Positions 1 to 64,000 of a stretch of 64,000 nucleotides of DNA are shown in pieces. Source of the stretch: Oscillospiraceae bacterium (GTDB lineage: Bacteria; Bacillota; Clostridia; Oscillospirales; Ruminococcaceae); the NCBI GenBank assembly GCA_017828975.1, contig JAGAJN010000016.1:1-64000 (forward strand), given 5' to 3'. Below the pieces are notes generated by a model, which did no database searches, was not told where the DNA came from, and was given only the letters and a program-made list of their open reading frames with translations. Within the stretch, counting starts at the first letter, position 1. Every line of letters begins with the position of its first letter. The position numbers and the translations under genes were made by a program.

Positions 1-2
1 AG

Positions 3-59
3 GATTATTTTTACAGGCTGTTGACCTCCGATGAACCGGTTATGCCTTGGAATGAATGA
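3..59 (+). CDS. C-terminal end of an unidentified gene (partial)
   Basis: One frame is open from the left edge of the window and ends at a TGA, giving a short tail that finishes in DEPVMPWNE. It is followed within 100 bases by two hairpins, the second with a T tract, as expected for the end of a transcription unit. The piece is too short to name. It could also be a chance open frame. Confidence 0.35.
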   Translation, partial: DYFYRLLTSDEPVMPWNE

Positions 60-73
60 TTGGGAAGATTAAT

Positions 74-102
74 GCCCTCCGCTGATTTGGTCGGCGGAGG
101 GC
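74..102 (+). terminator. Stem-loop after the left-edge gene
   Basis: A perfect 9-bp stem, GCCCTCCGC with GCGGAGGGC, closes an 11-base loop. The downstream bases (TGGGTTGTTT) are only mildly T-rich, so alone it would be a weak terminator. It lies 15 bases after the TGA of the partial gene. Confidence 0.45.
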
Positions 103-143
103 TGGGTTGTTTATGGACGGGGGAGGGTTTGACGGTTACAACC

Positions 144-181
144 AAACCGCAGACAGAGCGGTTTATTTTTTTTTTTTTTTT
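144..181 (+). terminator. Intrinsic terminator with a 16-base T tract
   Basis: A 7-bp stem (AAACCGC/GCGGTTT) with loop AGACAGA is followed by A and then sixteen consecutive T residues. The form is that of a strong rho-independent terminator, but the homopolymer is unusually long and the next coding-like sequence begins right at its end, so the tract could also hide an assembly join. Confidence 0.6.
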
Positions 182-366
182 ACGGCGGTTCAGATTACTC
201 GTTGAAGCAATCTCAGACGGCATATGCTATCCCAACCGTCATTCAAAATGTAAAAGCTTACAGCAGAAACAGGAAAATAATTCTTGAAGAATTTGGCGGG
301 GACAGTCCTATTGCCCTTGCGACCGCCTCGGACAATATCCCGTATGTCCGCACGGCAGGGAAGTGA
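182..366 (+). pseudogene. 3' remnant of an unrecognised gene
   Basis: A frame that reads like real protein begins directly after the T tract and runs to a TGA at 364-366, ending in NIPYVRTAGK. No ATG or GTG with a ribosome site opens it: the same frame continues upstream only through poly-Phe codons and the terminator to a stop at 130-132. Codon use resembles the neighbours, so I read it as the 3' end of a gene whose 5' part is lost or lies elsewhere because of an assembly error. I do not recognise the family. The downstream small gene starts 3 bases after its stop. Confidence 0.35.
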
Positions 367-368
367 AT

Positions 369-554
369 ATGGGCTATTTTGGAAAAAACGAAAACAAAGC
401 TGTTGCCGACAAAATGCGGGAGGTGTTTTCTGAATGGATAGACAACGGCCACAACAATTTCGAGGACGAAAATACCTGTATTCTCCGAATTGACCTGACA
501 GACGGTGTGCTTTGTTCACATGGGACACGTTATGAAATAGATTTTACTGAATAA
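369..554 (+). CDS. Small hypothetical protein (61 aa)
   Basis: I do not recognise this protein. It is a soluble, acidic 61-residue product with no signal peptide or membrane segment. The ATG at 369 has GGG at 358-360 at a proper distance; a GTG at 363 is also in frame but is too close to that site. It starts just after the TGA of the gene remnant at 182-366, which suggests the two were once translationally coupled in one operon. Function unknown; it may be part of a decayed mobile or accessory module. Confidence 0.5.
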   Translation: MGYFGKNENKAVADKMREVFSEWIDNGHNNFEDENTCILRIDLTDGVLCSHGTRYEIDFTE

Positions 555-568
555 TATGTCATTTCCGC

Positions 569-597
569 TTGCAATATGCTGAAGGCTGTGCTATAAT
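569..597 (+). promoter_or_regulatory. Sigma-A promoter of metY
   Basis: TTGCAA at 569-574 and TATAAT at 592-597 are separated by 17 bp. The expected start near 604 leaves a leader of about 77 bases with no SAM riboswitch or T-box that I can see. Confidence 0.75.
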
Positions 598-680
598 ATA
601 TAGGTACAGCCTTATTGTTTATCAAAAAATGTTTACTTTGTATTTAACTGTATAATAATGATATTGAAAGGAACATTGCA

Positions 681-1967
681 ATGAAAGAAATCAGCAAAGA
701 CGCAAAGATCGAAACCAAATGCCTTCACTCGGGCTATTCTCCCAAGAACGGCGAGCCGAGAGTGATGCCCATAGTTCAGTCCACGACCTATGTTTACGAC
801 TCTACCGATGATGTTGCTGCCGTTTTCGACGACCCCACCAAGAGCCTTATCTACTCCCGCTTTGAAAATCCCACAACAGATGTTGTTGAAAAGAAAATTG
901 CCGCTCTTGAAGGCGGTGTGGCTGCTATGTGTACTTCCAGCGGACAGGCAGCGTCCCTCTGTTCCATACTTAATATCTGTCAGGCGGGGGACAGCTTTAT
1001 TGCGTCCTCGTCCATTTACGGCGGAACAATCAATCTGTTCAACGTAACTCTCCGCAAACTGGGGATAGAGTGCATTTTCGCTGACTTTGACGCTCCCGAC
1101 GAGGAGATACAGAAGCTCGTTAAGCCCAATACAAAGCTGTTTTTCGGCGAAACTATCGCAAATCCCGCTCTTACCGTTCTGGATATTGAGAGAATTGCAA
1201 ACCTTGCCCACAAAAACGGCGTTCCCCTGATAGTTGACAACACTTTTGCAACTCCCTGCCTCTGCCGTCCCATCGAATACGGTGCGGACATTGTTATCCA
1301 TTCCACCAGCAAGTATATGGACGGTCACGCTATACAGGTAGGCGGCGTTATCGTTGACAGCGGAAAATTCGACTGGACAAACGGCAAGTTCCCCTCCATG
1401 ACCGAGCCCGACGAAAGCTATCACGGCATTGTTTACACGAGAAATTACGCTTTTGCTCCTTATATCGTCAAGGCAAGAATGCAGCTTATGAGAGATTTCG
1501 GCTGCTATCCCGCCGCAAACAGCTCCTTCCTGCTCAATCTCGGTCTGGAAACTCTTGCTGTAAGAATGGACAGATACTGTGAGAATGCGCTGAAGGCTGC
1601 GGAGTTTTTCGAGCAGTCGGACAAGGTGCAGTCGGTGCATTATCCGTCCCTTAAATCGGACAAGTACTATCCTCTGGCGCAGAAGTATCTTCCCAAGGGC
1701 GCAAGCGGCGTTATTTCCATGTCTATAAAGGGCGGAAGGGACAATGCTGTCAAGTTTATGGACAGCCTGAAGCTTGCTTCCAACGAGGTCCATGTTGCGG
1801 ATATCCGTACCTGCGTGCTTCACCCCGCTTCCGCAACTCACCGTCAGCTTACCGATGAACAGCTTGCTGCTGCGGGCATTGACGGCGGACTTATCCGTTT
1901 CTCCTGCGGTCTTGAGAATATCGAGGATATCCTTGCAGACGCTAAGCAGGCTCTCGATAATATATGA
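681..1967 (+). CDS. metY: O-acetylhomoserine sulfhydrylase (Cys/Met metabolism PLP enzyme)
   Basis: A 428-residue PLP-dependent enzyme of the Cys/Met metabolism family. It probably makes homocysteine from O-acetylhomoserine and sulfide, the direct-sulfhydrylation step of methionine synthesis. The PLP lysine lies in STSKYMDGH (K211), and the substrate/PLP motifs YSRFENPTT and SSGQAAS are present. Its length matches the MetY/MET17 branch (about 430) rather than cystathionine gamma-synthase (about 380). AAAGGAA at 667-673 supports the ATG. No other methionine gene is next to it and no SAM riboswitch is visible in the leader. Methionine gamma-lyase is the main alternative. Confidence 0.88.
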   Translation: MKEISKDAKIETKCLHSGYSPKNGEPRVMPIVQSTTYVYDSTDDVAAVFDDPTKSLIYSRFENPTTDVVEKKIAALEGGVAAMCTSSGQAASLCSILNICQAGDSFIASSSIYGGTINLFNVTLRKLGIECIFADFDAPDEEIQKLVKPNTKLFFGETIANPALTVLDIERIANLAHKNGVPLIVDNTFATPCLCRPIEYGADIVIHSTSKYMDGHAIQVGGVIVDSGKFDWTNGKFPSMTEPDESYHGIVYTRNYAFAPYIVKARMQLMRDFGCYPAANSSFLLNLGLETLAVRMDRYCENALKAAEFFEQSDKVQSVHYPSLKSDKYYPLAQKYLPKGASGVISMSIKGGRDNAVKFMDSLKLASNEVHVADIRTCVLHPASATHRQLTDEQLAAAGIDGGLIRFSCGLENIEDILADAKQALDNI

Positions 1968-2019
1968 TAAGCATTTATACATTTAACCGAATATCCTCTG
2001 AAACCAAGGTGAGGTTATA

Positions 2020-3288
2020 ATGAAAATAAGATTTAATAAGAAATACAACACCATCGCCTTTTATACTGCGACAACTTTTGCGGTCTGTCTGCTGATGGTC
2101 GTCGTTGTTATGCAGTTTCCCGTAATATCGGGCTTCCTGAAAACATTGGGGAAGGTGCTGAGCCCCTTTGTCTGGGGAATAGTGATAGCTTATCTTGCAA
2201 ACCCCATACTTGTGGGCAGTGAAAAAGCATTCGGCAAGCTGTTTGAAAAGAAAAAGCCCCACCCGAAGCTGAAAAAGGTCACCACCGTGACCTTGACGAT
2301 GCTTGCTGTAATTGCCATAATCGCAGCACTTATCGGCATTATTTTACCACAGATAGTAGACAGCATTATCAGTATTTTCAATAACGCAAAGTCGTATATT
2401 GACACTGTTCAGAACTGGCTCAACGGTATTGTGGAAAAATATCCCGAAGCGTCCGACTATGTTATGGGGCAGTTCAATAATTTTGAAGATAAGTTAATGA
2501 CTCTTCTGAACGATCTCCAGCCAAAGCTTGTGGAAATGGCGGGAAGTCTTACGCAGGGTGTCTGGAAATTTGCCATGGGCATCAAGGATTTTCTGCTGGG
2601 TCTTATGGTCGCACTTTATCTGCTGGCGGGCAAGCATACATTTATTGCACAGCTAAGGCGGCTTACGGTGGCTGTTCTTCCGAAGAGATCGGCTGCATCG
2701 TTTATCAAGCTTTGCGGTACTATCAACAACACCCTCAGCGGATTTATCAGCGGAAAGATACTGGACTCGTTTATCATCGGCATCATCTGCTTTATCGGTA
2801 TGACCTTTATGGATATGCCTTTTGTAACGCTTATCAGTGTTATTATCGGTGCTACTAATGTTATACCGTTTTTCGGACCGTTTATCGGCGCTATCCCCAC
2901 AGGACTTATCATACTTCTTGCCGACCCGAAGCAGTTCATTCCGTTTATCATCTTCATTCTGGCGCTCCAGCAGTTTGACGGAAATGTGCTTGGTCCCAAG
3001 ATACTCGGCGATTCCACGGGTCTGCCCGCTTTCTGGGTAATGTTCTCGATAATTGTCGGCGGGGGACTGTTCGGCTTTGCGGGAATGCTTCTGGGTGTGC
3101 CTGTGTTTGCGGTTATCTATACGCTTTGCGGAGATGCCATAAGGGCGCTTCTCACGAAGAAATCTCTCCCCGAAAACACGGATGACTATTCGGAACCCTG
3201 TGAATTCTCCGAAAACGGCGAGCTTATACACGCTAATGTAAAGTCTGAGCCTGAGGAATGTAAAAATAGTGAAAATCAGGACGGCTAA
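2020..3288 (+). CDS. AI-2E family transporter (PerM/TqsA-like membrane protein)
   Basis: A 422-residue polytopic membrane protein. It has two N-terminal helices (about residues 13-60), a helix near 90-110, a soluble stretch of about 100 residues, then a block of closely packed helices at about 200-380 containing the family hallmark NVIPFFGPFIGAIP. The acidic tail after residue 385 is hydrophilic. Members export small molecules (autoinducer-2 in TqsA) or act as Na+/H+ antiporters, so the substrate cannot be assigned from sequence. GAGG upstream supports the ATG. It follows metY by 52 bases without a terminator and may share its transcript; the hairpin at 3346-3371 ends it. Confidence 0.82.
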   Translation: MKIRFNKKYNTIAFYTATTFAVCLLMVVVVMQFPVISGFLKTLGKVLSPFVWGIVIAYLANPILVGSEKAFGKLFEKKKPHPKLKKVTTVTLTMLAVIAIIAALIGIILPQIVDSIISIFNNAKSYIDTVQNWLNGIVEKYPEASDYVMGQFNNFEDKLMTLLNDLQPKLVEMAGSLTQGVWKFAMGIKDFLLGLMVALYLLAGKHTFIAQLRRLTVAVLPKRSAASFIKLCGTINNTLSGFISGKILDSFIIGIICFIGMTFMDMPFVTLISVIIGATNVIPFFGPFIGAIPTGLIILLADPKQFIPFIIFILALQQFDGNVLGPKILGDSTGLPAFWVMFSIIVGGGLFGFAGMLLGVPVFAVIYTLCGDAIRALLTKKSLPENTDDYSEPCEFSENGELIHANVKSEPEECKNSENQDG

Positions 3289-3315
3289 ACCTATTATTTT
3301 TGTAGGCTGCAACCG

Positions 3316-3344
3316 TTGACATATTCCGCCGAATATGGTAATAT
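3316..3344 (+). promoter_or_regulatory. Sigma-A promoter of nadA
   Basis: TTGACA at 3316-3321 and TAATAT at 3339-3344 with a 17-bp spacer. The expected start (about 3351) lies inside the left arm of the next hairpin, so read-through transcripts and nadA-initiated transcripts would fold differently. Confidence 0.7.
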
Positions 3345-3345
3345 T

Positions 3346-3374
3346 AAAGCAGGCATTAATTTGCCTGCTTTTTT
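3346..3374 (+). terminator. Terminator-like hairpin overlapping the nadA start site
   Basis: A perfect 10-bp stem, AAAGCAGGCA with TGCCTGCTTT, loop TTAATT, then TTT. It can end transcripts from the upstream membrane-protein gene. Transcripts that start at the nadA promoter would carry only about half of the left arm. Confidence 0.65.
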
Positions 3375-3394
3375 ACAGAAATGGGGATATAATA

Positions 3395-4306
3395 ATGATT
3401 TCTAAGATACAGCAGGAAATACTCAGGCTCAAAAAGGAAAAGGGCATTACCATACTTGCGCATAACTATGTGGCAAAGGAGATCATAGAGATTGCCGATT
3501 ATAACGGCGATTCCTTCAAGCTTTCCCGAGATGCGCAGAAGGACAATGCGGATACCTGCATTATGTGCGGCGTTCACTTTATGGCGGAAACTGCAAAGAT
3601 ACTTTCTCCCAAAAAGAAGGTCATTCTTGCGCAGGAAATAGCGGGCTGTCCTATGGCAGAGCAGTTTTCCGCAGAGGACGTTGTGGCGTTCAAGAAGGAG
3701 CACCCCGATTATACGGTAGTTGCTTACATAAACACAACGGCAGCGCTGAAAACCGTCTGCGATGTGTGCGTTACTTCTGCTTCTGCGGTTGACATCTGCC
3801 GCAAGATCGAAAATGACAAGATACTGTTCATTCCCGACAGGAACCTCGGCTCATATGTTGCGGATATGATACCCGATAAGCAGTTTGTTTTCTGGAACGG
3901 CGGCTGTCCCGTTCATGCGAGAATTACCGCTAACGATGCCGCAAGGGCAAAGGAGGCTCACCCCGAGGCTCTGCTGCTGGTTCACCCTGAATGTATTCCC
4001 GCAGTGACCGAGCAGGCAGATTTTATCGGTTCGACTACCGCTATTATGAAGTTTGCCGAACAGTCACAGGCAAAGAGCTTTATTATCGGTACGGAGATCT
4101 CCATTGTGGAGCAGCTTGAATATCTCTGCCCCGACAAGAGATTCTATTCGCTGACCAAAAATCTTATCTGCCCGAATATGAAGTCCATCACTCTTATGGA
4201 CGTGCTGAGAGCGGTCAAGGGTGAGGGCGGTCTGGAGATTAAGCTTGATGCAGACGTTATCGAAAAGGCGTCCGTCTGCATTAATGAAATGCTCAGACTG
4301 GGATAA
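3395..4306 (+). CDS. nadA: Quinolinate synthase A
   Basis: Condenses iminoaspartate with dihydroxyacetone phosphate to quinolinate in NAD synthesis, using a [4Fe-4S] cluster. The protein is 303 residues with the family's three-fold repeated fold. The three cluster ligands are visible at C85 (AGCPMA), C171 (NGGCPVH) and C259 (ICPNMK), with the expected spacing of about 87 residues; HPEC and the N-terminal ILAHNY motif also match. GGGGAT 8 bases upstream selects the ATG at 3395; a longer in-frame start at 3335 lies inside the promoter and is unlikely. nadB and nadC are not in this window, so the gene is separated from its usual operon partners. Confidence 0.95.
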   Translation: MISKIQQEILRLKKEKGITILAHNYVAKEIIEIADYNGDSFKLSRDAQKDNADTCIMCGVHFMAETAKILSPKKKVILAQEIAGCPMAEQFSAEDVVAFKKEHPDYTVVAYINTTAALKTVCDVCVTSASAVDICRKIENDKILFIPDRNLGSYVADMIPDKQFVFWNGGCPVHARITANDAARAKEAHPEALLLVHPECIPAVTEQADFIGSTTAIMKFAEQSQAKSFIIGTEISIVEQLEYLCPDKRFYSLTKNLICPNMKSITLMDVLRAVKGEGGLEIKLDADVIEKASVCINEMLRLG

Positions 4307-4323
4307 TACTATTGATAACATTA

Positions 4324-4366
4324 CAGCCGATGCAGTATGTGAGCTGCATCGGCTGATTTTATTTTA
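4324..4366 (+). terminator. nadA terminator
   Basis: A perfect 12-bp stem, CAGCCGATGCAG with CTGCATCGGCTG, closes the loop TATGTGAG and is followed by ATTTTATTTTA. The tail overlaps the stop codon of the convergent XRE gene. Confidence 0.85.
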
Positions 4367-4670
4367 TATAGGTGAGAAGTGCCTTGAATGCATTTTCTGC
4401 ATTTGTTCGGCGGGTTTCGTCCAGTTCGTTCAGCTGTACGAATAACGGCTTTGAATTTTCCTGTTTTTCTCCGAAAAGGAGATAATCGGTAGAAATATTC
4501 AATGCTGATGACAGATTTATAAGCGTTTCAAGGGACATAGCCTTTGTGCCCCGCTCTATCTCGTAGATATAGTGGGGAGAAACGTTTATCATCTCAGCCA
4601 GTTTTTCCTGAGAAAGATTTTTGTATTTGCGTTCGGACTTTATTCTGCTTCCTATTTCTTTTAAATTCAT
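4359..4670 (-). CDS. XRE-family transcriptional regulator
   Basis: A 103-residue DNA-binding protein. Residues about 5-65 form a Cro/C1-type helix-turn-helix (LSQEKLAEMINVSPHYIYEIERG, second helix SPHYIYEIE); the remaining 40 residues are helical and may mediate dimerisation. GAGGCGG stands 7 bases before the ATG. A 23-bp perfect inverted repeat at 4705-4727 overlaps the probable -10 of this gene, which suggests autoregulation. It is divergent from the lipoprotein gene at 4863 and could control that too. No toxin partner is adjacent, so an antitoxin role is less likely. Confidence 0.85.
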   Translation of the reverse strand: MNLKEIGSRIKSERKYKNLSQEKLAEMINVSPHYIYEIERGTKAMSLETLINLSSALNISTDYLLFGEKQENSKPLFVQLNELDETRRTNAENAFKALLTYIK

Positions 4671-4704
4671 ATTTTTACCGCCTCATAATTATTCTCTATA
4701 AATA

Positions 4705-4727
4705 TTATATAGCTGTGAGCTATATAA
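4705..4727. promoter_or_regulatory. Inverted-repeat operator upstream of the XRE gene
   Basis: TTATATAGCT-GTG-AGCTATATAA is a perfect 10+3+10 palindrome. It lies 35 bases upstream of the XRE start codon and covers a minus-strand TATAAT (4704-4709), the position expected for a self-repressing operator. Confidence 0.6.
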
Positions 4728-4770
4728 GGACAGTAACTTATGGCTATGGTAATTGTAGCTAAGAGCAATA

Positions 4771-4799
4771 TTGTAATTATCAACAAATTATGGTATTAT
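4771..4799 (+). promoter_or_regulatory. Promoter of the lipoprotein gene
   Basis: TTGTAA at 4771-4776, 17-bp spacer, TATTAT at 4794-4799. The start site would fall just before the GTCAACA inverted repeat. Confidence 0.55.
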
Positions 4800-4807
4800 T
4801 ATTTAGA

Positions 4808-4839
4808 AAAGTCAACAATCGACATAAACTGTTGACTTT
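4808..4839. repeat. Inverted repeat in the lipoprotein leader
   Basis: AAAGTCAACA and TGTTGACTTT are perfect 10-base arms around a 12-base spacer, placed at the likely transcription start and 23 bases before the ATG. It could be a repressor site, a 5' RNA hairpin, or both. No long T run follows, so it is not a standard terminator. Confidence 0.5.
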
Positions 4840-4862
4840 GATTTTATAAAGGAAGGGATAAA

Positions 4863-6257
4863 ATGAAAAAACACTTTGCACTTTGTCTTGCGCTGGCTGC
4901 GGTAATATCACTATCTGCCTGCAGTGCAAGCGAAAAAACTTCCGATACCACGACCGAAGCGGTACAGGAACAGACAACAGCTGCCGAAACGACAAAGGAA
5001 ACCGAATCTGCTGATGCGGAAACAACAGCGGAGGAAACAACTGCGGAAACGGAAGCGGAAGAGAAGGTCGTTCCAAACATCTCTGAATACCGCCGTTTCA
5101 GAAATGGTTCATGGCTTATATGTGTAGGGTCAGACCAATACTATATGTACAATATGGCTGCAAAGAAATGCTATAAACTAAATGAAAATCTGCCTAATCC
5201 CTACGGTATTGAGGATATTTACGGCGACCTTGTTTATTATAATGATAAAAACAGCATTTATAACGCCGAAACAGGTGAAAAGCTCTTTGATACCGAAGAT
5301 GACAGCAATATGATCATCTATCCTGTATACAACGATAATTTAAACCTTGTTTTCACAGGTGATAAGATATATTTAGCAAAACAGGATAGCTCTTTTTCGG
5401 GCAGCGGCAATTATGAGATTGGCTGTATGGGCAATGACGGCGAGTGGATAGTGCCTATGACATCTGACAGCGAACTTTTCAACAGCGGTTATTTTGACGG
5501 ATTTTATACCAACACTCTTTGTCCCGATTACATAGGATATGGATATAATAACAAATCATATTTCTATGATATAGTAAACAACAGAAACTTTGGTGTTGAT
5601 AGTTTTAAAGGATATTTCTCTAAATTCGTACACGCTGACGGCTCTGATTTCTGCTACTTCTATGTTGAGGGTAAGGGGCTGCTCAGATATGATATAAAGA
5701 ACGACTGCATTGTTGATACCATACCCGAAGGTGAAGTTTATGAAACCTATACGAGGATTCTCGATAATGGTTTTATCGTATGTAATCCGCTCGACAAAAG
5801 CAATTATAAATGGACAGTCATAAACCCTGCCACAGATGTACGAACAACATTTGACCTAACAAAATATGAACAGGCAGAAGTACATATGTTTACCGACGAT
5901 TGCGTTCTGGCAGAGTGTCGGAATAATGGCAATTATTATGTAGGCGTTTTTGACAAAAACGGAGAGCCTTTGTTTGAACCAATAAAGGGAAAAATAGGCG
6001 AAAATGATTGCAAGGGAACCGATGAATTCATTGTATGCAACTCAATTAATATCAACTTCTTTTATAACACAAAAACAGGTGAGCTTACAATGGGTAACAC
6101 AGATAAATCATCGTCCGACTATTTCGCTTTCACCGATTTTGATGTTTCAACAAATACACTGCTTGTCCATGCAAAAAATCCCGAAGATGGAAAGGAATAT
6201 TTCTACCTCGCCGACGCCAACGATCCCACAAACCTCTACAACCCCCTTGCACAGTAA
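4863..6257 (+). CDS. Thr/Glu-linker lipoprotein with a beta-propeller-like body
   Basis: A 464-residue secreted lipoprotein: a lysine-initiated signal peptide ending in the lipobox LSAC (C20), a low-complexity Thr/Glu/Ala linker (about residues 24-65), then a body with many short beta-like segments, repeated Tyr/Asp/Gly turns and phrases such as VYYNDKNSIYNAETGEKL. This pattern fits a propeller-type (YncE/WD-like) domain, but I cannot name a family. GGAAGGG precedes the ATG by 5 bases. It stands alone between divergent XRE and a shared terminator. The linker type recurs in several exported proteins of this window, and it probably spans the cell wall. Confidence 0.75.
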   Translation: MKKHFALCLALAAVISLSACSASEKTSDTTTEAVQEQTTAAETTKETESADAETTAEETTAETEAEEKVVPNISEYRRFRNGSWLICVGSDQYYMYNMAAKKCYKLNENLPNPYGIEDIYGDLVYYNDKNSIYNAETGEKLFDTEDDSNMIIYPVYNDNLNLVFTGDKIYLAKQDSSFSGSGNYEIGCMGNDGEWIVPMTSDSELFNSGYFDGFYTNTLCPDYIGYGYNNKSYFYDIVNNRNFGVDSFKGYFSKFVHADGSDFCYFYVEGKGLLRYDIKNDCIVDTIPEGEVYETYTRILDNGFIVCNPLDKSNYKWTVINPATDVRTTFDLTKYEQAEVHMFTDDCVLAECRNNGNYYVGVFDKNGEPLFEPIKGKIGENDCKGTDEFIVCNSININFFYNTKTGELTMGNTDKSSSDYFAFTDFDVSTNTLLVHAKNPEDGKEYFYLADANDPTNLYNPLAQ

Positions 6258-6284
6258 CTATTTCCCCAAAATCATAACAAAGAA

Positions 6285-6318
6285 AAAGCCTGAAAATCAG
6301 CTGCGATTTTCAGGCTTT
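6285..6318. terminator. Bidirectional terminator between convergent genes
   Basis: A perfect 14-bp stem, AAAGCCTGAAAATC with GATTTTCAGGCTTT, loop AGCTGC. T-rich tails on both strands (GTTATTTG on plus, CTTTTTC on minus) serve the lipoprotein gene and the ABC permease operon. Confidence 0.85.
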
Positions 6319-6334
6319 GTTATTTGTCTAAAGA

Positions 6335-7705
6335 TTATTCGTTCTTGATAGCTTCAAGGGCACTTATCTTTACCGCCCTGTTTGCAGGATAAAATCCCGA
6401 AATAAGTCCGATAAACGATGAGAAAATAAGCGCCAGCAGCACCAGCCAGAGGGGGATAATGGAGATCGGCGTTGAACCGTCCGTACCCAGCATGCTTGAC
6501 ATAAGTCCGCTGCCGAATTTGTTCATAAAGAAGGAGATGATGTAGCTTATCAGCACGCCGATACCGCCGCCCAAAAGCCCTATCATACCCGCCTCCATCA
6601 GGAACATTATGCGGATATTGGAGATAAAGCAGCCCAGCACCTTCATAATGCCAATCTCCCTTGTACGCTCGTAGATGGACATTATCATAGTGTTTGCGAT
6701 ACCGATAGCAGCGACCAGCAGGCTTATTGCCGCAAGTCCGCCCAGAACCAGCTGGATTATCATAAGCTGTCCCTGCATTTCCTTGCGCATCTGAGCCATA
6801 CTTGACGCACTAAAGCCCATTGCTTCCACCGCTTCCTGAACGGCGTCCACATTGTCAATGTCGTCCACCCATAGCTTTATCTGAGAATACTCGATCTCCT
6901 TGGAATTTTTCACGCCGTTAAGACGGTTGTAGTCGTTAATAATCTGCTTTGCCAGACCTATATCTATCATTACCGAATAGACCGTTTCCCAATTAGGGTC
7001 CTGCATAAGAACTGCGGAACAGGTGAGCTTGTGTTCATAGCCCCTGCCGCCGCTCTGATAGCTGCCGTCGTCATTCTGCTTTTTGGTGTTGTTGACGCTC
7101 AGCTTTATGGTATCGGTCATGGGGTCTATCCACGGCTGACGGTAGGTGCCGTCGGGGAGCATTTCCTTCCAGACATATCCGCCGTCCCGCTTTTTCGTGT
7201 CACGGAACTGATATGCCGCTTCCGCACCGAAAATAACGGCGTTTGATGTGTCCGTACCTTCGGGAAATGTGCCCTTGTCGATCTCGTAATTCATCTTTTT
7301 CAGGGTTTCAAAATCAACACCGTAGACCTCCATCCAGCTTGCCTTGTAGCGGTCGTTTTTTCCTGCGGACAATGTGATGTATTCGCCCGAAACCTGTATT
7401 TTTGGAAACGCTGTTTCAACATGCTCAATGGCTTTCAGGGACATCAGCGCATCATCGTTGAGAACGGGCTGATCGGAGCTTCCGCCGTCGCCGTACATAT
7501 TCCGTCCGCTGTAAATAGTGACGGCGTTCAGGTCGCCCCAGTTTGCCAGCATGGCGTCCATAGCCGCATTCATTCCCAGACCGAGGGAGATCATAACGAT
7601 AATGGCACAGCAGCCGATGATAACGCCAATGACCGTCAGAAAAGTTCGTCCCTTGCGCCGCCACAGGTTTTTGAAGCACATTGAGATCATATCAGATATC
7701 TTCAT
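6335..7705 (-). CDS. MacB/FtsX-type ABC transporter permease
   Basis: A 456-residue permease with the type VII (MacB/LolC) plan: one N-terminal membrane helix (about 17-45, after WRRKGRTFLTVIGVIIG), a large extracytoplasmic domain (about 50-315), and three C-terminal helices of the FtsX domain (about 320-450) ending in the typical GFYPANRAVKISALEAIK. Such permeases do mechanical work on envelope substrates or move lipopeptides and peptides, rather than transporting across a pore. The gene overlaps the end of the large exported protein by 14 bases and belongs with the ATPase at 10241-11032. Confidence 0.88.
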   Translation of the reverse strand: MKISDMISMCFKNLWRRKGRTFLTVIGVIIGCCAIIVMISLGLGMNAAMDAMLANWGDLNAVTIYSGRNMYGDGGSSDQPVLNDDALMSLKAIEHVETAFPKIQVSGEYITLSAGKNDRYKASWMEVYGVDFETLKKMNYEIDKGTFPEGTDTSNAVIFGAEAAYQFRDTKKRDGGYVWKEMLPDGTYRQPWIDPMTDTIKLSVNNTKKQNDDGSYQSGGRGYEHKLTCSAVLMQDPNWETVYSVMIDIGLAKQIINDYNRLNGVKNSKEIEYSQIKLWVDDIDNVDAVQEAVEAMGFSASSMAQMRKEMQGQLMIIQLVLGGLAAISLLVAAIGIANTMIMSIYERTREIGIMKVLGCFISNIRIMFLMEAGMIGLLGGGIGVLISYIISFFMNKFGSGLMSSMLGTDGSTPISIIPLWLVLLALIFSSFIGLISGFYPANRAVKISALEAIKNE

Positions 7706-10235
7706 CGTCGTCCTCTTCCTCGTACTTCTTTTTGCGTTTTTTCTTTACAATGATAATTATCACCACAACTGCGGCAATAACACCGCCGCCGATAACGAAC
7801 CATATCCATACGGGTGCGCCCGCAGAATGCGGCTCCATATCCATGCTTGCGTCCATACTTGGGTCATACATACCGTCGTCCATACCCATATCCATGCCGC
7901 CAAAGGACATAACGGGAATGATGAATTCCTGTTTAAGCTCCTTGGGATTGCCGTTTGCGTCCTCATAGGTCACGACGATATTTCCCTTTATTTCGCCCGA
8001 GTCGATATTCGGGATAATTCTGGTGTCGTAATATTCCTCCTTGCCGCTGTCCACATTTCCGATGTAATAGGCGGTGCTTGTTTTGTCAAAGCCTTCGCCC
8101 TCAACGTCAACGGTAACATTGTAAACAGCACTTTTTCCCTTGTTTACGAATGTCACGCTGATAGGCGTTTCCTGATACGCATATGCTTCGGTTGGCAGTT
8201 CGGGGGGATTTGCCGTAAATCTGTCCTCCTGCTGCAAGGGGATAGAGATTTTTTCTGTAACAGGCTCAGCCTTTGCCCTTTTGCCGCCTGCGGTGTATTC
8301 GTATGTGCATATGATCTCAACGGGATAGGAGTCAGGCTTTGCGTCCGACTTGCAGAGCAGGTCAATGGAAATGTCCGTGGTTGCCTTTGCCGCAAGATTT
8401 TCGATAAAGAAGGAGTTTGATGAATTGGCGGGGGAGAAGGCAATGCCGTTTTCACCGTTGCCCGCACCGCCCTGAATTATCACTTTAAGGTTCTGGATAG
8501 CAGTAGATGACGAAGCGTTTTTCAGGGTTATTTTCAGGGGGAAGGACTTTCCGCCGATAACGTATTCTCCGCCGAAATCATAGCTTTCAATGATGATATT
8601 CGGTGCAAACGCCTCAGCTTCATCGCCTGACACTTCCTGCTTGGGATAGCAGGAGATAGTTGCATTGACCGACGAGGACACCACCGACTGCGGGTCATTG
8701 GACTTGGTCTGATATTCCGTGACCATGGGAATGACCTCACGGATAGAGGAAATGCCCTTGCAGCCTACCAGATTAAAGGCAAAGCTTTTGCTTTCGCCCT
8801 TCTTAATGTCAAAATCCGCATAGGACAGACCGCCGTCAACGGCAAATTTGCTGCCGTCCAGACCGTCCAGAGAAAGACGTGCGCCCTTAATGTCCTTGCC
8901 AAGACTGTTGGTAACGGTGGCTGTCAGAGTAAACTTGCCGCCCTCGGAGATGTTGTTTCTGCTTACGGTATAGTTTGTGACTGACAGACCGTATTTGCTG
9001 ATACCGTTTCCGGAATTTCCGCCTGTGGGGTCGCAGGCAACGGAAGCAGTATATGTGATAGTCTGAATTGCGGAAGCGTCGTTGGGATTGACGCTGTATT
9101 CCGCCTTAATGGGGATATTTTCTCTGATAGCGGCGATGCCGTCCATACCGATAAGCGGGAAAACCACCTCGGTGCTTTCGTCCTCCCGAATGTCGATGGC
9201 CTTGACGGACAATCCCGAATCCATAACGAATTTCGTCGTGTCCAGACCGTCGAGAGAAAGCTTTACCGAGTTAAGGTCAACGCCTGTTTCGTTGGTAAGA
9301 TAGATGGTCAGGTCAAACTTATCATCGGGGCAGACGGGGTTCTTGCTGACCTTGTAATTGTCGATCTTCAGACCTGAGGTGTTCAGGTCGTTGGTAACGT
9401 TCAGGGGAATTGTGATAGGCTCCTGAGTGTGTGCCGTACCGTTAATGTCGTAGGACGTTACCGACAGGGACAGCTGGTAAATTCCCGCAGGTGTTGTCTG
9501 CGGAACGAAAATCGTGTAAGCGGGGCTGAACGAGGTTATGTATGCCGAGGAATGAATGCTCTGCGCCTCGGTGGTCAGCACGGTAACGTTCTGGTCGGAG
9601 GACGAAAGCGTCGCCGAAGCCGCAGTTGCAAAGCCCGAGGTGAGGTTGCGAAGCGTTGGCTTGATGACCGTTTCGCCGCCCGCCGCAGCGGTAAAGGTCT
9701 GTCCCGAAGCAAGGGTGTAGGTGGGGACGTTGGGGTCTTTCTGCTCGGGGTCAACGTATTCGATACATTCAACAATATCCGCTGTCATAGTAATTGCCGA
9801 ACCTGCTTCCGCACTGTTGAAAAACAGCTTGAAGCTGAAGGTTTTTCCCTTGCCTGTGTAGACAACATTTCCGTAGGAGGTCACGACCTTAAGGAATGTT
9901 CCGTCCACGCTGACACTTTGGTTATACGCATCGGGATAGTTTACGATAAAGCTTTCGGTCTTATCGGCTCTGGCAAAGTCAAATTTCTTTACCAGGTCAG
10001 CTTCGGTAAGATAGTTGTCGAAGTTCTGGATAGGTATGTAGCTTGTAATGGTAATGTCGAAAACATTGTCCTTTTCAATGCGGTAAAGGGAAACGTCATA
10101 TCCCGAAACATACGCGCCTGAACCGAGATAGGCGGGCGGGGGAGTTGCTGTGTCATCGGCATAAACGGGAGGGCATACAGCCGCACACATTGCTGCCGCC
10201 GTTATCAGAGCGGCTATTTTTCGTAATATCTTCAT
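7692..10235 (-). CDS. Large exported membrane-anchored protein with repeated S-layer/CARDB-like domains
   Basis: An 847-residue protein with a cleavable signal peptide (cut near VYADD), a long extracellular part and a C-terminal anchor: a helix starting WIWFVIGGG followed by a Lys/Arg cluster and an acidic end. Two tandem units of about 115 residues are clearly homologous (each with LSLDGLD, KF, a GLS turn and an IRE-IP motif), and a third diverged unit follows. This matches the COG1361-type S-layer/CARDB-like beta-sandwich arrays found beside MacB systems. AAGGA has 9-base spacing to the third ATG (10235); the ATG at 10244 sits directly on that site, so I prefer 10235. It is probably the extracellular partner of the ABC unit. 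Confidence 0.8.
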   Translation of the reverse strand: MKILRKIAALITAAAMCAAVCPPVYADDTATPPPAYLGSGAYVSGYDVSLYRIEKDNVFDITITSYIPIQNFDNYLTEADLVKKFDFARADKTESFIVNYPDAYNQSVSVDGTFLKVVTSYGNVVYTGKGKTFSFKLFFNSAEAGSAITMTADIVECIEYVDPEQKDPNVPTYTLASGQTFTAAAGGETVIKPTLRNLTSGFATAASATLSSSDQNVTVLTTEAQSIHSSAYITSFSPAYTIFVPQTTPAGIYQLSLSVTSYDINGTAHTQEPITIPLNVTNDLNTSGLKIDNYKVSKNPVCPDDKFDLTIYLTNETGVDLNSVKLSLDGLDTTKFVMDSGLSVKAIDIREDESTEVVFPLIGMDGIAAIRENIPIKAEYSVNPNDASAIQTITYTASVACDPTGGNSGNGISKYGLSVTNYTVSRNNISEGGKFTLTATVTNSLGKDIKGARLSLDGLDGSKFAVDGGLSYADFDIKKGESKSFAFNLVGCKGISSIREVIPMVTEYQTKSNDPQSVVSSSVNATISCYPKQEVSGDEAEAFAPNIIIESYDFGGEYVIGGKSFPLKITLKNASSSTAIQNLKVIIQGGAGNGENGIAFSPANSSNSFFIENLAAKATTDISIDLLCKSDAKPDSYPVEIICTYEYTAGGKRAKAEPVTEKISIPLQQEDRFTANPPELPTEAYAYQETPISVTFVNKGKSAVYNVTVDVEGEGFDKTSTAYYIGNVDSGKEEYYDTRIIPNIDSGEIKGNIVVTYEDANGNPKELKQEFIIPVMSFGGMDMGMDDGMYDPSMDASMDMEPHSAGAPVWIWFVIGGGVIAAVVVIIIIVKKKRKKKYEEEDDDEDI

Positions 10236-10240
10236 ATCAT

Positions 10241-11032
10241 TCATTCCTTTTTCAGATCGATTTTATTTTCGGTAACAACAGCTGTCGTTTCGTCATCTGT
10301 CGGCACAGGCACAACGGAAACATTCTTCTTGTCGCTGTCAATTTTTCCGTCAATGAGATGAACTATCCTGTCCGCATAAACGGCAATTTCGGGGTCGTGG
10401 GTGACGAGTATCAGCGTCAGATCATGCTTTCGGCACATCTTGACCATCAGCTCCATAACCTCAATGGTGGTCTTTGTGTCGAGATTACCCGTAGGCTCAT
10501 CGGCGAAAATAACGTTGGGGTGTGCCACAAACGCCCTTGCGATACCCACACGCTGCTGCTGACCGCCCGACATTTGGTTTGGGTGGTGCTTCATACGTTT
10601 TTCCAGCCCGACAGCCTTGAGCATTTTCTTTGCAGCCTTTTCACGCTTTTGCTTGGGGATTCCCTTGAACATCAGCGGCATTGCCACGTTTTCAACAGCT
10701 GTGAGAGTTGTCAGCAGGTTGTACGATTGGAAAACGAACCCCGTGTTCTCCTGACGGAATTTTGCAAGCTTTTTTTCGTTCAGCTTTGCAATATTTACGC
10801 CGTTTATGATAATATCGCCCTTGGTAGGCTTTTCCAATCCTGCCAGCATATTCAGGAGGGTGGATTTACCCGAACCCGATGTGCCGAGTATGCAGCAGAT
10901 CTCCCCCTTTTCGATTGCGAGGTCGATACGGTTCAGCGCAACGACCTTTTCCGAGCCCAGCCTGTATATTTTTCTGAGCCCTCGGACCTCAATAAATGGC
11001 AAGCAAACACTTCCCGTCTGTAATTTCTTCAT
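10241..11032 (-). CDS. MacB/LolD-type ABC transporter ATP-binding protein
   Basis: A 263-residue nucleotide-binding subunit. Walker A is GTSGSGKST, the signature MSGGQQQRVGIARA, and Walker B VIFADEPTGNLD; a hydrophilic 30-residue tail follows the fold. The start at 11032 gives the usual N-terminus just before FIEVRGLRKIYR; upstream in-frame starts lack ribosome sites and would add a non-homologous extension. An extended -10 (TGATATAAT, 11047-11040 on the minus strand) lies only a few bases before this ATG, so the mRNA may have little or no leader. It forms an operon with the exported protein and permease that follow. Confidence 0.9.
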   Translation of the reverse strand: MKKLQTGSVCLPFIEVRGLRKIYRLGSEKVVALNRIDLAIEKGEICCILGTSGSGKSTLLNMLAGLEKPTKGDIIINGVNIAKLNEKKLAKFRQENTGFVFQSYNLLTTLTAVENVAMPLMFKGIPKQKREKAAKKMLKAVGLEKRMKHHPNQMSGGQQQRVGIARAFVAHPNVIFADEPTGNLDTKTTIEVMELMVKMCRKHDLTLILVTHDPEIAVYADRIVHLIDGKIDSDKKNVSVVPVPTDDETTAVVTENKIDLKKE

Positions 11033-11135
11033 ATAGACTATTATATCATCACCTATGGAAGAATTCCACATATTTTGGAAACTGTAATCATTTTTTAAGA
11101 ATGGTGTAGCTTTTGTAACTGTTTTGTAAACAAAA

Positions 11136-11165
11136 GCCTGCGGAGCTTTGGCAAACTCCGCAGGC
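11136..11165 (-). terminator. Terminator after the InlB-repeat gene
   Basis: A perfect 10-bp stem, GCCTGCGGAG with CTCCGCAGGC, followed on the minus strand by TTTTGTTT. It separates the FecR-like pair from the ABC operon. Confidence 0.8.
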
Positions 11166-11176
11166 AGCATTTAGTA

Positions 11177-13090
11177 TTATTCGTATTGTGCTGTAATGGT
11201 GATGTTATCTCTGATGTTCTTTCCGTCATGGCTCCATCCGACAAAGGTCTTGTCAAGCAATTCTCTGGGGGTGGGAAGAGTGACATCGTCGCCCTCCATG
11301 ATCTCAATCACCGAGATCTCACCGCCGTTATCTATGGTGACGGTAACTATCTTTTTAGACTCGCTGAAATTTGCGGTAATAACGGTATCGGCTGTTATGT
11401 TCTTTCCGTTGTGGCTCCAGCCTGTGAATACCATTCCGTCGATGGAAGGATCGTCAGGGAGAACTGCATCTCCGCCTTTGGGTACGGTCTGTGTCGTAAC
11501 GTTGTTTCCGATAACGATGGTGACTGTGTATGCCTCCGAGGAATAGAGAGCATCAATGGTTACGTCAGAAGTAATATTGTTAAGCGATCTGCTCCAGCCT
11601 GTGAAATACTCGCCTCTGTAATTGGTTTCGGGGATAAAGGGAGGTTCGGCAGTTCCGCCGTAAGCGACCTTCTGCGTAAATATGCGTCCGTCAATATTGA
11701 AGGTAACAATGCAGTCGGCACGGTCGAATACTGCGGTAATGGTGCAGTCCTCGGTGATATTGGTGAGATCTCTGTCCCAGCCGGAAATGGTAACTCCGTC
11801 AAGGATAATATCGTTAGGCAGCTGAACATCTCCGCCGTAGGGGACGGTAACAGTCCTTGTCTGATCGCCGATAATAAGTGTAACTGTGCAGTCCTTGACC
11901 GCTTCAAACAGTGCCTTTATGGTGACATCGGAGGTAATATTTGTTCCCTGACCGTCCCAGCCGACAAACTCGAAGCCTTCCTTGACAGGATTTGCGGGGA
12001 ATACGGCATTTTCGCCTTCCTTGACGGTCTGTGTTTCCGTTCTGCCGTCGATGTCAAAGGTCACAGTGAAATACCGCTCGGACGGCTGAGTTGTGGTCTG
12101 GGGAGGTGCTGTTGTGGTCTGGGGTGCAGCGGTAGTTGTGGGAGCGGGTGCAGTGGTCGTCACAGGGGGCTTTGTCGTCTGGGGAGCTGTTGTTGTGATG
12201 ACCTGGATACTTGCTTCCGTATCACGGGGAGGCTCCGTTGTGACCGTTTCGGGCATTGTTATGGAAACAGGCTCGGTATCCGCCGTTGTCAGGGTGTCCG
12301 CTGTCTGAATGGGATCCTCAATAAGCGGGGGAGGAGCGGTTTCCTCCATAAGGTCTGCTGCTGCTTTAAGCTCGTCGGCTGAGTATGGAAGTGTCACAAA
12401 CGCTGTCAGCTGAGCAAGCTCGTTAAGTGTGGCTGCGTCAAGCTCCTCCAGCTTGAATTCGCAGTTAAGAGTTTCAAATTTGGACGTAGTTTTTTCCAGA
12501 AGAGCCTTTGAAGCGGTCTGGGGGAGAAGCTGCTGGTTTTTGTCTACCGTATTTCCCATAGCATCGTAAAGCTGTATCCTCATAGTGCTCACGAAGTTAT
12601 GGCAGATAGTATACTGCGGGTCCTCGCTTGCGGCAAACTTTACCACAGCAGCGGTCTGGTCGGTGTTGTAAAGCCCGTTTGCTGTTCTGATACGGATAAA
12701 GCCGTCCTTTGCGCTGGCGTTATTGACGATAAGGGTGCCCTGTGTGACGTTCAGCTCTGAGGGCTTCTTTCCCGAAAAATCGTCGCTGACGATAGCTTGA
12801 GAGCATTCGTTCATAACGGCATAGTTATTGTCTCCAAGCTTTTTTGTCTGATATGTAAGGGTGCATTTTCCGCCGCTTTCAACGGTGATTATCTCCTGCT
12901 TTGACAGCTTTCTTCCGGCAACTGCGGCTGTGCGTCCCGTTTCGATGTTGTCGATATAGACGTTTCCACTGACTGCGGTAACATACAGTCCCGACGGAGC
13001 AAATCCGCCGTTTACTATAAATATTGTTGCAATAATGGCGACAATGGCAATAGCCGCTGCGCCTATGGCAATTTTAATATTTGATGACAT
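11177..13090 (-). CDS. Membrane-anchored protein with FecR-like domain and five InlB-type B repeats
   Basis: A 637-residue protein. Residues about 5-30 are a single membrane helix that leaves the rest outside. Residues about 32-150 resemble the FecR domain (GRKLSKQEIITVESGG, TANG). A Thr/Pro linker at about 250-335 (repeated TTTAP) leads to five tandem units of 55-65 residues from about 338 to the end, each with the pattern VTF-DG-V-GG/E-P-F-GW-NIT-D-TI-A-F. That is the InlB B-repeat (Listeria-Bacteroides) fold. AAGGAAG 9 bases upstream picks the ATG at 13090 over one at 13129, which would overlap the previous gene. A surface or adhesion role is inferred. Confidence 0.78.
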   Translation of the reverse strand: MSSNIKIAIGAAAIAIVAIIATIFIVNGGFAPSGLYVTAVSGNVYIDNIETGRTAAVAGRKLSKQEIITVESGGKCTLTYQTKKLGDNNYAVMNECSQAIVSDDFSGKKPSELNVTQGTLIVNNASAKDGFIRIRTANGLYNTDQTAAVVKFAASEDPQYTICHNFVSTMRIQLYDAMGNTVDKNQQLLPQTASKALLEKTTSKFETLNCEFKLEELDAATLNELAQLTAFVTLPYSADELKAAADLMEETAPPPLIEDPIQTADTLTTADTEPVSITMPETVTTEPPRDTEASIQVITTTAPQTTKPPVTTTAPAPTTTAAPQTTTAPPQTTTQPSERYFTVTFDIDGRTETQTVKEGENAVFPANPVKEGFEFVGWDGQGTNITSDVTIKALFEAVKDCTVTLIIGDQTRTVTVPYGGDVQLPNDIILDGVTISGWDRDLTNITEDCTITAVFDRADCIVTFNIDGRIFTQKVAYGGTAEPPFIPETNYRGEYFTGWSRSLNNITSDVTIDALYSSEAYTVTIVIGNNVTTQTVPKGGDAVLPDDPSIDGMVFTGWSHNGKNITADTVITANFSESKKIVTVTIDNGGEISVIEIMEGDDVTLPTPRELLDKTFVGWSHDGKNIRDNITITAQYE

Positions 13091-13109
13091 TGTATAATAC
13101 TTCCTTTCA

Positions 13110-14243
13110 TCAGACGATCCCGCTGACATCTCCGAAATAGGTAACTGCCGACATCTCAGTATCCGCAGGGAGCGGAGGGATCGGGGCAGGCACGGGCAGA
13201 GTTTCGGGTTCTGACGCCGATGTTTGCGGCGGTTCTTCCGAAGCTGCGGTTTCCGGCGGAGATGTTTCGGGTGCTGAGGTTTCGGATTCGCTTTCCGAAG
13301 TTTCTTCTGTCGTTGTTTCCGATGATGTTGTGGTGGTTTTGGGAACAGTCGTTGTTTCTTCAGTGGTGGTTTCCGTCTGAGTTTCTTCCTCGGTGACGGT
13401 AGTTGTTACCTCCGAAGGCTCTGTTTCCGTGACCGTGGTCTGTACGGGAGAGCTTTCGACCAAAAGCCTTTCCGCAGCTCTGAAAAGCGCATCATTCAGC
13501 TCGGAAAGAGAGAATGAAATGCTCCGTTCGCTGCAGATCCTTATAAGCTCCTTCAAGGTGTAATATTTCAGGTCGTCGGCTCCGTAATCCTGATTTAGAT
13601 AGAGATATTCGGTAATATCCTTGCAGGAGATCATCTGCGCCGATGTCTTAGTCAGAAGAAGCATATTGTTCTCCACAGGCTGCGAGTAAAGGTCGTAAAG
13701 CTGCAGGGCAACGGTCCCCTCGATGTTGTGGACAGTGGTCACATAAACGTCCTTGTAATTCTGATAGTCATTTTCAAGTGAGAACTCGGTGCGGAAAACC
13801 GTGCCGCGGGCATTTACTACTGCGTTCGGCGTCTTGACGGCAAATACCGATTTTATGGGAAGGCTTTTGTCAAGGCGGGCAATGACTGCGCCGTTTGTAA
13901 CATTGACATAGGTGCTGCCGTTTCCGACCGTACCGTCATAATTAATATATGCAGATGTGTCGGGCTCAAATGACACCCACTTATCTCCGTCGATGCACAC
14001 CCTTATAGTACTTTCAGCGTCTGTGGAGATCACATCTCCGCTTTTCAGCGGGATACCTGCCGCAGGATTTACGGGGATACCGTTTCGTGTGATGCTTACA
14101 ACGCCGTTTACATCTGCGACCTTCACCGAACGATTGACATTTATTTTTATATACAGCACGGCAGCTGTAATAACAGCGATGATTGTTACTGCGGCAGCAG
14201 CAATTACAATTGCCAGCTTCTGCGATTCGCTGATTTTTTTCAT
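13110..14243 (-). CDS. Membrane-anchored FecR-domain protein
   Basis: A 377-residue protein with one N-terminal helix (about 12-35), then a FecR domain (about 40-165: VADVNGVVSI, GIPLKSGDVISTD, TPNAVVNARGTVF), an alpha-helical region, and a C-terminal Ser/Thr/Glu/Pro-rich tail of about 100 residues with no obvious anchor at its end. FecR domains in Gram-negative sensors touch anti-sigma factors; in Firmicutes, free-standing membrane FecR proteins have no settled role. It is the first gene of a two-gene unit with the InlB-repeat protein, which looks like its paralogue. Start chosen at the ATG just before KKISESQ; GAGG is about 12 bases away. Confidence 0.75.
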   Translation of the reverse strand: MKKISESQKLAIVIAAAAVTIIAVITAAVLYIKINVNRSVKVADVNGVVSITRNGIPVNPAAGIPLKSGDVISTDAESTIRVCIDGDKWVSFEPDTSAYINYDGTVGNGSTYVNVTNGAVIARLDKSLPIKSVFAVKTPNAVVNARGTVFRTEFSLENDYQNYKDVYVTTVHNIEGTVALQLYDLYSQPVENNMLLLTKTSAQMISCKDITEYLYLNQDYGADDLKYYTLKELIRICSERSISFSLSELNDALFRAAERLLVESSPVQTTVTETEPSEVTTTVTEEETQTETTTEETTTVPKTTTTSSETTTEETSESESETSAPETSPPETAASEEPPQTSASEPETLPVPAPIPPLPADTEMSAVTYFGDVSGIV

Positions 14244-14321
14244 AGTAAAGGCATTCACCTCTTGGTCGTATGCTGTCGGAATTAAGCTGTCCGACTGTCC
14301 ATTATAATATAGCACAATACT

Positions 14322-14350
14322 ATTATAACATATAATTCGCCGTTTGTCAC
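14322..14350 (-). promoter_or_regulatory. Promoter of the FecR/InlB-repeat pair
   Basis: On the minus strand GTGACA (14350-14345), 17-bp spacer, TATAAT (14327-14322). The surrounding 14244-14470 stretch is A+T rich and holds no gene that I can support. Confidence 0.65.
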
Positions 14351-14470
14351 TACTTTTTGACTACAATTTGATTACAATTCGCAGAAAAATTGCATTTTCT
14401 ATTGGATAATATGTTAATATAATGTAAATTAACAAGGTTATAGCTAAATTTTCGTCAACATAAGGCTATC

Positions 14471-14505
14471 AAAATAAAATGTGCCGACTAAAATCAGCCG
14501 ACACA
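14471..14505 (-). terminator. Terminator of the proline operon
   Basis: On the minus strand TGTGTCGGCT pairs with AGTCGGCACA (10 bp with two G-U pairs), followed by TTTTATTTT. Confidence 0.75.
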
Positions 14506-14516
14506 TCATTTCGGTA

Positions 14517-15464
14517 TTAAAGCGGATCGTCCACATTCTGCTCAATATAAGTGTCCTTAATAGCAACCAATGTGTAGTTGTTTCCTCTTTTTGACACAAC
14601 ATATTCAACATATTTTTCGGGGACAAGCTCCTGCTCCGAGGAGATCGTCAGCCATGCGGGAGTAGGGGAAACGTAGCCTACTTTCAGTGTATAGCTTTCT
14701 CCGACGCGTGTCATCTCTGTTATCTGAGGCGAATAGGAGAAATATTTCGGATTTGAGGGGACACGGTAGGATTTTATCTCCTCGTCATAGTAAAACTGGA
14801 ATCCGGGAGTTTCAATAGTTCCGTGAGTAAAGCTCAGACCCGTGCCGAAAAGCTTTGTGGCATGCTGTTCAACGTCCACTTCGGGCACGATTATGGTATC
14901 AAACTCCGATTCGTACTTGCTTTTGTCCTCATAGAGGATAATGTCCCACACAGCGGCGGTTATCATCGTGTCGGACCGCAGCTTGACAGTCTGGTCAAAG
15001 GGCGCAGGGTCGCACATAACGATAGGGAAGATGAACCGTTCAAATTCCTTTTTCTGCTGTGTGTTGTCGGCAATGCCACGGACAAATTCCACGCCTGCGG
15101 TAATTGTGGAAACAAGCCCTATCACCGCCATGATTATTACGATAAAACCCGTTACAATGTACCGCTTTTTTATTTCGGCTTCGGTAAATGCCCTTGCGGG
15201 GGCGGTGTCCTCAACGGGCTGTGCGGACTCGGTAAGCTCCTCAAAATCGGAAACGTCCTCGTCCAGCGCATCGTCGAACATTCTCTTTATATGCTCGATG
15301 GACTCCGCAGCTTCCGCCGCCGTGTCCTTATGCTCGGGATGCTTTACGACCGCTTTTTTAGGAACTTTTCTCTTCTTTTTCTTTTTGCGTGACCTGTTCT
15401 GACCGCTTTCCTCCAGATATTCGTCATAGTCGAACAGCTCACCTGTGTTATTCATATCACTCAT
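14517..15464 (-). CDS. Single-pass membrane protein of unknown function
   Basis: I do not recognise this 315-residue protein. It has a hydrophilic cytoplasmic N-terminus with a very basic cluster (RSRKKKKKRK, about 24-33), an acidic region, one membrane helix at about 103-125 (VTGFIVIIMAVIGLVSTI), and an extracytoplasmic domain of about 185 residues rich in Tyr and Thr. The layout resembles accessory cell-envelope proteins. It begins 6 bases after the proA stop without a clear Shine-Dalgarno, so translation is probably coupled to proA. A role in proline metabolism is not implied by the sequence. Confidence 0.65.
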   Translation of the reverse strand: MSDMNNTGELFDYDEYLEESGQNRSRKKKKKRKVPKKAVVKHPEHKDTAAEAAESIEHIKRMFDDALDEDVSDFEELTESAQPVEDTAPARAFTEAEIKKRYIVTGFIVIIMAVIGLVSTITAGVEFVRGIADNTQQKKEFERFIFPIVMCDPAPFDQTVKLRSDTMITAAVWDIILYEDKSKYESEFDTIIVPEVDVEQHATKLFGTGLSFTHGTIETPGFQFYYDEEIKSYRVPSNPKYFSYSPQITEMTRVGESYTLKVGYVSPTPAWLTISSEQELVPEKYVEYVVSKRGNNYTLVAIKDTYIEQNVDDPL

Positions 15465-15470
15465 GGCAAA

Positions 15471-16718
15471 TCAGCGTATCTGACCGTTTCCGTTAATAAG
15501 ATACTTAACGGAGGTAAGCTCTTTCAGTCCCATAGGACCTCTTGCATGAACCTTCTGGGTGGAAATGCCGATCTCTGCGCCGAAACCAAATTCCGAGCCG
15601 TCGGTAAATCTGGTGGAGGAATTTACATATACGCAGGCGGCGTCAATGCGTTTCTGGAACTTTTCGGCATTTGCAAGGCTGTTTGTAACGATGCACTCGG
15701 AGTGCTTGGTGGAATATTTCGAAATATGGGAGATAGCTTCGTCAACGTCCTTAACGACCTTAACGGCAATGATGTAATCGAGGAATTCCGTTGCATAGTC
15801 CTCTTCGGTGGCGGGAACAACACATTCTCCGAGGATAGCCCGTGTTTTTTCACAGCCTCTGAGCTGAACATTATGTTCGTCAAGACGTGCCTTTATCATC
15901 GGCAGAATTTTCTCTGCACATTTTTCGTGAATAAGCAGGCTTTCGATAGCGTTGCATACGGAGGGACGCTGAGTCTTTCCGTTGTCAACGATGTTTACAG
16001 CCATTTCGGGGTCGGCGCTTTCGTCAACGTAAACGTGGCAGTTTCCCACACCTGTTTCGATAACGGGGACGGTGGCATTTTCCGTAACCGCCTTGATAAG
16101 ACCTGCTCCTCCTCTGGGGATAAGCACGTCAAGATACTTGCTGCACTTCATCAGCTGAGTGGTGACTTCACGGGTAGTATCGTCCACGAACTGTATAATG
16201 TCCTCGGGCAGACCCGCAGATTTCACCGCAGAACGCATTATTTCGCACAGCACCTTGTTGGAATGATACGCTTCCTTTCCGCCCCTGAGAATACAGGTGT
16301 TGCCCGATTTCAGGCAGAGAGCGGCAGCGTCCACGGTAACATTGGGACGGGACTCAAAGATGATACCGATAGTTCCCAGCGGAACTCTTATCTTCTGAAT
16401 TTTCAGACCGTTGGGACGAACAGTTCCGTAATCCACCGAACCGATGGGGTCGTCCAGCTTGATAACGCCGCAAACGCCCTCGGCAATGCCTGAAATGCGC
16501 TTTTTGTCCAGCATAAGGCGGTCGGTCATTACCTTGGAAATGCCGTTTGCTTCGGCAGCGGCAATGTCCTTTTTGTTTTCCTCTATAATTCTTGCAGCGT
16601 TTTCGTTCAAAGCGTCGGCAATTGCCTTGAGAGCGGCGTTTTTCTCCATAGCGGAGGCTGCTGCTATGGCACCCTCGGCAGCCTTTGCCTTTGCGCCCAA
16701 TTCTTCTATGTAGGTCAT
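15471..16718 (-). CDS. proA: Glutamate-5-semialdehyde dehydrogenase (gamma-glutamyl phosphate reductase)
   Basis: Reduces gamma-glutamyl phosphate with NADPH to glutamate semialdehyde, the second step of proline synthesis. The 415-residue length is standard. The catalytic cysteine sits in TQRPSVCNA, and LGTIGIIFESRPNVT and FGFGAEIGISTQ are family hallmarks. AAAGGA 9 bases upstream selects the ATG at 16718; an earlier one at 16736 would overlap the proB stop. It follows proB directly. proC is not in the window. Confidence 0.96.
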   Translation of the reverse strand: MTYIEELGAKAKAAEGAIAAASAMEKNAALKAIADALNENAARIIEENKKDIAAAEANGISKVMTDRLMLDKKRISGIAEGVCGVIKLDDPIGSVDYGTVRPNGLKIQKIRVPLGTIGIIFESRPNVTVDAAALCLKSGNTCILRGGKEAYHSNKVLCEIMRSAVKSAGLPEDIIQFVDDTTREVTTQLMKCSKYLDVLIPRGGAGLIKAVTENATVPVIETGVGNCHVYVDESADPEMAVNIVDNGKTQRPSVCNAIESLLIHEKCAEKILPMIKARLDEHNVQLRGCEKTRAILGECVVPATEEDYATEFLDYIIAVKVVKDVDEAISHISKYSTKHSECIVTNSLANAEKFQKRIDAACVYVNSSTRFTDGSEFGFGAEIGISTQKVHARGPMGLKELTSVKYLINGNGQIR

Positions 16719-16732
16719 ATTCTCGCTTCCTT

Positions 16733-17524
16733 TCATTTTTTCGACAGGAATACGGTTCCTGCGGATTTTCCGTCAAACAGGTCGTAGATGACCTTGGGGT
16801 TTCTTCCGTTGAGGATAACCATATCAATGCCTGCGTTGTTTGCGATCTCTGCGGCGTTTATCTTTGTTATCATTCCGCCGCTTCCGAGAGATGAACCTGC
16901 TCCGCCTGCAATAGAACGTGTTTCCTCGTTTATCTCGGTGACAACGGGGATAAGCTCGGCGTTGGGGTCGCTATTGGGATTTCCCGTGTAAAGACCGTCA
17001 ATATCCGAAAGGATAATCAGCAGGTCAGCCTTGCAGAAGATGCCAACGTGGGCGGCAAGAGTGTCATTTTCTCCCAGCTCAAGCTCCAGCTCATCAATAG
17101 CAACGGTGTCATTCTCGTTTACAACGGGGATAACACGCTTTTCCAGAAGCTTCTCGAAGGCGTTTTCAACGTTATTCTTACGGGGGGATTCTAGTATGTA
17201 TTTTGTCAGAAGTATCTGCGCAACGGTCAGGTTGTATTCACCGAAAAGCTTGTCATACATATACATAAGCTCGCACTGACCCACAGCGGCGCATGCCTGT
17301 TTCATGGGCGTATCCTTGGGCTTTTCAATCAGTCCCAGCTTGGACATTCCCAGACCTACCGCACCGGAGGAAACGAGGATTATTTCCCGTCCCGAGTTCT
17401 GCAGGTCGGAAAATATTTTTACAAGGCTTTCCATTCGGCGGATATTCAGTCTGCCTGTGCGGTGGGTGAGGGTGGAAGTACCCAGCTTTATTACAATTCG
17501 TTTTTTTTCGTTTATATCAAACAT
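16733..17524 (-). CDS. proB: Glutamate 5-kinase (short form)
   Basis: Phosphorylates glutamate to gamma-glutamyl phosphate, the feedback-controlled first step of proline synthesis. The 263-residue product holds only the amino-acid kinase domain: VIKLGTSTL at the N-terminus, VSSGAVGLG, the aspartate-containing NENDTVA and SDIDGLY. It lacks the C-terminal PUA domain of the 367-residue E. coli enzyme, as is common in Clostridia. GGAG 9 bases ahead fixes the ATG at 17524. It lies between the 2-hydroxyacid dehydrogenase gene and proA in one operon. Confidence 0.95.
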   Translation of the reverse strand: MFDINEKKRIVIKLGTSTLTHRTGRLNIRRMESLVKIFSDLQNSGREIILVSSGAVGLGMSKLGLIEKPKDTPMKQACAAVGQCELMYMYDKLFGEYNLTVAQILLTKYILESPRKNNVENAFEKLLEKRVIPVVNENDTVAIDELELELGENDTLAAHVGIFCKADLLIILSDIDGLYTGNPNSDPNAELIPVVTEINEETRSIAGGAGSSLGSGGMITKINAAEIANNAGIDMVILNGRNPKVIYDLFDGKSAGTVFLSKK

Positions 17525-17540
17525 AGTTATGCTCTCCAAA

Positions 17541-18491
17541 TTATTTATTTACAACATTTATGGGATCTCCCGATATAAATGCCGCCAAATTATCGTAAAC
17601 GATGTCCATAAGCCGTTCTCTCGTCTGACGTGCAGCCCAGGCGATATGAGGTGTGATAACGCAGTTTGGGGCGGTCAGCAAAGGGCAGTCGGGGGACATT
17701 GGCTCTGTTTCCACAACGTCTACCGCAGCACCTCTCAGCTTGCTGAAAAGCAGTGCCGAACGAAGTGCTTCTTCATCGACGATAGGACCTCTTGAAGTGT
17801 TTATAAGAATGGCGTCGGGCTTCATAAGTGAAAGAGTGCGCTCGTTTACAAGCCTGCGTGTGCTTTCCGTCAGCGGACAATGTATGGACAGAAAATCCGC
17901 CTGAGAGAACACCGTATCAATATCCGCAAAGATGACAGTCGTGTCATTCTGCGGAGTTCTCGTGTTGACAATGACATTCATTCCGAATGCTTTTGCTATC
18001 TCTGCGACCTTCTTGCCTATGCTGCCGTAGCCGATGATACCCATAGTCTTTCCCGAAATTTCCGTCAGCGGAAAGGGAAAATAGCAGAAGCTTGCGGAAT
18101 TTATCCAGTCGCCGTTATGCACCGAATGGTTATAAACCGCAACTCTGTTGGTGAAGTGGAATATCAGCGCAAAAACGTGCTGCGCAACTGCGTCCGTCGA
18201 ATAGGACGGTACATTTGTAACGACAATGCCACGTTCCTTAGCGGCGGCAAGGTCGATGTTATTGTAGCCCGTTGCACACAGTCCGATATATTTCAGCTTG
18301 GGCAGACGGGAGATAAGCTCTGCGGTAAAGGGCGTTTTGTTGCAGAGAACAGCGTCGGCGTCGGCACAGCGCTCCTCAGCCTCGGACGGTAATGTGGTGT
18401 CATATTCCGTAAGCTCACACAGCTCATGAAAACGCTTAAATGAAATGTCCCCGATGGAAACTGCTTGTTTTTCAAGAATCACTGCTTTCAT
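17541..18491 (-). CDS. D-isomer-specific 2-hydroxyacid dehydrogenase
   Basis: A 316-residue NAD(P)-dependent dehydrogenase of the D-2-hydroxyacid family, closest in plan to glycerate/hydroxypyruvate reductases. Visible are the Rossmann loop GYGSIGKKVA, the catalytic Arg in TSRGPIVDEE, and the acid-base His in ITPHIAWA. GGAGG with 9-base spacing gives the ATG at 18491, overlapping the membrane-protein gene before it by 20 bases. It is cotranscribed with proB and proA by spacing (16 bases), but its link to proline synthesis is unclear. The substrate (glycerate, lactate or a branched keto acid) cannot be read from sequence. Confidence 0.88.
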   Translation of the reverse strand: MKAVILEKQAVSIGDISFKRFHELCELTEYDTTLPSEAEERCADADAVLCNKTPFTAELISRLPKLKYIGLCATGYNNIDLAAAKERGIVVTNVPSYSTDAVAQHVFALIFHFTNRVAVYNHSVHNGDWINSASFCYFPFPLTEISGKTMGIIGYGSIGKKVAEIAKAFGMNVIVNTRTPQNDTTVIFADIDTVFSQADFLSIHCPLTESTRRLVNERTLSLMKPDAILINTSRGPIVDEEALRSALLFSKLRGAAVDVVETEPMSPDCPLLTAPNCVITPHIAWAARQTRERLMDIVYDNLAAFISGDPINVVNK

Positions 18492-18795
18492 CGCTTTTTT
18501 CCTCCGCTTTTTCGGACCTTGCGTTTTCCTCGGCTTCTCTTTCCTTATTATATTTGTGCATTGAAATAAGTGCCAGGACCACCAGCACAAGCTCCTCCAT
18601 TCCGAGAACTGCCATATACCAGCTGCTGCTGTCAACATATACCAGCAAGGTCGAAAGTATGCCAAGACCCAGGTAAAGCTGATATTGTCTTTTCCTTATC
18701 CGGCGGTGGACCAGCAGCACTATCAGACTTATTATAACAAATCCGATGTGCATTGGCAGTGAAAGGGGAAATATAGGTGATAATTCGTTTACCAT
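18472..18795 (-). CDS. Small integral membrane protein
   Basis: A 107-residue protein with three hydrophobic helices (about 13-30, 40-57, 62-80), a basic loop RRIRKRQYQ after the first, and a charged Lys/Glu/Ser tail. No named family is recognised. It is the first gene of the hydroxyacid dehydrogenase-proB-proA operon, with a good promoter upstream, and its tail overlaps the next start. AAAGGAAGG stands before the ATG. Confidence 0.7.
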   Translation of the reverse strand: MVNELSPIFPLSLPMHIGFVIISLIVLLVHRRIRKRQYQLYLGLGILSTLLVYVDSSSWYMAVLGMEELVLVVLALISMHKYNKEREAEENARSEKAEEKSDESSDS

Positions 18796-18846
18796 TTAAA
18801 GCCTTCCTTTCCGAAAGCGGTTTACGTTGCTAATTGCATAAAGTTT

Positions 18847-18875
18847 ATTATATCACATATTAATCCATTTTTCAA
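18847..18875 (-). promoter_or_regulatory. Promoter of the proBA operon
   Basis: Minus-strand TTGAAA (18875-18870), 17-bp spacer, TATAAT (18852-18847). The start site would be about 45 bases before the first gene of the operon. Confidence 0.75.
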
Positions 18876-18980
18876 GACCTATGTCCATTTTTTCGGCAAA
18901 TTACATAATAATAGAGAAAAGCAGACCGCCAAAGTAAGCATTGTGAAGCTTCTTCGGAGATCTGCTCTGAAAATGGTGGC

Positions 18981-19577
18981 TTATCGGTTATTTTCCAAAT
19001 CGGAAATGCAGATGGTAAGCTGTTCGGGCATATCCTTGTAAATTCCCATCGGGATAATGTCATCAAAGCTGTAAAACTCGGTGATCGTGGGTTGTCCGAA
19101 CTGAAAAACGGTGACCTTTTCATTCATGGGATTGACTATCCAATATTCCCTGACGCCTGCGTTTTTGTAGATGAGCGGTTTATCCTGTAAATCACGTTCA
19201 ATATTATGGGGAGATACTATTTCAATTATAAGGTCGGGAGCGCCGTTATACTTCTGCTCGTCGAATTTTTCGGGGTCGCAGGTGATGAAAATATCGGGGA
19301 CAACAACCTCGCCGCTGCTGAGCTTTACATCTGTCGGTGAGCAAAAAACCTCGCACTTTCCTTTGTTTTTGCGTATATAATGCTTAATTTCATAGAGAAT
19401 ATCACTTGATAGGCGCTGATGACGGATGTTGGGAGATGGTGATATATTGGTTTGACCTTCGTTTACGGGGTCCGTCGATCCCCATAGGCTAACGATTTTT
19501 CCATTTATAAGCTCGCAAGGTTCTGTCAGCCCGAGAGCATAAAATTCATCAGCAGTGTAAGTTTTTTTCATTGGCAT
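18981..19577 (-). CDS. Uma2 family (DUF820) PD-(D/E)XK nuclease-fold protein
   Basis: A 198-residue protein of the Uma2/DUF820 family, which is built on the restriction-endonuclease fold. The family pattern is clear: YTADEFYAL near the start, ELINGKIV, then VVPDIFI, PDLIIEIVSP and REYWIVNP; the Asp, Glu and Lys-like positions of the nuclease core fall in these motifs. The biological role of Uma2 proteins is not settled; they are numerous in cyanobacteria and occur singly in Clostridia. AAGGAG lies 13 bases before the ATG. It has its own promoter and no mobile-element signs beside it. Confidence 0.85.
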   Translation of the reverse strand: MPMKKTYTADEFYALGLTEPCELINGKIVSLWGSTDPVNEGQTNISPSPNIRHQRLSSDILYEIKHYIRKNKGKCEVFCSPTDVKLSSGEVVVPDIFITCDPEKFDEQKYNGAPDLIIEIVSPHNIERDLQDKPLIYKNAGVREYWIVNPMNEKVTVFQFGQPTITEFYSFDDIIPMGIYKDMPEQLTICISDLENNR

Positions 19578-19620
19578 AGGTATAAAATTACTCCTTTTAT
19601 ACAGAAGTATCCGTAATTAC

Positions 19621-19649
19621 ATTTTATATCATAAATTATTATTTGTCAA
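19621..19649 (-). promoter_or_regulatory. Promoter of the Uma2 gene
   Basis: Minus-strand TTGACA (19649-19644), 17-bp spacer, TAAAAT (19626-19621). Confidence 0.75.
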
Positions 19650-19675
19650 GCAGAGAAACGATATTTGAGAACTTT

Positions 19676-20446
19676 TTATCGGAAATCGGCAGCAGTTTCA
19701 AAAGGAATATTTCCTCCGAACAGGTCAAGTGCCGTGCCGATGGTAAAGTTCACATTTCCTCTGCCAAGCTGTTTCAGAAGCTGTAAATCGGCAACAGAGC
19801 TTATTCCGCCCGCATAGGTAACGGTCAGGTCTGGACAGCTGCCCAGCATTTCGGCGACTTCCGTCTGAATTCCGCTTGCGCAGCCCTCCACGTCCACGGC
19901 ATGAACGAGGAATTCATCGCAGTAAGCGGACAATTCCCGCATGACTTCGGAGGATAGAACGGTATCGGTGAACTTCTGCCAGCGGTCGGTGACAATGTAA
20001 AATTTTCCGTCACGTTTGCGGCAGGAAAGGTCAATGCAAAGATGCTCCTTGCCGGTTTCCCGGCTGATTTTTACGAGATTGTCCATATTTATCCGGCCGT
20101 CCTTGAAAACGTAGGAGGTCACAATAACGTGAGATGCGCCCTTTTTGAGAAATCCCGCAGCATTTTCGGCTGTTATCCCGCCGCCGATCTGCAAGCCGTT
20201 TGGAAATTCCGACATAGCGGAAAATGCCTGTTTTAGGTCGTCCTCGTAATACTCCGAGCCGACGGGATTCAGAAGAATGATATGTCCCCCCCGAAGTCCC
20301 TTTTCACGGTAAAGACGGGCGTAAAATGCAGCGTCCTGCTCCGATACGAAGTTTTCCTTTGCCTTGCCGCCGACATCTTGCAGGCTGCCGCCGACTATCT
20401 GTTTAACCTTGCCGTTGTGAATATCTATACATGGTCTGAACTGCAT
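19676..20446 (-). CDS. hisA: ProFAR isomerase of the eukaryotic HIS6 type
   Basis: A 256-residue TIM-barrel protein whose motifs follow the yeast HIS6 subgroup of histidine-pathway ProFAR isomerases rather than ordinary bacterial HisA: CIDIHNGKVKQIVGG at the start, LQIGGGI, VIVTSYVF, IDLSCRK followed by WQKFTD, FLVHAVDVEG and YAGGISS. The Asp of CIDIH and the Asp of HAVDVEG correspond to the catalytic pair. It would convert ProFAR to PRFAR. AGGGAG before the ATG overlaps the stop region of the upstream gene, so it is the last gene of an envelope operon. No other his gene is nearby. The assignment to the eukaryotic subgroup is from memory of HIS6 motifs. Confidence 0.82.
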   Translation of the reverse strand: MQFRPCIDIHNGKVKQIVGGSLQDVGGKAKENFVSEQDAAFYARLYREKGLRGGHIILLNPVGSEYYEDDLKQAFSAMSEFPNGLQIGGGITAENAAGFLKKGASHVIVTSYVFKDGRINMDNLVKISRETGKEHLCIDLSCRKRDGKFYIVTDRWQKFTDTVLSSEVMRELSAYCDEFLVHAVDVEGCASGIQTEVAEMLGSCPDLTVTYAGGISSVADLQLLKQLGRGNVNFTIGTALDLFGGNIPFETAADFR

Positions 20447-20458
20447 ATTTTTAACTCC

Positions 20459-21604
20459 CTACATTATCATTGTGGCGATCTTCCACTCGCCGTCAAGCTT
20501 TATAAGGCTGAGCCTGTATTCTACCTCGTAATCGTTGGTTTTGTAGCCGATATTTACGTGGTAATCAAAGGCAATGTTCAGCACAAAATGCTCCTCGTCA
20601 TACATAACTATATCGGAGAATTCCAGATTATCGTAGGAAACCGTATGTGAACGGTACCAGTCGTGCCAGAAGCCCTTGATACGACGCAGAAACTCCGAAT
20701 CCTTCACTATGTACTGCTCGGCATCTTCAAAAGGTGCGTCTTGAGTAATGTACATAGCGTATGCCAGCGAGGACTTTTCTGCGAATGCCTTTACCTCGTC
20801 CAGCAGTGCTTCATCGGGTACGGGGAGTGCGTACAGAATCCCCTTTTCCTCGGTAAGCTTCATTTCTTTGCCGTTTTCATCGGTGACGGTCATAACGGGC
20901 TCGTTTAAGAAAACGTTCTTTGCTTCGTAAATCTCAAACTGCGGAATAAGTGATTTGTCGTCCAGATCGTCGTAATCCTTGATTTTATATTCCTCGTCGG
21001 AAAGCATATCCGAGCCTATCTGTTTACCGTCTGCATAGACCTTTGCGCCCTTTGGTACGCAGACCTTGAAGCCGTGAGTTTTGACAAAAAGCTGCTCGTT
21101 CAGCTCGTCAAGATCGACCGCGGAGCATTTCCAACCGTGCTGACCGAATTTGTCCGTTTCTCCGTCGGGGGACAGTTCGTACCTGGAAAACCGCAAATTT
21201 CCGAGATAAACATTGTATGTATAGCCACCTTCCTTATTGATCTGACCTTTTATGGATTTCGCATTGGTGAAATCATCTCCGAATGTGGCATACACATACT
21301 TTAAATAGTCATCTCTGTCGTTGAATTTATCGTATTCTATGGATTTTTCGTCAATGATAGCGTCAATGTCATTTAGACGGTATTTGTCCATAAATGAAGC
21401 TTCTGCGTGCTTGATATGGTTTTTTTCATAGGATTCGAGAAACTGCCATTCTATCTTCCACACATAGACCGATGCCGCCATCAGAATTGTGAAAAGTATA
21501 AGCATCAATATGCCGAAAATATGTGTTTTCCTCGGTTTTTTTACGGCAGCGGCGGCTTTTGCTTTTGGCTGCTTAGGTTTGAAATGTTCGGGCTGATAAG
21601 CCAT
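20459..21604 (-). CDS. Membrane-anchored extracytoplasmic protein of unknown function
   Basis: A 381-residue protein with a short Lys/Pro/Ala-rich cytoplasmic start, one membrane helix (about 29-50) and a long external domain rich in Asp, Glu, Lys and Tyr. The last 120 residues look like an NTF2/SnoaL-type scaffold (helix with a KGFWHDWYRS stretch, then strands ending LDGEWKIATMIM), which is an inference. It lies between the glycosidase-family protein and HisA in one operon with 12-19-base gaps. No family name can be given. Confidence 0.65.
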   Translation of the reverse strand: MAYQPEHFKPKQPKAKAAAAVKKPRKTHIFGILMLILFTILMAASVYVWKIEWQFLESYEKNHIKHAEASFMDKYRLNDIDAIIDEKSIEYDKFNDRDDYLKYVYATFGDDFTNAKSIKGQINKEGGYTYNVYLGNLRFSRYELSPDGETDKFGQHGWKCSAVDLDELNEQLFVKTHGFKVCVPKGAKVYADGKQIGSDMLSDEEYKIKDYDDLDDKSLIPQFEIYEAKNVFLNEPVMTVTDENGKEMKLTEEKGILYALPVPDEALLDEVKAFAEKSSLAYAMYITQDAPFEDAEQYIVKDSEFLRRIKGFWHDWYRSHTVSYDNLEFSDIVMYDEEHFVLNIAFDYHVNIGYKTNDYEVEYRLSLIKLDGEWKIATMIM

Positions 21605-21623
21605 TTAGGCGTCAATCCTTTCC

Positions 21624-22694
21624 TTAATTCGTCTTTTCGGGAAGCACCACAAATGCCGTGGGCAGATCTCTCGGACCGTATACGGAGGCGCAGACGTTGA
21701 TTATCTCGCCGTTGTAGTACATTACCGTTGAAGAACCGCCGTCAAGGTTTGCGGCGTTGACTGCGCCGTATTCTTCGAGAATGTTGATGCAGTCCTCATA
21801 TGTTGCGCCGATGCTGGTCGCCTGTCTGCCGTCGATTGTCAGCAGGAGAACTGTTCCGTCTGCTGTCTGACCGATACAGGTTCGGGGGTTAAGTCCGCCG
21901 CCTGTTCCCGCAACGTCCGAGCGTTTGCCGTTTACGATAAACACGGGACCGAAAGAACAAGCGTCACGCAGACCCTTGTCCATAGCCTCCTGAGCGGTCA
22001 TCCAGCCTACAACAAGCTTATTGTCCTTGTCAAAGCCGACAACTATCGAACCTCCGCCGTTATACAGCAGTTCTCCGTTTTTGATAACGATACCGAGGGG
22101 AGTACCGCCGTTTCCGACGCCGCCCTCGTCCAGAAATCCGCCTGCGTTTATTCCCGCAATGCCGCCTTCACGCTCAACCATTTCGGATATCTGAATACCC
22201 TTTGCATTTCCGCCCAGCGACGGGGGAGTGCCGAGAACCACCCTTGACGGGTCACGAACCAGCATAAGCTTGCCCTTATATGTAGATGATGAAATGTCGA
22301 TTATCTCCAGCGGAAGCCGTTCTTCCTCCTCGGAAAGCTCCTCGGGAGTAGGAATGACAACAAGTGACTGGTCTGTGACCTCCAGCGTTTCCACGGTGGA
22401 ATTGCGCTTTCTGATGGCATCTATCTCTTCCTCGGTAAAGAACATTCTCGGTATAAATTTCAGGGCGCTTGTTTCCATCATCGTGTTCACAAAAAGGTCG
22501 GACGCAGAGGGGGAGGGTCCCATACAAAAAATATAAGAAGCCCCCACAAGCAGTATCACCGCCGCCAGCAGTATCACCCCGATAAAGGTGAAGAAGCGCC
22601 CTATTACCATTCCGATAATACATCCTATGCTTCGCTTCTTGGGAGCGGCGTTTCCGATGTCTATCTCCGCTTCGTTTAAAACGGCATTTTCCAT
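21624..22694 (-). CDS. Phosphodiester glycosidase (NAGPA) family exoprotein
   Basis: A 356-residue protein with one N-terminal membrane helix (about 30-55) and a C-terminal domain (about 150-353) of the family typified by the human N-acetylglucosamine-1-phosphodiester alpha-GlcNAcase. Marks are AGINAGGFLD, CSFGPVFIVNGK, NPRTCIGQ, LLLTIDGRQ and NLDGGSSTVM. Bacterial members cleave or remodel sugar-phosphodiester links in wall polymers. GGGGT six bases ahead chooses the ATG at 22694. It follows the GT2-GtrA gene by 18 bases, which suggests joint work on a cell-surface glycan. Confidence 0.87.
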   Translation of the reverse strand: MENAVLNEAEIDIGNAAPKKRSIGCIIGMVIGRFFTFIGVILLAAVILLVGASYIFCMGPSPSASDLFVNTMMETSALKFIPRMFFTEEEIDAIRKRNSTVETLEVTDQSLVVIPTPEELSEEEERLPLEIIDISSSTYKGKLMLVRDPSRVVLGTPPSLGGNAKGIQISEMVEREGGIAGINAGGFLDEGGVGNGGTPLGIVIKNGELLYNGGGSIVVGFDKDNKLVVGWMTAQEAMDKGLRDACSFGPVFIVNGKRSDVAGTGGGLNPRTCIGQTADGTVLLLTIDGRQATSIGATYEDCINILEEYGAVNAANLDGGSSTVMYYNGEIINVCASVYGPRDLPTAFVVLPEKTN

Positions 22695-22712
22695 AATATA
22701 CCCCATTTCAAG

Positions 22713-23780
22713 TTATTCGGCATTCGTCTGCCGAGGTTTATTTTTAAACACAAAATTCTGCTGAATCTTAAAGCTGATAATCGAAAGAACTGTGTCCACA
22801 ATAAGCTTTGCGATAAGCGACTTTTCCCCGAAAATAAAGGAAAGTCCGTAAACACCGCCGAAAGAAGCCGCTGCCTGAACTATGCAGAGCAGATAGTATT
22901 TCACGATGGTTTTCTTCGGATCATCCGAGCATCTGAAAACCAGCTTGCTGTTGACAGTATAGTTGAAAAGCGATGAAGCTATCCTTGCGATGACCGTTGC
23001 CGTCAGGATACGGAACTTCATCGGCAGAGCCTTTGCTGCTATGAAAAGCAGCTGATACAGTCCTAAGTCGATGAGAGCGGAAGCCAGTGAGGAAGAAACG
23101 AATCCCAGCAGCATTTTGTAGATGGCAATGGAATCCTTTATGGGGTTAAAGTGGGACTGTTTGTTGTCGTCCTCGTAAATAGTCCGAATGGGCACTTCGA
23201 CTATGGGAATGGAGAGGCGCTTTGTTTCCAGCAGCATATTTGTTTCATACTCGAACCGTTCGCCCGAAAGCCCTACAAAATCGGGGATAAGGCTGTTGGG
23301 TATGACACGAAGCCCTGTCTGCGTATCGCTTATCTTCAGCCCGCAGAAAAGCCCAAAAAATCGGGAGGTCACCTTGTTTCCGTAGCGGCTTCTGGGCGGG
23401 ATACCCTCCGAGTTGAAGTCCCTTGCGCCGAGGATAAGGCAGCCGGGATTTTCCGAAAGACTGTCGCAGCATTTGCAGACATCATCAACATCGTGCTGGT
23501 CGTCGCCGTCAACGAAAACAACGCCGTCACACTCGTCCGCATAGCTGTTCATATAGTGGTTTATGGCGGTTTTCATCGCCCTGCCCTTGCCGAGATTTAC
23601 GCAGTGTGTGAGCAGGTCGCAGCCGTATTCCGACTGAATATTTCTGAAAATTTCGTCGGAATCGCTGCCGTCGTTTACCACGATTATGCGGCGGAAATCC
23701 CTGTCGTGCAGCTTTCTGACGATGCTTTCCAACCGACAGTCCGGGTTCAGCGAGGGAATAACGGCGCAGAAATTATACAT
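22713..23780 (-). CDS. GT2 glycosyltransferase fused to a GtrA-like membrane domain
   Basis: A 355-residue two-domain protein. Residues about 1-215 are a DPM1-like GT2 domain: VIPSLNPD, VVNDGSDSD, the DXD-type VDGDDQHD and the acceptor motif ISDTQTGLR. Residues about 220-350 form four membrane helices of the GtrA type (NYTVNSKLVF). Such fusions load a sugar on polyprenyl phosphate and help flip it for surface glycan decoration. It is the first gene of an operon running to HisA and has a consensus promoter. Confidence 0.88.
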   Translation of the reverse strand: MYNFCAVIPSLNPDCRLESIVRKLHDRDFRRIIVVNDGSDSDEIFRNIQSEYGCDLLTHCVNLGKGRAMKTAINHYMNSYADECDGVVFVDGDDQHDVDDVCKCCDSLSENPGCLILGARDFNSEGIPPRSRYGNKVTSRFFGLFCGLKISDTQTGLRVIPNSLIPDFVGLSGERFEYETNMLLETKRLSIPIVEVPIRTIYEDDNKQSHFNPIKDSIAIYKMLLGFVSSSLASALIDLGLYQLLFIAAKALPMKFRILTATVIARIASSLFNYTVNSKLVFRCSDDPKKTIVKYYLLCIVQAAASFGGVYGLSFIFGEKSLIAKLIVDTVLSIISFKIQQNFVFKNKPRQTNAE

Positions 23781-23836
23781 ATTATCACGTCCAATATTTG
23801 GTTTTGGAGAAGCTTCCGAAAAACTGATTTAAAAGC

Positions 23837-23865
23837 ATTATACACTATTTCAAAGAAGATTTCAA
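23837..23865 (-). promoter_or_regulatory. Promoter of the GT2-GtrA to HisA operon
   Basis: Minus-strand TTGAAA (23865-23860), 17-bp spacer, TATAAT (23842-23837). It is divergent from the diguanylate cyclase gene; a small ACGGT/ACCGT inverted repeat lies between the two (23883-23897). Confidence 0.75.
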
Positions 23866-23969
23866 GCTATTTTATTTACAATACGGTAACAAACCGTGTA
23901 ATATTTTTGTATTCCGGTATGGTATGATATAAATTGAGAAAATGAATATTATGAATGGAGTCCGACATA

Positions 23970-26153
23970 GTGAATTCAAATAAAAGTGTTTCTTTCTTCA
24001 AAAAGCTGCTGGTGCCTGTTCTGGCGGTGACTGTAATGCAGTCGGTGCTGATCTTTATTCTGCTGGTATTCGGCGGGATATTTAAGGATGTCGAGGACAA
24101 TGCAGCGGGTAATTTCAAAAATGCCGTTATCAGGCGGGCGGGAGAGATAGAACATTCTTTTTCCGAACGATGGGGAAATTTTTGGCAGGACAGAGATCAG
24201 ATGGTTTCGGCAATAGAAGAAGCACTTGCGGAAAACGATGCTTCCGCTGAGGACATGCTTACCGATGCAAAGCTGAATACCAAGCTTATAAACATTCTCT
24301 CCGATGATGTGAGAAGTCTGCTGCGTACCAATTCCGTTACAGGTGCTTATGTTATTCTGGAGGGCTGTGCGGATTCGGTATCGGATATTTCGGCGGGACG
24401 TGCTGCGTATTTCCTGCGTTCCAATGATTCTGCATCTCTTTCAAACGGAGATGGGGATCTTCAGCTTAGAATGGGTTCGGCGGAATATGCAAAAAAGATG
24501 AATATCATGCTCGATACCTGCTGGACAAACTGTGCCCTTGCCGAGGAAACGGAGGAGTTTTACAGCTATGTCAGAAGCTTTGAGCCCGGTCCTCTGCCGA
24601 TAATACTTACGGGAGTAAAGCTTTCCCGCTTTGACACGCCGGGTGTTACCATCTCTATGCCGCTTATATCCTCTAAGGGCGATTTTCTGGGAATTGTCGG
24701 CGTTGAGCTGAATGAACGCTACCTTATCTCACAGATGCAGTTTGAGGAACTGGACGGCGGAGTTTTCGCAGCGTACTATCTCGGAGCAATTTCCACCCGT
24801 GCGGATAATGAGAAGTTTACAAGGAAGATAGCCGTAAGCGGAAGTGCCTACAAGCGCCTTTATTCCGCAGATGACGGAGTTGTTGCTTCCGAACCTGACA
24901 GAAACGGCATTTGCAGGATATTGCCCTCAGATGAGTTCAATTCGGAAATGGCGGGGTTCAGCGTGCCCATAAGCATTGCTGCCGAAGGCGAGAATGAGTG
25001 GGTGCTGACGGGCATTATCAGGCGGGACACACTATATGAACTGTCCATCAACCTTCGGAAAATACTTATAATAACTATGCTTATTTCGGTGGCTGTTTCG
25101 GTGATATGCGTACTTCTCGCAAGCAGGGCGCTTGTAAAGCCTGTTACAAAGCTTATAAAGCAGCTTCGTTCAAGCGATCCCACCGAGCCTATTTCCCTTG
25201 ATAAAACGGGTATCAGCGAGATAGATGAGCTTAGCGCTTCGGTGGAGGTGCTTTCGGGCGAGGTTGAGGCGTTTGCTTCAAAAATGTCCAGGATAATGGA
25301 CGTGGCAGATGTTCCTGTGGGAGTTTTCGAGATAAAGGAAAATTCGGGATACGGCTTTGTCAGCGGAAAATTCTGCGAGCTTCTGGATATGGACAGCTCC
25401 AAGCTTCACAACGGCTGCCTGCCCGCTGCGGCATTTATGACGAGATTTGCCGAGATAAAGGAATATCTCTGCGACGAAACGGGAAATATCTACAAGCTGC
25501 CCGAACCAAACGGCAAATCACGCTGGATAAGGCTTCAGATCATCAACGAAAACGGCTCACTTCTGGGTGCTGTTATGGACATTACCAAGGAGATGACCGA
25601 GCAGGAAAAGCTCCAGCATGAAAGGGACATTGATCCGCTGACGGGTATCTACAACCGCCGTGCGTTTACAGAGCGGACAGCGGCATTGTTCAGAAACAGG
25701 AAGATGTCACTTAGAGTTTCCGCTCTTGTTATGTGGGACCTGGATAACCTGAAATATGTAAACGACCATTACGGCCACGATTACGGCGATATGTATATAA
25801 AGAGCCTGTCTGACGTTCTGTTTGAAGCGCAGAACCACAGATGTACAGCCTGCCGCCGTTCGGGTGACGAGTTTTATCTGTTTTACCACGGCTACGGCGA
25901 CCGTGACGAGATACGGGCGGAGTTTAAGAAGATATGGTCGTACGTAAACGGCAAAACTCTTACGCTTCCCGACGGAACGCCCTACCGTGTCAGCGTTTCC
26001 GGCGGCGTTGCCTGGTATCCCTATGATGCAAAGGGGCTTGACGAGCTGATGAAAATGGCTGATGATGCTATGTATGAGGTCAAGAGGGGCAGTAAGGGTA
26101 ATATTGTTGAATATTCGGATATTGTCGAGGAGATCCCGGAGGACGGAAAATGA
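23970..26153 (+). CDS. Membrane diguanylate cyclase (external sensor, PAS-like, GGDEF)
   Basis: A 727-residue c-di-GMP synthase. There is a helix near 10-32, an external Cache-like sensor to about 360, a second helix (about 363-388), a HAMP-like linker, a PAS-like region and a C-terminal GGDEF domain from about 552 (DPLTGIYNRRAF). The active-site loop is SGDEF (631-635), a substitution that many active enzymes tolerate; the inhibitory RxxD site five residues before it is absent (RCTACRR). I chose GTG at 23970 because GGAG lies 9 bases before it, whereas the ATG at 23955 has none. Its stop overlaps the hemW start (ATGA). Confidence 0.85.
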   Translation: MNSNKSVSFFKKLLVPVLAVTVMQSVLIFILLVFGGIFKDVEDNAAGNFKNAVIRRAGEIEHSFSERWGNFWQDRDQMVSAIEEALAENDASAEDMLTDAKLNTKLINILSDDVRSLLRTNSVTGAYVILEGCADSVSDISAGRAAYFLRSNDSASLSNGDGDLQLRMGSAEYAKKMNIMLDTCWTNCALAEETEEFYSYVRSFEPGPLPIILTGVKLSRFDTPGVTISMPLISSKGDFLGIVGVELNERYLISQMQFEELDGGVFAAYYLGAISTRADNEKFTRKIAVSGSAYKRLYSADDGVVASEPDRNGICRILPSDEFNSEMAGFSVPISIAAEGENEWVLTGIIRRDTLYELSINLRKILIITMLISVAVSVICVLLASRALVKPVTKLIKQLRSSDPTEPISLDKTGISEIDELSASVEVLSGEVEAFASKMSRIMDVADVPVGVFEIKENSGYGFVSGKFCELLDMDSSKLHNGCLPAAAFMTRFAEIKEYLCDETGNIYKLPEPNGKSRWIRLQIINENGSLLGAVMDITKEMTEQEKLQHERDIDPLTGIYNRRAFTERTAALFRNRKMSLRVSALVMWDLDNLKYVNDHYGHDYGDMYIKSLSDVLFEAQNHRCTACRRSGDEFYLFYHGYGDRDEIRAEFKKIWSYVNGKTLTLPDGTPYRVSVSGGVAWYPYDAKGLDELMKMADDAMYEVKRGSKGNIVEYSDIVEEIPEDGK

Positions 26154-27232
26154 GCTTCGGAGTTTATGTTCATATTCCGTTCTGCGTGAGAAAGTGTCCA
26201 TACTGCGACTTTTATTCAACGGCTGTGTCGGGGGATATTGTTGAAAGATATGTGGGCAGGCTTTGTGCCGACATTCGCGGGAACTGTCCCGAGGGGGCGG
26301 GAAGTGTCTATTTCGGCGGTGGAACGCCTTCGCTGCTGTCGCCCGAACAGGCGGGACGGATAATTTCGGCGGCGGCTCCCGCAAACGGTGCGGAAATTTC
26401 CATAGAGGCAAATCCAAACTCCGTATCTCCCGAAAAGCTGAAGGGCTATCTTTCGGCGGGAATAAACCGCATTTCCTTTGGTATACAGTCACTTTGCGGC
26501 GGCGAGCTTGAAGCACTCGGACGGCTTCACACCGCAGATGAAGCGGAAAATGTCGTAAAATTGGCATATAATGTTGGGTTTCGCAATATTTCCGCAGATA
26601 TTATGCTTGGTGTCTGCGGACAGAATGAGGACAGTCTTTCGGAAACTCTCGCTCGGCTGACGGCTCTGCCTGTCAACCATGTTTCTGCGTATTTGCTGAA
26701 AATCGAGGAGGGGACACCTTACGGCAAAAACGGTATGCGTGACAGAGTTCCCGACGATGATACGGCGGCTGATCTGTATCTTCTGGCAGCCGAATATCTT
26801 GAAAATGCAGGATTTTATCAGTATGAGATCTCGAATTTTGCGCAGAAGGGATATGAATGCCGACACAATCTGCTCTACTGGCTTTGCGGAGAATATTACG
26901 GCTTCGGTCCCGCTGCGCACTCATTTTACGGCGGAAAACGGTATGCCTGCCAACCTGATCTGGACGGTTATCTGTCCGGCGGGGCGGAGAGGATAACCGA
27001 TGTTTTGCAGGAAACGCCGCCCGATTTCTTTGAGCAGGGAATGTTAAAGCTCCGTCTTTCCCGTGGAATAAGCAGGAATGAGATACCTTCGGAGCAGCTG
27101 GGACACTTTGAAAAGCGTTTTGCCGTTTACGAAAGGGCGGGGCTGATGAAGCGGACAGCGGACGGCTTTGCTTTGACGAGGGAAGGATTTTTGGTTTCCA
27201 ATTCGATAATTGTTGATTTGTTGGAGGAGTGA
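26150..27232 (+). CDS. hemW: Radical SAM protein HemW (haem chaperone, HemN-like)
   Basis: A 360-residue radical-SAM protein. The cluster motif is CVRKCPYC near residue 12, in the HemW context VYVHIPFC; the SAM-binding YFGGGTPS, IEANP, NRISFGIQS and YEISNFA motifs follow. HemW homologues bind haem and help insert it into acceptors; they lack the coproporphyrinogen oxidase activity of true HemN, under which they are often annotated. The start overlaps the diguanylate cyclase stop, so the two are translationally coupled, an odd pairing. Confidence 0.92.
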   Translation: MSFGVYVHIPFCVRKCPYCDFYSTAVSGDIVERYVGRLCADIRGNCPEGAGSVYFGGGTPSLLSPEQAGRIISAAAPANGAEISIEANPNSVSPEKLKGYLSAGINRISFGIQSLCGGELEALGRLHTADEAENVVKLAYNVGFRNISADIMLGVCGQNEDSLSETLARLTALPVNHVSAYLLKIEEGTPYGKNGMRDRVPDDDTAADLYLLAAEYLENAGFYQYEISNFAQKGYECRHNLLYWLCGEYYGFGPAAHSFYGGKRYACQPDLDGYLSGGAERITDVLQETPPDFFEQGMLKLRLSRGISRNEIPSEQLGHFEKRFAVYERAGLMKRTADGFALTREGFLVSNSIIVDLLEE

Positions 27233-27237
27233 TTGAT

Positions 27238-27441
27238 TTGGGTGAGCATTTATGCCCGGTGTGCGGTAAGCATACTTTTTCACAGCACGACAGTTTTGAA
27301 ATATGCCCTGTATGCGGCTGGGAAGATGACAGCGTACAACTCAGACGTCCTGATTATGATGGCGGAGCAAACTACGAAAGCTTGAATGATTTTCGGAAAA
27401 GATGGCAGGAAAAACAAGATGATTACAAAAACCGTCCTTAA
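27238..27441 (+). CDS. CPCC-type cysteine-rich small protein
   Basis: A 67-residue zinc-ribbon-like protein of the CPCC family: CPVCGKHTF near the start, CPVCGWEDD 20 residues later, then the usual GGANYESL and a charged C-terminal helix. Function of the family is unknown; members occur singly or near toxin-immunity genes. GGAGG at 27223-27227 is 10 bases from a TTG at 27238 but only one base from a GTG at 27229, so I favour TTG. It follows hemW without a gap. Its TAA stop lies inside the terminator stem. Confidence 0.8.
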   Translation: MGEHLCPVCGKHTFSQHDSFEICPVCGWEDDSVQLRRPDYDGGANYESLNDFRKRWQEKQDDYKNRP

Positions 27442-27458
27442 ATAAGGCGGTTTTTCTT
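27427..27458 (+). terminator. Terminator of the cyclase-hemW-CPCC operon
   Basis: AAAAACCG-(T)-CCTT pairs with AAGG-CGGTTTTT around loop AAAT, with one bulged T, then CTTTA. The stop codon of the CPCC gene is within the loop side of the stem. Confidence 0.75.
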
Positions 27459-27518
27459 TAGTTTTTAAAGCTTTTGTCGTAGCAGTGTCGCAGTAAGCCC
27501 GTTTTCTTATACGACGAA

Positions 27519-27557
27519 AAATCCCTACTCTGCGCACACAACGCAGAATAGGGATTT
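27519..27557 (-). terminator. Terminator of tRNA-Lys
   Basis: AAATCCCTACTCTGCG and CGCAGAATAGGGATTT form a 16-bp stem with a single mismatch; the minus strand continues TTCGTCG after a TTTTT run. It lies 4 bases after the tRNA 3' end. Confidence 0.85.
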
Positions 27558-27561
27558 ATCT

Positions 27562-27637
27562 TGGTGAGCCATTGGGGATTTGAACCCCAGACCCTTTGAT
27601 TAAAAGTCAAATGCTCTGCCGACTGAGCTAATGGCTC
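27562..27637 (-). tRNA. tRNA-Lys (anticodon UUU), CCA encoded
   Basis: The minus strand folds as a full cloverleaf: acceptor GAGCCAT/ATGGCTC with discriminator A, D arm AGCTC...GAGC, anticodon stem TTTGA/TCAAA with loop CTTTTAA (anticodon TTT), and T arm TGGGG-TTCAAAT-CCCCA. The gene encodes its own CCA end (27564-27562). It is a single-tRNA transcript with its own promoter and terminator. Confidence 0.97.
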
Positions 27638-27674
27638 GTATGTGTGAATGTTAGTGTCACACATAACGTTATAT

Positions 27675-27703
27675 ATTATACTACGTACAGCTAAAAAAGT
27701 CAA
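27675..27703 (-). promoter_or_regulatory. Promoter of tRNA-Lys
   Basis: Minus-strand TTGACT (27703-27698), 17-bp spacer, TATAAT (27680-27675), about 30 bases before the mature tRNA 5' end. Confidence 0.85.
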
Positions 27704-27770
27704 GTGGAATTGCATAATTTTACGAATTGTGCATAGTTTTGATAATTGTATATTCTAAAATAGTGCAATA

Positions 27771-28295
27771 TCAACAAATACCAAACAGTAATCTGACGGA
27801 AATTGCGCTTACAATAAATCCCGTAATATCTCCCGCAAGGGCAGAGGGGAGGGTGTGGCGAGTGTCCTTTGCCTTGACTGCCGCAAAATACACGGCTATT
27901 GTGTAAAAGGTAGTTTCCGTGGAGCCCATCAGGACGCTTGCCACTCTGCCCGCATAGCTGTCGGGGTGACAGTCCCTGAGTATCCCGTCAAATACGGCAA
28001 GTGCGCCGCTTCCCGAGATAGGTCGGATTAGTGCCAGCGGGATACATTCCGAGGGAAAGCCCAATGCGTTTGTCAACGGCGACATTGCCGCTGCTATCAC
28101 TTCGGGAAGCCCCGATGCCTTGAACAGTCCGATAGCGGTAACAAGGGCTATAAGTGAGGGGAGAAGTGACACGGAGGTTTGAAGGTTTTCCTTTGCGCCC
28201 TCGATAAATTCATCGAAAACGTTCACCTTTTTAATAAGGCCTGTCAAGACGATAAGTGCGGCTATCAGCGGGATAACCAGGTCGGCAGCGTTCAT
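27771..28295 (-). CDS. spmB: Spore maturation protein B homologue
   Basis: A 174-residue membrane protein with nucleoside-recognition/gate-domain helices. Motifs ALIRPISGSGALAVFDGIL and MGSTETTFYTIAVYF are those of SpmB. With SpmA it influences spore core dehydration in Bacillus and Clostridium, though spmAB pairs also occur in non-sporulating bacteria. The gene overlaps spmA by four bases (ATGA). Confidence 0.9.
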   Translation of the reverse strand: MNAADLVIPLIAALIVLTGLIKKVNVFDEFIEGAKENLQTSVSLLPSLIALVTAIGLFKASGLPEVIAAAMSPLTNALGFPSECIPLALIRPISGSGALAVFDGILRDCHPDSYAGRVASVLMGSTETTFYTIAVYFAAVKAKDTRHTLPSALAGDITGFIVSAISVRLLFGIC

Positions 28296-28900
28296 TTGTC
28301 ATCACCCGTCTGTTTTGAAAATCGTTTCAGTATCTGAGATGCCAGCAGGGCGGCGGTCAGTGCGGATAAGGCTGTGATGATCACAGCGGGAAATATCTCC
28401 ATAGGTGAAGCGGAACCGTATTTCGCCCTTATGGCGGCGCAGGTGGATGGAATTATGGTAAGGGAGGCTGTGTTCAGCACGGTGAAGGTCACCATATTGT
28501 CTGAGGCTCGTAAGGGGTCGCCGCCTTCGGAAATGTGCACTTTTTCCAGTTCCTTCATTGCTTCTATCCCCAGCGGAGTTGCGGCATTCCCAAGACCTAA
28601 AATATTTGCGGTAACATTCATACATATATAACGGAACGCCTTGCCGTTAAGGTCAAGCCCCTTGAACAGGAGTTTGGCTGCGGGACGAAACAGCATTGCC
28701 ATATAGCATGTGATACCCGCTTTTTCCGCAATGCGCATAAGCCCGCCCCACAGACACATACTTCCCGTCAGGAATATGACCAGCTCAACTGCTGAGGAAG
28801 GGTCGTTGAGCAATGAGTCCGACAGCTGCGAAAAATTGCCGCTGTATATGCCGTATGCAATGGATATGACGATTATAATTGAAAATATTTTGTTCATCAT
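28292..28900 (-). CDS. spmA: Spore maturation protein A homologue
   Basis: A 202-residue membrane protein with the gate-domain signatures of SpmA: GLMRIAEKAG, NVTANILGLGNAATPLG and ASDNMVTFTVLNTASL. It would form a membrane complex with SpmB. GAGG lies before the ATG. The pair is transcribed alone; no other sporulation gene is near except the AbrB-like regulator on the opposite strand. Confidence 0.9.
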   Translation of the reverse strand: MMNKIFSIIIVISIAYGIYSGNFSQLSDSLLNDPSSAVELVIFLTGSMCLWGGLMRIAEKAGITCYMAMLFRPAAKLLFKGLDLNGKAFRYICMNVTANILGLGNAATPLGIEAMKELEKVHISEGGDPLRASDNMVTFTVLNTASLTIIPSTCAAIRAKYGSASPMEIFPAVIITALSALTAALLASQILKRFSKQTGDDK

Positions 28901-28922
28901 TTACGAAACCTCAATTTCCTGT

Positions 28923-28950
28923 TATATACAGTATAAGGAAGGATTTTCAA
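28923..28950 (-). promoter_or_regulatory. Possible spmAB promoter
   Basis: Minus-strand TTGAAA (28950-28945) and TATATA (28928-28923), 16-bp spacer. A sigma-A-like reading; I see no sporulation-sigma consensus that is better. Confidence 0.4.
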
Positions 28951-29061
28951 GGAATATTCTGGAAGAGTGAGCAAATTGTACAAAAAATCTTTGTTTTTTG
29001 CAGCAATCAACACGAAAATTTACTATACGATAGAAATCAACAATTATTCACAAAATTGTTA

Positions 29062-29091
29062 TTGACAAATATATGCAAAAAAAGTTATAAT
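29062..29091 (+). promoter_or_regulatory. Promoter of the AbrB-like gene
   Basis: TTGACA at 29062-29067, 18-bp spacer, TATAAT at 29086-29091. Just upstream is an inverted repeat AACAATT/AAATTGTT (about 29039-29060) at the -35 border, a possible operator. Confidence 0.75.
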
Positions 29092-29097
29092 AGTCTT

Positions 29098-29304
29098 GAC
29101 CCTGAATGAAAAGGGTGTTTGTTCTCTTTTACATACCCGGATCTCGTATAGAAATAATAATTGCGAGCGTATCCCATATATAAAGAACGGCGGGCTGTCA
29201 ATGAGAGCAGACTTTTATAAAAACAAGTATTATTGCCGTTCTGCGTAAACGGCGGTAATTCTGCCGATGCTGATACTGCAATAAAAAGAAGGAGGCAATT
29301 TTCA
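29098..29304 (+). promoter_or_regulatory. Long structured 5' leader of the AbrB-like gene
   Basis: About 207 bases separate the predicted start site from the ATG and hold no credible gene. AGAACGGC (29184-29191) can pair with GCCGTTCT (29235-29242), closing a loop of about 43 bases, and CGGCGG pairs with CTGCCG shortly after (about 29250-29266). No known riboswitch class was recognised. It fills most of the gap between spmA and this gene. Confidence 0.45.
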
Positions 29305-29544
29305 ATGAAATCAACCGGAATCACAAGAAAAATCGACGAGCTTGGACGTATCGTTCTCCCTATCGAGCTGAGAAGAAGCCTTGACATAGGCGAGAGGGAC
29401 GCTCTGGAGATCTATGTTGACGGAGAGAATATCGTCCTGAAAAAGGATAAGGCAGCATGCGTTTTCTGCGGCAGCTCCGATAACATTGTTGACTTTAAGG
29501 GCAAAAACATCTGCACCGAGTGCTATACTCAGCTGAGAAAGTGA
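29305..29544 (+). CDS. AbrB-family transition-state regulator with zinc-ribbon-like C-terminus
   Basis: A 79-residue protein. Residues 1-50 match the SpoVT-AbrB swapped-hairpin DNA-binding domain very closely (MKSTGITRKIDELGRIVLP, IELRRSLDIGERDALEIYVD). The C-terminal 28 residues differ from Bacillus AbrB: they carry CVFC and CTEC pairs about 20 residues apart, as in a small zinc ribbon, in place of the AbrB oligomerisation domain. GGAGG precedes the ATG at 29305. It may be a global regulator of stationary-phase or sporulation genes; target genes are unknown. An HD-GYP enzyme follows. Confidence 0.88.
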   Translation: MKSTGITRKIDELGRIVLPIELRRSLDIGERDALEIYVDGENIVLKKDKAACVFCGSSDNIVDFKGKNICTECYTQLRK

Positions 29545-29590
29545 TTTTTTGTTTGTCCGCAATACATTATATTAACGCAGGCGGGATTAT

Positions 29591-30742
29591 ATGCAGACAC
29601 CGTCCGCCGTATATGAGGTGAGTTCTTTGATTTTTGTTTCTTCGGCTAATCTGGTGCCGGGTATGTGTCTTGGAAGAAATGTCAACTTTTACGATGCAAA
29701 TACTTATGCGGCAGTCGGATTGAAGGCAGGTACAAAGCTCACAGATGTTATCATCACTCAGATGAAAAGGGCTGACGTTGACGGCGCATATATCGACGAT
29801 ACAAAGAGCGAGATAAGGGTTATTTCGTCCATAAACAGCGAGATAAAGAACGAGGCTCTTTCGGGCGTCAAGAACCTTGCCAATGACTTTATGAGCGGCG
29901 GTGTTACGGGTGACGATGTCGAGGAGATAAAGGACACTACCGAGAAGCTTATTGACAATCTATCTGCCAGCAGAGATATTATGGTAAATATTGCCGACAT
30001 TAAAATGTACGATGATTACACCTTCCACCACAGCCTGAGTGTTTCAATAATGGCTCTGGCTATCGGAATGGAAATGGGGCTGGATCACAGAGAACTTAAT
30101 GAGCTGGGACTCAGCGGACTGCTTCACGACATCGGAAAGGTGTCTATCCCCATTGAGATAATCAATAAGCCCGGCAGACTTACTCAGGAGGAATTCGGCA
30201 TTGTAAAGATGCACCCCGTTCACGCTGCAAACCATCTTCTTGAAAGACGGCTTGTCCCGCCGAACTGCTATTACGGAATAGTCGGTCATCATGAAAAGGT
30301 GGACGGCACAGGCTATCCCAAGGGCTTAAAGGGCGATGAGATTCATCTTTATGCGAAGATACTTGCAGTTGCGGACGTTTTTGATGCGCTCACATCTCAA
30401 AGACCATACAGAACTCCCAGCCCGCCCTCCGAGGCTATCGAATACATAATGGGCGGAACGGGCAGCCATTTTGACGAGCAGTGTGTAAGGGCGTTTATAC
30501 GAAAGGTTGCGCCTTATCCCGTGGGAACTGTGGTGCAGCTTTCCAACGGCGAAACGGCTACGGTCATGGCGAATTTCCCCGACCAGCCTCTTCGTCCCAC
30601 AGTTGCGGTCACGGGCAGACCGGGTGTTTATTACGACCTGTATCATGATATGAACTGCCTGTCTATCGTTATTACGGGTATCTGCGATACGAAGCTTGCG
30701 GAGGAGAATAAAGCGCCTAAGGTCGTACAGGTCAAACAGTAA
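29591..30742 (+). CDS. HD-GYP domain c-di-GMP phosphodiesterase
   Basis: A 383-residue protein with an N-terminal DUF3391-like region (NLVPGMCLGRNV) and a complete HD-GYP domain: HHSLSVS, the metal pair in LLHDIGK (H179, D180), HPVHAA, HHEKVDGTGYP and ADVFDALTS. It should hydrolyse c-di-GMP. The opposing cyclase is 4 kb upstream in the same window. The ATG at 29591 has only GGCGGG upstream; a TTG at 29627 with GAGGTG six bases ahead is a credible alternative, giving 371 residues. Confidence 0.92.
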   Translation: MQTPSAVYEVSSLIFVSSANLVPGMCLGRNVNFYDANTYAAVGLKAGTKLTDVIITQMKRADVDGAYIDDTKSEIRVISSINSEIKNEALSGVKNLANDFMSGGVTGDDVEEIKDTTEKLIDNLSASRDIMVNIADIKMYDDYTFHHSLSVSIMALAIGMEMGLDHRELNELGLSGLLHDIGKVSIPIEIINKPGRLTQEEFGIVKMHPVHAANHLLERRLVPPNCYYGIVGHHEKVDGTGYPKGLKGDEIHLYAKILAVADVFDALTSQRPYRTPSPPSEAIEYIMGGTGSHFDEQCVRAFIRKVAPYPVGTVVQLSNGETATVMANFPDQPLRPTVAVTGRPGVYYDLYHDMNCLSIVITGICDTKLAEENKAPKVVQVKQ

Positions 30743-30747
30743 AAAAT

Positions 30748-30775
30748 ATCCCGTCGGTTTCAATGCCGACGGGAT
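30748..30775. terminator. Bidirectional terminator between HD-GYP and M23 genes
   Basis: ATCCCGTCGG pairs with CCGACGGGAT, 10 bp, loop of 8. TTATTG follows on plus and ATTTTTTAC on minus. Confidence 0.82.
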
Positions 30776-30793
30776 TTATTGTTATAAAGCGAT

Positions 30794-32185
30794 TTAATTG
30801 TTTATGGAAACATAATTAAGTGGATCGGTATGCTGACCGTTTACTCTGACCTCAAAGTGGCAGTGATTTCCGTAAGCATAGCCCGTTGAGCCGATGTAGC
30901 CGATGACCTGACCTTGTGCGACCTCATCGCCCACATTTACGCAGCAGCTGGACATATGAGCGTAAAGGGTAGCTATCTTGTCACCGTGGTCGATAACAAC
31001 GTGGATACCATATCCGTTGCCTGTGTTGCTGGCGGTGATAACCGTGCCTGCCGCAGATGCAACTATCGGTTCGCCGTAGCAGTTGGGCTTGTTAATGTCG
31101 ATGCCCTTGTGAAAATTGTTCCGCTGCTCCTCGACTATCCATCGGTTTCCGTATGTATCTGTCATATTCCGCACGCTGGGGACGGGCCAGATAAAGCCTG
31201 TTTCGGAATATCCGGGAGTATAGCTTTCCGTGGGTTCCTCCTCAGTGACAGGCGGTTCGGTTTCGGCGGGAACATATTCCTGATTGTTTGCCAGCGCCTC
31301 CTGACGCTTGCGTTCCTCCTCTTCCTCACGCTTTTTGCGTTCTTCTTCCTCCTTGCGCTTGCGCTCTTCCTCTTCCTTGCGCTTGCGTTCCTCTTCCTCT
31401 TTACGCTTTCTTTCAAGCTCCTCCTGCTGTTTGCGGATATATTCCTGTATTTCCTGCTCGACACGCTGTTCTTCGGCGTCTATCTCATCGGTGCGGTTTT
31501 CGTACATTTCCGCTTGTTTTTCGTACATTTCCTTGGTTTCGTGATGATTCTGATAGGTTTCCTGAAGCTCTTCAAGGTGCTTTTCCTGTTCTGCTTTTTT
31601 GCTTTCCAGCTGAGCCTTTTCCTCTTCACGCTGAGATTTCTGAGAGTTCAAGGTGATAACAAGGTCGTTCAGCTCGTCAATTGTCTTGTTATCGTTAAAT
31701 GAGATACGCTTTACTATTTCAATTCTTGCAAGAACATCATAAAAATCCGTCGAACCCGTCAGGATAGATGCCATACTGTCATTTCCCGAAACGTAAAGCG
31801 CTCTAAGTCTTAGTTTGAAAAGCCTGATGCCTTCCTCGATCTCCTCTTCCTTTGCGGCGATCTTTTTGTCAAGCTCTGCAATGCTTTGCTCCTTCAGAGC
31901 GATCTGCTCGGCAATGTTGGCAAGCTGCTCCTCCTGTATCTCCATCTTTTTATCATACTCGGCAATGTACTGCTCGTATTCCTCGGTCTTGCCTTCGATC
32001 TCCGAAAGCTGCTTTTCAATCTCTTTTCGCTCCTCGGCAAGCTCCTGCTGACGCTGTTCCAGCTCGGTCATTGAGTCTGCATAGGTGTATATCATATCTG
32101 GACTGTCTGCCGACAATGCCGCAAAAGCCATAACAAATGCCATAGCCGCTGCCGACAGCCTTGAGGCTGCTTTTTTTAACTTCAT
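30794..32185 (-). CDS. Secreted M23 murein endopeptidase with coiled coil (EnvC/PcsB-like)
   Basis: A 463-residue exported protein: signal peptide (about 1-28), a long coiled coil (about 38-290) and a C-terminal M23 lytic domain (about 330-463) with its zinc ligands in HKGIDI and HCHFEV. The coiled coil ends in about four imperfect 8-residue repeats of RKRKEEEE, encoded by a 24-base tandem repeat near 31310-31410. A short Pro/Thr/Glu linker joins the two parts. This is the plan of EnvC/PcsB-type division hydrolases governed by FtsEX. FtsEX is not in the window. It shares a transcript with the VanY gene 27 bases upstream. Confidence 0.9.
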   Translation of the reverse strand: MKLKKAASRLSAAAMAFVMAFAALSADSPDMIYTYADSMTELEQRQQELAEERKEIEKQLSEIEGKTEEYEQYIAEYDKKMEIQEEQLANIAEQIALKEQSIAELDKKIAAKEEEIEEGIRLFKLRLRALYVSGNDSMASILTGSTDFYDVLARIEIVKRISFNDNKTIDELNDLVITLNSQKSQREEEKAQLESKKAEQEKHLEELQETYQNHHETKEMYEKQAEMYENRTDEIDAEEQRVEQEIQEYIRKQQEELERKRKEEEERKRKEEEERKRKEEEERKKREEEEERKRQEALANNQEYVPAETEPPVTEEEPTESYTPGYSETGFIWPVPSVRNMTDTYGNRWIVEEQRNNFHKGIDINKPNCYGEPIVASAAGTVITASNTGNGYGIHVVIDHGDKIATLYAHMSSCCVNVGDEVAQGQVIGYIGSTGYAYGNHCHFEVRVNGQHTDPLNYVSINN

Positions 32186-32212
32186 ATTCGGTCTCCTTTT
32201 TCAAACTGCCGT

Positions 32213-33040
32213 TTATACCACAAAGCTGACCTTTGAGGAGGTTTCCTCGGTCTCGCTGACAGGCGGCTCTGTTTCGGCGGGAGCGGTTTCTCTCGGGGGA
32301 TTCTGCTCGTAGAATTCCTCCAGACAAAGCCCGCTTTCCTTTATTTTTTCTGCGTAATACAATCCCACAAACCGATAGTGCCACGGTTCGTAGTTATACT
32401 TGGTAATTTCCACCTTATCCTTTGGATAGCGGAGAATATAGCCGTATTTCCAGGCGTTTTTGTCAAGCCATTCAAACTCGGCAGTGTTTTCAAACTCTTC
32501 GGTGATCTCGCCCTCCCAGGTGGTAGTCTTGATGTCTGCTGCAAGCCCTGTTTCATGCTCGCTGTGCCCGGGAACGGCAATGTTATCCGCCGTTATATTG
32601 TATGCTTCCTCCTTGGAATAGCCCTGATTGACATATCTTTGCACGTCATCGTCGAAAATGCCCTGCTGATATTCGTGGGAACGGTAAGCGGACATTACCA
32701 CCAGCTCGATGCCGTCCTTCTTAGCGTCCTCCAGCATTTTCAGCATATACTGCGCAGCACGGTAATCCATTTCCTTTTCGCCGTAAACAACGGTCGTTTC
32801 GGGCTTGTAGCCTTCGGGAAGGGGAATATCCTTGTTTACCAGGAAGTATGCCCATTCATTGTCAATTTCCACTGCAGCCTCCGTTTCTGCTGTAACCGGT
32901 GTTTCATCGGACACCGACGTTTGGGATTCGGCAGCGTCCGCCTTGTCATTCTTATTTTCATTCGGGGAGAATGATGTAATAAAATAAACTGCGGCAAACA
33001 AAACAACAGTCAGCACTAACAGATATTTAAGCAGCTTCAA
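32213..33040 (-). CDS. VanY-type D,D-carboxypeptidase (M15B)
   Basis: A 275-residue membrane-anchored peptidase: one N-terminal helix (about 4-24), a linker, and a VanY domain with the zinc and catalytic motifs SAYRSHEYQ, the SxHxxGxAxD-type HSEHETGLAAD and EPWHYRFVG. It trims the terminal D-Ala from wall pentapeptides or precursors. The tail is Thr/Glu/Pro rich. It is the first gene of a wall-remodelling pair with the M23 peptidase. No vancomycin-resistance genes (vanHAX) are near, so a housekeeping role is likely. Confidence 0.9.
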   Translation of the reverse strand: MKLLKYLLVLTVVLFAAVYFITSFSPNENKNDKADAAESQTSVSDETPVTAETEAAVEIDNEWAYFLVNKDIPLPEGYKPETTVVYGEKEMDYRAAQYMLKMLEDAKKDGIELVVMSAYRSHEYQQGIFDDDVQRYVNQGYSKEEAYNITADNIAVPGHSEHETGLAADIKTTTWEGEITEEFENTAEFEWLDKNAWKYGYILRYPKDKVEITKYNYEPWHYRFVGLYYAEKIKESGLCLEEFYEQNPPRETAPAETEPPVSETEETSSKVSFVV

Positions 33041-33074
33041 AAATATTCATTCCTTTTCAAAAAACATTGCCATT

Positions 33075-33103
33075 ATTATAGCACAAAATAATGAAAATAT
33101 CAA
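33075..33103 (-). promoter_or_regulatory. Promoter of the VanY-M23 operon
   Basis: Minus-strand TTGATA (33103-33098), 17-bp spacer, TATAAT (33080-33075) with an extended TGC. Confidence 0.72.
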
Positions 33104-33119
33104 GTAAATTAAGTGAAAA

Positions 33120-33965
33120 TCAGCAGGAAAAAATATGCTTTACGGCTTTTTTCAGACCTTTCCGCAAATATCCGCCGAATATTATCCGAAATACTCTGAC
33201 AAGTTTTCCCGCATTGCGGCAGTCGGCGTATCGTGTGACGTACATTCTTTGTGCGGGATTGAACTTTGGGTCAAATATTTTGAGAAATGCCGCTGCCTGT
33301 TCATAGAAGTTTTCGGAGCTTTCTTTGACCTGTCCCGTATATTGTACATATTGCTCGGGGATATAAACCGTTTTGCCGAATGCGGCGGCTGTCGCAGCTA
33401 TCCACCAACCGTAATCGACATTTCCGGGCATATTGGCGCACAGGGACAGCATTGCCCTGTCCATAAGGCAGCTTCCGCCCAGCAGGGGACATTCCGCAAG
33501 TGCCTGTTTCAGGGTAAATTTGTCGTTTCTGAGATTTTTATATGCGGAAACGGACGGTATTTCCGTGCCTTTTTCGCCGTCACAGCAAACCAGCTTGGGG
33601 GTGTGAAAGCCTTCGGTCTGCTTCAGTACCGACATTTTTTCCATCTCTTTGGAAAGCTTGTCGGGCTTCCATATATCACCCCGACCGCAGAAGGCATAGC
33701 AGGTGTCGTTATCACCGATAATCGCATTTTTCATCAGCTCACTGAATGAAGTGTCTTCCGTGCAGTCCTCGCTGTGAGTGGTTATCCTGCGTATTTTTCG
33801 GGGATATTTCTCTATGTATCTGCCGATGATCTCGGCGGAACGGTCGGTGGAGCCGTCGTCCCGAACAGTGATGATTATGTCGGTGCAGTCCTGAGAAAGC
33901 AGGGAATCAAGTTGTTTTTCCAGATATTCCTCGCCGTTATATACCGATAAAAATATTTCTACCAT
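33120..33965 (-). CDS. GT2 family glycosyltransferase (rhamnosyltransferase-like)
   Basis: A 281-residue GT2 protein. The nucleotide-binding start is normal (VEIFLSVYNGEEYLEKQLDSLLSQ, VRDDGSTD). In the family the metal-binding segment usually reads SDQDDIW; here it is GRGDIWKPDKL, which removes the first acidic residues of the DXD element. GWWIAATAAAFGK follows the family acceptor region. The start at 33965 is supported by AAAGGA 8 bases ahead. Activity may be altered or lost. It stands alone, transcribed toward the VanY promoter. Confidence 0.82.
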   Translation of the reverse strand: MVEIFLSVYNGEEYLEKQLDSLLSQDCTDIIITVRDDGSTDRSAEIIGRYIEKYPRKIRRITTHSEDCTEDTSFSELMKNAIIGDNDTCYAFCGRGDIWKPDKLSKEMEKMSVLKQTEGFHTPKLVCCDGEKGTEIPSVSAYKNLRNDKFTLKQALAECPLLGGSCLMDRAMLSLCANMPGNVDYGWWIAATAAAFGKTVYIPEQYVQYTGQVKESSENFYEQAAAFLKIFDPKFNPAQRMYVTRYADCRNAGKLVRVFRIIFGGYLRKGLKKAVKHIFSC

Positions 33966-33995
33966 AAAAACTGTCCTTTTTCTGCTTTTTTTCAT

Positions 33996-34025
33996 AGTAT
34001 AGCATATCCGAAACAATAAATGCAA
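33996..34025 (-). promoter_or_regulatory. Promoter of the GT2 gene
   Basis: Minus-strand TTGCAT (34025-34020), 18-bp spacer, TATACT (34001-33996) with an extended TGC before the -10. Confidence 0.6.
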
Positions 34026-34070
34026 TATTAAATTCATAAAAATATTATTTTTATTTACCGAAAATCAGCC

Positions 34071-34099
34071 TTGAAATTTGGTGAAATTTATGATAAAAT
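34071..34099 (+). promoter_or_regulatory. Promoter of apgM
   Basis: TTGAAA at 34071-34076, 17-bp spacer, TAAAAT at 34094-34099. Confidence 0.72.
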
Positions 34100-34148
34100 A
34101 GGTTGTATAGGATTTTTATTGCAAATTTTGCGAAGGAGTATGATATAA

Positions 34149-35357
34149 ATGAAGTATGTAGTTCTTCTGTGTGACGGCTGCGCTGATTATCCCGTTGAGG
34201 AGCTTGGCGGCAAGACACCGCTTTCTGCGTCCGTGACACCTAATATGGATAAGCTTGCAAAGGATTCCGTTATGGGCCTTGTAAGAACAGTTGCACCCGG
34301 ACTGAAACCTGGTTCGGACGTTGCAAACCTTTCCGTTCTGGGATATGACCCCGCAGTCTGCTATACGGGACGTTCTCCGCTGGAGGCAGGCAGCATCGGC
34401 GTTGATATGAAGCCCACGGACGTTTCATTCAGATGCAATCTCGTTACCGTTTCCGACGAGCCTAATTTCGAGGATAAAACACTTGTTGACTACTGTGCCG
34501 ACGATATTTCCACAGAAGAGGGCAGGGAGATAGTAAGCTTCCTGAAAGAACATTTCGACAGCGACGAGTTCACACTTTATAGCGGTGTAAGCTACCGTCA
34601 CTGCCTTATCTGGAACGGCGGCACCACCGACGTGGGAACGCTGACACCTCCCCACGATATTACAGGCAGAAAGATAAAGGAGTATCAGCCTTTACACCCC
34701 AATGCCGCAAAGCTTTTCGAGATGATGAAAAAGTCCTGCGAACTGCTGAAAGACCACCCCGTAAACAAGGCAAGGATCGCAAGAGGACTGCGTCCCGCAA
34801 ACTGCGTTTGGTTCTGGGGCGAGGGCGTTCGTGCGGAGCTGGAGAATTTCACAAAGCTTTACGGTCTGAAAGGCTCTATGATCTCGGCTGTTGACCTGTT
34901 AAAGGGAATAGGAAAATTCAGCGGAATGAATGTTGTGAATGTCGAGGGTGCAACAGGCTATATCGACACTAACTTTAAGGGCAAGGCAGATGCAGCGATT
35001 AGCGAGCTGAAAAACGGCAGCGACTTTGTCTATATCCACGTTGAAGCGCCCGACGAGTGCGGACACCGTCACGAAATTCAGAACAAGGTAAAGTCGCTGG
35101 AGCTTATCGACAGCGAAATTCTCGGCAGAATTCTTCCCGAGCTTGAAAAAATGGGCGATTTCAAGATAATGATTCTTCCCGACCACCCCACACCTCTTGC
35201 TCTGAAAACACACACCTCCGACCCCGTTCCCTTTATGATATACAGAAGCTCCCATAAGGCGGAGGGTCAGCCCGCATTTACCGAGGAAAACGCCAAGAAT
35301 ACGGGCGTGTTCATCGAGCAGGGTCCTACAATTATGAAGTATTTTATTGATCTGTAA
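34149..35357 (+). CDS. apgM: 2,3-bisphosphoglycerate-independent phosphoglycerate mutase, archaeal type
   Basis: A 402-residue metalloenzyme of the alkaline-phosphatase superfamily, ApgM branch. It interconverts 3- and 2-phosphoglycerate. Visible are the metal-binding LCDGCADYP, the nucleophile region PGSDVANLSVLGYDP, RCNLVTV, HVEAPDECGH and LPDHPTP, covering both metal sites. The length matches archaeal enzymes and is shorter than the 510-residue GpmI. Some Clostridia use this form for glycolysis; enolase is 20 kb downstream. AAGGAG is 10 bases before the ATG. An older alternative name for the family is cofactor-independent mutase/homoserine kinase type. Confidence 0.93.
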   Translation: MKYVVLLCDGCADYPVEELGGKTPLSASVTPNMDKLAKDSVMGLVRTVAPGLKPGSDVANLSVLGYDPAVCYTGRSPLEAGSIGVDMKPTDVSFRCNLVTVSDEPNFEDKTLVDYCADDISTEEGREIVSFLKEHFDSDEFTLYSGVSYRHCLIWNGGTTDVGTLTPPHDITGRKIKEYQPLHPNAAKLFEMMKKSCELLKDHPVNKARIARGLRPANCVWFWGEGVRAELENFTKLYGLKGSMISAVDLLKGIGKFSGMNVVNVEGATGYIDTNFKGKADAAISELKNGSDFVYIHVEAPDECGHRHEIQNKVKSLELIDSEILGRILPELEKMGDFKIMILPDHPTPLALKTHTSDPVPFMIYRSSHKAEGQPAFTEENAKNTGVFIEQGPTIMKYFIDL

Positions 35358-35403
35358 TATTTCCCGAAAATCTGCGTAACCTATTTAAAAAAGGAGAAAT
35401 TTT

Positions 35404-37074
35404 ATGCTTTCCGATATTGAAATCGCAAAACAGGCGAAGATGAAGAAGATAACCGAAATTGCCGCTAAACTGGGCATTTCCGAAGATGATACCGAGCCTT
35501 ACGGACACTACAAGGCTAAGCTTGCAAGCGGTCTTTACGGCAAGCTGTCAGACCGTCCCGACGGCAAGCTGATACTTGTTACCGCTATTAATCCGACCCC
35601 TGCGGGCGAGGGAAAGACTACTATTTCCGTAGGTCTGGAAGAAGCTATGAGCAAGATTGGCAAGAAGGCTGTGCTTGCTCTTCGTGAACCGTCCCTGGGA
35701 CCCGTTTTCGGCATAAAGGGCGGTGCTGCGGGCGGCGGATATGCTCAGGTAGTACCTATGGAGGATATTAACCTCCATTTTACGGGAGATATGCACGCTA
35801 TTACTGCCGCAAACAATCTGCTCTGCGCTTTGATAGACAATCATATCCATCAGGGAAATGAGCTGCGTATCGACGAGCGGCGTATAATGTTCAAGCGCTG
35901 TCTTGATATGAACGACCGTGCTCTCCGAAACGTCATTGTCGCTCTCGGCGGCAAGCTGAACGGTTTCCCCAGAGAGGACGGCTTCCAGATAACCGTTGCG
36001 TCCGAGATAATGGCTATCCTTTGCCTTGCAAATGACATTTCCGACCTGAAAAAGCGTATGGGAAATATCCTCGTTGCCTATAATCTGGACAATGAGCCTG
36101 TTTACGCAAGAGATCTGGGTGCGGAGGGCGCAATGACTGCACTTATGAGAGATGCCTTGAAGCCCAATCTTGTTCAGACGCTGGAAAATAACCCCGCTAT
36201 TGTTCACGGCGGACCTTTTGCAAATATTGCCCACGGCTGCAACTCCGTTCAGGCAACCAAGCTTGCTCTTAAGCTGGGTGACTATGCTATCACCGAAGCG
36301 GGCTTTGGTTCAGACCTCGGTGCTGAGAAGTTCTTCGACATAAAGTGCCGTTTTGCAGGACTTAAGCCCGACTGCGTTGTGCTGGTGGCAACTATCCGTG
36401 CGCTGAAATACAACGGTGGCGTTCCCAAGCCCGAGCTTAATTCGGAAAACACCGGGGCTCTCAAAAAGGGCATTGTTAACCTGAAAACGCATATCGAAAA
36501 TATGCAGAAATTCGGGCTTCCCGTTGTGGTTGCTATCAACCGTTTCCATACCGATACGGAAGCTGAGATAGAGATAATCAAGGATTTCTGTGCCGAAATG
36601 GGCGTTGAGGTTTCTCTTGCGGAGATATTCGCCAAGGGCGGCGAGGGCGGAACAGACCTTGCGGAAAAGGTTTGCAAGACCATCGAAAATAATCCTTCCA
36701 ACTTCAAGCCTATCTATGATGAAAAGCTGCCTATCAAGGAAAAGCTTGAAACCATTGCCCGTGAGATTTACCGTGCAGACGGCGTTGTGTTCACTACTCA
36801 GGCGGAGAAGGCTATTGCCGAGATAGAACGTTTGGGATATGGTGATACGCCCGTTTGTGTGGCTAAGACACAGTATTCGCTGTCCGACGACCCCACCAAG
36901 CTTGGCAAGCCCGAGGGCTTCAAGATTACCGTCCGTGATGTTAAGCTATCTGCGGGTGCGGGCTTTGTGGTCGCTCTTACGGGAGATATTATGACTATGC
37001 CGGGACTTCCAAAGGCACCCGCCGCTTTGAAGATAGACTGTGATGAAAACGGAGAAATTTTGGGACTTTTCTGA
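35404..37074 (+). CDS. fhs: Formate-tetrahydrofolate ligase
   Basis: A 556-residue enzyme that makes 10-formyl-THF from formate, THF and ATP, feeding one-carbon units to purines and, in acetogens, the Wood-Ljungdahl path. The P-loop is TPAGEGKTT, with [21 protein letters not shown] and the [13 protein letters not shown] region typical for the family. AAAGGAG precedes the ATG. It follows apgM by 46 bases and may be cotranscribed. A strong terminator follows. No other Wood-Ljungdahl gene is in the window, so a biosynthetic role is enough. Confidence 0.97.
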
Positions 37075-37099
37075 TATGTAATGTATCGTTAATAATGAA

Positions 37100-37143
37100 A
37101 AAAGCTGTGCAAAGCCTTGTATTATGGGCTTTGCGCAGCTTTT
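37100..37143. terminator. Terminator between fhs and the convergent membrane gene
   Basis: A 17-bp stem, AAAAGCTGTGCAAAGCC with GGCTTTGCGCAGCTTTT (one G-U pair), followed by ATTTTG on plus and by TTTCATT on minus. It overlaps the stop of the minus-strand gene by two bases. Confidence 0.85.
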
Positions 37144-37858
37144 ATTTTGTGTACGAAATTTTTTTCTTTATAAATGAGATTATTCTTTCAAATAGAATAG
37201 CAATTATAATTGCAAAACAAGCAATGGGAACGGAACACGCTAGCAGAAGAATAACTATGAGTGAGATCATAAAAGAATTTGCTGTAATTAAAGAAAATGC
37301 TGCGGAAATAATCGCCATCATGCCGCCAAACTGCATAAATCTGATTTTGATACTGCTATAACCTGTCCTGCGTTTCAGAATGGGATATGAAAAATAACAT
37401 ATCGCTGCGGCAGGCAAGCTCATAATAAAGCTTTGCAGCATATATTCAAAAGGTCGGTCAGATGTGTTAATAAAGTTACAATCTTCATTGCAATATCCGA
37501 GAAAAATATAAATTAGAATAAAACATATCTCAACAGCAATTATGCTTATTTTGCTCATTCCCGCAGGTTTGGTATTGTATTCACATTGTTTAATATCAAG
37601 AAGTGTTTGAAGTTCTCGGTCGGAAAGATTTTTAATCTTAGTATTAGACAGCAATTCAATGCTTTTCTCTGTTTCGCAAAAGGTAAGGCAGAGCTTTTCC
37701 GATTTGTCCTCGGGGGTGGCAAACACGGTTCGGCGTGCGTTTTCTTCATCTTTAGTTATGCGGATAAGCTCGGGAAATTCCTCCGACAGCTTGTTGACAA
37801 GCTCGGTGTAATCGCTTTTGTCGGCATTGTCGGAAAGTCGGTATGAAAATGTGTACAT
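37142..37858 (-). CDS. Membrane protein of unknown function
   Basis: A 238-residue protein with a soluble N-terminal 100 residues, rich in Glu/Lys, and four hydrophobic helices (about 102-120, 137-157, 175-195, 200-228) before a short Lys-rich tail. No family recognised. G+C content is lower than in the neighbours (many ATA, AAT codons), which may mark a later acquisition. It follows the CPBP protease-like gene by 14 bases, so the two form an operon. Confidence 0.6.
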   Translation of the reverse strand: MYTFSYRLSDNADKSDYTELVNKLSEEFPELIRITKDEENARRTVFATPEDKSEKLCLTFCETEKSIELLSNTKIKNLSDRELQTLLDIKQCEYNTKPAGMSKISIIAVEICFILIYIFLGYCNEDCNFINTSDRPFEYMLQSFIMSLPAAAICYFSYPILKRRTGYSSIKIRFMQFGGMMAIISAAFSLITANSFMISLIVILLLACSVPIACFAIIIAILFERIISFIKKKISYTK

Positions 37859-37872
37859 AAGTTGTATTCCTT

Positions 37873-38697
37873 TTATGTTGGGTCGCAGTTATCCGACTGA
37901 ATAACCGACGGTTTTTCAATAAGACCGTTCCGCTTCAATCCGAAAAAACCGAAGGCGGCAAAAATAAGTGCGGGCAGCAGGGAAACGACCATCGGTGCAA
38001 CGCTCGTATAATACCAGCTTTTTTCATACACGAGGAAGATCGGCAGCAGATTTGATATGCCGTGAGAGATCGAACAGGGGAAAAGAGAGCCGCTTTTCTT
38101 GAACATATATATCATAAACAGCTGAAGAAAAATATTCGACAGCATAAGCTCGATAAATGAAACGACCGGGTACTCCATAAAAAACAGAATACCAATATGC
38201 CATATGGCTCTGATCGTTCCGAGAGCGGCGCAGGCGGGTATTGTGCCCATTACCTTTTCCAATCTCGGGAAAAGATAGCCTATCCAGCCCAGTTCCTCGC
38301 CCAGACATTCGATAAGGCAGGCTGTTCCGATAAGCATAGCAAAAACTATGTCCTTTATCTGCGGAAGGGTAAAGGTGCTGGAGATCTCCTCGGGAAATAT
38401 CAGCATCATAAGCGGGTCGGCAAGATACGCCAGAGCCGTTGTTCCTAAAATGGAAAGAAGATACATCTTCCAACCCTTTTTTATGTTGAACGCTATCCCG
38501 AGATTATTCCAGCCTTCCTTTGTCACCTTTGTGATGACCAGCGCTAAAACCGCAGGTGCAAATCCTGCAAGCATAACAAACATCATAGAGTTGTCCGAGG
38601 TCTGATTGGAATAGCCGAGATACCACAGTATATTCGAGATGACTAAGCAGGGAATCAAGAACACGATTATTTGCTTCCAAATGCTTCTTTTTTCCAT
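37873..38697 (-). CDS. CPBP family intramembrane protease-like protein with an altered catalytic motif
   Basis: A 274-residue polytopic membrane protein (about eight helices) of the CPBP/Abi family related to Rce1 CAAX proteases. Motif 1, normally EExxxR, reads EELGWIGY, so the Arg is replaced by Ile while both Glu remain. The motif 2 His is present (IRAIWHIGI) and so is motif 3 (HGISN). Family members process peptides or protect from bacteriocins. The Arg loss may alter activity. It has its own consensus promoter and leads a two-gene operon. Confidence 0.82.
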   Translation of the reverse strand: MEKRSIWKQIIVFLIPCLVISNILWYLGYSNQTSDNSMMFVMLAGFAPAVLALVITKVTKEGWNNLGIAFNIKKGWKMYLLSILGTTALAYLADPLMMLIFPEEISSTFTLPQIKDIVFAMLIGTACLIECLGEELGWIGYLFPRLEKVMGTIPACAALGTIRAIWHIGILFFMEYPVVSFIELMLSNIFLQLFMIYMFKKSGSLFPCSISHGISNLLPIFLVYEKSWYYTSVAPMVVSLLPALIFAAFGFFGLKRNGLIEKPSVIQSDNCDPT

Positions 38698-38735
38698 ATT
38701 ACGTTCCTCTTTTTCGAAATTTTTCTTTATATTTT

Positions 38736-38764
38736 ATTATAAATCATCATAATACAAATGTCAA
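38736..38764 (-). promoter_or_regulatory. Promoter of the CPBP gene pair
   Basis: Minus-strand TTGACA (38764-38759), 17-bp spacer, TATAAT (38741-38736): full consensus. Confidence 0.8.
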
Positions 38765-38770
38765 GACGCA

Positions 38771-38803
38771 AAAAAGGACTGCCTCGCAATGAAGCAGTCC
38801 TTT
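38771..38803 (-). terminator. clpB terminator
   Basis: Minus strand AAAGGACTGC pairs with GCAGTCCTTT (10 bp), followed by TTT and GCGTC. Confidence 0.8.
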
Positions 38804-38826
38804 GCCGAGAAAGATTTCCCGTGAAA

Positions 38827-41439
38827 TTATTCTTCGTCTTTTGCAATGGAAACCGTCAGAGCATCATCAGCGAAATCTACCGTAAGAGTTGAGTAAGGCT
38901 CAATGTCCTCGGCGATTATCTTTCGGGCAATAAGTGTTTCCACCTTGCTCTGGATAAATCTCTTAAGCGGTCTTGCACCGAATACGGGGTCGTAGCCCTC
39001 GTCGATAATGTAGTTCTTTGCTGCGTCGGTAACGGTGACGGAAAGCTGTCTGTCCGCCAGACGGTTGCTGAGATGAGCAAGCATAATATCCACGATCTGA
39101 CCAATGTCCGACTTGGAAAGGGGCTTGTACAGCACTATTTCGTCCAGACGGTTCAGGAACTCGGGACGGAACTGCTGATGGAGCAGCTCGTTTACCTCTT
39201 CCTCGGCTTCTTCGGAGATGGTGTTGTCCTCGTTGATACCGTTAAGGATAGCGGACGAACCGAGATTTGAGGTGAGGATAATGATAGTGTTCTTGAAATC
39301 AACCTTGCGTCCCTGAGAATCGGTAATATGACCGTCATCAAGCACCTGCAGCAGAATGTTGAACACATCGGGGTGAGCCTTTTCGACCTCATCAAACAGC
39401 ACAACGGAATAGGGTCTGCGGCGGACTGCTTCTGTCAGCTGACCGCCCTCCTCATAGCCAACATATCCCGGAGGTGCTCCAATCAGACGGCTAACGGAGA
39501 ATTTCTCCATATATTCCGTCATATCAATGCGGACAATGTTCTTTTCGTCATCAAACAGCGCTTCCGCAAGAGCCTTTGCAAGCTCGGTCTTTCCGACACC
39601 CGTAGGACCTAAGAACATAAACGAACCAATCGGTCTGTTGGGGTCCTGAATTCCCGCTCTCGAACGGAGAATTGCTTCGCTGACCTTGAGAACGGCTTCG
39701 TCCTGTCCGATAACACGCTTGTGGAGGATATTTTCCATATTCAGCAGCTTTTCACGCTCGCCCTCCATAAGCTTTGCAACGGGAATTCCCGTCCAGCGGC
39801 TGATAATTCTTGTGATTTCTTCCTCTGTTACCTTGTCACGGAGAAGTGTGTGCTTTTTGCCGTTATGCTCCTCGTCCTCCGCTTCGTCAAGTTCCTTCTG
39901 GAGAGAGGGGAGCTTGCCGTATTTCAGCTCGGCAGCCTTGTTAAGGTCGTAGCTGCGTTCTGCGGCGGCAATTTCGCCGTTTATCCTTTCGATCTCCTCA
40001 CGAAGCTTCTGAACCTTGCCGATGGACGCCTTTTCGTTTTCCCAGCGGGCTTTCATCTCGGCAAACTCCGCACGCATTTCCGCAAGCTCCTTCTGAATTT
40101 CTTCAAGATGCTCCTTGGAAAGCTTGTCGTCCTCTTTTTTCAGAGCGGTTTCCTCTATTTCGTGACGCATTATCTTTCGGGAAATTTCATCAAGCTCGGT
40201 GGGCATGGAGTTCATTTCTGTGCGGATAAGTGCGCAGGCTTCGTCCACAAGGTCTATTGCCTTATCGGGGAGAAATCTGTCGGTAATATAGCGGTTTGAA
40301 AGGGTAGCGGCGGTAATAAGCGCAGAGTCCTGTATCTTTACGCCGTGGAAAACCTCGTAACGCTCTTTCAGACCTCTTAAAATGGAGATAGTGTCCTCAA
40401 CATTCGGTTCGGGGACCATTACGGGCTGGAAACGTCTTTCAAGCGCCTTGTCCTTTTCGATGTACTGACGGTATTCGTTAAGGGTGGTCGCACCGATACA
40501 ATGCAGCTCGCCCCTTGCCAGCATAGGTTTCAGGAGATTTCCTGCGTCCATTGCACCGTCGCCCTTGCCTGCGCCGACAATAGTGTGAATTTCATCAATA
40601 AAGAGGAGAATTTCGCCGTTTGCTTTTTTCAGCTCGGTCAGAACGGCTTTCAGACGTTCCTCAAATTCGCCCTTGTACTTTGCACCTGCAACCAGAGCAC
40701 CCATATCAAGGGAGAAAATCTTCTTATCCTTGAGATTATTGGGGACATCTCCGCGGACGATTCTCAGAGCAAGTCCCTCGGCAATAGCTGTTTTACCAAC
40801 GCCGGGTTCACCGATAAGCACGGGATTGTTCTTTGTCTTACGGGACAGTATGCGGATAACGTTTCTTATCTCGGTATCACGGCCGATAACGGGGTCAAGC
40901 TTGTTAGCCTTTGCGAGACCGACCAGCTCCTGACCGTACTTTTTCAGAGCATCATAGGTTTCCTCGGGGGAGTCGGTGGTAACACGCTGACCGCCCCTGA
41001 CTTCGGAAAGAGCCTTTAAGAAGCCGTCCTTGTCAATGGCAAAATTCTTGAACAGCTTTGCGGTCTCCTTGTTGGGAGCTTCCAGTAAACCGAGGAAAAG
41101 ATGCTCGACGGAGATATACTCGTCGGACATACGCTTTGCGGTTTCCTCTGCCTTTTGCAATGCTCTGTCAACGTCCTGTGTGACATAAACTGTGTCGGGC
41201 TTGCGTCCGCTGCCCGTAACACGTGGGATGTTTGAAAGGGACGCTTCAACGGCATTTTCAAAGCCCGAAATGTCAACGCCCATTTTTGTCAGCAGCTGGG
41301 GGATAAGTCCGCCGTCCTGCTTCATCATTGCATAGAGAATGTGCTGCTGCTCGATGTTCATATTCTGGTATTCCACAGCAACAGACTGAGCGTTCTGCAC
41401 TATCTCGATGGATTTTTTGGTCAAGTTTTGCATATTCAT
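38827..41439 (-). CDS. clpB: ATP-dependent disaggregase ClpB
   Basis: An 870-residue Hsp100 disaggregase that works with DnaK. In order: N domain (about 1-145), AAA-1 with Walker [10 protein letters not shown], the coiled-coil middle domain (about 405-520, rich in Glu/Lys) that marks ClpB rather than ClpC, AAA-2 with GPTGVGKTE and the sensor region, and the C-terminal small domain. The pore loop [11 protein letters not shown] is present. AGGAAG precedes the ATG. Neither a CIRCE element nor a CtsR operator is visible before the operon. It is preceded 2 bases upstream by a ribbon-helix-helix gene. Confidence 0.97.
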
Positions 41440-41441
41440 AT

Positions 41442-42080
41442 TTATTCTTCCTTTCCGTTATTGAGGTTAAGGAGTATTTCGCTGCATTCTTCCTCGGGAA
41501 GTCCGAAGAATTCCTTTATGGATTCGTCAAAATGTCTTACATAGGCTGTCACAAGTGCTGCGGTATCGTTTTCGGACATACTTCTGTAATCTCCGTAAAT
41601 TCGGAAATTTCCCACATACTTTGCGTCCTCGATAACATATCCCTCCTCGTGAACGCCGTCCGCTTCGCCGTTTCCGAGAACGGTTGCCCAGACGTAGTAA
41701 AAACCGCTGACCTTGTCCCTCAGAAGCTTGTTCTGCGTTCTCAGGGCAGCCTCCATACGCCCGAGAATACTGTCCCCGTCGGGGGTAAGGGTCACGGTAT
41801 ACCGCAGGGTCGGGTTATACTTATAATTAAGAGCACTTCGCAGTGAGAGAATTGACGCCGAGCCGCCTTCGCAGACCTTTATGTCGCTGTTCGCTTCAAG
41901 CTGTCTGCCCACTATCCCGAACACCTCGCCTGTATGGTACTCGGGGGTTTTGAGGGACAGATAATCCGCAAGAATTTGGTTTATCAGGGCGGAGCGGGAG
42001 GTTTTCAGGCTGTACGCCGCCTTGTCGATACCTTTTACAACCTCGTCCATAAGGATAAGGCTGTAAAGACTTTTATTCAT
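41442..42080 (-). CDS. Ribbon-helix-helix protein encoded upstream of clpB
   Basis: A 212-residue protein. The first 45 residues fit a ribbon-helix-helix DNA-binding domain: a basic strand (KSLYSLILMD), helix A (VVKGIDKAAYSL) and helix B after SRSALINQILADYL. The next 165 residues form an unrecognised alpha/beta domain with regular strands (RYTVTLTPDGDSILGRM) and a helical acidic end. AAAGGAGGG before the ATG is strong. With clpB two bases away and a palindrome in the shared promoter, an autoregulatory role in stress control is plausible but inferred. Confidence 0.7.
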   Translation of the reverse strand: MNKSLYSLILMDEVVKGIDKAAYSLKTSRSALINQILADYLSLKTPEYHTGEVFGIVGRQLEANSDIKVCEGGSASILSLRSALNYKYNPTLRYTVTLTPDGDSILGRMEAALRTQNKLLRDKVSGFYYVWATVLGNGEADGVHEEGYVIEDAKYVGNFRIYGDYRSMSENDTAALVTAYVRHFDESIKEFFGLPEEECSEILLNLNNGKEE

Positions 42081-42107
42081 CGGAATTTTCCCTCCTTTGT
42101 GATTATG

Positions 42108-42136
42108 ATTATATCACCATATATATAATTTGTCAA
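42108..42136 (-). promoter_or_regulatory. Promoter of the RHH-clpB operon with overlapping inverted repeat
   Basis: Minus-strand TTGACA (42136-42131), 17-bp spacer, TATAAT (42113-42108). ATTATAT (42108-42114) and ATATAAT (42123-42129) form an inverted repeat across the -10 and spacer, a possible operator. No CIRCE or CtsR sequence is present. Confidence 0.75.
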
Positions 42137-42173
42137 GAGGTTTATATAAATTTCTTTGCAAAATTTATTTCAA

Positions 42174-42201
42174 TTGAAATTTTCCGAAAATCTGTTATAA
42201 T
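42174..42201 (+). promoter_or_regulatory. Promoter of the acyl-CoA thioesterase gene
   Basis: TTGAAA at 42174-42179, 16-bp spacer, TATAAT at 42196-42201 with extended TGT. It is divergent from the clpB operon promoter, 38 bases apart. Confidence 0.72.
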
Positions 42202-42231
42202 ACTATTATAAAAGAAAGCGAGGATAATATA

Positions 42232-42696
42232 ATGGACGAACAGATAAAAAAAGTTTCAGACTCCGCAACGGAACAATGCTACATCGTAATGCCCAAAGAC
42301 GCCAACGGCAGCGGCAGACTTTTCGGCGGCAGACTGCTTGAATGGATGGATTTAGCCGCTGCCATAACCGCCAGACGTCACGCAGGCAGGGAAGTAACGA
42401 CAGCCGCAATTGACAGCATCAGCTTCAAAGCGCCCGCCCATGTCGGTGACACGGTAGTTATCGGCGCACGGGTGACATATGTGGGACGCACTTCAATGGA
42501 GATACGCACTGAGGCATATGTTGAAAGCCTTGACGGAGAACGTTCCTTGATAAACACCGCCTATTTTATCCTTATCGCACTTGACAAAAACGAAAAGCCC
42601 TGTCCCGTGCCGAGGATAATTCCCGAAACGGAGCAGGAACGTGCCGACTACAACGCAGCTGCCGAACGAAAACATAATAGAAAGAAATCCACCTAA
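42232..42696 (+). CDS. Hotdog-fold acyl-CoA thioesterase
   Basis: A 154-residue acyl-CoA hydrolase of the YciA/YkhA type. The hotdog helix starts at GGRLLEWMDLAAAITARRH, with the active-site Asp in WMD, and SFKAPAHVGDTV, VGRTSMEIRTE follow as expected. The last 30 residues are charged. It would free CoA from acyl-CoAs. AAAGCGAGGAT lies before the ATG. It is a single-gene unit with a terminator. Confidence 0.88.
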   Translation: MDEQIKKVSDSATEQCYIVMPKDANGSGRLFGGRLLEWMDLAAAITARRHAGREVTTAAIDSISFKAPAHVGDTVVIGARVTYVGRTSMEIRTEAYVESLDGERSLINTAYFILIALDKNEKPCPVPRIIPETEQERADYNAAAERKHNRKKST

Positions 42697-42726
42697 CAAC
42701 TGTTAGGTAATATTAGAAAAAGCAAT

Positions 42727-42756
42727 GCCGTCGGTCTTGAAGTTAAAACCGACGGC
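42727..42756. terminator. Bidirectional terminator (thioesterase / aldo-keto reductase)
   Basis: GCCGTCGGT pairs with ACCGACGGC, loop of 12. The minus strand continues with GCTTTTTC, a better tail than on plus (ATTCTATTT). Confidence 0.7.
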
Positions 42757-42779
42757 GTATTCTATTTAATATGTAACGC

Positions 42780-43910
42780 TTAGCCCGTGACCTTTGCTGT
42801 CATCTCTGCCAGTCTTGCGGGAATGTCAATATGCTGAGGACAATGCTCTGCACATTTGCCGCAGGAAACGCATTGGTCGGGAGCGCATTTGTCCTTGCGA
42901 AGCTCAGCATATTCATCGCACAGATGCCACTTGTCAAGGCTCTTTGCATAGTCGTTCCACTTAACGAACGCCTTGGGAATGTCAACGCCCATGGGACAGT
43001 CCATGCAATAGCGGCAGCCTGTGCAGGGGACAGCCATGCTTTTGCTGTAAACCTTAGCAGCCCTGAAAAGCATCTCGTTTTCGTCATTGGTTAGTGCTTT
43101 GAAATCGGTCGTTGTGGAGATATTGTCCCGAAGCTGCTCCATATTGGACATACCGCTGAGAACGGTCAGCACGCCCTCCTTTGATGCGGCAAAACGGATA
43201 GCCCATGATGCAATCGATTTATTTGGCTCGGCTGCTTTGAGAATTGCATTGGCTTCATCGCCCAGATCTGCAAGTGCGCCGCCTCTGACAGGTTCCATAA
43301 TAATTGCGGGAATGCCTTTGCTTTCGAGTATCTCATACTGACGCTTTGCATTCTGATAGTCCCAGTCGAAATAATTCATCTGTATCTGCGCAAAGTCCCA
43401 TTCTTCCGCAGATGCGATCTCCTCCAGAACATCGGGGGAGTCGTGGAAGGAAAATCCGACGTTGATTATCTTGCCCTCTGCCTGCTTACGCTTGACAAAT
43501 TCATATGCGCCGAATTTTTTGCACTTGTCCCAGTTGCCTCTGCCGAGAGAGTGGAGAAGATAGAAGTCGAAGTGATCGGTTTTCAGCTTTTTCAGCTGTT
43601 CCGTAAATATTCTTTCCATATCTTCGGGAGTATCTGCCATCCAAATAGGCAGCTTTGTAGCCAGCATAAAGCTTTCACGGGGGTAGCGGCTGAGAGCTTC
43701 ACCCATAAAGTCCTCCGACTGTCCGTCGTGGTACATATAAGCGGTGTCAAAGTAGTTTATGCCGCTGTTATAGGCTTCATCGACCATTTCAAGGGCTTTT
43801 TCTTTGTCGATTATCCACTTGCCGTCAACCTCGGTCTGAGGAAGGCGCATACAGCCAAGACCCAGTATGGAAACGTTTCTGCCTGTTTTTGCAAAAAGCT
43901 TTGTGTTCAT
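42780..43910 (-). CDS. Aldo/keto reductase with C-terminal 4Fe-4S ferredoxin domain
   Basis: A 376-residue protein. Residues about 1-270 are an aldo/keto reductase barrel: LGLGCMRLP, the catalytic Asp/Tyr in YFDTAYMYHDG, ATKLPIW, FYLLHSLG and SGMSNMEQL. The C-terminal part carries two cysteine motifs, CTGCRYCMDCP and CVSCGKCAEHCP, for two [4Fe-4S] clusters. Such fusions are common in anaerobes; ferredoxin or flavin electrons may be used in place of NADPH. The substrate is unknown. It starts 13 bases after the gene before it. Confidence 0.9.
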   Translation of the reverse strand: MNTKLFAKTGRNVSILGLGCMRLPQTEVDGKWIIDKEKALEMVDEAYNSGINYFDTAYMYHDGQSEDFMGEALSRYPRESFMLATKLPIWMADTPEDMERIFTEQLKKLKTDHFDFYLLHSLGRGNWDKCKKFGAYEFVKRKQAEGKIINVGFSFHDSPDVLEEIASAEEWDFAQIQMNYFDWDYQNAKRQYEILESKGIPAIIMEPVRGGALADLGDEANAILKAAEPNKSIASWAIRFAASKEGVLTVLSGMSNMEQLRDNISTTTDFKALTNDENEMLFRAAKVYSKSMAVPCTGCRYCMDCPMGVDIPKAFVKWNDYAKSLDKWHLCDEYAELRKDKCAPDQCVSCGKCAEHCPQHIDIPARLAEMTAKVTG

Positions 43911-43923
43911 AAGTATCCTCCTA

Positions 43924-44397
43924 CTAATTTATAAAAAGTTCATCATATTCCCAGCTTTCGGGCTTTTCAAAGCGGCTGTCAAACACCTCGAGCATTTCGG
44001 GAGAGATGATATATTGCCTGCCCGGATGTCTTTCGGCTGCTGCATTTCGCTTTTTCAGACGTTTTTTTCGCTCTGCGTCGTCCGATACTATATAAATGCG
44101 CTTCAATTTAATGTTTGCGGCACGGTAAAATTCCTCCGCTTCACGGCGCTGTGCCTTTGTCCAGAAGCCGAAATCCAGAATAACGTCACCGCCCGCAGCG
44201 TTTATATCCAGCGAAAGGTCGTAAAGATAACGATAGCATTTAGCCTGCATTTCATTGTGATGTTCCCCAAGACACTCGTCAAAAAGAGTAAGCATCAGCT
44301 TGTCGCAGGACAGCAGAACGGCAGCACCGTCCTTTTTGAGCCGCCTTGCTATGTAGGTTTTGCCTGAGGCTATTCGCCCGATAAGAATCGTGACCGT
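43924..44397 (-). CDS. P-loop kinase-like (AAA_33) protein with apparent ACG start
   Basis: Reading the frame upstream of the first ATG (44295) reveals the Walker A site IGRIASGKTY and an intact fold, so the ATG-initiated 123-residue version would lack its P-loop. No ATG, GTG or TTG lies between that motif and the upstream TGA. An ACG at 44397 is 9 bases after a perfect AAAGGAG and just where homologues begin (..VTILIG). I annotate 157 residues from ACG. The protein resembles AAA_33/zeta-type small kinases, with DFGFWTKAQR and a basic KKRLKKR lid. Either ACG is used, or the gene is inactivated by an ATG-to-ACG change, or a base is wrong. Confidence 0.65.
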   Translation of the reverse strand, partial: TVTILIGRIASGKTYIARRLKKDGAAVLLSCDKLMLTLFDECLGEHHNEMQAKCYRYLYDLSLDINAAGGDVILDFGFWTKAQRREAEEFYRAANIKLKRIYIVSDDAERKKRLKKRNAAAERHPGRQYIISPEMLEVFDSRFEKPESWEYDELFIN

Positions 44398-44620
44398 AGC
44401 TGTTCACTCCTTTGCTGAAACCGTTTGTCAATATGTTTTTCGTGAAACTGTCCTATAAATTATTTTAAAGAAAATATGGTCCTGTGTCAAGGGGATAGTG
44501 AAAAATAAATATATGTTAAATATTTCCCGTATAAATATCAATATTTGTGTGGTAAAATATCATTTGTATATGTATGTTCGCAACAGGGTATTTTGCGGAC
44601 TATCCGAAAGGATTGATTTT

Positions 44621-45088
44621 ATGAGTATGAAATTTTCTGCACTTCTGAAAACAGAAGCAGGTGTTATCAGCATTACCGAGGAGGACGGAAAGATCTCGGG
44701 AATTGAAATAGGTGCACCTATTGTCAGCTTTTTTATGGCTGAGACCCCTCTGCTGAAGGAGGCTAAAAAGCAGCTTTCCGAGTATTTTGCAGGGAAGAGA
44801 AAGAGCTTTGATCTGCCGCTAAAGCTGGAAGGTACGGATTTTCAGCTTTCTGTCTGGAATGCTCTCAAGGACATTCCCTACGGCGAAACCAGGACCTATA
44901 AGCAGACGGCTGAGATGGCGGGCTGTCCCGGCTCATACAGGGCGGTAGGAACAGCAAACGGCAAAAATCCCATTCCAATAATCATTCCCTGTCATAGGGT
45001 AGTGGCTTCGGACGGTTCTCTTTCGGGTTATGCTCTCGGCACAGAGTTCAAGAAATATCTGCTTGAGCTTGAAGCAAAGAACGCATAA
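44621..45088 (+). CDS. ogt: Methylated-DNA-protein cysteine methyltransferase
   Basis: A 155-residue suicide repair protein that takes the methyl group from O6-methylguanine. The acceptor cysteine is C124 in IIPCHRVV; the helix-turn-helix TYKQTAEMAG, the arginine finger region SYRAVG and the asparagine in NGKNPIP are in place. The N-terminal half is the usual RNase H-like domain. AAAGGA lies 11 bases ahead of the ATG at 44621; longer starts run into non-coding sequence. Single-gene unit. Confidence 0.93.
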   Translation: MSMKFSALLKTEAGVISITEEDGKISGIEIGAPIVSFFMAETPLLKEAKKQLSEYFAGKRKSFDLPLKLEGTDFQLSVWNALKDIPYGETRTYKQTAEMAGCPGSYRAVGTANGKNPIPIIIPCHRVVASDGSLSGYALGTEFKKYLLELEAKNA

Positions 45089-45212
45089 GTCGTGCGGATT
45101 ATACAGAATTTGTTTGCTTATTGGTCATATTTACTTGATATAACAGGCGAAATGTGTGTAAAATCTCTAATAATATCTTGTAAAACGGTGATTAAATCGG
45201 CTTAATTGTTCA

Positions 45213-45241
45213 TTGACTTTTTTTGCTGCAGAGTTTATTAT
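45213..45241 (+). promoter_or_regulatory. Promoter of the liv operon
   Basis: TTGACT at 45213-45218, 17-bp spacer, TATTAT at 45236-45241. The leader is about 60 bases; no T-box is visible. Confidence 0.75.
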
Positions 45242-45310
45242 ATTAGATAAGGAAAGCAAGTTTTTGTTTTCTTTCCGTCATTTTTATTTTTGCTCAGGAG
45301 GTTTATTTCA

Positions 45311-46543
45311 ATGAACAAGTTTACAAAAAAGCTTATGGCACTCGGTCTTTCCGCAATGATGGCCGTACCTTTCCTCACTGCCTGCGGTGGCAGCGAAGGC
45401 GGCTCCGCTTCTGATGGCGGCGATTCTGCAAGTGCTTCGGGCACAGTATTCAAAATCGGCGGTATCGGACCTGTAACAGGCGGTGCTGCTGTTTACGGTC
45501 TGGCTGTTAAGAACGCAGCTGAGATGGCTGTAAAGGAGATCAATGCTGCAGGCGGAATCAACGGCGTTCAGGTAGAATTCAAGTTTGAGGACGACGTTCA
45601 CGATGCAGAAAAGTCTGTAAACGCATACAACACCCTGAAGGACTGGGGTATGCAGATGCTGATGGGTACTGTTACTTCCACACCCTGTCAGGCAGTTGTT
45701 GAGGAAACTCACAAGGACAATATGTTCCAGCTGACTCCTTCCGGCTCTGCTGTTGAAAGCATCAAGTATGACAACGCTTTCAGAGTATGCTTCTCCGATC
45801 CCAACCAGGGACTCGGTTCCGCTAAGTACATAGGCGAGAACGGCCTTGCTTCCAAGGTAGCGGTTATCTACAACAGCTCCGATGTTTATTCTTCCGGTAT
45901 CTACGAGAAGTTCTCTGCTGAGGCTGCAAACCAGCCTTTCGAGATCGTTGCTGCAGAAGCATTTACCGATGACTCCAAGACCGATTTCACCGTACAGCTC
46001 CAGAAGGCTAAGGACGCAGGCGCTGAGCTTGTTTTCCTTCCCATTTACTATCAGGAGGCTTCTCTTATCCTCCAGCAGGCTGCTGCAATGGAATTTGCTC
46101 CCAAGTTCTTTGGCTGCGACGGTCTTGACGGTATCCTGAATGTTGAAAACTTCGACTTGAACCTCACAAAGGACGTTATGCTTCTGACTCCTTTCGCTGC
46201 TGATGCTCAGGACGAAAAGACACAGAAGTTCGTTTCCGATTACCAGGCTGCTTACGGCGATGTTCCCAACCAGTTTGCTGCTGATGCTTACGATGCTATC
46301 TACATCATCAAGGCTGCTGCTGAGAAGGCAGGTATCACACCCGATATGTCTACTTCCGATATGGCTGATGCTATGAAGAAGGCTATGACCGAGATCACCT
46401 TCGATGGTCTTACAGGTGCAGGAATGGTTTGGTCCGCTGACGGTGAGCCCACAAAGGCTCCTAAGGCTGTTGTAATTGCTGTTGAAGAAGTTACAAACGA
46501 CGACGGAACTACCGCACTTGTTGGTTCCTACAAGGCAATGTAA
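45311..46543 (+). CDS. livJ: Branched-chain amino-acid ABC transporter, substrate-binding lipoprotein
   Basis: A 410-residue lipoprotein: signal peptide with lipobox LTAC (C25), a Gly/Ser-rich tether, then a type I periplasmic-binding fold of the Leu/Ile/Val family (FKIGGIGPVTGGAAVYG, AVKEINAAGGINGV, FKFEDDVHDAEKSVN, PNQFAADAYDAIYII). AGGAGG stands before the ATG. Codon use is strongly biased to frequent codons, as expected for the abundant binding protein. Ligand is probably a branched-chain amino acid, though the family also binds amides and short peptides. First gene of livJHMGF. Confidence 0.93.
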   Translation: MNKFTKKLMALGLSAMMAVPFLTACGGSEGGSASDGGDSASASGTVFKIGGIGPVTGGAAVYGLAVKNAAEMAVKEINAAGGINGVQVEFKFEDDVHDAEKSVNAYNTLKDWGMQMLMGTVTSTPCQAVVEETHKDNMFQLTPSGSAVESIKYDNAFRVCFSDPNQGLGSAKYIGENGLASKVAVIYNSSDVYSSGIYEKFSAEAANQPFEIVAAEAFTDDSKTDFTVQLQKAKDAGAELVFLPIYYQEASLILQQAAAMEFAPKFFGCDGLDGILNVENFDLNLTKDVMLLTPFAADAQDEKTQKFVSDYQAAYGDVPNQFAADAYDAIYIIKAAAEKAGITPDMSTSDMADAMKKAMTEITFDGLTGAGMVWSADGEPTKAPKAVVIAVEEVTNDDGTTALVGSYKAM

Positions 46544-46574
46544 TCTGACTTTATAAACTTTTGACCGCATTTGT

Positions 46575-46604
46575 TACCGTCGGCGAGATTTTTCGTCGGC
46601 GGTA
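46575..46604 (+). promoter_or_regulatory. First intercistronic hairpin, livJ-livH
   Basis: TACCGTCGGCGA pairs with TCGTCGGCGGTA (12 bp with two G-U pairs) around GATTTT. It has no T tail, so it may protect the 3' end of the livJ message. Confidence 0.6.
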
Positions 46605-46620
46605 CAGCGGTATATGAAGA

Positions 46621-46660
46621 ACTAAAAATGAAAAGCGCCGAGGAGCTTTTTATTTTTAGT
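46621..46660 (+). terminator. Second intercistronic hairpin, livJ-livH (partial terminator)
   Basis: ACTAAAAATGAAAAGC pairs over 16 bp with GCTTTTTATTTTTAGT (one G-U), loop GCCGAGGA, then TTTTCG. It probably lowers transcription into livH relative to livJ. Confidence 0.7.
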
Positions 46661-46697
46661 TTTTCGTGTAAAAATAATATCGAAACGGGGAATAACT

Positions 46698-47582
46698 ATG
46701 AGCTTTCTTAATCATCTGATAAACGGTTTCAGTCTTGGAAGCGTTTATGCGATCATCGCCCTCGGCTATACTATGGTTTACGGTATAGCAAAAATGCTTA
46801 ACTTCGCCCATGGTGATGTTATAATGGTGGGCGCGTTTGCAGTGTTCATTTCTATGACAAGCATGGGTGCTTCGGCACTGCTCAGCCTTATAATTGCAAT
46901 GGCGGTTTGCACGGCGCTGGGCGTACTTATCGAGAAAGTTGCATATCGCCCCCTGAGAAATGCAAGCTCTTCGCTGGCGGTACTTATTACAGCTATCGGT
47001 GTCAGCTATCTGCTGCAAAATCTTGCGCTGCTTATCTTCGGCGCAGATTCCAAGTCCTTCACCTCTATCGTAAATCTCAAGGCTGTAAAGCTTTTTGACG
47101 GACAGGTATCTATTTCGGGAACTGCGATTGTTACCATCACCGCGTGTATCGTTATAATGGTCGGTCTGACACTTTTCGTAAACAAGACCAAAGCGGGGCA
47201 GGCAATGAAGGCTGTTTCCGAGGACAAGGGTGCGGCACAGCTTATGGGTATCAACGTAAACGCCACTATTTCGCTGACATTCGCTATCGGTTCGGCGCTG
47301 GCGGCTGTTGCGGGTGCGCTTATGTGTTCGGCTTATCCTAACCTGACACCTTATTCGGGAACAATGCCCGGCATAAAGGCGTTCGTTGCGGCGGTTTTCG
47401 GCGGCATCGGTTCGATCCCCGGGGCAATGATAGGCGGACTGCTTATCGGAATTATCGAAAATATCGGCAAGGCGTACATATCCTCTCAGATGGCTGACGC
47501 TATTGTTTTTGCTATCCTCGTTGTTGTTCTTCTGATAAAGCCTACGGGAATCCTCGGAAAGAACATTCAGGAAAAGGTTTAA
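46698..47582 (+). CDS. livH: Branched-chain amino-acid ABC transporter permease LivH
   Basis: A 294-residue permease with about eight membrane helices. Motifs FSLGSVYAIIALGYTMVYG, LNFAHGDVIMVGAF and AVFGGIGSIPGAMIGGLLIG are those of LivH. It pairs with LivM in the membrane channel. The gap of 154 bases from livJ holds two hairpins; livM follows at 15 bases. GGGG precedes the ATG. Confidence 0.95.
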   Translation: MSFLNHLINGFSLGSVYAIIALGYTMVYGIAKMLNFAHGDVIMVGAFAVFISMTSMGASALLSLIIAMAVCTALGVLIEKVAYRPLRNASSSLAVLITAIGVSYLLQNLALLIFGADSKSFTSIVNLKAVKLFDGQVSISGTAIVTITACIVIMVGLTLFVNKTKAGQAMKAVSEDKGAAQLMGINVNATISLTFAIGSALAAVAGALMCSAYPNLTPYSGTMPGIKAFVAAVFGGIGSIPGAMIGGLLIGIIENIGKAYISSQMADAIVFAILVVVLLIKPTGILGKNIQEKV

Positions 47583-47597
47583 GGGGGCTGTGTACAA

Positions 47598-48668
47598 ATG
47601 AAGAAGCTTAGCAAATCTACAAAAAACAGCCTTATCAACTATGGAATGGTCATTGCTCTTTATGTTGTAATAATGATAATCCAGCTTTGCGGCGGACTTT
47701 CAAACTCTATGAAGGGATTCCTTGTACCTGTCTGCATTTACGTTATTATGGCGGTTTCGCTGAACCTCGTTGTCGGTATTTTGGGCGAACTGAGCCTCGG
47801 TCATGCGGGATTTATGTGTATCGGCGCATATTCGGGTGCGATCTTCTCAAAGCTGACTGAGGACACTATCACAGTTGCTCCCATCAGATTTACTATTGCT
47901 ATCATTATCGGTGCTGTATTTGCCGCACTGTTCGGCGCACTTATCGGCATACCTGTTCTCCGATTGAAGGGTGACTACCTCGCTATCGTTACCCTTGCAT
48001 TCGGTGAAATTATCAAAAATCTTGTGAACGTCATTAACTTCGGCGTTGACTCTAACGGTCTGCATTTCTCTCTGAAAAGTGCAATGGATATGGGACTTGC
48101 CGAGGACGGAAAGATCATTATCAAGGGCGCACAGGGCATCTCGGGAACACCGCAGGATTCCAACTTTACCGTTGGCATTATCCTTGTGCTGATAACTCTG
48201 TTTGTTGTGCAGAATCTTGTAAATTCCCGTGACGGACGTGCTATTATGGCTATCAGAGATAACCGTATCGCAGCAGAATCGGTCGGCATCAACATTACCA
48301 AGTACAAGCTGATGGTATTCACTATCTCTGCGGCTCTTGCGGGTGCGGCAGGTGTACTTTACTCTCACAACTTCTCCACTCTGACCTCGGCGGGCGACAA
48401 GTTCAACTACAATGCGTCCATTATGATACTTGTTTACGTTGTTCTCGGTGGTATCGGAAATATCAGGGGTTCGGTCATTGCGGCTGTTATCCTCTATATC
48501 CTCCCCGAAAAGCTGCGTTTCCTCAGCGATTACAGAATGTTGGTTTACGCTGTGGTGCTTATTGTGGTAATGCTCTTTAACTGGTCGCCCAAGGCAAAGG
48601 AATTCAAGGAAATGGTTTCCTATAAGATCAAAGGAATGTTTGCTAAAAAGGAGGAAACTCAGGCATGA
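47598..48668 (+). CDS. livM: Branched-chain amino-acid ABC transporter permease LivM
   Basis: A 356-residue permease of about ten helices with the LivM signatures SLNLVVGILGELSLGHAGFM, LRLKGDYLAIVTLAFGEI and GGIGNIRGSVIAAVILY. It overlaps livG by four bases (ATGA), so translation is coupled. Its start lacks a strong ribosome site beyond GGGGG close to the livH stop. Confidence 0.95.
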   Translation: MKKLSKSTKNSLINYGMVIALYVVIMIIQLCGGLSNSMKGFLVPVCIYVIMAVSLNLVVGILGELSLGHAGFMCIGAYSGAIFSKLTEDTITVAPIRFTIAIIIGAVFAALFGALIGIPVLRLKGDYLAIVTLAFGEIIKNLVNVINFGVDSNGLHFSLKSAMDMGLAEDGKIIIKGAQGISGTPQDSNFTVGIILVLITLFVVQNLVNSRDGRAIMAIRDNRIAAESVGINITKYKLMVFTISAALAGAAGVLYSHNFSTLTSAGDKFNYNASIMILVYVVLGGIGNIRGSVIAAVILYILPEKLRFLSDYRMLVYAVVLIVVMLFNWSPKAKEFKEMVSYKIKGMFAKKEETQA

Positions 48669-49423
48669 ATATGTTAGAGGTAACAAATCTGAGCATTTCC
48701 TTCGGTGGACTCAAAGCTGTTAACGAGTTTAATCTTACGATAAAAAAGGGTCAGCTTTACGGACTTATCGGTCCTAACGGTGCGGGAAAAACCACCGTTT
48801 TCAATCTGCTGACAGGCGTTTACAAGGCTGACACTGGCACTATCGTTCTGGACGGACAGGACCTGGTAAAGCTCAGCACAATCGAGATAAACAAGGCGGG
48901 AATTGCCCGTACATTCCAGAATATCAGACTGTTCAAGGAGCTTACCGTTATTGACAATGTTAAGGTTGGGCTTCACAACGGTACGCCTTACAGCACCTTT
49001 GATGGAATTTTCCGTCTGCCGAAATATTTCAAGGCAGAGAAAGAAATAACCGAAAAGGCTATGGAGCTTTTAAAGGTAATGGGGCTTGAAGCTGAGGCAA
49101 ATTTCACCGCCGCAAATCTCCCTTACGGTAAACAGCGTAAGCTGGAGATCGCCAGAGCGCTGGCGACTTCTCCAAAGCTGCTGCTCTTAGACGAGCCTGC
49201 TGCCGGCATGAACCCCAACGAAACTGCGGAGCTGATGAACACTATCCGCTTTGTAAGAGATAATTTCGATATGACCATTCTGCTTATCGAACACGATATG
49301 AAGCTTGTTTCGGGTATCTGTGAGGAGGTCACTGTGCTGAACTTCGGTACTGAGCTTACTCATGGTATCACGGCGGACGTCCTCAACGACGAGCGTGTTA
49401 TCAAAGCTTATCTCGGAGATTAA
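48665..49423 (+). CDS. livG: Branched-chain amino-acid ABC transporter ATPase LivG
   Basis: A 252-residue ABC ATPase: Walker A GPNGAGKTT, the LivG-type signature LPYGKQRKLEIARAL in place of LSGGQ, Walker B LLLLDEPAAGMNP and the His-loop IEHDM. Overlaps livM by four bases. Confidence 0.95.
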   Translation: MNMLEVTNLSISFGGLKAVNEFNLTIKKGQLYGLIGPNGAGKTTVFNLLTGVYKADTGTIVLDGQDLVKLSTIEINKAGIARTFQNIRLFKELTVIDNVKVGLHNGTPYSTFDGIFRLPKYFKAEKEITEKAMELLKVMGLEAEANFTAANLPYGKQRKLEIARALATSPKLLLLDEPAAGMNPNETAELMNTIRFVRDNFDMTILLIEHDMKLVSGICEEVTVLNFGTELTHGITADVLNDERVIKAYLGD

Positions 49424-49442
49424 CAGGAGGACGGTGCGGAAT

Positions 49443-50153
49443 ATGGCAATGCTTACAATAAAGGATCTTGAGGTTTATTACGGTGTTATCAATGCTGTCA
49501 AGGGCATATCCTTCGAGGTTAATCAGGGAGAAATTATTGCTCTTATCGGCGCAAACGGTGCAGGAAAGACCACTATCCTCCATACTATAACGGGACTTAT
49601 CCAGGCGAAAAGCGGCAGCATAGAGTTTGAAGGCAAGGAGCTGACCAAGACTCCCGCCCATAAAATCGTATCTCTCGGAATGGCTCACGTTCCCGAGGGA
49701 AGAAGAATTTTCCAGCAGCTGACAGTTTACGATAATCTTAAAATGGGTGCATACACCCGTAAGGATAAAAAGGAGATCGCCGATACACTTGAAATGGTGT
49801 ACAAGCGTTTTCCCAGACTGCTTGAAAGAAAGAATCAGATAGCGGGAACGCTTTCGGGCGGTGAACAGCAGATGCTTGCAATGGGCAGGGCACTTATGTC
49901 CCACCCCAGCATTATCCTTATGGACGAGCCTTCTATGGGACTTTCTCCGCTGTATGTTTCCGAGATATTCGACATTATTAAGGAGATAAACAAGAGCGGA
50001 ACAACAGTGCTTCTCGTTGAACAGAACGCTAAGAAGGCGCTTTCCATCGCAAACAGGGCATATGTACTTGAAACAGGAAAGATAGTCCTTTCGGGCGATG
50101 CAAATGAACTGATGAACGATGATTCCGTAAAGAAGGCTTATCTCGGAGAATAA
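49443..50153 (+). CDS. livF: Branched-chain amino-acid ABC transporter ATPase LivF
   Basis: A 236-residue ABC ATPase: Walker A GANGAGKTT, signature LSGGEQQMLAMGRAL, Walker B IILMDEPSMGLSP and VEQNAKKAL. The ATG at 49443 has AGGAGG about 12 bases ahead; an in-frame ATG two codons later is possible. Last gene of the liv operon. Confidence 0.95.
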   Translation: MAMLTIKDLEVYYGVINAVKGISFEVNQGEIIALIGANGAGKTTILHTITGLIQAKSGSIEFEGKELTKTPAHKIVSLGMAHVPEGRRIFQQLTVYDNLKMGAYTRKDKKEIADTLEMVYKRFPRLLERKNQIAGTLSGGEQQMLAMGRALMSHPSIILMDEPSMGLSPLYVSEIFDIIKEINKSGTTVLLVEQNAKKALSIANRAYVLETGKIVLSGDANELMNDDSVKKAYLGE

Positions 50154-50206
50154 GCTTGGGCATAAAACACAGCATTCTATAATATAGTCAAATAAGAGGT
50201 GTGTTT

Positions 50207-50827
50207 ATGGATAATTTTGTCATTACCATCGCAAGAGGATACGGCAGCGGCGGCAGACAGATAGGCAAAAAGCTGGCTGAGCGTCTTCAAGTGAAATTCT
50301 ATGATAAAGAGCTTTTGAAGCTTGCTTCCGAAAAAAGCGGCATTAAGGAGGAACTTTTCGGCGAGGTTGACGAGAAGGCGAAGGGCGGACTTTTCAGCCG
50401 TCCCAAGGTGTATACGGGAGAGATAATCCCGCCGACCGACAGGAAATTCGTTTCCGACGAAAACCTGTTTAACTATCAGGCTGAAATTATCAGAGAGCTT
50501 GCCGCTAAAGAATCCTGCGTTATCGTGGGACGGTGCGCTGATTTTGTTTTAAAGAATTATGTCAATGTTCTGAGCGTTTTTATCTGGGCTGATAAGGACA
50601 GCTGCGTGAAAAATGTTCTGAAATACACCGATGTGACCGATGATATCGAAGCGCTTATCAACAAAATCGACAAGGAAAGAAGCGCTTACTACAAATCCCA
50701 TACAGGCAGGGAATGGACAGACATTCGCAACTACGATCTTTGCCTTAACACAGGTGACATCGGCATTGACAAGTGCGTTGATATTATATGCGATTATCTG
50801 AAAATTTCGGGAATAGAGAAACAGTAA
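50207..50827 (+). CDS. Cytidylate kinase-like family protein
   Basis: A 206-residue P-loop kinase of the cytidylate kinase-like family. The N-terminus VITIARGYGSGGRQIGKKLAERL is its hallmark P-loop; the CMP-kinase-like lid and the Asp in YDKELL are present, and IVGRCADFVL is another family motif. The substrate is not known; true Cmk is usually encoded elsewhere. ATG at 50207 has GAGG seven bases ahead; a GTG at 50201 is too close. It follows livF by 53 bases and may be read through. Confidence 0.85.
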   Translation: MDNFVITIARGYGSGGRQIGKKLAERLQVKFYDKELLKLASEKSGIKEELFGEVDEKAKGGLFSRPKVYTGEIIPPTDRKFVSDENLFNYQAEIIRELAAKESCVIVGRCADFVLKNYVNVLSVFIWADKDSCVKNVLKYTDVTDDIEALINKIDKERSAYYKSHTGREWTDIRNYDLCLNTGDIGIDKCVDIICDYLKISGIEKQ

Positions 50828-50881
50828 ATGTAAATAAAATGTGAATTTTGAATTAATTCACGGACAAATTTGCTTTTGCTC

Positions 50882-50910
50882 TTGTAATTTCTGAAAGAGT
50901 ATGTTATAAT
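50882..50910 (+). promoter_or_regulatory. Promoter of the lactate/malate dehydrogenase gene
   Basis: TTGTAA at 50882-50887, 17-bp spacer, TATAAT at 50905-50910 with an extended TGT. The leader of about 94 bases contains a small CCGCA/TGCGG hairpin. Confidence 0.75.
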
Positions 50911-51010
50911 ATTAACAATCGGGGAAGGTGTTCGGAAATAGCGTCGAATGCCAAACCGACCGCAGCTTGCGGTAAAGGTAGTATATGATTTTAAATTGGA
51001 GGAAGTTTGT

Positions 51011-51964
51011 ATGGAAATGAAAAAGGGTAAGAAGATCACCGTGCTTGGTGCAGGTAACGTTGGTGCTTCCATTGCTTATACCCTGACGGTTATGGGTACT
51101 TGCTCAGAGATCGTTATGATCGACATTAACAAGGAAAAGGCAAAGGGCGAGGCTCTTGATATTCTCCAGGGCGTTGCTTTCTGTCCCACAGTTGACATTA
51201 CTGACGGTGAGTACGAGGACGCTAAGGACTCCGACATCGTTGTTGTGACTCTCGGTATTGCAAGAAAGCCCGGTCAGTCCCGTCTTGACCTTGCTCAGAC
51301 CAATGTTAACATCATCAAGGACGTAATGCCCAAGATCGTTGAATTTGCCCCCAATGCTATATATGTTGTTGTCAGCAACCCTGTTGACATTCTCACTTAC
51401 ACCATTCTCAAGTGTACAAACCTGAAGCCCCAGCAGGTTATCGGTTCGGGTACTGTTCTTGACTCTTCTCGCCTGCGTACCGCTATCGCTACAAAGGCTG
51501 ACGTAAACATCAAGAATGTTCACGCTTATGTTCTGGGTGAGCACGGCGATTCCTCTATGGTTCCTTGGTCTATGACAACTATCGGCGGAATCGATATGAA
51601 GGATTTCTGCGAGCAGGAGGACTGTATCAGCTATGATCCCGAAACACTTAAGGCTATTGAAACTGAAGTTCGCACCGCAGGTGCACAGGTAATCAAGTGC
51701 AAGGGTGCAACCTTCTATGCTATCGCTCTTTCCGTAAACAAGATCTGCGACAGCATTCTCAGAGATACAGGCTCCGTTCTTCCCGTTTCCTGCATGACAA
51801 ACGGACGTTACGGCACTGAGAACGTTTGTCTCAGTCTTCCTTATATGGTTGGCATCACAGGTATCCAGAGAGCACTTCAGCCTAAGTTCACTCCCGAGGA
51901 GGAGGAACTGCTCAGAGCAAGCTCCAAGGCTCTTAAGGCTGTTATTGACCAGCTTTCTATCTGA
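51011..51964 (+). CDS. Lactate/malate dehydrogenase family enzyme with Arg at the specificity position
   Basis: A 317-residue NAD-dependent dehydrogenase: Rossmann loop LGAGNVGASIAY, substrate Arg in VSNPVDILTY-SSRLR region, and the catalytic His H178 in GEHGDSS. The overall sequence is of the L-lactate dehydrogenase branch (VIGSGTVLDSSRLR). In the mobile loop, however, IARKPGQSR places Arg (R85, equivalent to position 102 of LDH) where lactate enzymes have Gln; Arg there is the classical malate determinant. So it may act on oxaloacetate/malate. GGAGG precedes the ATG, codon bias is strong, and promoter and terminator flank a single-gene unit. Confidence 0.85.
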   Translation: MEMKKGKKITVLGAGNVGASIAYTLTVMGTCSEIVMIDINKEKAKGEALDILQGVAFCPTVDITDGEYEDAKDSDIVVVTLGIARKPGQSRLDLAQTNVNIIKDVMPKIVEFAPNAIYVVVSNPVDILTYTILKCTNLKPQQVIGSGTVLDSSRLRTAIATKADVNIKNVHAYVLGEHGDSSMVPWSMTTIGGIDMKDFCEQEDCISYDPETLKAIETEVRTAGAQVIKCKGATFYAIALSVNKICDSILRDTGSVLPVSCMTNGRYGTENVCLSLPYMVGITGIQRALQPKFTPEEEELLRASSKALKAVIDQLSI

Positions 51965-51984
51965 TTTTTATCAGGATTTCCCCG

Positions 51985-52017
51985 TCGGACAGGCGATCTG
52001 CCTGTCCGATTTTTTTA
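51985..52017 (+). terminator. Terminator of the dehydrogenase gene
   Basis: TCGGACAGGC pairs with GCCTGTCCGA around GATCT (10 bp), followed by seven T residues. Confidence 0.92.
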
Positions 52018-52053
52018 TTGTATGTGATATAGAGGTTTTATTTTTTTATAGTG

Positions 52054-52082
52054 TTGAAATTTGTGGTCTGTTGTGGTATAAT
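52054..52082 (+). promoter_or_regulatory. Promoter of the fabG-thrE-TVP38 operon
   Basis: TTGAAA at 52054-52059, 17-bp spacer, TATAAT at 52077-52082. Confidence 0.78.
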
Positions 52083-52118
52083 ATAAGCAGCATAAAATCA
52101 AGTAAAAAGGAGAAGGCT

Positions 52119-52850
52119 ATGAAAACTGCAGTTGTAACAGGTTCATCAAGGGGAATAGGTGCGGCGGTCGCAGAAAGGCTTGCCGCCGATGGGTATGCAG
52201 TTGCCGTGAATTACAATTCATCGGAAAAAGCCGCCGAGGAGGTCTGCCGAAGGATAAATCTTTCGGGCGGCGTGGCTATGCCTTTTCGGTGCGACGTTTC
52301 CAAAAGGGCAGAGGTGGAGAATATGTTTGCTGCTGTCCGCAGAGAACTGGGAACAGTTTCCGTTTTAGTCAACAATGCAGGCATAGCAGAGCAGTGCCTT
52401 TTTACCGATATTGCCGAGCATATGTGGGACAGACTTTTTGATGTGAACGTCAAGGGCACATTCAACTGCTCGCAGGCGGCAGTCAAGGAAATGATATCCG
52501 CAAAATCGGGGAATATTGTGAATATATCGTCAATGTGGGGACAGGTGGGTGCATCCTGCGAGGTGCATTATTCGGCGGCAAAGGCGGCTCTTATCGGGTT
52601 TACAAAGGCACTTGCAAAGGAACTTGGTCCGTCGGGAATACGGGTAAACTGCGTTGCCCCCGGGCTTATTTCCACGGAAATGAATTCACATCTGGACGAA
52701 GATACAATCAATACTTTAGTAGATGAAACTCCTCTTTCACGGGTGGGAACGGCGGAGGACATCGCAGATGCGGTGTTATTTCTAGTGTCGGAAAAAGCCT
52801 CGTTTATCACGGGGGACGTTTTATCGGTAAACGGCGGAATGGTGATATAA
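52119..52850 (+). CDS. SDR-family reductase (FabG-like)
   Basis: A 243-residue short-chain dehydrogenase with the full classical set: TGSSRGIG cofactor loop, NNAG, the catalytic Ser in NISSMWG, YSAAK and the C-terminal ITGDVLSVNGG. It is annotated like 3-oxoacyl-ACP reductase, but no other fatty-acid gene is near and the substrate is uncertain. GGAG before the ATG selects 52119. Its stop overlaps the next start (TAATG). Confidence 0.85.
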   Translation: MKTAVVTGSSRGIGAAVAERLAADGYAVAVNYNSSEKAAEEVCRRINLSGGVAMPFRCDVSKRAEVENMFAAVRRELGTVSVLVNNAGIAEQCLFTDIAEHMWDRLFDVNVKGTFNCSQAAVKEMISAKSGNIVNISSMWGQVGASCEVHYSAAKAALIGFTKALAKELGPSGIRVNCVAPGLISTEMNSHLDEDTINTLVDETPLSRVGTAEDIADAVLFLVSEKASFITGDVLSVNGGMVI

Positions 52851-53608
52851 TGAACGGTCAGGAGCTTGCGGGGGCGGTGTCCCGCTTCGGTGCAATGATG
52901 CTTTCCTGCGGCGGCGAAATTAACCGTGTTGAGGACAGCGCTGCACGTATCTGCGCCGCATATGGTTACAATGATGTGGGCGTTTTCGCTATCCCGAGGA
53001 CGCTTATTATTACGGTGACGGAAAATGGTGTTCCCGTTACCCGCCTGGAGAATATCAAGGACAAGACGGTAAATCTTGACAGGGTGGCACGGCTGAACGC
53101 TCTTTCTCGGTTCATCTGCCGTGTTCGTCCCGATGCGGACTGCATTGCCAGGCGTCTGGACAATATAGAAAAGTCGCCTGTGTATGGACGTTATTCCGTA
53201 ATTGCGGCTTACTTTCTTTCGGCGGCTGCTTATGCTATGTTCTTCGGCGGAGGGATAAGGGAGGCATTTGCGGCGGGCATGGCGGGGATAGCGGTGCGGC
53301 TGATGTCCCGATTTTCGTCAAAGACAGATGCGGGAGTTTTCTTCGAAAATCTTCTGTGTGCTGTGGTTATGTCGGCGTGTGCGATGCTTCTTGCGGCGTG
53401 CGGATTTGCGCCGAGATACGACAAAACCATCATCGGTGCGCTGATGACGCTTGTCCCCGGCGTAACGCTGACAAACGGCGCAAGAGATTTCATTGCGGGC
53501 GATTTTTTTGCGGGAACATACACCCTTATCGAAGCTTTGCTGACGGCGCTCGGAATAGCTGCGGGTGCGGCTGTTACCGTCGGTCTGCTTCGGGGCTTGG
53601 CGGTATAG
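52850..53608 (+). CDS. Threonine/serine exporter, ThrE N-terminal part
   Basis: A 252-residue protein of the ThrE/DUF1212 family: a soluble N-terminal 115 residues (MLSCGGEINRVEDSAARI, FAIPRTLIITV) and five membrane helices ending in the family motif LVPGVTLTNGARDFIAGD. With the next gene it makes a split ThrE transporter for amino-acid export. The two genes are separated by 9 bases. Confidence 0.9.
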   Translation: MNGQELAGAVSRFGAMMLSCGGEINRVEDSAARICAAYGYNDVGVFAIPRTLIITVTENGVPVTRLENIKDKTVNLDRVARLNALSRFICRVRPDADCIARRLDNIEKSPVYGRYSVIAAYFLSAAAYAMFFGGGIREAFAAGMAGIAVRLMSRFSSKTDAGVFFENLLCAVVMSACAMLLAACGFAPRYDKTIIGALMTLVPGVTLTNGARDFIAGDFFAGTYTLIEALLTALGIAAGAAVTVGLLRGLAV

Positions 53609-53617
53609 GAGGCGGCT

Positions 53618-54082
53618 ATGGAAATTACCGGTGATATGTTTATTTCGGGCGGACTGACCTTTGCTGCTGCCATCGGATTCGGCATCTGCTTCAATATCAG
53701 AGGAGCAAACCTGTTTGCGGCAAGCTTCGGGGCGTTTATCTGTGCATTTATTGAAGCTGTGATGACAGAAGAGGGATTTTCCGAGGTGTTTGTGTGCTTT
53801 ATTGCGTCTACGGCGGTGACGGTTTACTCGGAGATACTTGCAAAGCGTCTGCGATGTCCCGTGCCGATGTTTCTGATAGTTTCTATAATCCCGCTGGTTC
53901 CGGGAAGCTATATCTATTATGCTATGATGTCCTGTATCAACGGAGATCTGGCGGATTTCGGGAAACGCTCGGTGTACACCTTTGAGATAGCGGGGGCTAT
54001 TGCTTTAGGGATATTCCTTGTGACATTTGCAATTAAGCTTATGAAATCCTTCAAAAAATTACCTGTTAAAAAGAATCGGTGA
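53618..54082 (+). CDS. Threonine/serine exporter, ThrE C-terminal part (DUF3815)
   Basis: A 154-residue membrane protein with five helices and the motif IIPLVPGSYIYYAM, corresponding to the second half of ThrE. GGAGG precedes the ATG. It works with the gene before it, as is usual for split exporters in Firmicutes. Confidence 0.9.
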   Translation: MEITGDMFISGGLTFAAAIGFGICFNIRGANLFAASFGAFICAFIEAVMTEEGFSEVFVCFIASTAVTVYSEILAKRLRCPVPMFLIVSIIPLVPGSYIYYAMMSCINGDLADFGKRSVYTFEIAGAIALGIFLVTFAIKLMKSFKKLPVKKNR

Positions 54083-54086
54083 TAGT

Positions 54087-54767
54087 ATGAAAATGCGTGA
54101 GCTTGTGCTAAAAAGAATTGTTCAGATTTCGCCGTTTGTTGTAATGGCGGTGATAATCATTGCGTATCTGGTGTATTTCCGTGATCTTTCGGTGGACGAT
54201 ATAGTAAATTTCACCCCCGAAAATCTGCTGGCGGCGTTCGGGCTCTTTTTGCTGATGTATGCGCTGAAATCGCTGTCCATATTCTTTCCGCTGGCAGTGC
54301 TGAATATTGCTGCGGGGACTATCTTTGACATTCCGTTTGCCATTCTGGTGAATATGTGCGGGGCGGCGGTGATGTCTACGGTGCCGTTTTTTATCGGGAG
54401 ATATTCTCAGCGGGAATTCGTAATGTCCCTTGTGAAAAAGAACAAGAAGGCGGAGGATATTCTGTCCATGAATATGGAAAATCAGGTGTTTTTCGCCTAT
54501 TTTTTGAGGGTGATAAACTGCCTGCCCATTGATATTGTAAGTATGCTTTTAGGTTCGCTGGGATTTTCCTATAAGAAGTACATACTAGGTTCGCTGCTGG
54601 GCTTTGCGCCTATTGTTATCGCAACGACCGTTCTGGGAAATGCCGTCACAGAGCCGGGTTCGCCGCAGTTTATCATATCCGCCTGCATTATCGTGACGGT
54701 ATCGGTCACATCTGCGGTAATATATTCAAGGAAAATCAAAAAAAGAAAGCAGGATATGATTAAATAG
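54087..54767 (+). CDS. TVP38/TMEM64 (VTT domain) family membrane protein
   Basis: A 226-residue membrane protein of the DedA-related TVP38/TMEM64 family. About six helices; marks are FPLAVLNIAAGTIF, the GRYSQREF region in place of the usual GR motif, and RVINCLPIDIVSMLLGSLGFSYKKY. Members act on membrane lipids as scramblase-like or flippase-like proteins. Starts 4 bases after the ThrE gene, last in the operon. Confidence 0.87.
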   Translation: MKMRELVLKRIVQISPFVVMAVIIIAYLVYFRDLSVDDIVNFTPENLLAAFGLFLLMYALKSLSIFFPLAVLNIAAGTIFDIPFAILVNMCGAAVMSTVPFFIGRYSQREFVMSLVKKNKKAEDILSMNMENQVFFAYFLRVINCLPIDIVSMLLGSLGFSYKKYILGSLLGFAPIVIATTVLGNAVTEPGSPQFIISACIIVTVSVTSAVIYSRKIKKRKQDMIK

Positions 54768-54822
54768 GGATAAACTGTCAATAATACTGTTCGGAAACAT
54801 TTTCTGTTGAAAGGAAGATAAT

Positions 54823-56073
54823 ATGAGCAGTATTTACATTGAAAAGGTCAAGGCAAGGGAAATTCTCGATTCAAGAGGAAATCCCACTGTGGAAGCGGAG
54901 GTCTTTCTGTCGGACGGTTCCTTTGGTTCGGGCTGTGCTCCAAGCGGCGCAAGCACGGGCGTTTTCGAGGCGTTGGAGCTTCGGGACGGGGACGAGAACA
55001 GGTTCTGCGGCAAGGGCGTGCTGAATGCGGTAAACAACGTAAACACCATTATCAGTCACACTCTCAGGGGACTTGACCCCTACGATATTTACAGTATCGA
55101 CAGAGCAATGCTCACCGCCGATGGTACGGAGGACAAGTCAAACCTTGGTGCGAACGCCATTCTTGCCGTATCGCTGGCGGCTGCAAGGGCGGCGGCAAAT
55201 TCCCGCAAGATGCCGCTGTTTCGGTTTATCGGCGGGATAAATGCCTGTGAAATGCCCGTTCCCATGATGAATATCTTAAACGGCGGCGCTCATGCTGCCA
55301 ACAACATTGACATTCAGGAGTTTATGATAATGCCAAAAGGCGCAAGCAGCTTTCACGTTGGAATGAGGCGCTGTGCGGAGGTCTACCATAATCTGGCAAA
55401 GCTGCTGAAATCCAAGGGACTGTCTACGGCGGTGGGTGACGAGGGAGGCTTTGCGCCCGACCTTGCTTCGGCAGAGGAAGCCATCGAGCTTATCCTGGCG
55501 GCTGTGGAAAAAAGCGGTTACAGGGCGGGGACAGACTTTGTTATTGCGCTGGACGCTGCTTCAAGCGAATGGAAGGGCGGTTCTGCGGGCAGCTACAAGC
55601 TTCCGAAAATGGGAACGGAAATGTCCTCGAATGAGCTTATTTCCTATTGGGAGAAGCTTTGCGGGAAATATCCCATAGTGTCCATCGAAGATCCTCTGGA
55701 CGAGGAGGACTGGGACGGTTGGCGGCAGATCACCGAGAAAATGGGCAAAAACGTCCAGCTGGTGGGGGACGACCTTTTCGTTACCAACAGCAAGCGTCTG
55801 GAGCGGGGTATCAAGGATAAATGCGGAAATGCTATTCTTGTCAAGCTCAATCAGATAGGTACACTCAGCGAAACTATGTCGGCGGTGCGAATGGCTCAGC
55901 GTAACGGCTTCGGCACGATAATTTCCCATCGTTCGGGCGAAACCGAGGACCCGTTTATTGCGGACCTTTCGGTGGCACTCAATGCGGGGCAGATAAAAAC
56001 AGGCGCACCCTGCCGCTCCGAGCGCACGGCGAAGTACAATCGTCTGCTGAAAATCGAGGAGCTTATCCATTAA
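54823..56073 (+). CDS. eno: Enolase
   Basis: A 416-residue enolase, converting 2-phosphoglycerate to phosphoenolpyruvate. The N-terminus [17 protein letters not shown], the [15 protein letters not shown] loop, catalytic Glu in [10 protein letters not shown], metal ligands in [11 protein letters not shown] and [10 protein letters not shown], and catalytic Lys in LVKLNQIGT are all intact, as is SHRSGETED. It is slightly shorter than the 430-residue norm, by loop trimming. GAAAGGAAG precedes the ATG. Confidence 0.97.
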
Positions 56074-56081
56074 ATTGTACA

Positions 56082-56109
56082 GGGATACAGCTGAAAACGG
56101 CTGTATCCC
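56082..56109 (+). terminator. Hairpin after eno
   Basis: GGGATACAGC pairs with GCTGTATCCC (10 bp). Only GCTTATT follows, so termination is probably partial, and the C39-like gene 20 bases on may be read through. Confidence 0.6.
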
Positions 56110-56129
56110 GCTTATTGGGAGAGGTAAAA

Positions 56130-57101
56130 ATGAAGAAGGAAGTATCTGTGAGAATTGGTGTAATTGCGCTGTTTGCGGCTGCTCTGGCTGCTGCATTGCC
56201 CATGCTTTTTCCGGGACATGATGCAAAGCCAACGATGAACGAAACGCCCGACCTTCCCTATGCGGAGGTTCAGACCGAGGAGAATACAACGCTGTCCGAA
56301 ACGACCTTTTCCGAAACAACGGAGCTTACAACGGAAACTGTTTCAGTTGAACCCGAAGCATCAGCCGAAACGACCGAAAACGTCGTTGATACATATTCCG
56401 AAACGGAAGCCCCGAAGCCCGAAACTACCGCTCCCGAAACCACACGATACATAGTCACGAGCCGTCCCGAATACAGGTTTGACAGCGTGTCCTGCTATAT
56501 TGATATGGAAAATGTTCAGCAGAATCCCGAGCTGCCTACGGGCTGTGAGGTGACTGCGCTGACCATTCTTCTGCGGCATTGGGGATATGATGCGGATAAG
56601 GTGGATATGGCGAAAAACTACCTTTACAAAAGCTGGGGAAATGCCGAATTCAGGGACGGTGAGAAGTACGCCGACAGCTTTTTTGAATATTTCATCGGCG
56701 ACCCGTTCGGCAGGGGCTACGGCTGCTTTGCCCCCGCTATTGTCAAGACCGCAAACAAGTATATCTCCGAAAACGGCGGCGGTCATCAGGTTATTGATCT
56801 GAGCGGCTGCGATTCGGAAACGCTTTACAATTATGTTGCCGACGGTATTCCCGTGCTTGTCTGGGCGACCGACGGAATGATTCCGCCCGAATATTATGAA
56901 ACCTGGTACGACAGGGAAACGGGTGAGCGCCTTGACTGGTATCTGAATGAACACTGCTTCGTTCTTGCAGGATTTAACCTTGATGCGGAAACTGTCACTA
57001 TGAACGACCCTATCAAGGGGATAATCGACTATAATATGGCGAAATTCGAGCAGCGTTTTGCGGAAATGCACCGTCAGGCAATCGTAATTCTGCCTGTGTG
57101 A
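56130..57101 (+). CDS. Exported C39-like cysteine peptidase with Thr/Glu linker
   Basis: A 323-residue exported protein: N-terminal membrane helix/signal (about 8-28), a Thr/Glu/Pro linker (about 35-110), then a papain-like C39-family domain. The catalytic Cys is in PTGCEVTALTILL, His in EHCFVLAGF and Asp in TMNDPIKG. This domain is common in Firmicute surface proteins and its substrate is unknown. GGAGAGG before the ATG selects 56130 over 56115. Gene spacing suggests a transcript shared with the next GNAT gene (9 bases). Confidence 0.85.
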   Translation: MKKEVSVRIGVIALFAAALAAALPMLFPGHDAKPTMNETPDLPYAEVQTEENTTLSETTFSETTELTTETVSVEPEASAETTENVVDTYSETEAPKPETTAPETTRYIVTSRPEYRFDSVSCYIDMENVQQNPELPTGCEVTALTILLRHWGYDADKVDMAKNYLYKSWGNAEFRDGEKYADSFFEYFIGDPFGRGYGCFAPAIVKTANKYISENGGGHQVIDLSGCDSETLYNYVADGIPVLVWATDGMIPPEYYETWYDRETGERLDWYLNEHCFVLAGFNLDAETVTMNDPIKGIIDYNMAKFEQRFAEMHRQAIVILPV

Positions 57102-57110
57102 GGTTTTGAT

Positions 57111-57542
57111 ATGGATATTGTGATAAAGAGATATGACAGCCTTTGTGATGATGCAAGGGCGATAAGAGAAGCGGTTTTCGTCCGTGAACAGGGCTTTGTA
57201 AATGAGTTTGACGATATTGACGGTAACGCCGTGCATTTTGTTTTGTATGTTAACGGACAGGCAGCGGGAACTTGCCGTATTTACAGGGGAGATGATAATG
57301 AATTTCATCTGGGTCGGCTTGCGGTTATGTCGGAATACAGGGGAATGTCCCTCGGAAAAATGCTTATCTCCGAAGCGGAGGGCTATGCGTCCGTCATAGG
57401 GGCTGAATTTATCACCCTGTCGGCACAGGTCAGGGTGAAGGATTTCTATAAAAAATGCGGTTATTCCGCTGTCGGTGAGGAGTATCTTGATGAGGATTGT
57501 CCGCATATAAAAATGGTCAAAAAGCTTTCACAGCCAATATAG
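57111..57542 (+). CDS. GNAT family N-acetyltransferase
   Basis: A 143-residue GNAT of the ElaA/YjcF-like type: AIREAVFVREQGF, the acetyl-CoA-binding HLGRLAVMSEYRGMSLGKML, and FYKKCGYSAVGEEY near the C-terminus. Substrate unknown. A perfect terminator follows. Confidence 0.9.
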   Translation: MDIVIKRYDSLCDDARAIREAVFVREQGFVNEFDDIDGNAVHFVLYVNGQAAGTCRIYRGDDNEFHLGRLAVMSEYRGMSLGKMLISEAEGYASVIGAEFITLSAQVRVKDFYKKCGYSAVGEEYLDEDCPHIKMVKKLSQPI

Positions 57543-57565
57543 ATACAATATGAATATTATGAACA

Positions 57566-57601
57566 GAAAATGCAACTTTATATTTCTAAAGTTGCATTTT
57601 C
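57566..57601. terminator. Terminator after the GNAT gene
   Basis: A perfect 15-bp stem, GAAAATGCAACTTTA with TAAAGTTGCATTTTC, loop TATTTC, followed by ATTTTTG. Confidence 0.88.
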
Positions 57602-57686
57602 ATTTTTGTATATGTATTTGATAACTAAAAAGCGGGTAATTTTGCAAGTTGAATAGTTAGAAATTGCATAAATTTCAAAAAAGTGC

Positions 57687-57715
57687 TTGACAAATGCTTT
57701 GAAATGATATATAAT
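57687..57715 (+). promoter_or_regulatory. Promoter of the ammonium transporter
   Basis: TTGACA at 57687-57692, 17-bp spacer, TATAAT at 57710-57715: full consensus. The start site (about 57722) is eight bases before the first ANTAR-type hairpin. A strong promoter fits control by antitermination downstream. Confidence 0.85.
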
Positions 57716-57729
57716 ACAATCATAGCAAA

Positions 57730-57780
57730 CAGCAATGGCGCTGAGTTACACAATGGAGTGTGACTTGGCGCCTATTTGTT
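57730..57780 (+). promoter_or_regulatory. Predicted ANTAR-type antitermination leader of amt
   Basis: Hairpin P1: CAGC (57730-57733), loop AATGGC, GCTG (57740-57743). Hairpin P2: AGTTACAC (57744-57751), loop AATGGA, GTGTGACT (57758-57765). Both six-base loops have A at position 1 and G at position 4, the mark of ANTAR-protein targets. The alternative fold is a 15-bp stem from GGCGC (57737-57741) through P2 to GCGCC (57768-57772), followed by TATTTGTTT, a terminator that consumes half of P1. An ANTAR protein bound to P1-P2 would prevent the terminator. The regulator gene is not in the window. Confidence 0.78.
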
Positions 57781-57865
57781 TAGCTGAAAATATTTTTTGA
57801 CCGCACAGGGAGCGAAACATTACTTCGTTTCGGATAAAGCGGTCGGTACCTTGGGAGGGGTAAAT

Positions 57866-59602
57866 ATGGATAACTCGATCTTAGACACGGTTCTGGGTGA
57901 AGTATTCGGTATATGGTTCCTTATCGGAGCTGCGCTGGTATTCTTCATGCAGGCAGGCTTTGCAATGGTGGAAACAGGCTTCACAAGAGCCAAAAACGCC
58001 GGTAACATTATTATGAAGAACCTTATGGACTTCTGTATCGGCGTTCCAATGTTCATTCTCATAGGCTTCAGCCTGCTGCTGGGCGAAGATGTTGTCGGTC
58101 TTATCGGCAAGCCCGGCTTTGATATCTTCACTTCATATGACAACTTTGACTGGTCCGGATTTGTTTTTAATATGGTATTCTGTGCAACAACTGCTACTAT
58201 CGTTTCCGGTGCAATGGCGGAAAGAACTAAATTCCTTTCCTATTGTATCTACTCGGGAATTATCAGCGGTCTTATCTATCCGATTGAAGCACACTGGATT
58301 TGGGGCGGCGGTTGGCTTGCTCAGCTTGGCTTCCACGATTTCGCAGGTTCCTGCGCAATTCATATGGTCGGCGGTATCTCCGCTCTTATCGGCGCAAAGA
58401 TCCTTGGGCCCCGTATCGGCAAGTTCGACACCGATAAGGACGGCAAGGTAACAAAGGTAAACGCTATCCCCGGACATTCTCTTACACTTGGCGCACTGGG
58501 CTGCTTTATCCTCTGGTTCGGCTGGTACGGATTCAATGGTGCAGCTGCAACCTCCGGTCCTCAGCTCGGTTCTATCTTCCTGACAACCACAGTTGCCCCC
58601 GCAGTTGCAACAGTCGTTTGTATGATATTCACTTGGCTGAAATACGGCAAACCCGATGTTTCTATGTGCCTTAACGCTTCTCTGGCAGGTCTTGTAGGTA
58701 TTACCGCAGGCTGTGATGTTATGGACGCCTTCGGTGCTGCAATGGTCGGCGTTGTTTCCGGTCTGCTGGTAGTATTCGGCGTATGGCTCCTTGACCACAA
58801 GCTTCACATTGACGACCCCGTTGGTGCTGTTGCGGTACATATGATGAACGGTATCTGGGGAACAGTTGCAGTTGGTCTTTTTGCGACAACTACTGCTCCC
58901 GACTGCACGATCAACGGTCTGTTCTACGGCGGCGGTGTTGATCTTCTCGGCAAACAGTGCCTCGGTGTTGTATCCGTAGCTGCTTGGACAACTGTTACAA
59001 TGATCATCGTATTCCAGGCTATCAAGCACACTATCGGTCTGAGAGCTTCCGCTGAGGAAGAGGTAAGAGGTCTGGACGTTACAGAGCACGGTCTTGCTTC
59101 CTCTTATGCAGACTTTATGCCCGCACCTGTACCCACAGTTCTGATGGGCAGCGTTCCCGCTGAGGTGCAAGGAGATGTTCCTGTGGACGCAGCTATCCCC
59201 GTAACGGTTACAAAGCGTGCTGACATCGAGAACTATCCCGACGAAAAGAACAAGTATACAAAGGTTTCCATAGTCTGCAAGCAGAGCAGATTTGAGTCCC
59301 TTAAATCCGCACTTAATGAGATCGGCGTAACGGGTATCACCGTAACACAGGTTCTCGGCTGCGGCGTTCAGAAGGGTGCAGGGGAAATGTACAGAGGTAC
59401 TCCCGTTGAGATCAATCTGCTGCCTAAGATCAAGGTTGAGGTCATTGTTTGCAAGGTTCCCGTTGAAACAGTCATCGAGGCTGCCCGCAAGGCTCTCTAC
59501 ACAGGTCATATCGGCGACGGTAAGATCTTCACCTATGATGTTGAAAATGTTATCAAGGTCAGAACAGGCGAGTCGGGTTATGCGGCTCTTCAGGACGACT
59601 AA
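57866..59602 (+). CDS. amt: Ammonium transporter fused to a C-terminal P-II domain
   Basis: A 578-residue protein. Residues about 1-410 are an Amt channel of eleven helices with the twin His near H204 (PGHSLTLGALG) and H325 (HMMNGIWGT). After a linker of about 50 residues, residues about 462-575 are a complete P-II domain: the T-loop region QKGAGEMYRGTPVEINLLPK, the ATP-binding TGHIGDGKIF and RTGESG. The Tyr that is uridylylated in E. coli GlnB (Tyr51) is replaced by Val (GTPVE). Normally GlnK is a separate protein that plugs AmtB; here the gate is built in. GGGAGGGG precedes the ATG. Confidence 0.95.
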   Translation: MDNSILDTVLGEVFGIWFLIGAALVFFMQAGFAMVETGFTRAKNAGNIIMKNLMDFCIGVPMFILIGFSLLLGEDVVGLIGKPGFDIFTSYDNFDWSGFVFNMVFCATTATIVSGAMAERTKFLSYCIYSGIISGLIYPIEAHWIWGGGWLAQLGFHDFAGSCAIHMVGGISALIGAKILGPRIGKFDTDKDGKVTKVNAIPGHSLTLGALGCFILWFGWYGFNGAAATSGPQLGSIFLTTTVAPAVATVVCMIFTWLKYGKPDVSMCLNASLAGLVGITAGCDVMDAFGAAMVGVVSGLLVVFGVWLLDHKLHIDDPVGAVAVHMMNGIWGTVAVGLFATTTAPDCTINGLFYGGGVDLLGKQCLGVVSVAAWTTVTMIIVFQAIKHTIGLRASAEEEVRGLDVTEHGLASSYADFMPAPVPTVLMGSVPAEVQGDVPVDAAIPVTVTKRADIENYPDEKNKYTKVSIVCKQSRFESLKSALNEIGVTGITVTQVLGCGVQKGAGEMYRGTPVEINLLPKIKVEVIVCKVPVETVIEAARKALYTGHIGDGKIFTYDVENVIKVRTGESGYAALQDD

Positions 59603-59621
59603 AAACTTTAAATCTTATAGT

Positions 59622-59660
59622 GCCCCTCTTTTGCCGAACGGCAGGGAGGGGCGTTTGCTT
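59622..59660 (+). terminator. Terminator of amt
   Basis: GCCCCTC pairs with GAGGGGC, with an inner GCCG/CGGC stem, followed by GTTTGCTTTTT. Confidence 0.78.
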
Positions 59661-59794
59661 TTTGCGTGAGATTTTCCGCATAATAGCGGCGGATTTTTGC
59701 ATCATACCGAGATTCGCTTGATTGTGTCGTCTTAGTGTGATATACTGCTTTACAGAAAGTGAATTGCGGTTTAGCGGAAAATTTCAAAAACCTA

Positions 59795-59823
59795 TTGACA
59801 AATAGAAAAATATCTGATATAAT
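59795..59823 (+). promoter_or_regulatory. Promoter of the TetR gene
   Basis: TTGACA at 59795-59800, 17-bp spacer, TATAAT at 59818-59823: full consensus. Before it, 59661-59794 holds no gene that I can support. Confidence 0.82.
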
Positions 59824-59855
59824 GTAGCAAACGATTTAAAACAGGTGGTTTAAAA

Positions 59856-59891
59856 CATACGATTTAAATCATGTGTTAAATAAATCGTATG
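59856..59891. promoter_or_regulatory. Operator-like repeats before the TetR gene
   Basis: CATACGATTTA and TAAATCGTATG are perfect 11-base inverted arms 14 bases apart, downstream of the start site. Related half-sites (ACGATTTAAAAC, GGTTTAAAAC) lie at 59831-59855. Position and symmetry suggest TetR autorepression. Confidence 0.65.
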
Positions 59892-59907
59892 GTAAAGGAG
59901 AGATAAT

Positions 59908-60510
59908 ATGCCGCCAAAACCAAAATTTACAAGAGAAGAAGTCGTAGATGCAGCACTGAAAATTGTAGCCGAAAAGGGAATGGAAGCACTTACCTCAAGA
60001 GAGCTTGGTGCAGCCCTAGGCAGTTCGGCAAGACCTATATTTACCGTGTTTTCAAGTATGGAGGAGCTTTGCGAAGAGGTGCGGAATGCTGCCCTCAGAC
60101 GGTTTGAGGAGTTTACTGTTGTGACAGATGAGAATATGCCGCCCTTCAAGCAGTTTGGTATGAAGATGGCAAAATTTGCCACAGATCAGCCCAGACTTTT
60201 TCGTTTACTGCATATGTGCGAGATGGACGAAACGGGCAGCTTTGAGATGATTTTCGGAAATCTTGGAGATACCGCCAACAAGTGCATTAAAACACTCCAT
60301 GAGGATTACGGCTTTTCTCTCGAAGATGCAAATACCATATTCAAGCATACGTGGATATATACCTACGGTATCTGCGTGCTTATTGCCACGAAAATGTGCA
60401 GCTTTACCGAGAATCAGATATCCGAAATGCTTACTTTTGAATTTCAGAGTATAATTGCAACAGCCAAATCGGGCAGAAGTGAGGTTTTCAAGCCTTGCGT
60501 ACTGTCGTAA
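59908..60510 (+). CDS. TetR/AcrR family transcriptional regulator
   Basis: A 200-residue regulator. Residues about 8-55 form the TetR helix-turn-helix (TREEVVDAALKIVAEKG, LTSRELGAALGSSARPIFTVF); the C-terminal 140 residues are a helical ligand and dimer domain resembling the TetR_C-type of Clostridia. GGAG precedes the ATG. It lies 22 bases before the chemotaxis-receptor gene and very likely controls it and itself through the repeats at 59831-59891. Confidence 0.9.
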   Translation: MPPKPKFTREEVVDAALKIVAEKGMEALTSRELGAALGSSARPIFTVFSSMEELCEEVRNAALRRFEEFTVVTDENMPPFKQFGMKMAKFATDQPRLFRLLHMCEMDETGSFEMIFGNLGDTANKCIKTLHEDYGFSLEDANTIFKHTWIYTYGICVLIATKMCSFTENQISEMLTFEFQSIIATAKSGRSEVFKPCVLS

Positions 60511-60532
60511 AAGCAGATATGAGGGGTATTAT

Positions 60533-62022
60533 ATGGGACTTTTAAGTGAAAACGAAAAGAGTGCGAACCGTGCTGCAGCCCAGGTTATGAGAGTTACTAT
60601 GCTGGTATTTGCAGCAGTGCTGGTGCTTGATATTGTGGGTATATTTACAGTGCGTCTGCCGGTAATGATAACAGCGTTCATCATTGGGTGTGTGCTGCTT
60701 TTTATACCGACACTTCTGGTAAATATATTTAAGGCAGAGGGAAACTGGGTAAAGTACGTGATAGTCGCTGCGGCGGTACTTTTTACGGCGATACTGACAA
60801 TAACGCTGGCTTATCATGCTGTTATTCTCTATGTTTATCCTATCGCCATTGCAAGCCTGTACTTCCTGAAAAAGCTCAACAACTTTACAGTTGTGTTGAC
60901 TTTGGCAGCGGTTTCGGTGGGGCAGCTTCTGGCGTTTAAGTATCAATTTGTGGGTGACAAGAATTTTGATTCGGTAAAGACCTGTGTGCTTTATGGTATT
61001 CTTCCCCGTGCAATGGTGCTTATCTGCGTTTCCGCAATCTTTACAATGCTTAGCAGCCGTACCGCTTCAATGCTGGGAAGCCTTATGGGAGCGGAGCAGC
61101 AGAGGATAATGCGGGAAAAATCTCTGGAGGTTTCCGAAAGGCTTATACAGACAGTTTCCGAGCTGGACGGTATCTCGGCAGCTGCGCAGAAGCAAACCGC
61201 AGTATCGCAAATGAGTCGGAAAATGTTATGAAGGACAGCGAAGCCAATCTTACACATATAAAGTCGGTTGAGGAGAGTATGAACCTTATCTCGGAGAATC
61301 TGCGTGACCTTTCCGAAATGAGCGCACGTATCGCCGAACTGACCAAGCGTGCAGACGAGATAACTGCGGATAATGACAGGAAAATGTCCGCAGCCGCCGC
61401 AAGCATGGACGAAATATGCAAGGGCACCGATGAAAGCAAGGAGATAATTGCAAGGCTTTCCGAGCAGTCCAAGAAAATTGTTGAGATTGCTGAAGTAATT
61501 TCCGATATTTCAATGCAGACAAATATTCTTGCGCTGAATGCTTCCGTTGAGGCGGCTCACGCAGGCGAACACGGCAGAGGCTTTGCGGTCGTTGCAGGTG
61601 AGATAAAGAAGCTTTCCGAGCAGACCAAGGCGGCAGCTTCGGAGATAGGCGACATTATCACAGATGTTACTCATAATATCTCGGGAACTGTCGAGGCTAT
61701 GGAAAACAACGCTGTTCTCACCAGAGAGGGTATGAACAGTATGGAGGAGATGAAGGCATCTGCCGAGCAGCTCAGTCATTCCAACAGCGAGATATCGTCT
61801 AATATTGCCGATATGAACGAAGTTATCAAGAATGTTGCGAACAGCGGTCAAAATGTTTCCGGAAAGCTTGTAAGCGTAAGCGGAAATATCGCAAACAACT
61901 GCGGTGCGGTACAGCACGTTGCGGCGGCTATTCAGGAAAACAGCGCAGGCACGGAAAATCTCGGCTTTATGGTCAAGAATATCCGCCAGATGGCAGGGGA
62001 GCTGGAGCAGCTTACCAAGTAA
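60533..62022 (+). pseudogene. Methyl-accepting chemotaxis-like receptor, split by a frameshift
   Basis: Two frames together make one receptor. The first (60533-61231) encodes six membrane helices (about 15-180) and the start of a coiled coil; the second holds the rest of the coiled coil and the signalling domain with its hairpin tip ([32 protein letters not shown]). The frames join near 61186 in [10 protein letters not shown] / [11 protein letters not shown]: adding one base restores a continuous coiled coil. There is no slippery heptamer, so a one-base loss or sequencing error is more likely than programmed slippage. GAGGGG stands before the ATG at 60533. Confidence 0.85.
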
Positions 62023-62065
62023 AAAGTTCAGCAGAACCTGCATACATACGAAAGGTCGGCGTCTT

Positions 62066-62464
62066 ATGAAGGACACTATCATCATAATAATACTTACGTT
62101 TATAGCTGTGGTCCTTACAGGCTGCAGCAGCGGTGAGAAGCACGATAAGCAGCCGTCTATGGACTGTGAGGTCATTACCGCAGATGACGGCGGTACTGTC
62201 CTTCGGAAAAACGGTGAGGAGCATAGCAGCTTTACCGTTCTTGAGGGTGAAGTTGTTGAGATAGCTGTCAGCGTTCAGCGGGTAAGCGGTGTCTTGGATA
62301 TTACCATCTTTTCCGACGGCAAAGCTGCAATTTACGAGGGAAATGACGTTCCTACATCATCATTTACGGTATATGCAAAGGAAAAGGGAGAGTACACTAT
62401 TTGCGTAAAAGCGGAGGATTTTGAGGGGGATTATTCCTTCGATATTTCAAAAAAGTCCGCTTAA
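62066..62464 (+). CDS. Small lipoprotein
   Basis: A 132-residue secreted lipoprotein: signal peptide with lipobox LTGC (C20), then a beta-rich domain of about 100 residues that ends in GEYTICVKAEDFEGDYSF, a jelly-roll-like or CARDB/PPC-like pattern (pre-peptidase C-terminal type). AAAGG is 10 bases ahead of the ATG at 62066. It lies 43 bases after the chemotaxis-like receptor and may belong to the same unit. Function unknown. Confidence 0.75.
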   Translation: MKDTIIIIILTFIAVVLTGCSSGEKHDKQPSMDCEVITADDGGTVLRKNGEEHSSFTVLEGEVVEIAVSVQRVSGVLDITIFSDGKAAIYEGNDVPTSSFTVYAKEKGEYTICVKAEDFEGDYSFDISKKSA

Positions 62465-62486
62465 TTGATAAAAGGGAGAGAAAGAA

Positions 62487-63218
62487 ATGAAAGAGTTTAA
62501 GAGAATTGGAGCAATAGCAGCTATTGCAGCAGTTTTGATTTGCGGCTGCTCAGCAACAGGTGATGACGGCGGCGTTACCGTTCTGACACCCGAAACACTT
62601 GCTTCGCAGCTTACGGAGATAGCTCACGAGGAGCAGACAACGACGGAAGCACCGTCCGAAACCGCAGCGGAAACCACCACCGAAGCAGCCGTCGAAACTA
62701 CTGAGGAAACTACAACAGAAACAGAGGCACAGGCTGCATCGATCGATGAAGCGGTTATCCGCAGTTTGTTTGATGAAAACATCTACTGTTTAAGAAATCT
62801 TTACGGTGCGACTTCTCTGTATCCCGAGGGAGATCCCGTTCAGGACGACCACATCTACAAGGCAGCTACCGACAGATTTGCAGATTATGCCGAGTTTGAG
62901 AGCTACATCAGAAGTGTTTTTTGTACTGAGGAAGCAGAACGGCTTTTGTTTAATAGCCCGTACGAGGGACAGCCTATGTATCTGAATATTGACGGTATGC
63001 TTTGCGTTGATACCTATCTTGCGGGTGCAAAGGGCTATTATGTTGACTGGAGCGATTACAAGGTGGAGATAGTTTCCGTTGATGACAGCAGGTGCGAATT
63101 TATTGTAACGGGTCAGATAGAAGAGCCTGCGGAGGTTCCCGTTAAGGAAGATTATCCCAGAAATGGCGTCGCAGTTTACGAAAACGGCGGCTGGCATCTT
63201 GAAAAACTGATATTCTAA
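62487..63218 (+). CDS. Thr/Glu-linker lipoprotein
   Basis: A 243-residue lipoprotein: lipobox ending at C21 (LICGC), a Thr/Glu/Ala linker (about 50-85), then a domain of about 155 residues with an N-terminal helix pair and beta strands. The layout (YGATSLYPEGD, FESYIRSVFCTEEAERLL) is reminiscent of IseA-type cell-wall hydrolase inhibitors, a weak suggestion. GGGAGAG precedes the ATG. Part of a run of close genes from 62066 on. Confidence 0.75.
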   Translation: MKEFKRIGAIAAIAAVLICGCSATGDDGGVTVLTPETLASQLTEIAHEEQTTTEAPSETAAETTTEAAVETTEETTTETEAQAASIDEAVIRSLFDENIYCLRNLYGATSLYPEGDPVQDDHIYKAATDRFADYAEFESYIRSVFCTEEAERLLFNSPYEGQPMYLNIDGMLCVDTYLAGAKGYYVDWSDYKVEIVSVDDSRCEFIVTGQIEEPAEVPVKEDYPRNGVAVYENGGWHLEKLIF

Positions 63219-63236
63219 ACATTGGAGGAAACATAA

Positions 63237-63776
63237 ATGAACTCGCTTGACAGAATTCAGAAAATCATCAAGGTTTTCAAAATACTTACAAATATTGCAA
63301 TGATTTTTGCATATGTTTGCGCAGGACTGCTGCTTGTCACGGCGATTTTGATGGCAAATAACAGCTCCTATCAGATCATTGCAGACAGTGCCCCTGAGAT
63401 GTTTGCCGATATTGACCGAAATAAAACGATTGCCGAGATGCTTTGCGAATTTGTTGTTTGTCTTACAGACGGTCTGCTTCTCACATTTACTCAGCTTTAT
63501 CTAAAGCATGAGCTTGAGGACGGAACTCCCTTTACAAACAAGGGAGCAAACGAGATAAAAGGACTTGGTATTCGGCTTATTATTCTGCCGCTGGTGGCTA
63601 TCGGTATTATCTCAGCTATTTGCGCAATGTTTAACGCTGAGCTTCCGAAAACAATGTCTAACGAACTCTCCATAAGCTTCGGTATTGCGCTGATAATCAT
63701 TTCAATTATCTTCCGCTACGGTGCGGAGCTGGAAAGCAAGGTCAGAGAGAATAACGATATGAAACAGGGTGAATAG
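63237..63776 (+). CDS. DUF2975-like membrane protein
   Basis: A 179-residue protein with four helices (about 17-40, 70-88, 108-130, 140-160). The central LYLKHELEDGTPFTNKGANEIKGLG motif fits DUF2975. Many DUF2975 genes are followed by a small Xre/YdaS-like regulator, but here a GNAT gene follows. GGAGG precedes the ATG. Confidence 0.75.
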   Translation: MNSLDRIQKIIKVFKILTNIAMIFAYVCAGLLLVTAILMANNSSYQIIADSAPEMFADIDRNKTIAEMLCEFVVCLTDGLLLTFTQLYLKHELEDGTPFTNKGANEIKGLGIRLIILPLVAIGIISAICAMFNAELPKTMSNELSISFGIALIIISIIFRYGAELESKVRENNDMKQGE

Positions 63777-63777
63777 T

Positions 63778-64000
63778 TTGAGAGTGGAGATCAATACACT
63801 TGATACAGAACTTTTTTTGAAGCTTTACACTTCCGTGGGCTGGGAACCGCCTGCATCAGAGCAAGCGGAAATCGCATTGAAGCATACCTTGGCTGCCTTT
63901 ACCGCTTATGACGGTGAAAAGCCCGTCGGTATGGTCAGACTTCTGGGGGATATGGGTATGTCCTTTTATGTGAAGGATTTTGCCGTTGTTCCCGAGTATC
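63778..64000 (+). CDS. GNAT family N-acetyltransferase, N-terminal part (cut by window end)
   Basis: The frame is open to the right edge. It starts with a TTG at 63778 (AGGGTG just before) or a GTG at 63784, and reads VGMVRLLGDMGMSFYVKDFAVVPEY, which is the central GNAT beta strands before the acetyl-CoA loop. The start of motif A lies beyond the window. Substrate unknown. Confidence 0.8.
   Translation, partial: MRVEINTLDTELFLKLYTSVGWEPPASEQAEIALKHTLAAFTAYDGEKPVGMVRLLGDMGMSFYVKDFAVVPEY

Follow-up and report, generated by a model that had tools for sequence, protein, structure and literature searches.

The closest described counterpart of the leader analysed here is the EutV/eutP system of Enterococcus faecalis (PMC3369931, PMC8934654), in which an ANTAR regulator, hexaloops with A at position 1 and G at position 4 (A1/G4), a conserved closing pair and a mutually exclusive intrinsic terminator occur together with nitrogen-related genes. 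The A1/G4 hexaloop is a known ANTAR determinant, and Ramesh 2012 (PMC3369931) defined the target as a dual hairpin, with a loop distance of 24 nt in eutP (A29 to A53). Shortening or lengthening the linker, as well as changing the loops, harmed induction, and EutV needed both hairpins in vivo, which argues against one hexaloop being sufficient. The targets predicted in that work comprise the same gene classes (ammonium transporters, P-II and glutamate/glutamine synthase genes), and the association with ammonium transporters was already in print; unlike those described below, they were sought as dual hairpins and had to have a terminator that overlaps the second hairpin. Walshe 2022 (PMC8934654) reported that both hexaloops are out of reach for one EutV dimer, proposed a single hexaloop as the minimal target instead and called for further bioinformatic and experimental work on the importance of single hexaloops. 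Another likeness is offered by NitR, an ANTAR protein of Clostridium saccharobutylicum that is reported to induce the genes of the GS/GOGAT cycle by antitermination on nitrogen limitation (review PMC6316151, citing Stutz 2007); since this combination of a clostridial ANTAR protein, nitrogen-assimilation genes and antitermination has been published, ANTAR control of clostridial nitrogen genes is already known and not new. Actinobacterial ANTAR RNAs (PMC8164766) share the A1/G4 hexaloop stem-loops, but they are dual, with linkers of 2-25 nt, few terminators and many locations at ribosome-binding sites.

The DNA stretch analysed here (64,000 nucleotides from an Oscillospiraceae bacterium, hereafter the window) contains an amtB gene preceded by the elements listed in Table 1. 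The two adjoining hairpins with AATGGC and AATGGA loops, P1 and P2, were located as the sequence-only reading had described them, P1 beginning about 8 nt after the inferred start of a consensus promoter (TTGACA, 17 nt, TATAAT), and both loops are A1/G4 hexaloops. The 64-nt leader folded with -32.2 kcal/mol (z -6.8), a value as low as that being found in none of 200 shuffles, and when pairs of A1/G4 hexaloops were scanned for, the window reached -13.7 kcal/mol, whereas not even -6 was attained by any of 405 shuffles (81 regions, 5 each). The loops of P1 and P2 lie 18 nt apart. The absence of a linker, also proposed from the sequence, holds when P2 is drawn with 8 bp; with a 4-bp P2 the linker measures 4 nt. 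Linkers in eut leaders span 5-12 nt, against 0-4 nt in the window. A search of the leader against Rfam returned no family above cut-off, and its best match, rli56 (25 bits, cut-off 47), was set aside as a chance hit.

Table 1 Elements of the amtB upstream region in the window (positions count from the first nucleotide of the window).
Element	Position	Strand	Basis and remarks
-35 box TTGACA	57687..57692	+	sequence
-10 box TATAAT	57710..57715	+	sequence; 17-nt spacer from -35
Transcription start, predicted	~57722	+	inferred from promoter
P1 CAGC[AATGGC]GCTG	57730..57743	+	4-bp stem; hexaloop with A1, G4; closing C-G; proposed switch/antiterminator; stem pairing kept across orthologous leaders
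P2 AGTTACAC[AATGGA]GTGTGACT	57744..57765	+	8-bp stem; second hexaloop; terminator apex; folded in both states
Intrinsic terminator stem, 15 bp	57737..57772	+	5' arm made of P1 loop end, P1 3' arm and P2 5' arm; helix covaries in alignment A1
T tract TATTTGTTT, weak	57773..57781	+	sequence; sister species: TTTTTGTTA
Extra hairpin between terminator and ribosome-binding site	57797..57846	+	fold of 71-nt stretch, z -3.1, 2/200 shuffles as low
Ribosome-binding site GGGAGGGG	57853..57860	+	sequence
amtB, ammonium transporter with fused C-terminal P-II domain	57866..59602	+	Pfam PF00909 400.1 bits, PF00543 80.0 bits

Two further structures were noticed around the leader. The extra hairpin downstream of the terminator has the form ACCGC...GCGGT with an inner stem and without a T tract, and a similar sequence is present in the sister species. 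Between an acetyltransferase gene and the amtB promoter, inspection by eye revealed an inverted repeat (GAAAATGCAACTTTA...TAAAGTTGCATTTTC, 57566-57601) followed by T-rich sequence, which most likely terminates transcription from the upstream gene.

When the folding of the growing RNA was computed, assuming 9 nt hidden in the polymerase, P1 formed on exposure up to position 57743, P1 and P2 were present together until 57768, and the terminator took over from 57769; the computed end states had -14.2 kcal/mol (P1 plus P2) and -26.0 kcal/mol (terminator). The pairs of P2 are those of the upper half of the terminator, so that only P1 is exclusive with the terminator and, in the computation, P1 alone is lost on termination. 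Being folded in both states, P2 cannot itself be the switch. The sequence-only reading had described a 15-bp terminator stem taking in all of P2, and two mutually exclusive folds: the stem has that length and extent and the exclusion applies to P1 against the terminator, but P2 is not disrupted, its pairs constituting the top of the stem. This is the reverse of eutP, where termination leaves P1 intact and it is P2 that becomes part of the terminator (PMC3369931, PMC8934654).

We consider it very probable that the window leader is an ANTAR-controlled transcription attenuator of amtB, as predicted from the sequence, with the mechanism revised in that P1, and not P2, would compete with the terminator; a caveat to this reading is the weak T tract. 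In the mechanism that we propose, RNA polymerase would start about 8 nt before P1, and P1 would fold first and P2 next, as in the computed pathway. Unaided, the lower stem of the terminator would invade P1 and capture the GGCGCTG segment that makes up part of its loop and its 3' arm, whereupon transcription would stop. Under nitrogen shortage, the sole ANTAR protein of the genome would bind the A1/G4 hexaloop of P1 and hold this hairpin shut, the base of the terminator could then not form and amtB would be transcribed. The role of P2 would most likely be that of a second grip for an ANTAR dimer, or of a docking site. For the window leader, we infer the direction of the regulation, the binding of the protein and the signal.

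Conservation was addressed in 81 amtB upstream regions of up to 450 nt per locus, namely those of the window, of a sister species and of 79 of the best 80 of at least 587 amtB loci (L080 was left out, having no upstream sequence). Judged by eye, the sister species shares P1, the loop of P2 and the terminator with the window, and two changes in the P2 stem kept the pairing. A scan for modules (an A1/G4 hexaloop whose stem has 4 bp or more and which a terminator overlaps) was positive in 52 of the 81 regions (67 modules), the sister species included, versus 6 of 1,620 shuffles and 17 of 1,498 antisense tiles of the same loci; the A1/G4 hexaloop and the competing terminator are therefore kept in these 52 orthologous leaders, as would be expected from the sequence-only reading, and 29 regions had no module. 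Seven of these 29 showed, just upstream of the gene, a YWP-P-YG motif that we take for the terminal motif of glutamine synthetase; in these cases amtB may be the second gene of an operon whose promoter lies further up.

Features of the loop that the scan had not imposed were nearly constant as well: the closing pair was C-G in all 67 modules, A2 was present in 65 and G5 in 62, giving the consensus C[AANGGN]G in the orthologous leaders. When only C[AANGNN]G and an overlapping terminator were demanded, 76 cases were obtained in 61 of the 81 regions, and 65 of the 76 also formed the next three pairs of the stem under the closing pair, while permutation of the arms gave a mean of 15.6 and a maximum of 27 in 2000 rounds. 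This count, for which no stem had been demanded, is a cleaner test of pairing than covariation scores, which are inflated by kinship and come from modules whose stems the scan had already required. With this proviso, in an alignment of 32 of 65 modules picked by length (alignment A1) the covariation score was 0.770 for P1 (0.253 shuffled) and 0.648 for the terminator (0.255 shuffled), and in both cases none of 500 shuffles scored as high. In the same alignment, the P1 pairs changed on both sides were not above shuffles (198 of 500 reached the count), nor was the number of P1 pair types clearly so (47 of 500). A stem-loop at the 5' end can stabilise an RNA in general, and ANTAR binding to the window hairpin is a prediction; the leader might thus be a constitutive or growth-rate attenuator, in which the 5' hairpin shields the end of the RNA and basal expression of amtB depends on the terminator, with no protein involved. 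We regard this as highly improbable, given that A2, G5 and the closing C-G stay constant or nearly so while the stems vary, and that modules co-occur with ANTAR genes (see below).

The number of hexaloops required was approached with a pool of 119 distinct strict modules (motif, three P1 pairs and overlapping terminator), 61 from amtB regions and 58 from other loci, some of which also lie before amtB. In 111 of the 119, no second C[AANGNN]G hairpin was found at a linker of up to 25 nt; the 8 rows with a partner correspond to 7 leaders, one of them counted from both sides. A search confined to the 45 nt preceding the loop recognised a sigma-70-like promoter for 84 modules. The gap between the -10 box and the P1 arm was 8-11 nt in 49 of these and 5-13 nt in 70, and 13 nt in the window when counted by hand; such short gaps place the hairpin near the 5' end of the RNA and leave little room for another one upstream. 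These data weigh against a canonical EutV-type target, in which an ANTAR dimer would depend on contacts with P1 as well as P2, the partners of single-hexaloop leaders having escaped our scans, as does the terminator, which spares P2 and breaks P1, opposite to eutP. We nevertheless judge such a target a minor but real possibility. The window does carry two A1/G4 hexaloops, at a distance near the 24 nt of eutP, and loose partners (A1/G4, 3 bp, linker of 0-12 nt) accompanied 25 of the 119 modules, above the 9.2% obtained with shuffled flanks, some of them being compact cases like that of the window. Moreover, a C[AANGNN]G hexaloop crowned the terminator in 7 of the 119 modules and in none of 350 other terminators of loci L002-L081 (p ~6e-5, calculated by hand and uncorrected for kinship), which is unlikely to be chance and makes P2 probably a real second site.

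All the compact leaders (window, sister species, L004, L059, L062, L071 and L232) precede amtB, and their P1-P2 distances are 18-22 nt. The compact layout had been considered unusual from the sequence; it is so less for the missing linker than for the proposed P1 switch in a layout that mostly has a single hexaloop, most modules of relatives being without the second hexaloop of the eut leaders. The only other hit above 30 bits in the own genome with model R1, which represents the terminator structure only, was at contig C2:89090-89134 (33.9 bits; L116 around 1505, minus strand). It is a single-hexaloop module, GAAAC[AAGGGC]GTTTC, with a terminator, before a gene for a circularly permuted ATP-grasp protein; a module lies likewise before a gene of this family in L160. 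Eight R1 hits of at most 23.3 bits in this genome were discarded, one being the opposite-strand reading of the same site (L117) and seven having no module by the scanner. The scanner does yield false positives, among them a hairpin closed by a G-C pair within the acetyltransferase gene (L115 at 1115). Since most modules of relatives and the second target of the own genome have only a P1-type hexaloop, a single one would seem sufficient in this lineage, judging from these sequences.

The presence of an ANTAR gene in the genome, on which the sequence-only reading depended, was confirmed by a single match (PF03861, 62.9 bits, cut-off 27.3) in the 2.57-Mb assembly (94.67% complete), whereas the same search in 14 control genomes gave no match. 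The 188-aa gene is located on another contig than the window, directly 3' of a glutamate-synthase gene of the GXGXG type, and class-II amidotransferase and glutamate-synthase genes belong to the same cluster. A module before this cluster was sought, and none was seen by eye in the stretch viewed nor hit by the model. By sequence, the solved relatives of the protein are Rv1626 (44.5 bits), EutV (39.8), NasR (29.8) and AmiR (24.3). The alignment places an isoleucine at the position of the phosphorylated Asp54 of EutV, so that the phospho-acceptor Asp is absent, and Pfam found no receiver domain in the protein; activation by phosphorylation as in EutV is therefore unlikely. A regulator with a pseudo-receiver that cannot be phosphorylated is also found in the AmiR/AmiC system, where AmiR is instead controlled by AmiC (PMC8934654). 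In an alignment of 31 regulators (the own protein plus 30 loci from the ANTAR search of relatives), read by eye, only L101, L111 and L114 had an Asp at the Asp54 position, and the acidic pair after the first strand was seen in none. Of the two EutV residues whose roles are described in PMC8934654, the own protein keeps the one matching Met172 and has a His in place of Tyr164, as read from the alignment.

ANTAR genes and modules also tended to occur together. An ANTAR gene was detected in 49 of 50 genomes (50 of the 80 behind the amtB loci), and the remaining one, G040 (locus L049), has neither an ANTAR gene nor a module before amtB, a case that says little because many other module-less regions belong to ANTAR-positive genomes. 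Model R1, which because of its training on amtB leaders is not independent of the sequence of the P1 arm, was run on 61 relatives in which ANTAR genes were likewise sought, and 65 of the hits listed, covering each of the 53 genomes that had any, were examined, usually the best hit only; the 8 genomes without a hit were counted as negative. Among the hits examined, strict modules were present in 27 of the 42 ANTAR-positive and 2 of the 19 ANTAR-negative relatives (Fisher p 9e-5, kinship ignored), more hits having been opened for some genomes, chiefly G103 (the best and 4 further). The two ANTAR-negative genomes with a module are G090 (55% complete) and G103, and 15 of the 42 ANTAR-positive relatives had no module among the hits examined. 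This co-occurrence also bears on the idea that the reader of the hexaloop is another RNA-binding antiterminator or a small-molecule RNA switch; in its favour, the location of the ANTAR gene on another contig and the predicted nature of the ANTAR-hairpin link can be adduced. We give it very little credence: apart from the co-occurrence, the A1/G4 hexaloop is an ANTAR hallmark (PMC3369931), no Rfam family reached its cut-off in the leader, and a 14-nt hairpin would seem too small for a known aptamer.

Tandem modules, 63-80 nt apart and each with its own terminator, were found in the Ruminococcus-type leaders L003, L008, L009, L014, L018, L024 and L035. Five of the 50 genomes had two full-length ANTAR matches, all with two modules before amtB, and 7 further two-module genomes of the 50 showed one ANTAR gene; these lineages are related. 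Perhaps each module in the tandem leaders has its own regulator, which we offer as a lead only. In L003, L008, L018, L024 and L035, whose genomes have two ANTAR matches, a CAGC-type module is followed by one of the TACAC or TGCAC type, and L009 and L014 have a similar pair and one ANTAR match. In G018, G024 and G033, one ANTAR gene shares the contig of the amtB leader, at a distance of about 8 kb, and in G003 and G008 an ANTAR gene is probably near the leader too, if contig numbers match loci. L008 and L035 are labelled Alistipes, with a Ruminococcus-like amtB gene and leader, and these bin names are probably wrong.

Twenty proteins encoded downstream of modules were put to Pfam; they had been picked for variety, and the tallies are therefore not frequencies. 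Five were type III glutamine synthetases, 5 class-II glutamine amidotransferases of the glutamate-synthase type, 3 ammonium transporters and 2 circularly permuted ATP-grasp proteins; one each was of the glutamate-dehydrogenase type, a sodium:alanine symporter, an extracellular binding protein, an amidotransferase with a phosphoribosyltransferase domain and a protein with a RelA/SpoT region. The last few of these targets lie outside core nitrogen assimilation and there may be chance hits among them. The module before the RelA/SpoT-region gene, in L158, is possibly a link between nitrogen control and the alarmone, or a chance hit. At L131, L132, L155 and L156, divergent nitrogen genes (glutamine synthetase or amtB on one side, the glutamate synthase type on the other) have a hexaloop module on each side.

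We hold, with moderate confidence, that in Ruminococcaceae, Lachnospiraceae and related Clostridia a nitrogen-assimilation regulon comprising amtB, type III glutamine synthetase, glutamate synthase, glutamate dehydrogenase and the circularly permuted ATP-grasp protein is run by ANTAR proteins, most of them with degenerate receivers, that read a single 5'-end hexaloop acting as the antiterminator, and that the window leader is a derived two-grip form whose second hexaloop crowns the terminator. If this is true, the dual-hairpin rule of EutV would be one special case. What looks new here is the layout with the P1 switch at the 5' end of the RNA, the single hexaloop in most modules of relatives and the compact two-hexaloop form of the window; titles and the beginnings of abstracts of the open-licence papers listed in literature searches revealed no paper on single-hexaloop nitrogen leaders. 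Nature thus provides, in these leaders, a collection of cases in which a single hexaloop stands with a single terminator, together with a compact two-hexaloop form; it bears on the question left in PMC8934654 and makes that question directly testable with short RNAs. For the biology of the group, the results suggest that RNA attenuation may be the means by which a large set of anaerobes turns ammonium assimilation on and off, the regulators being, as their aligned sequences indicate, mostly of a kind that would not be phosphorylatable in the usual way.
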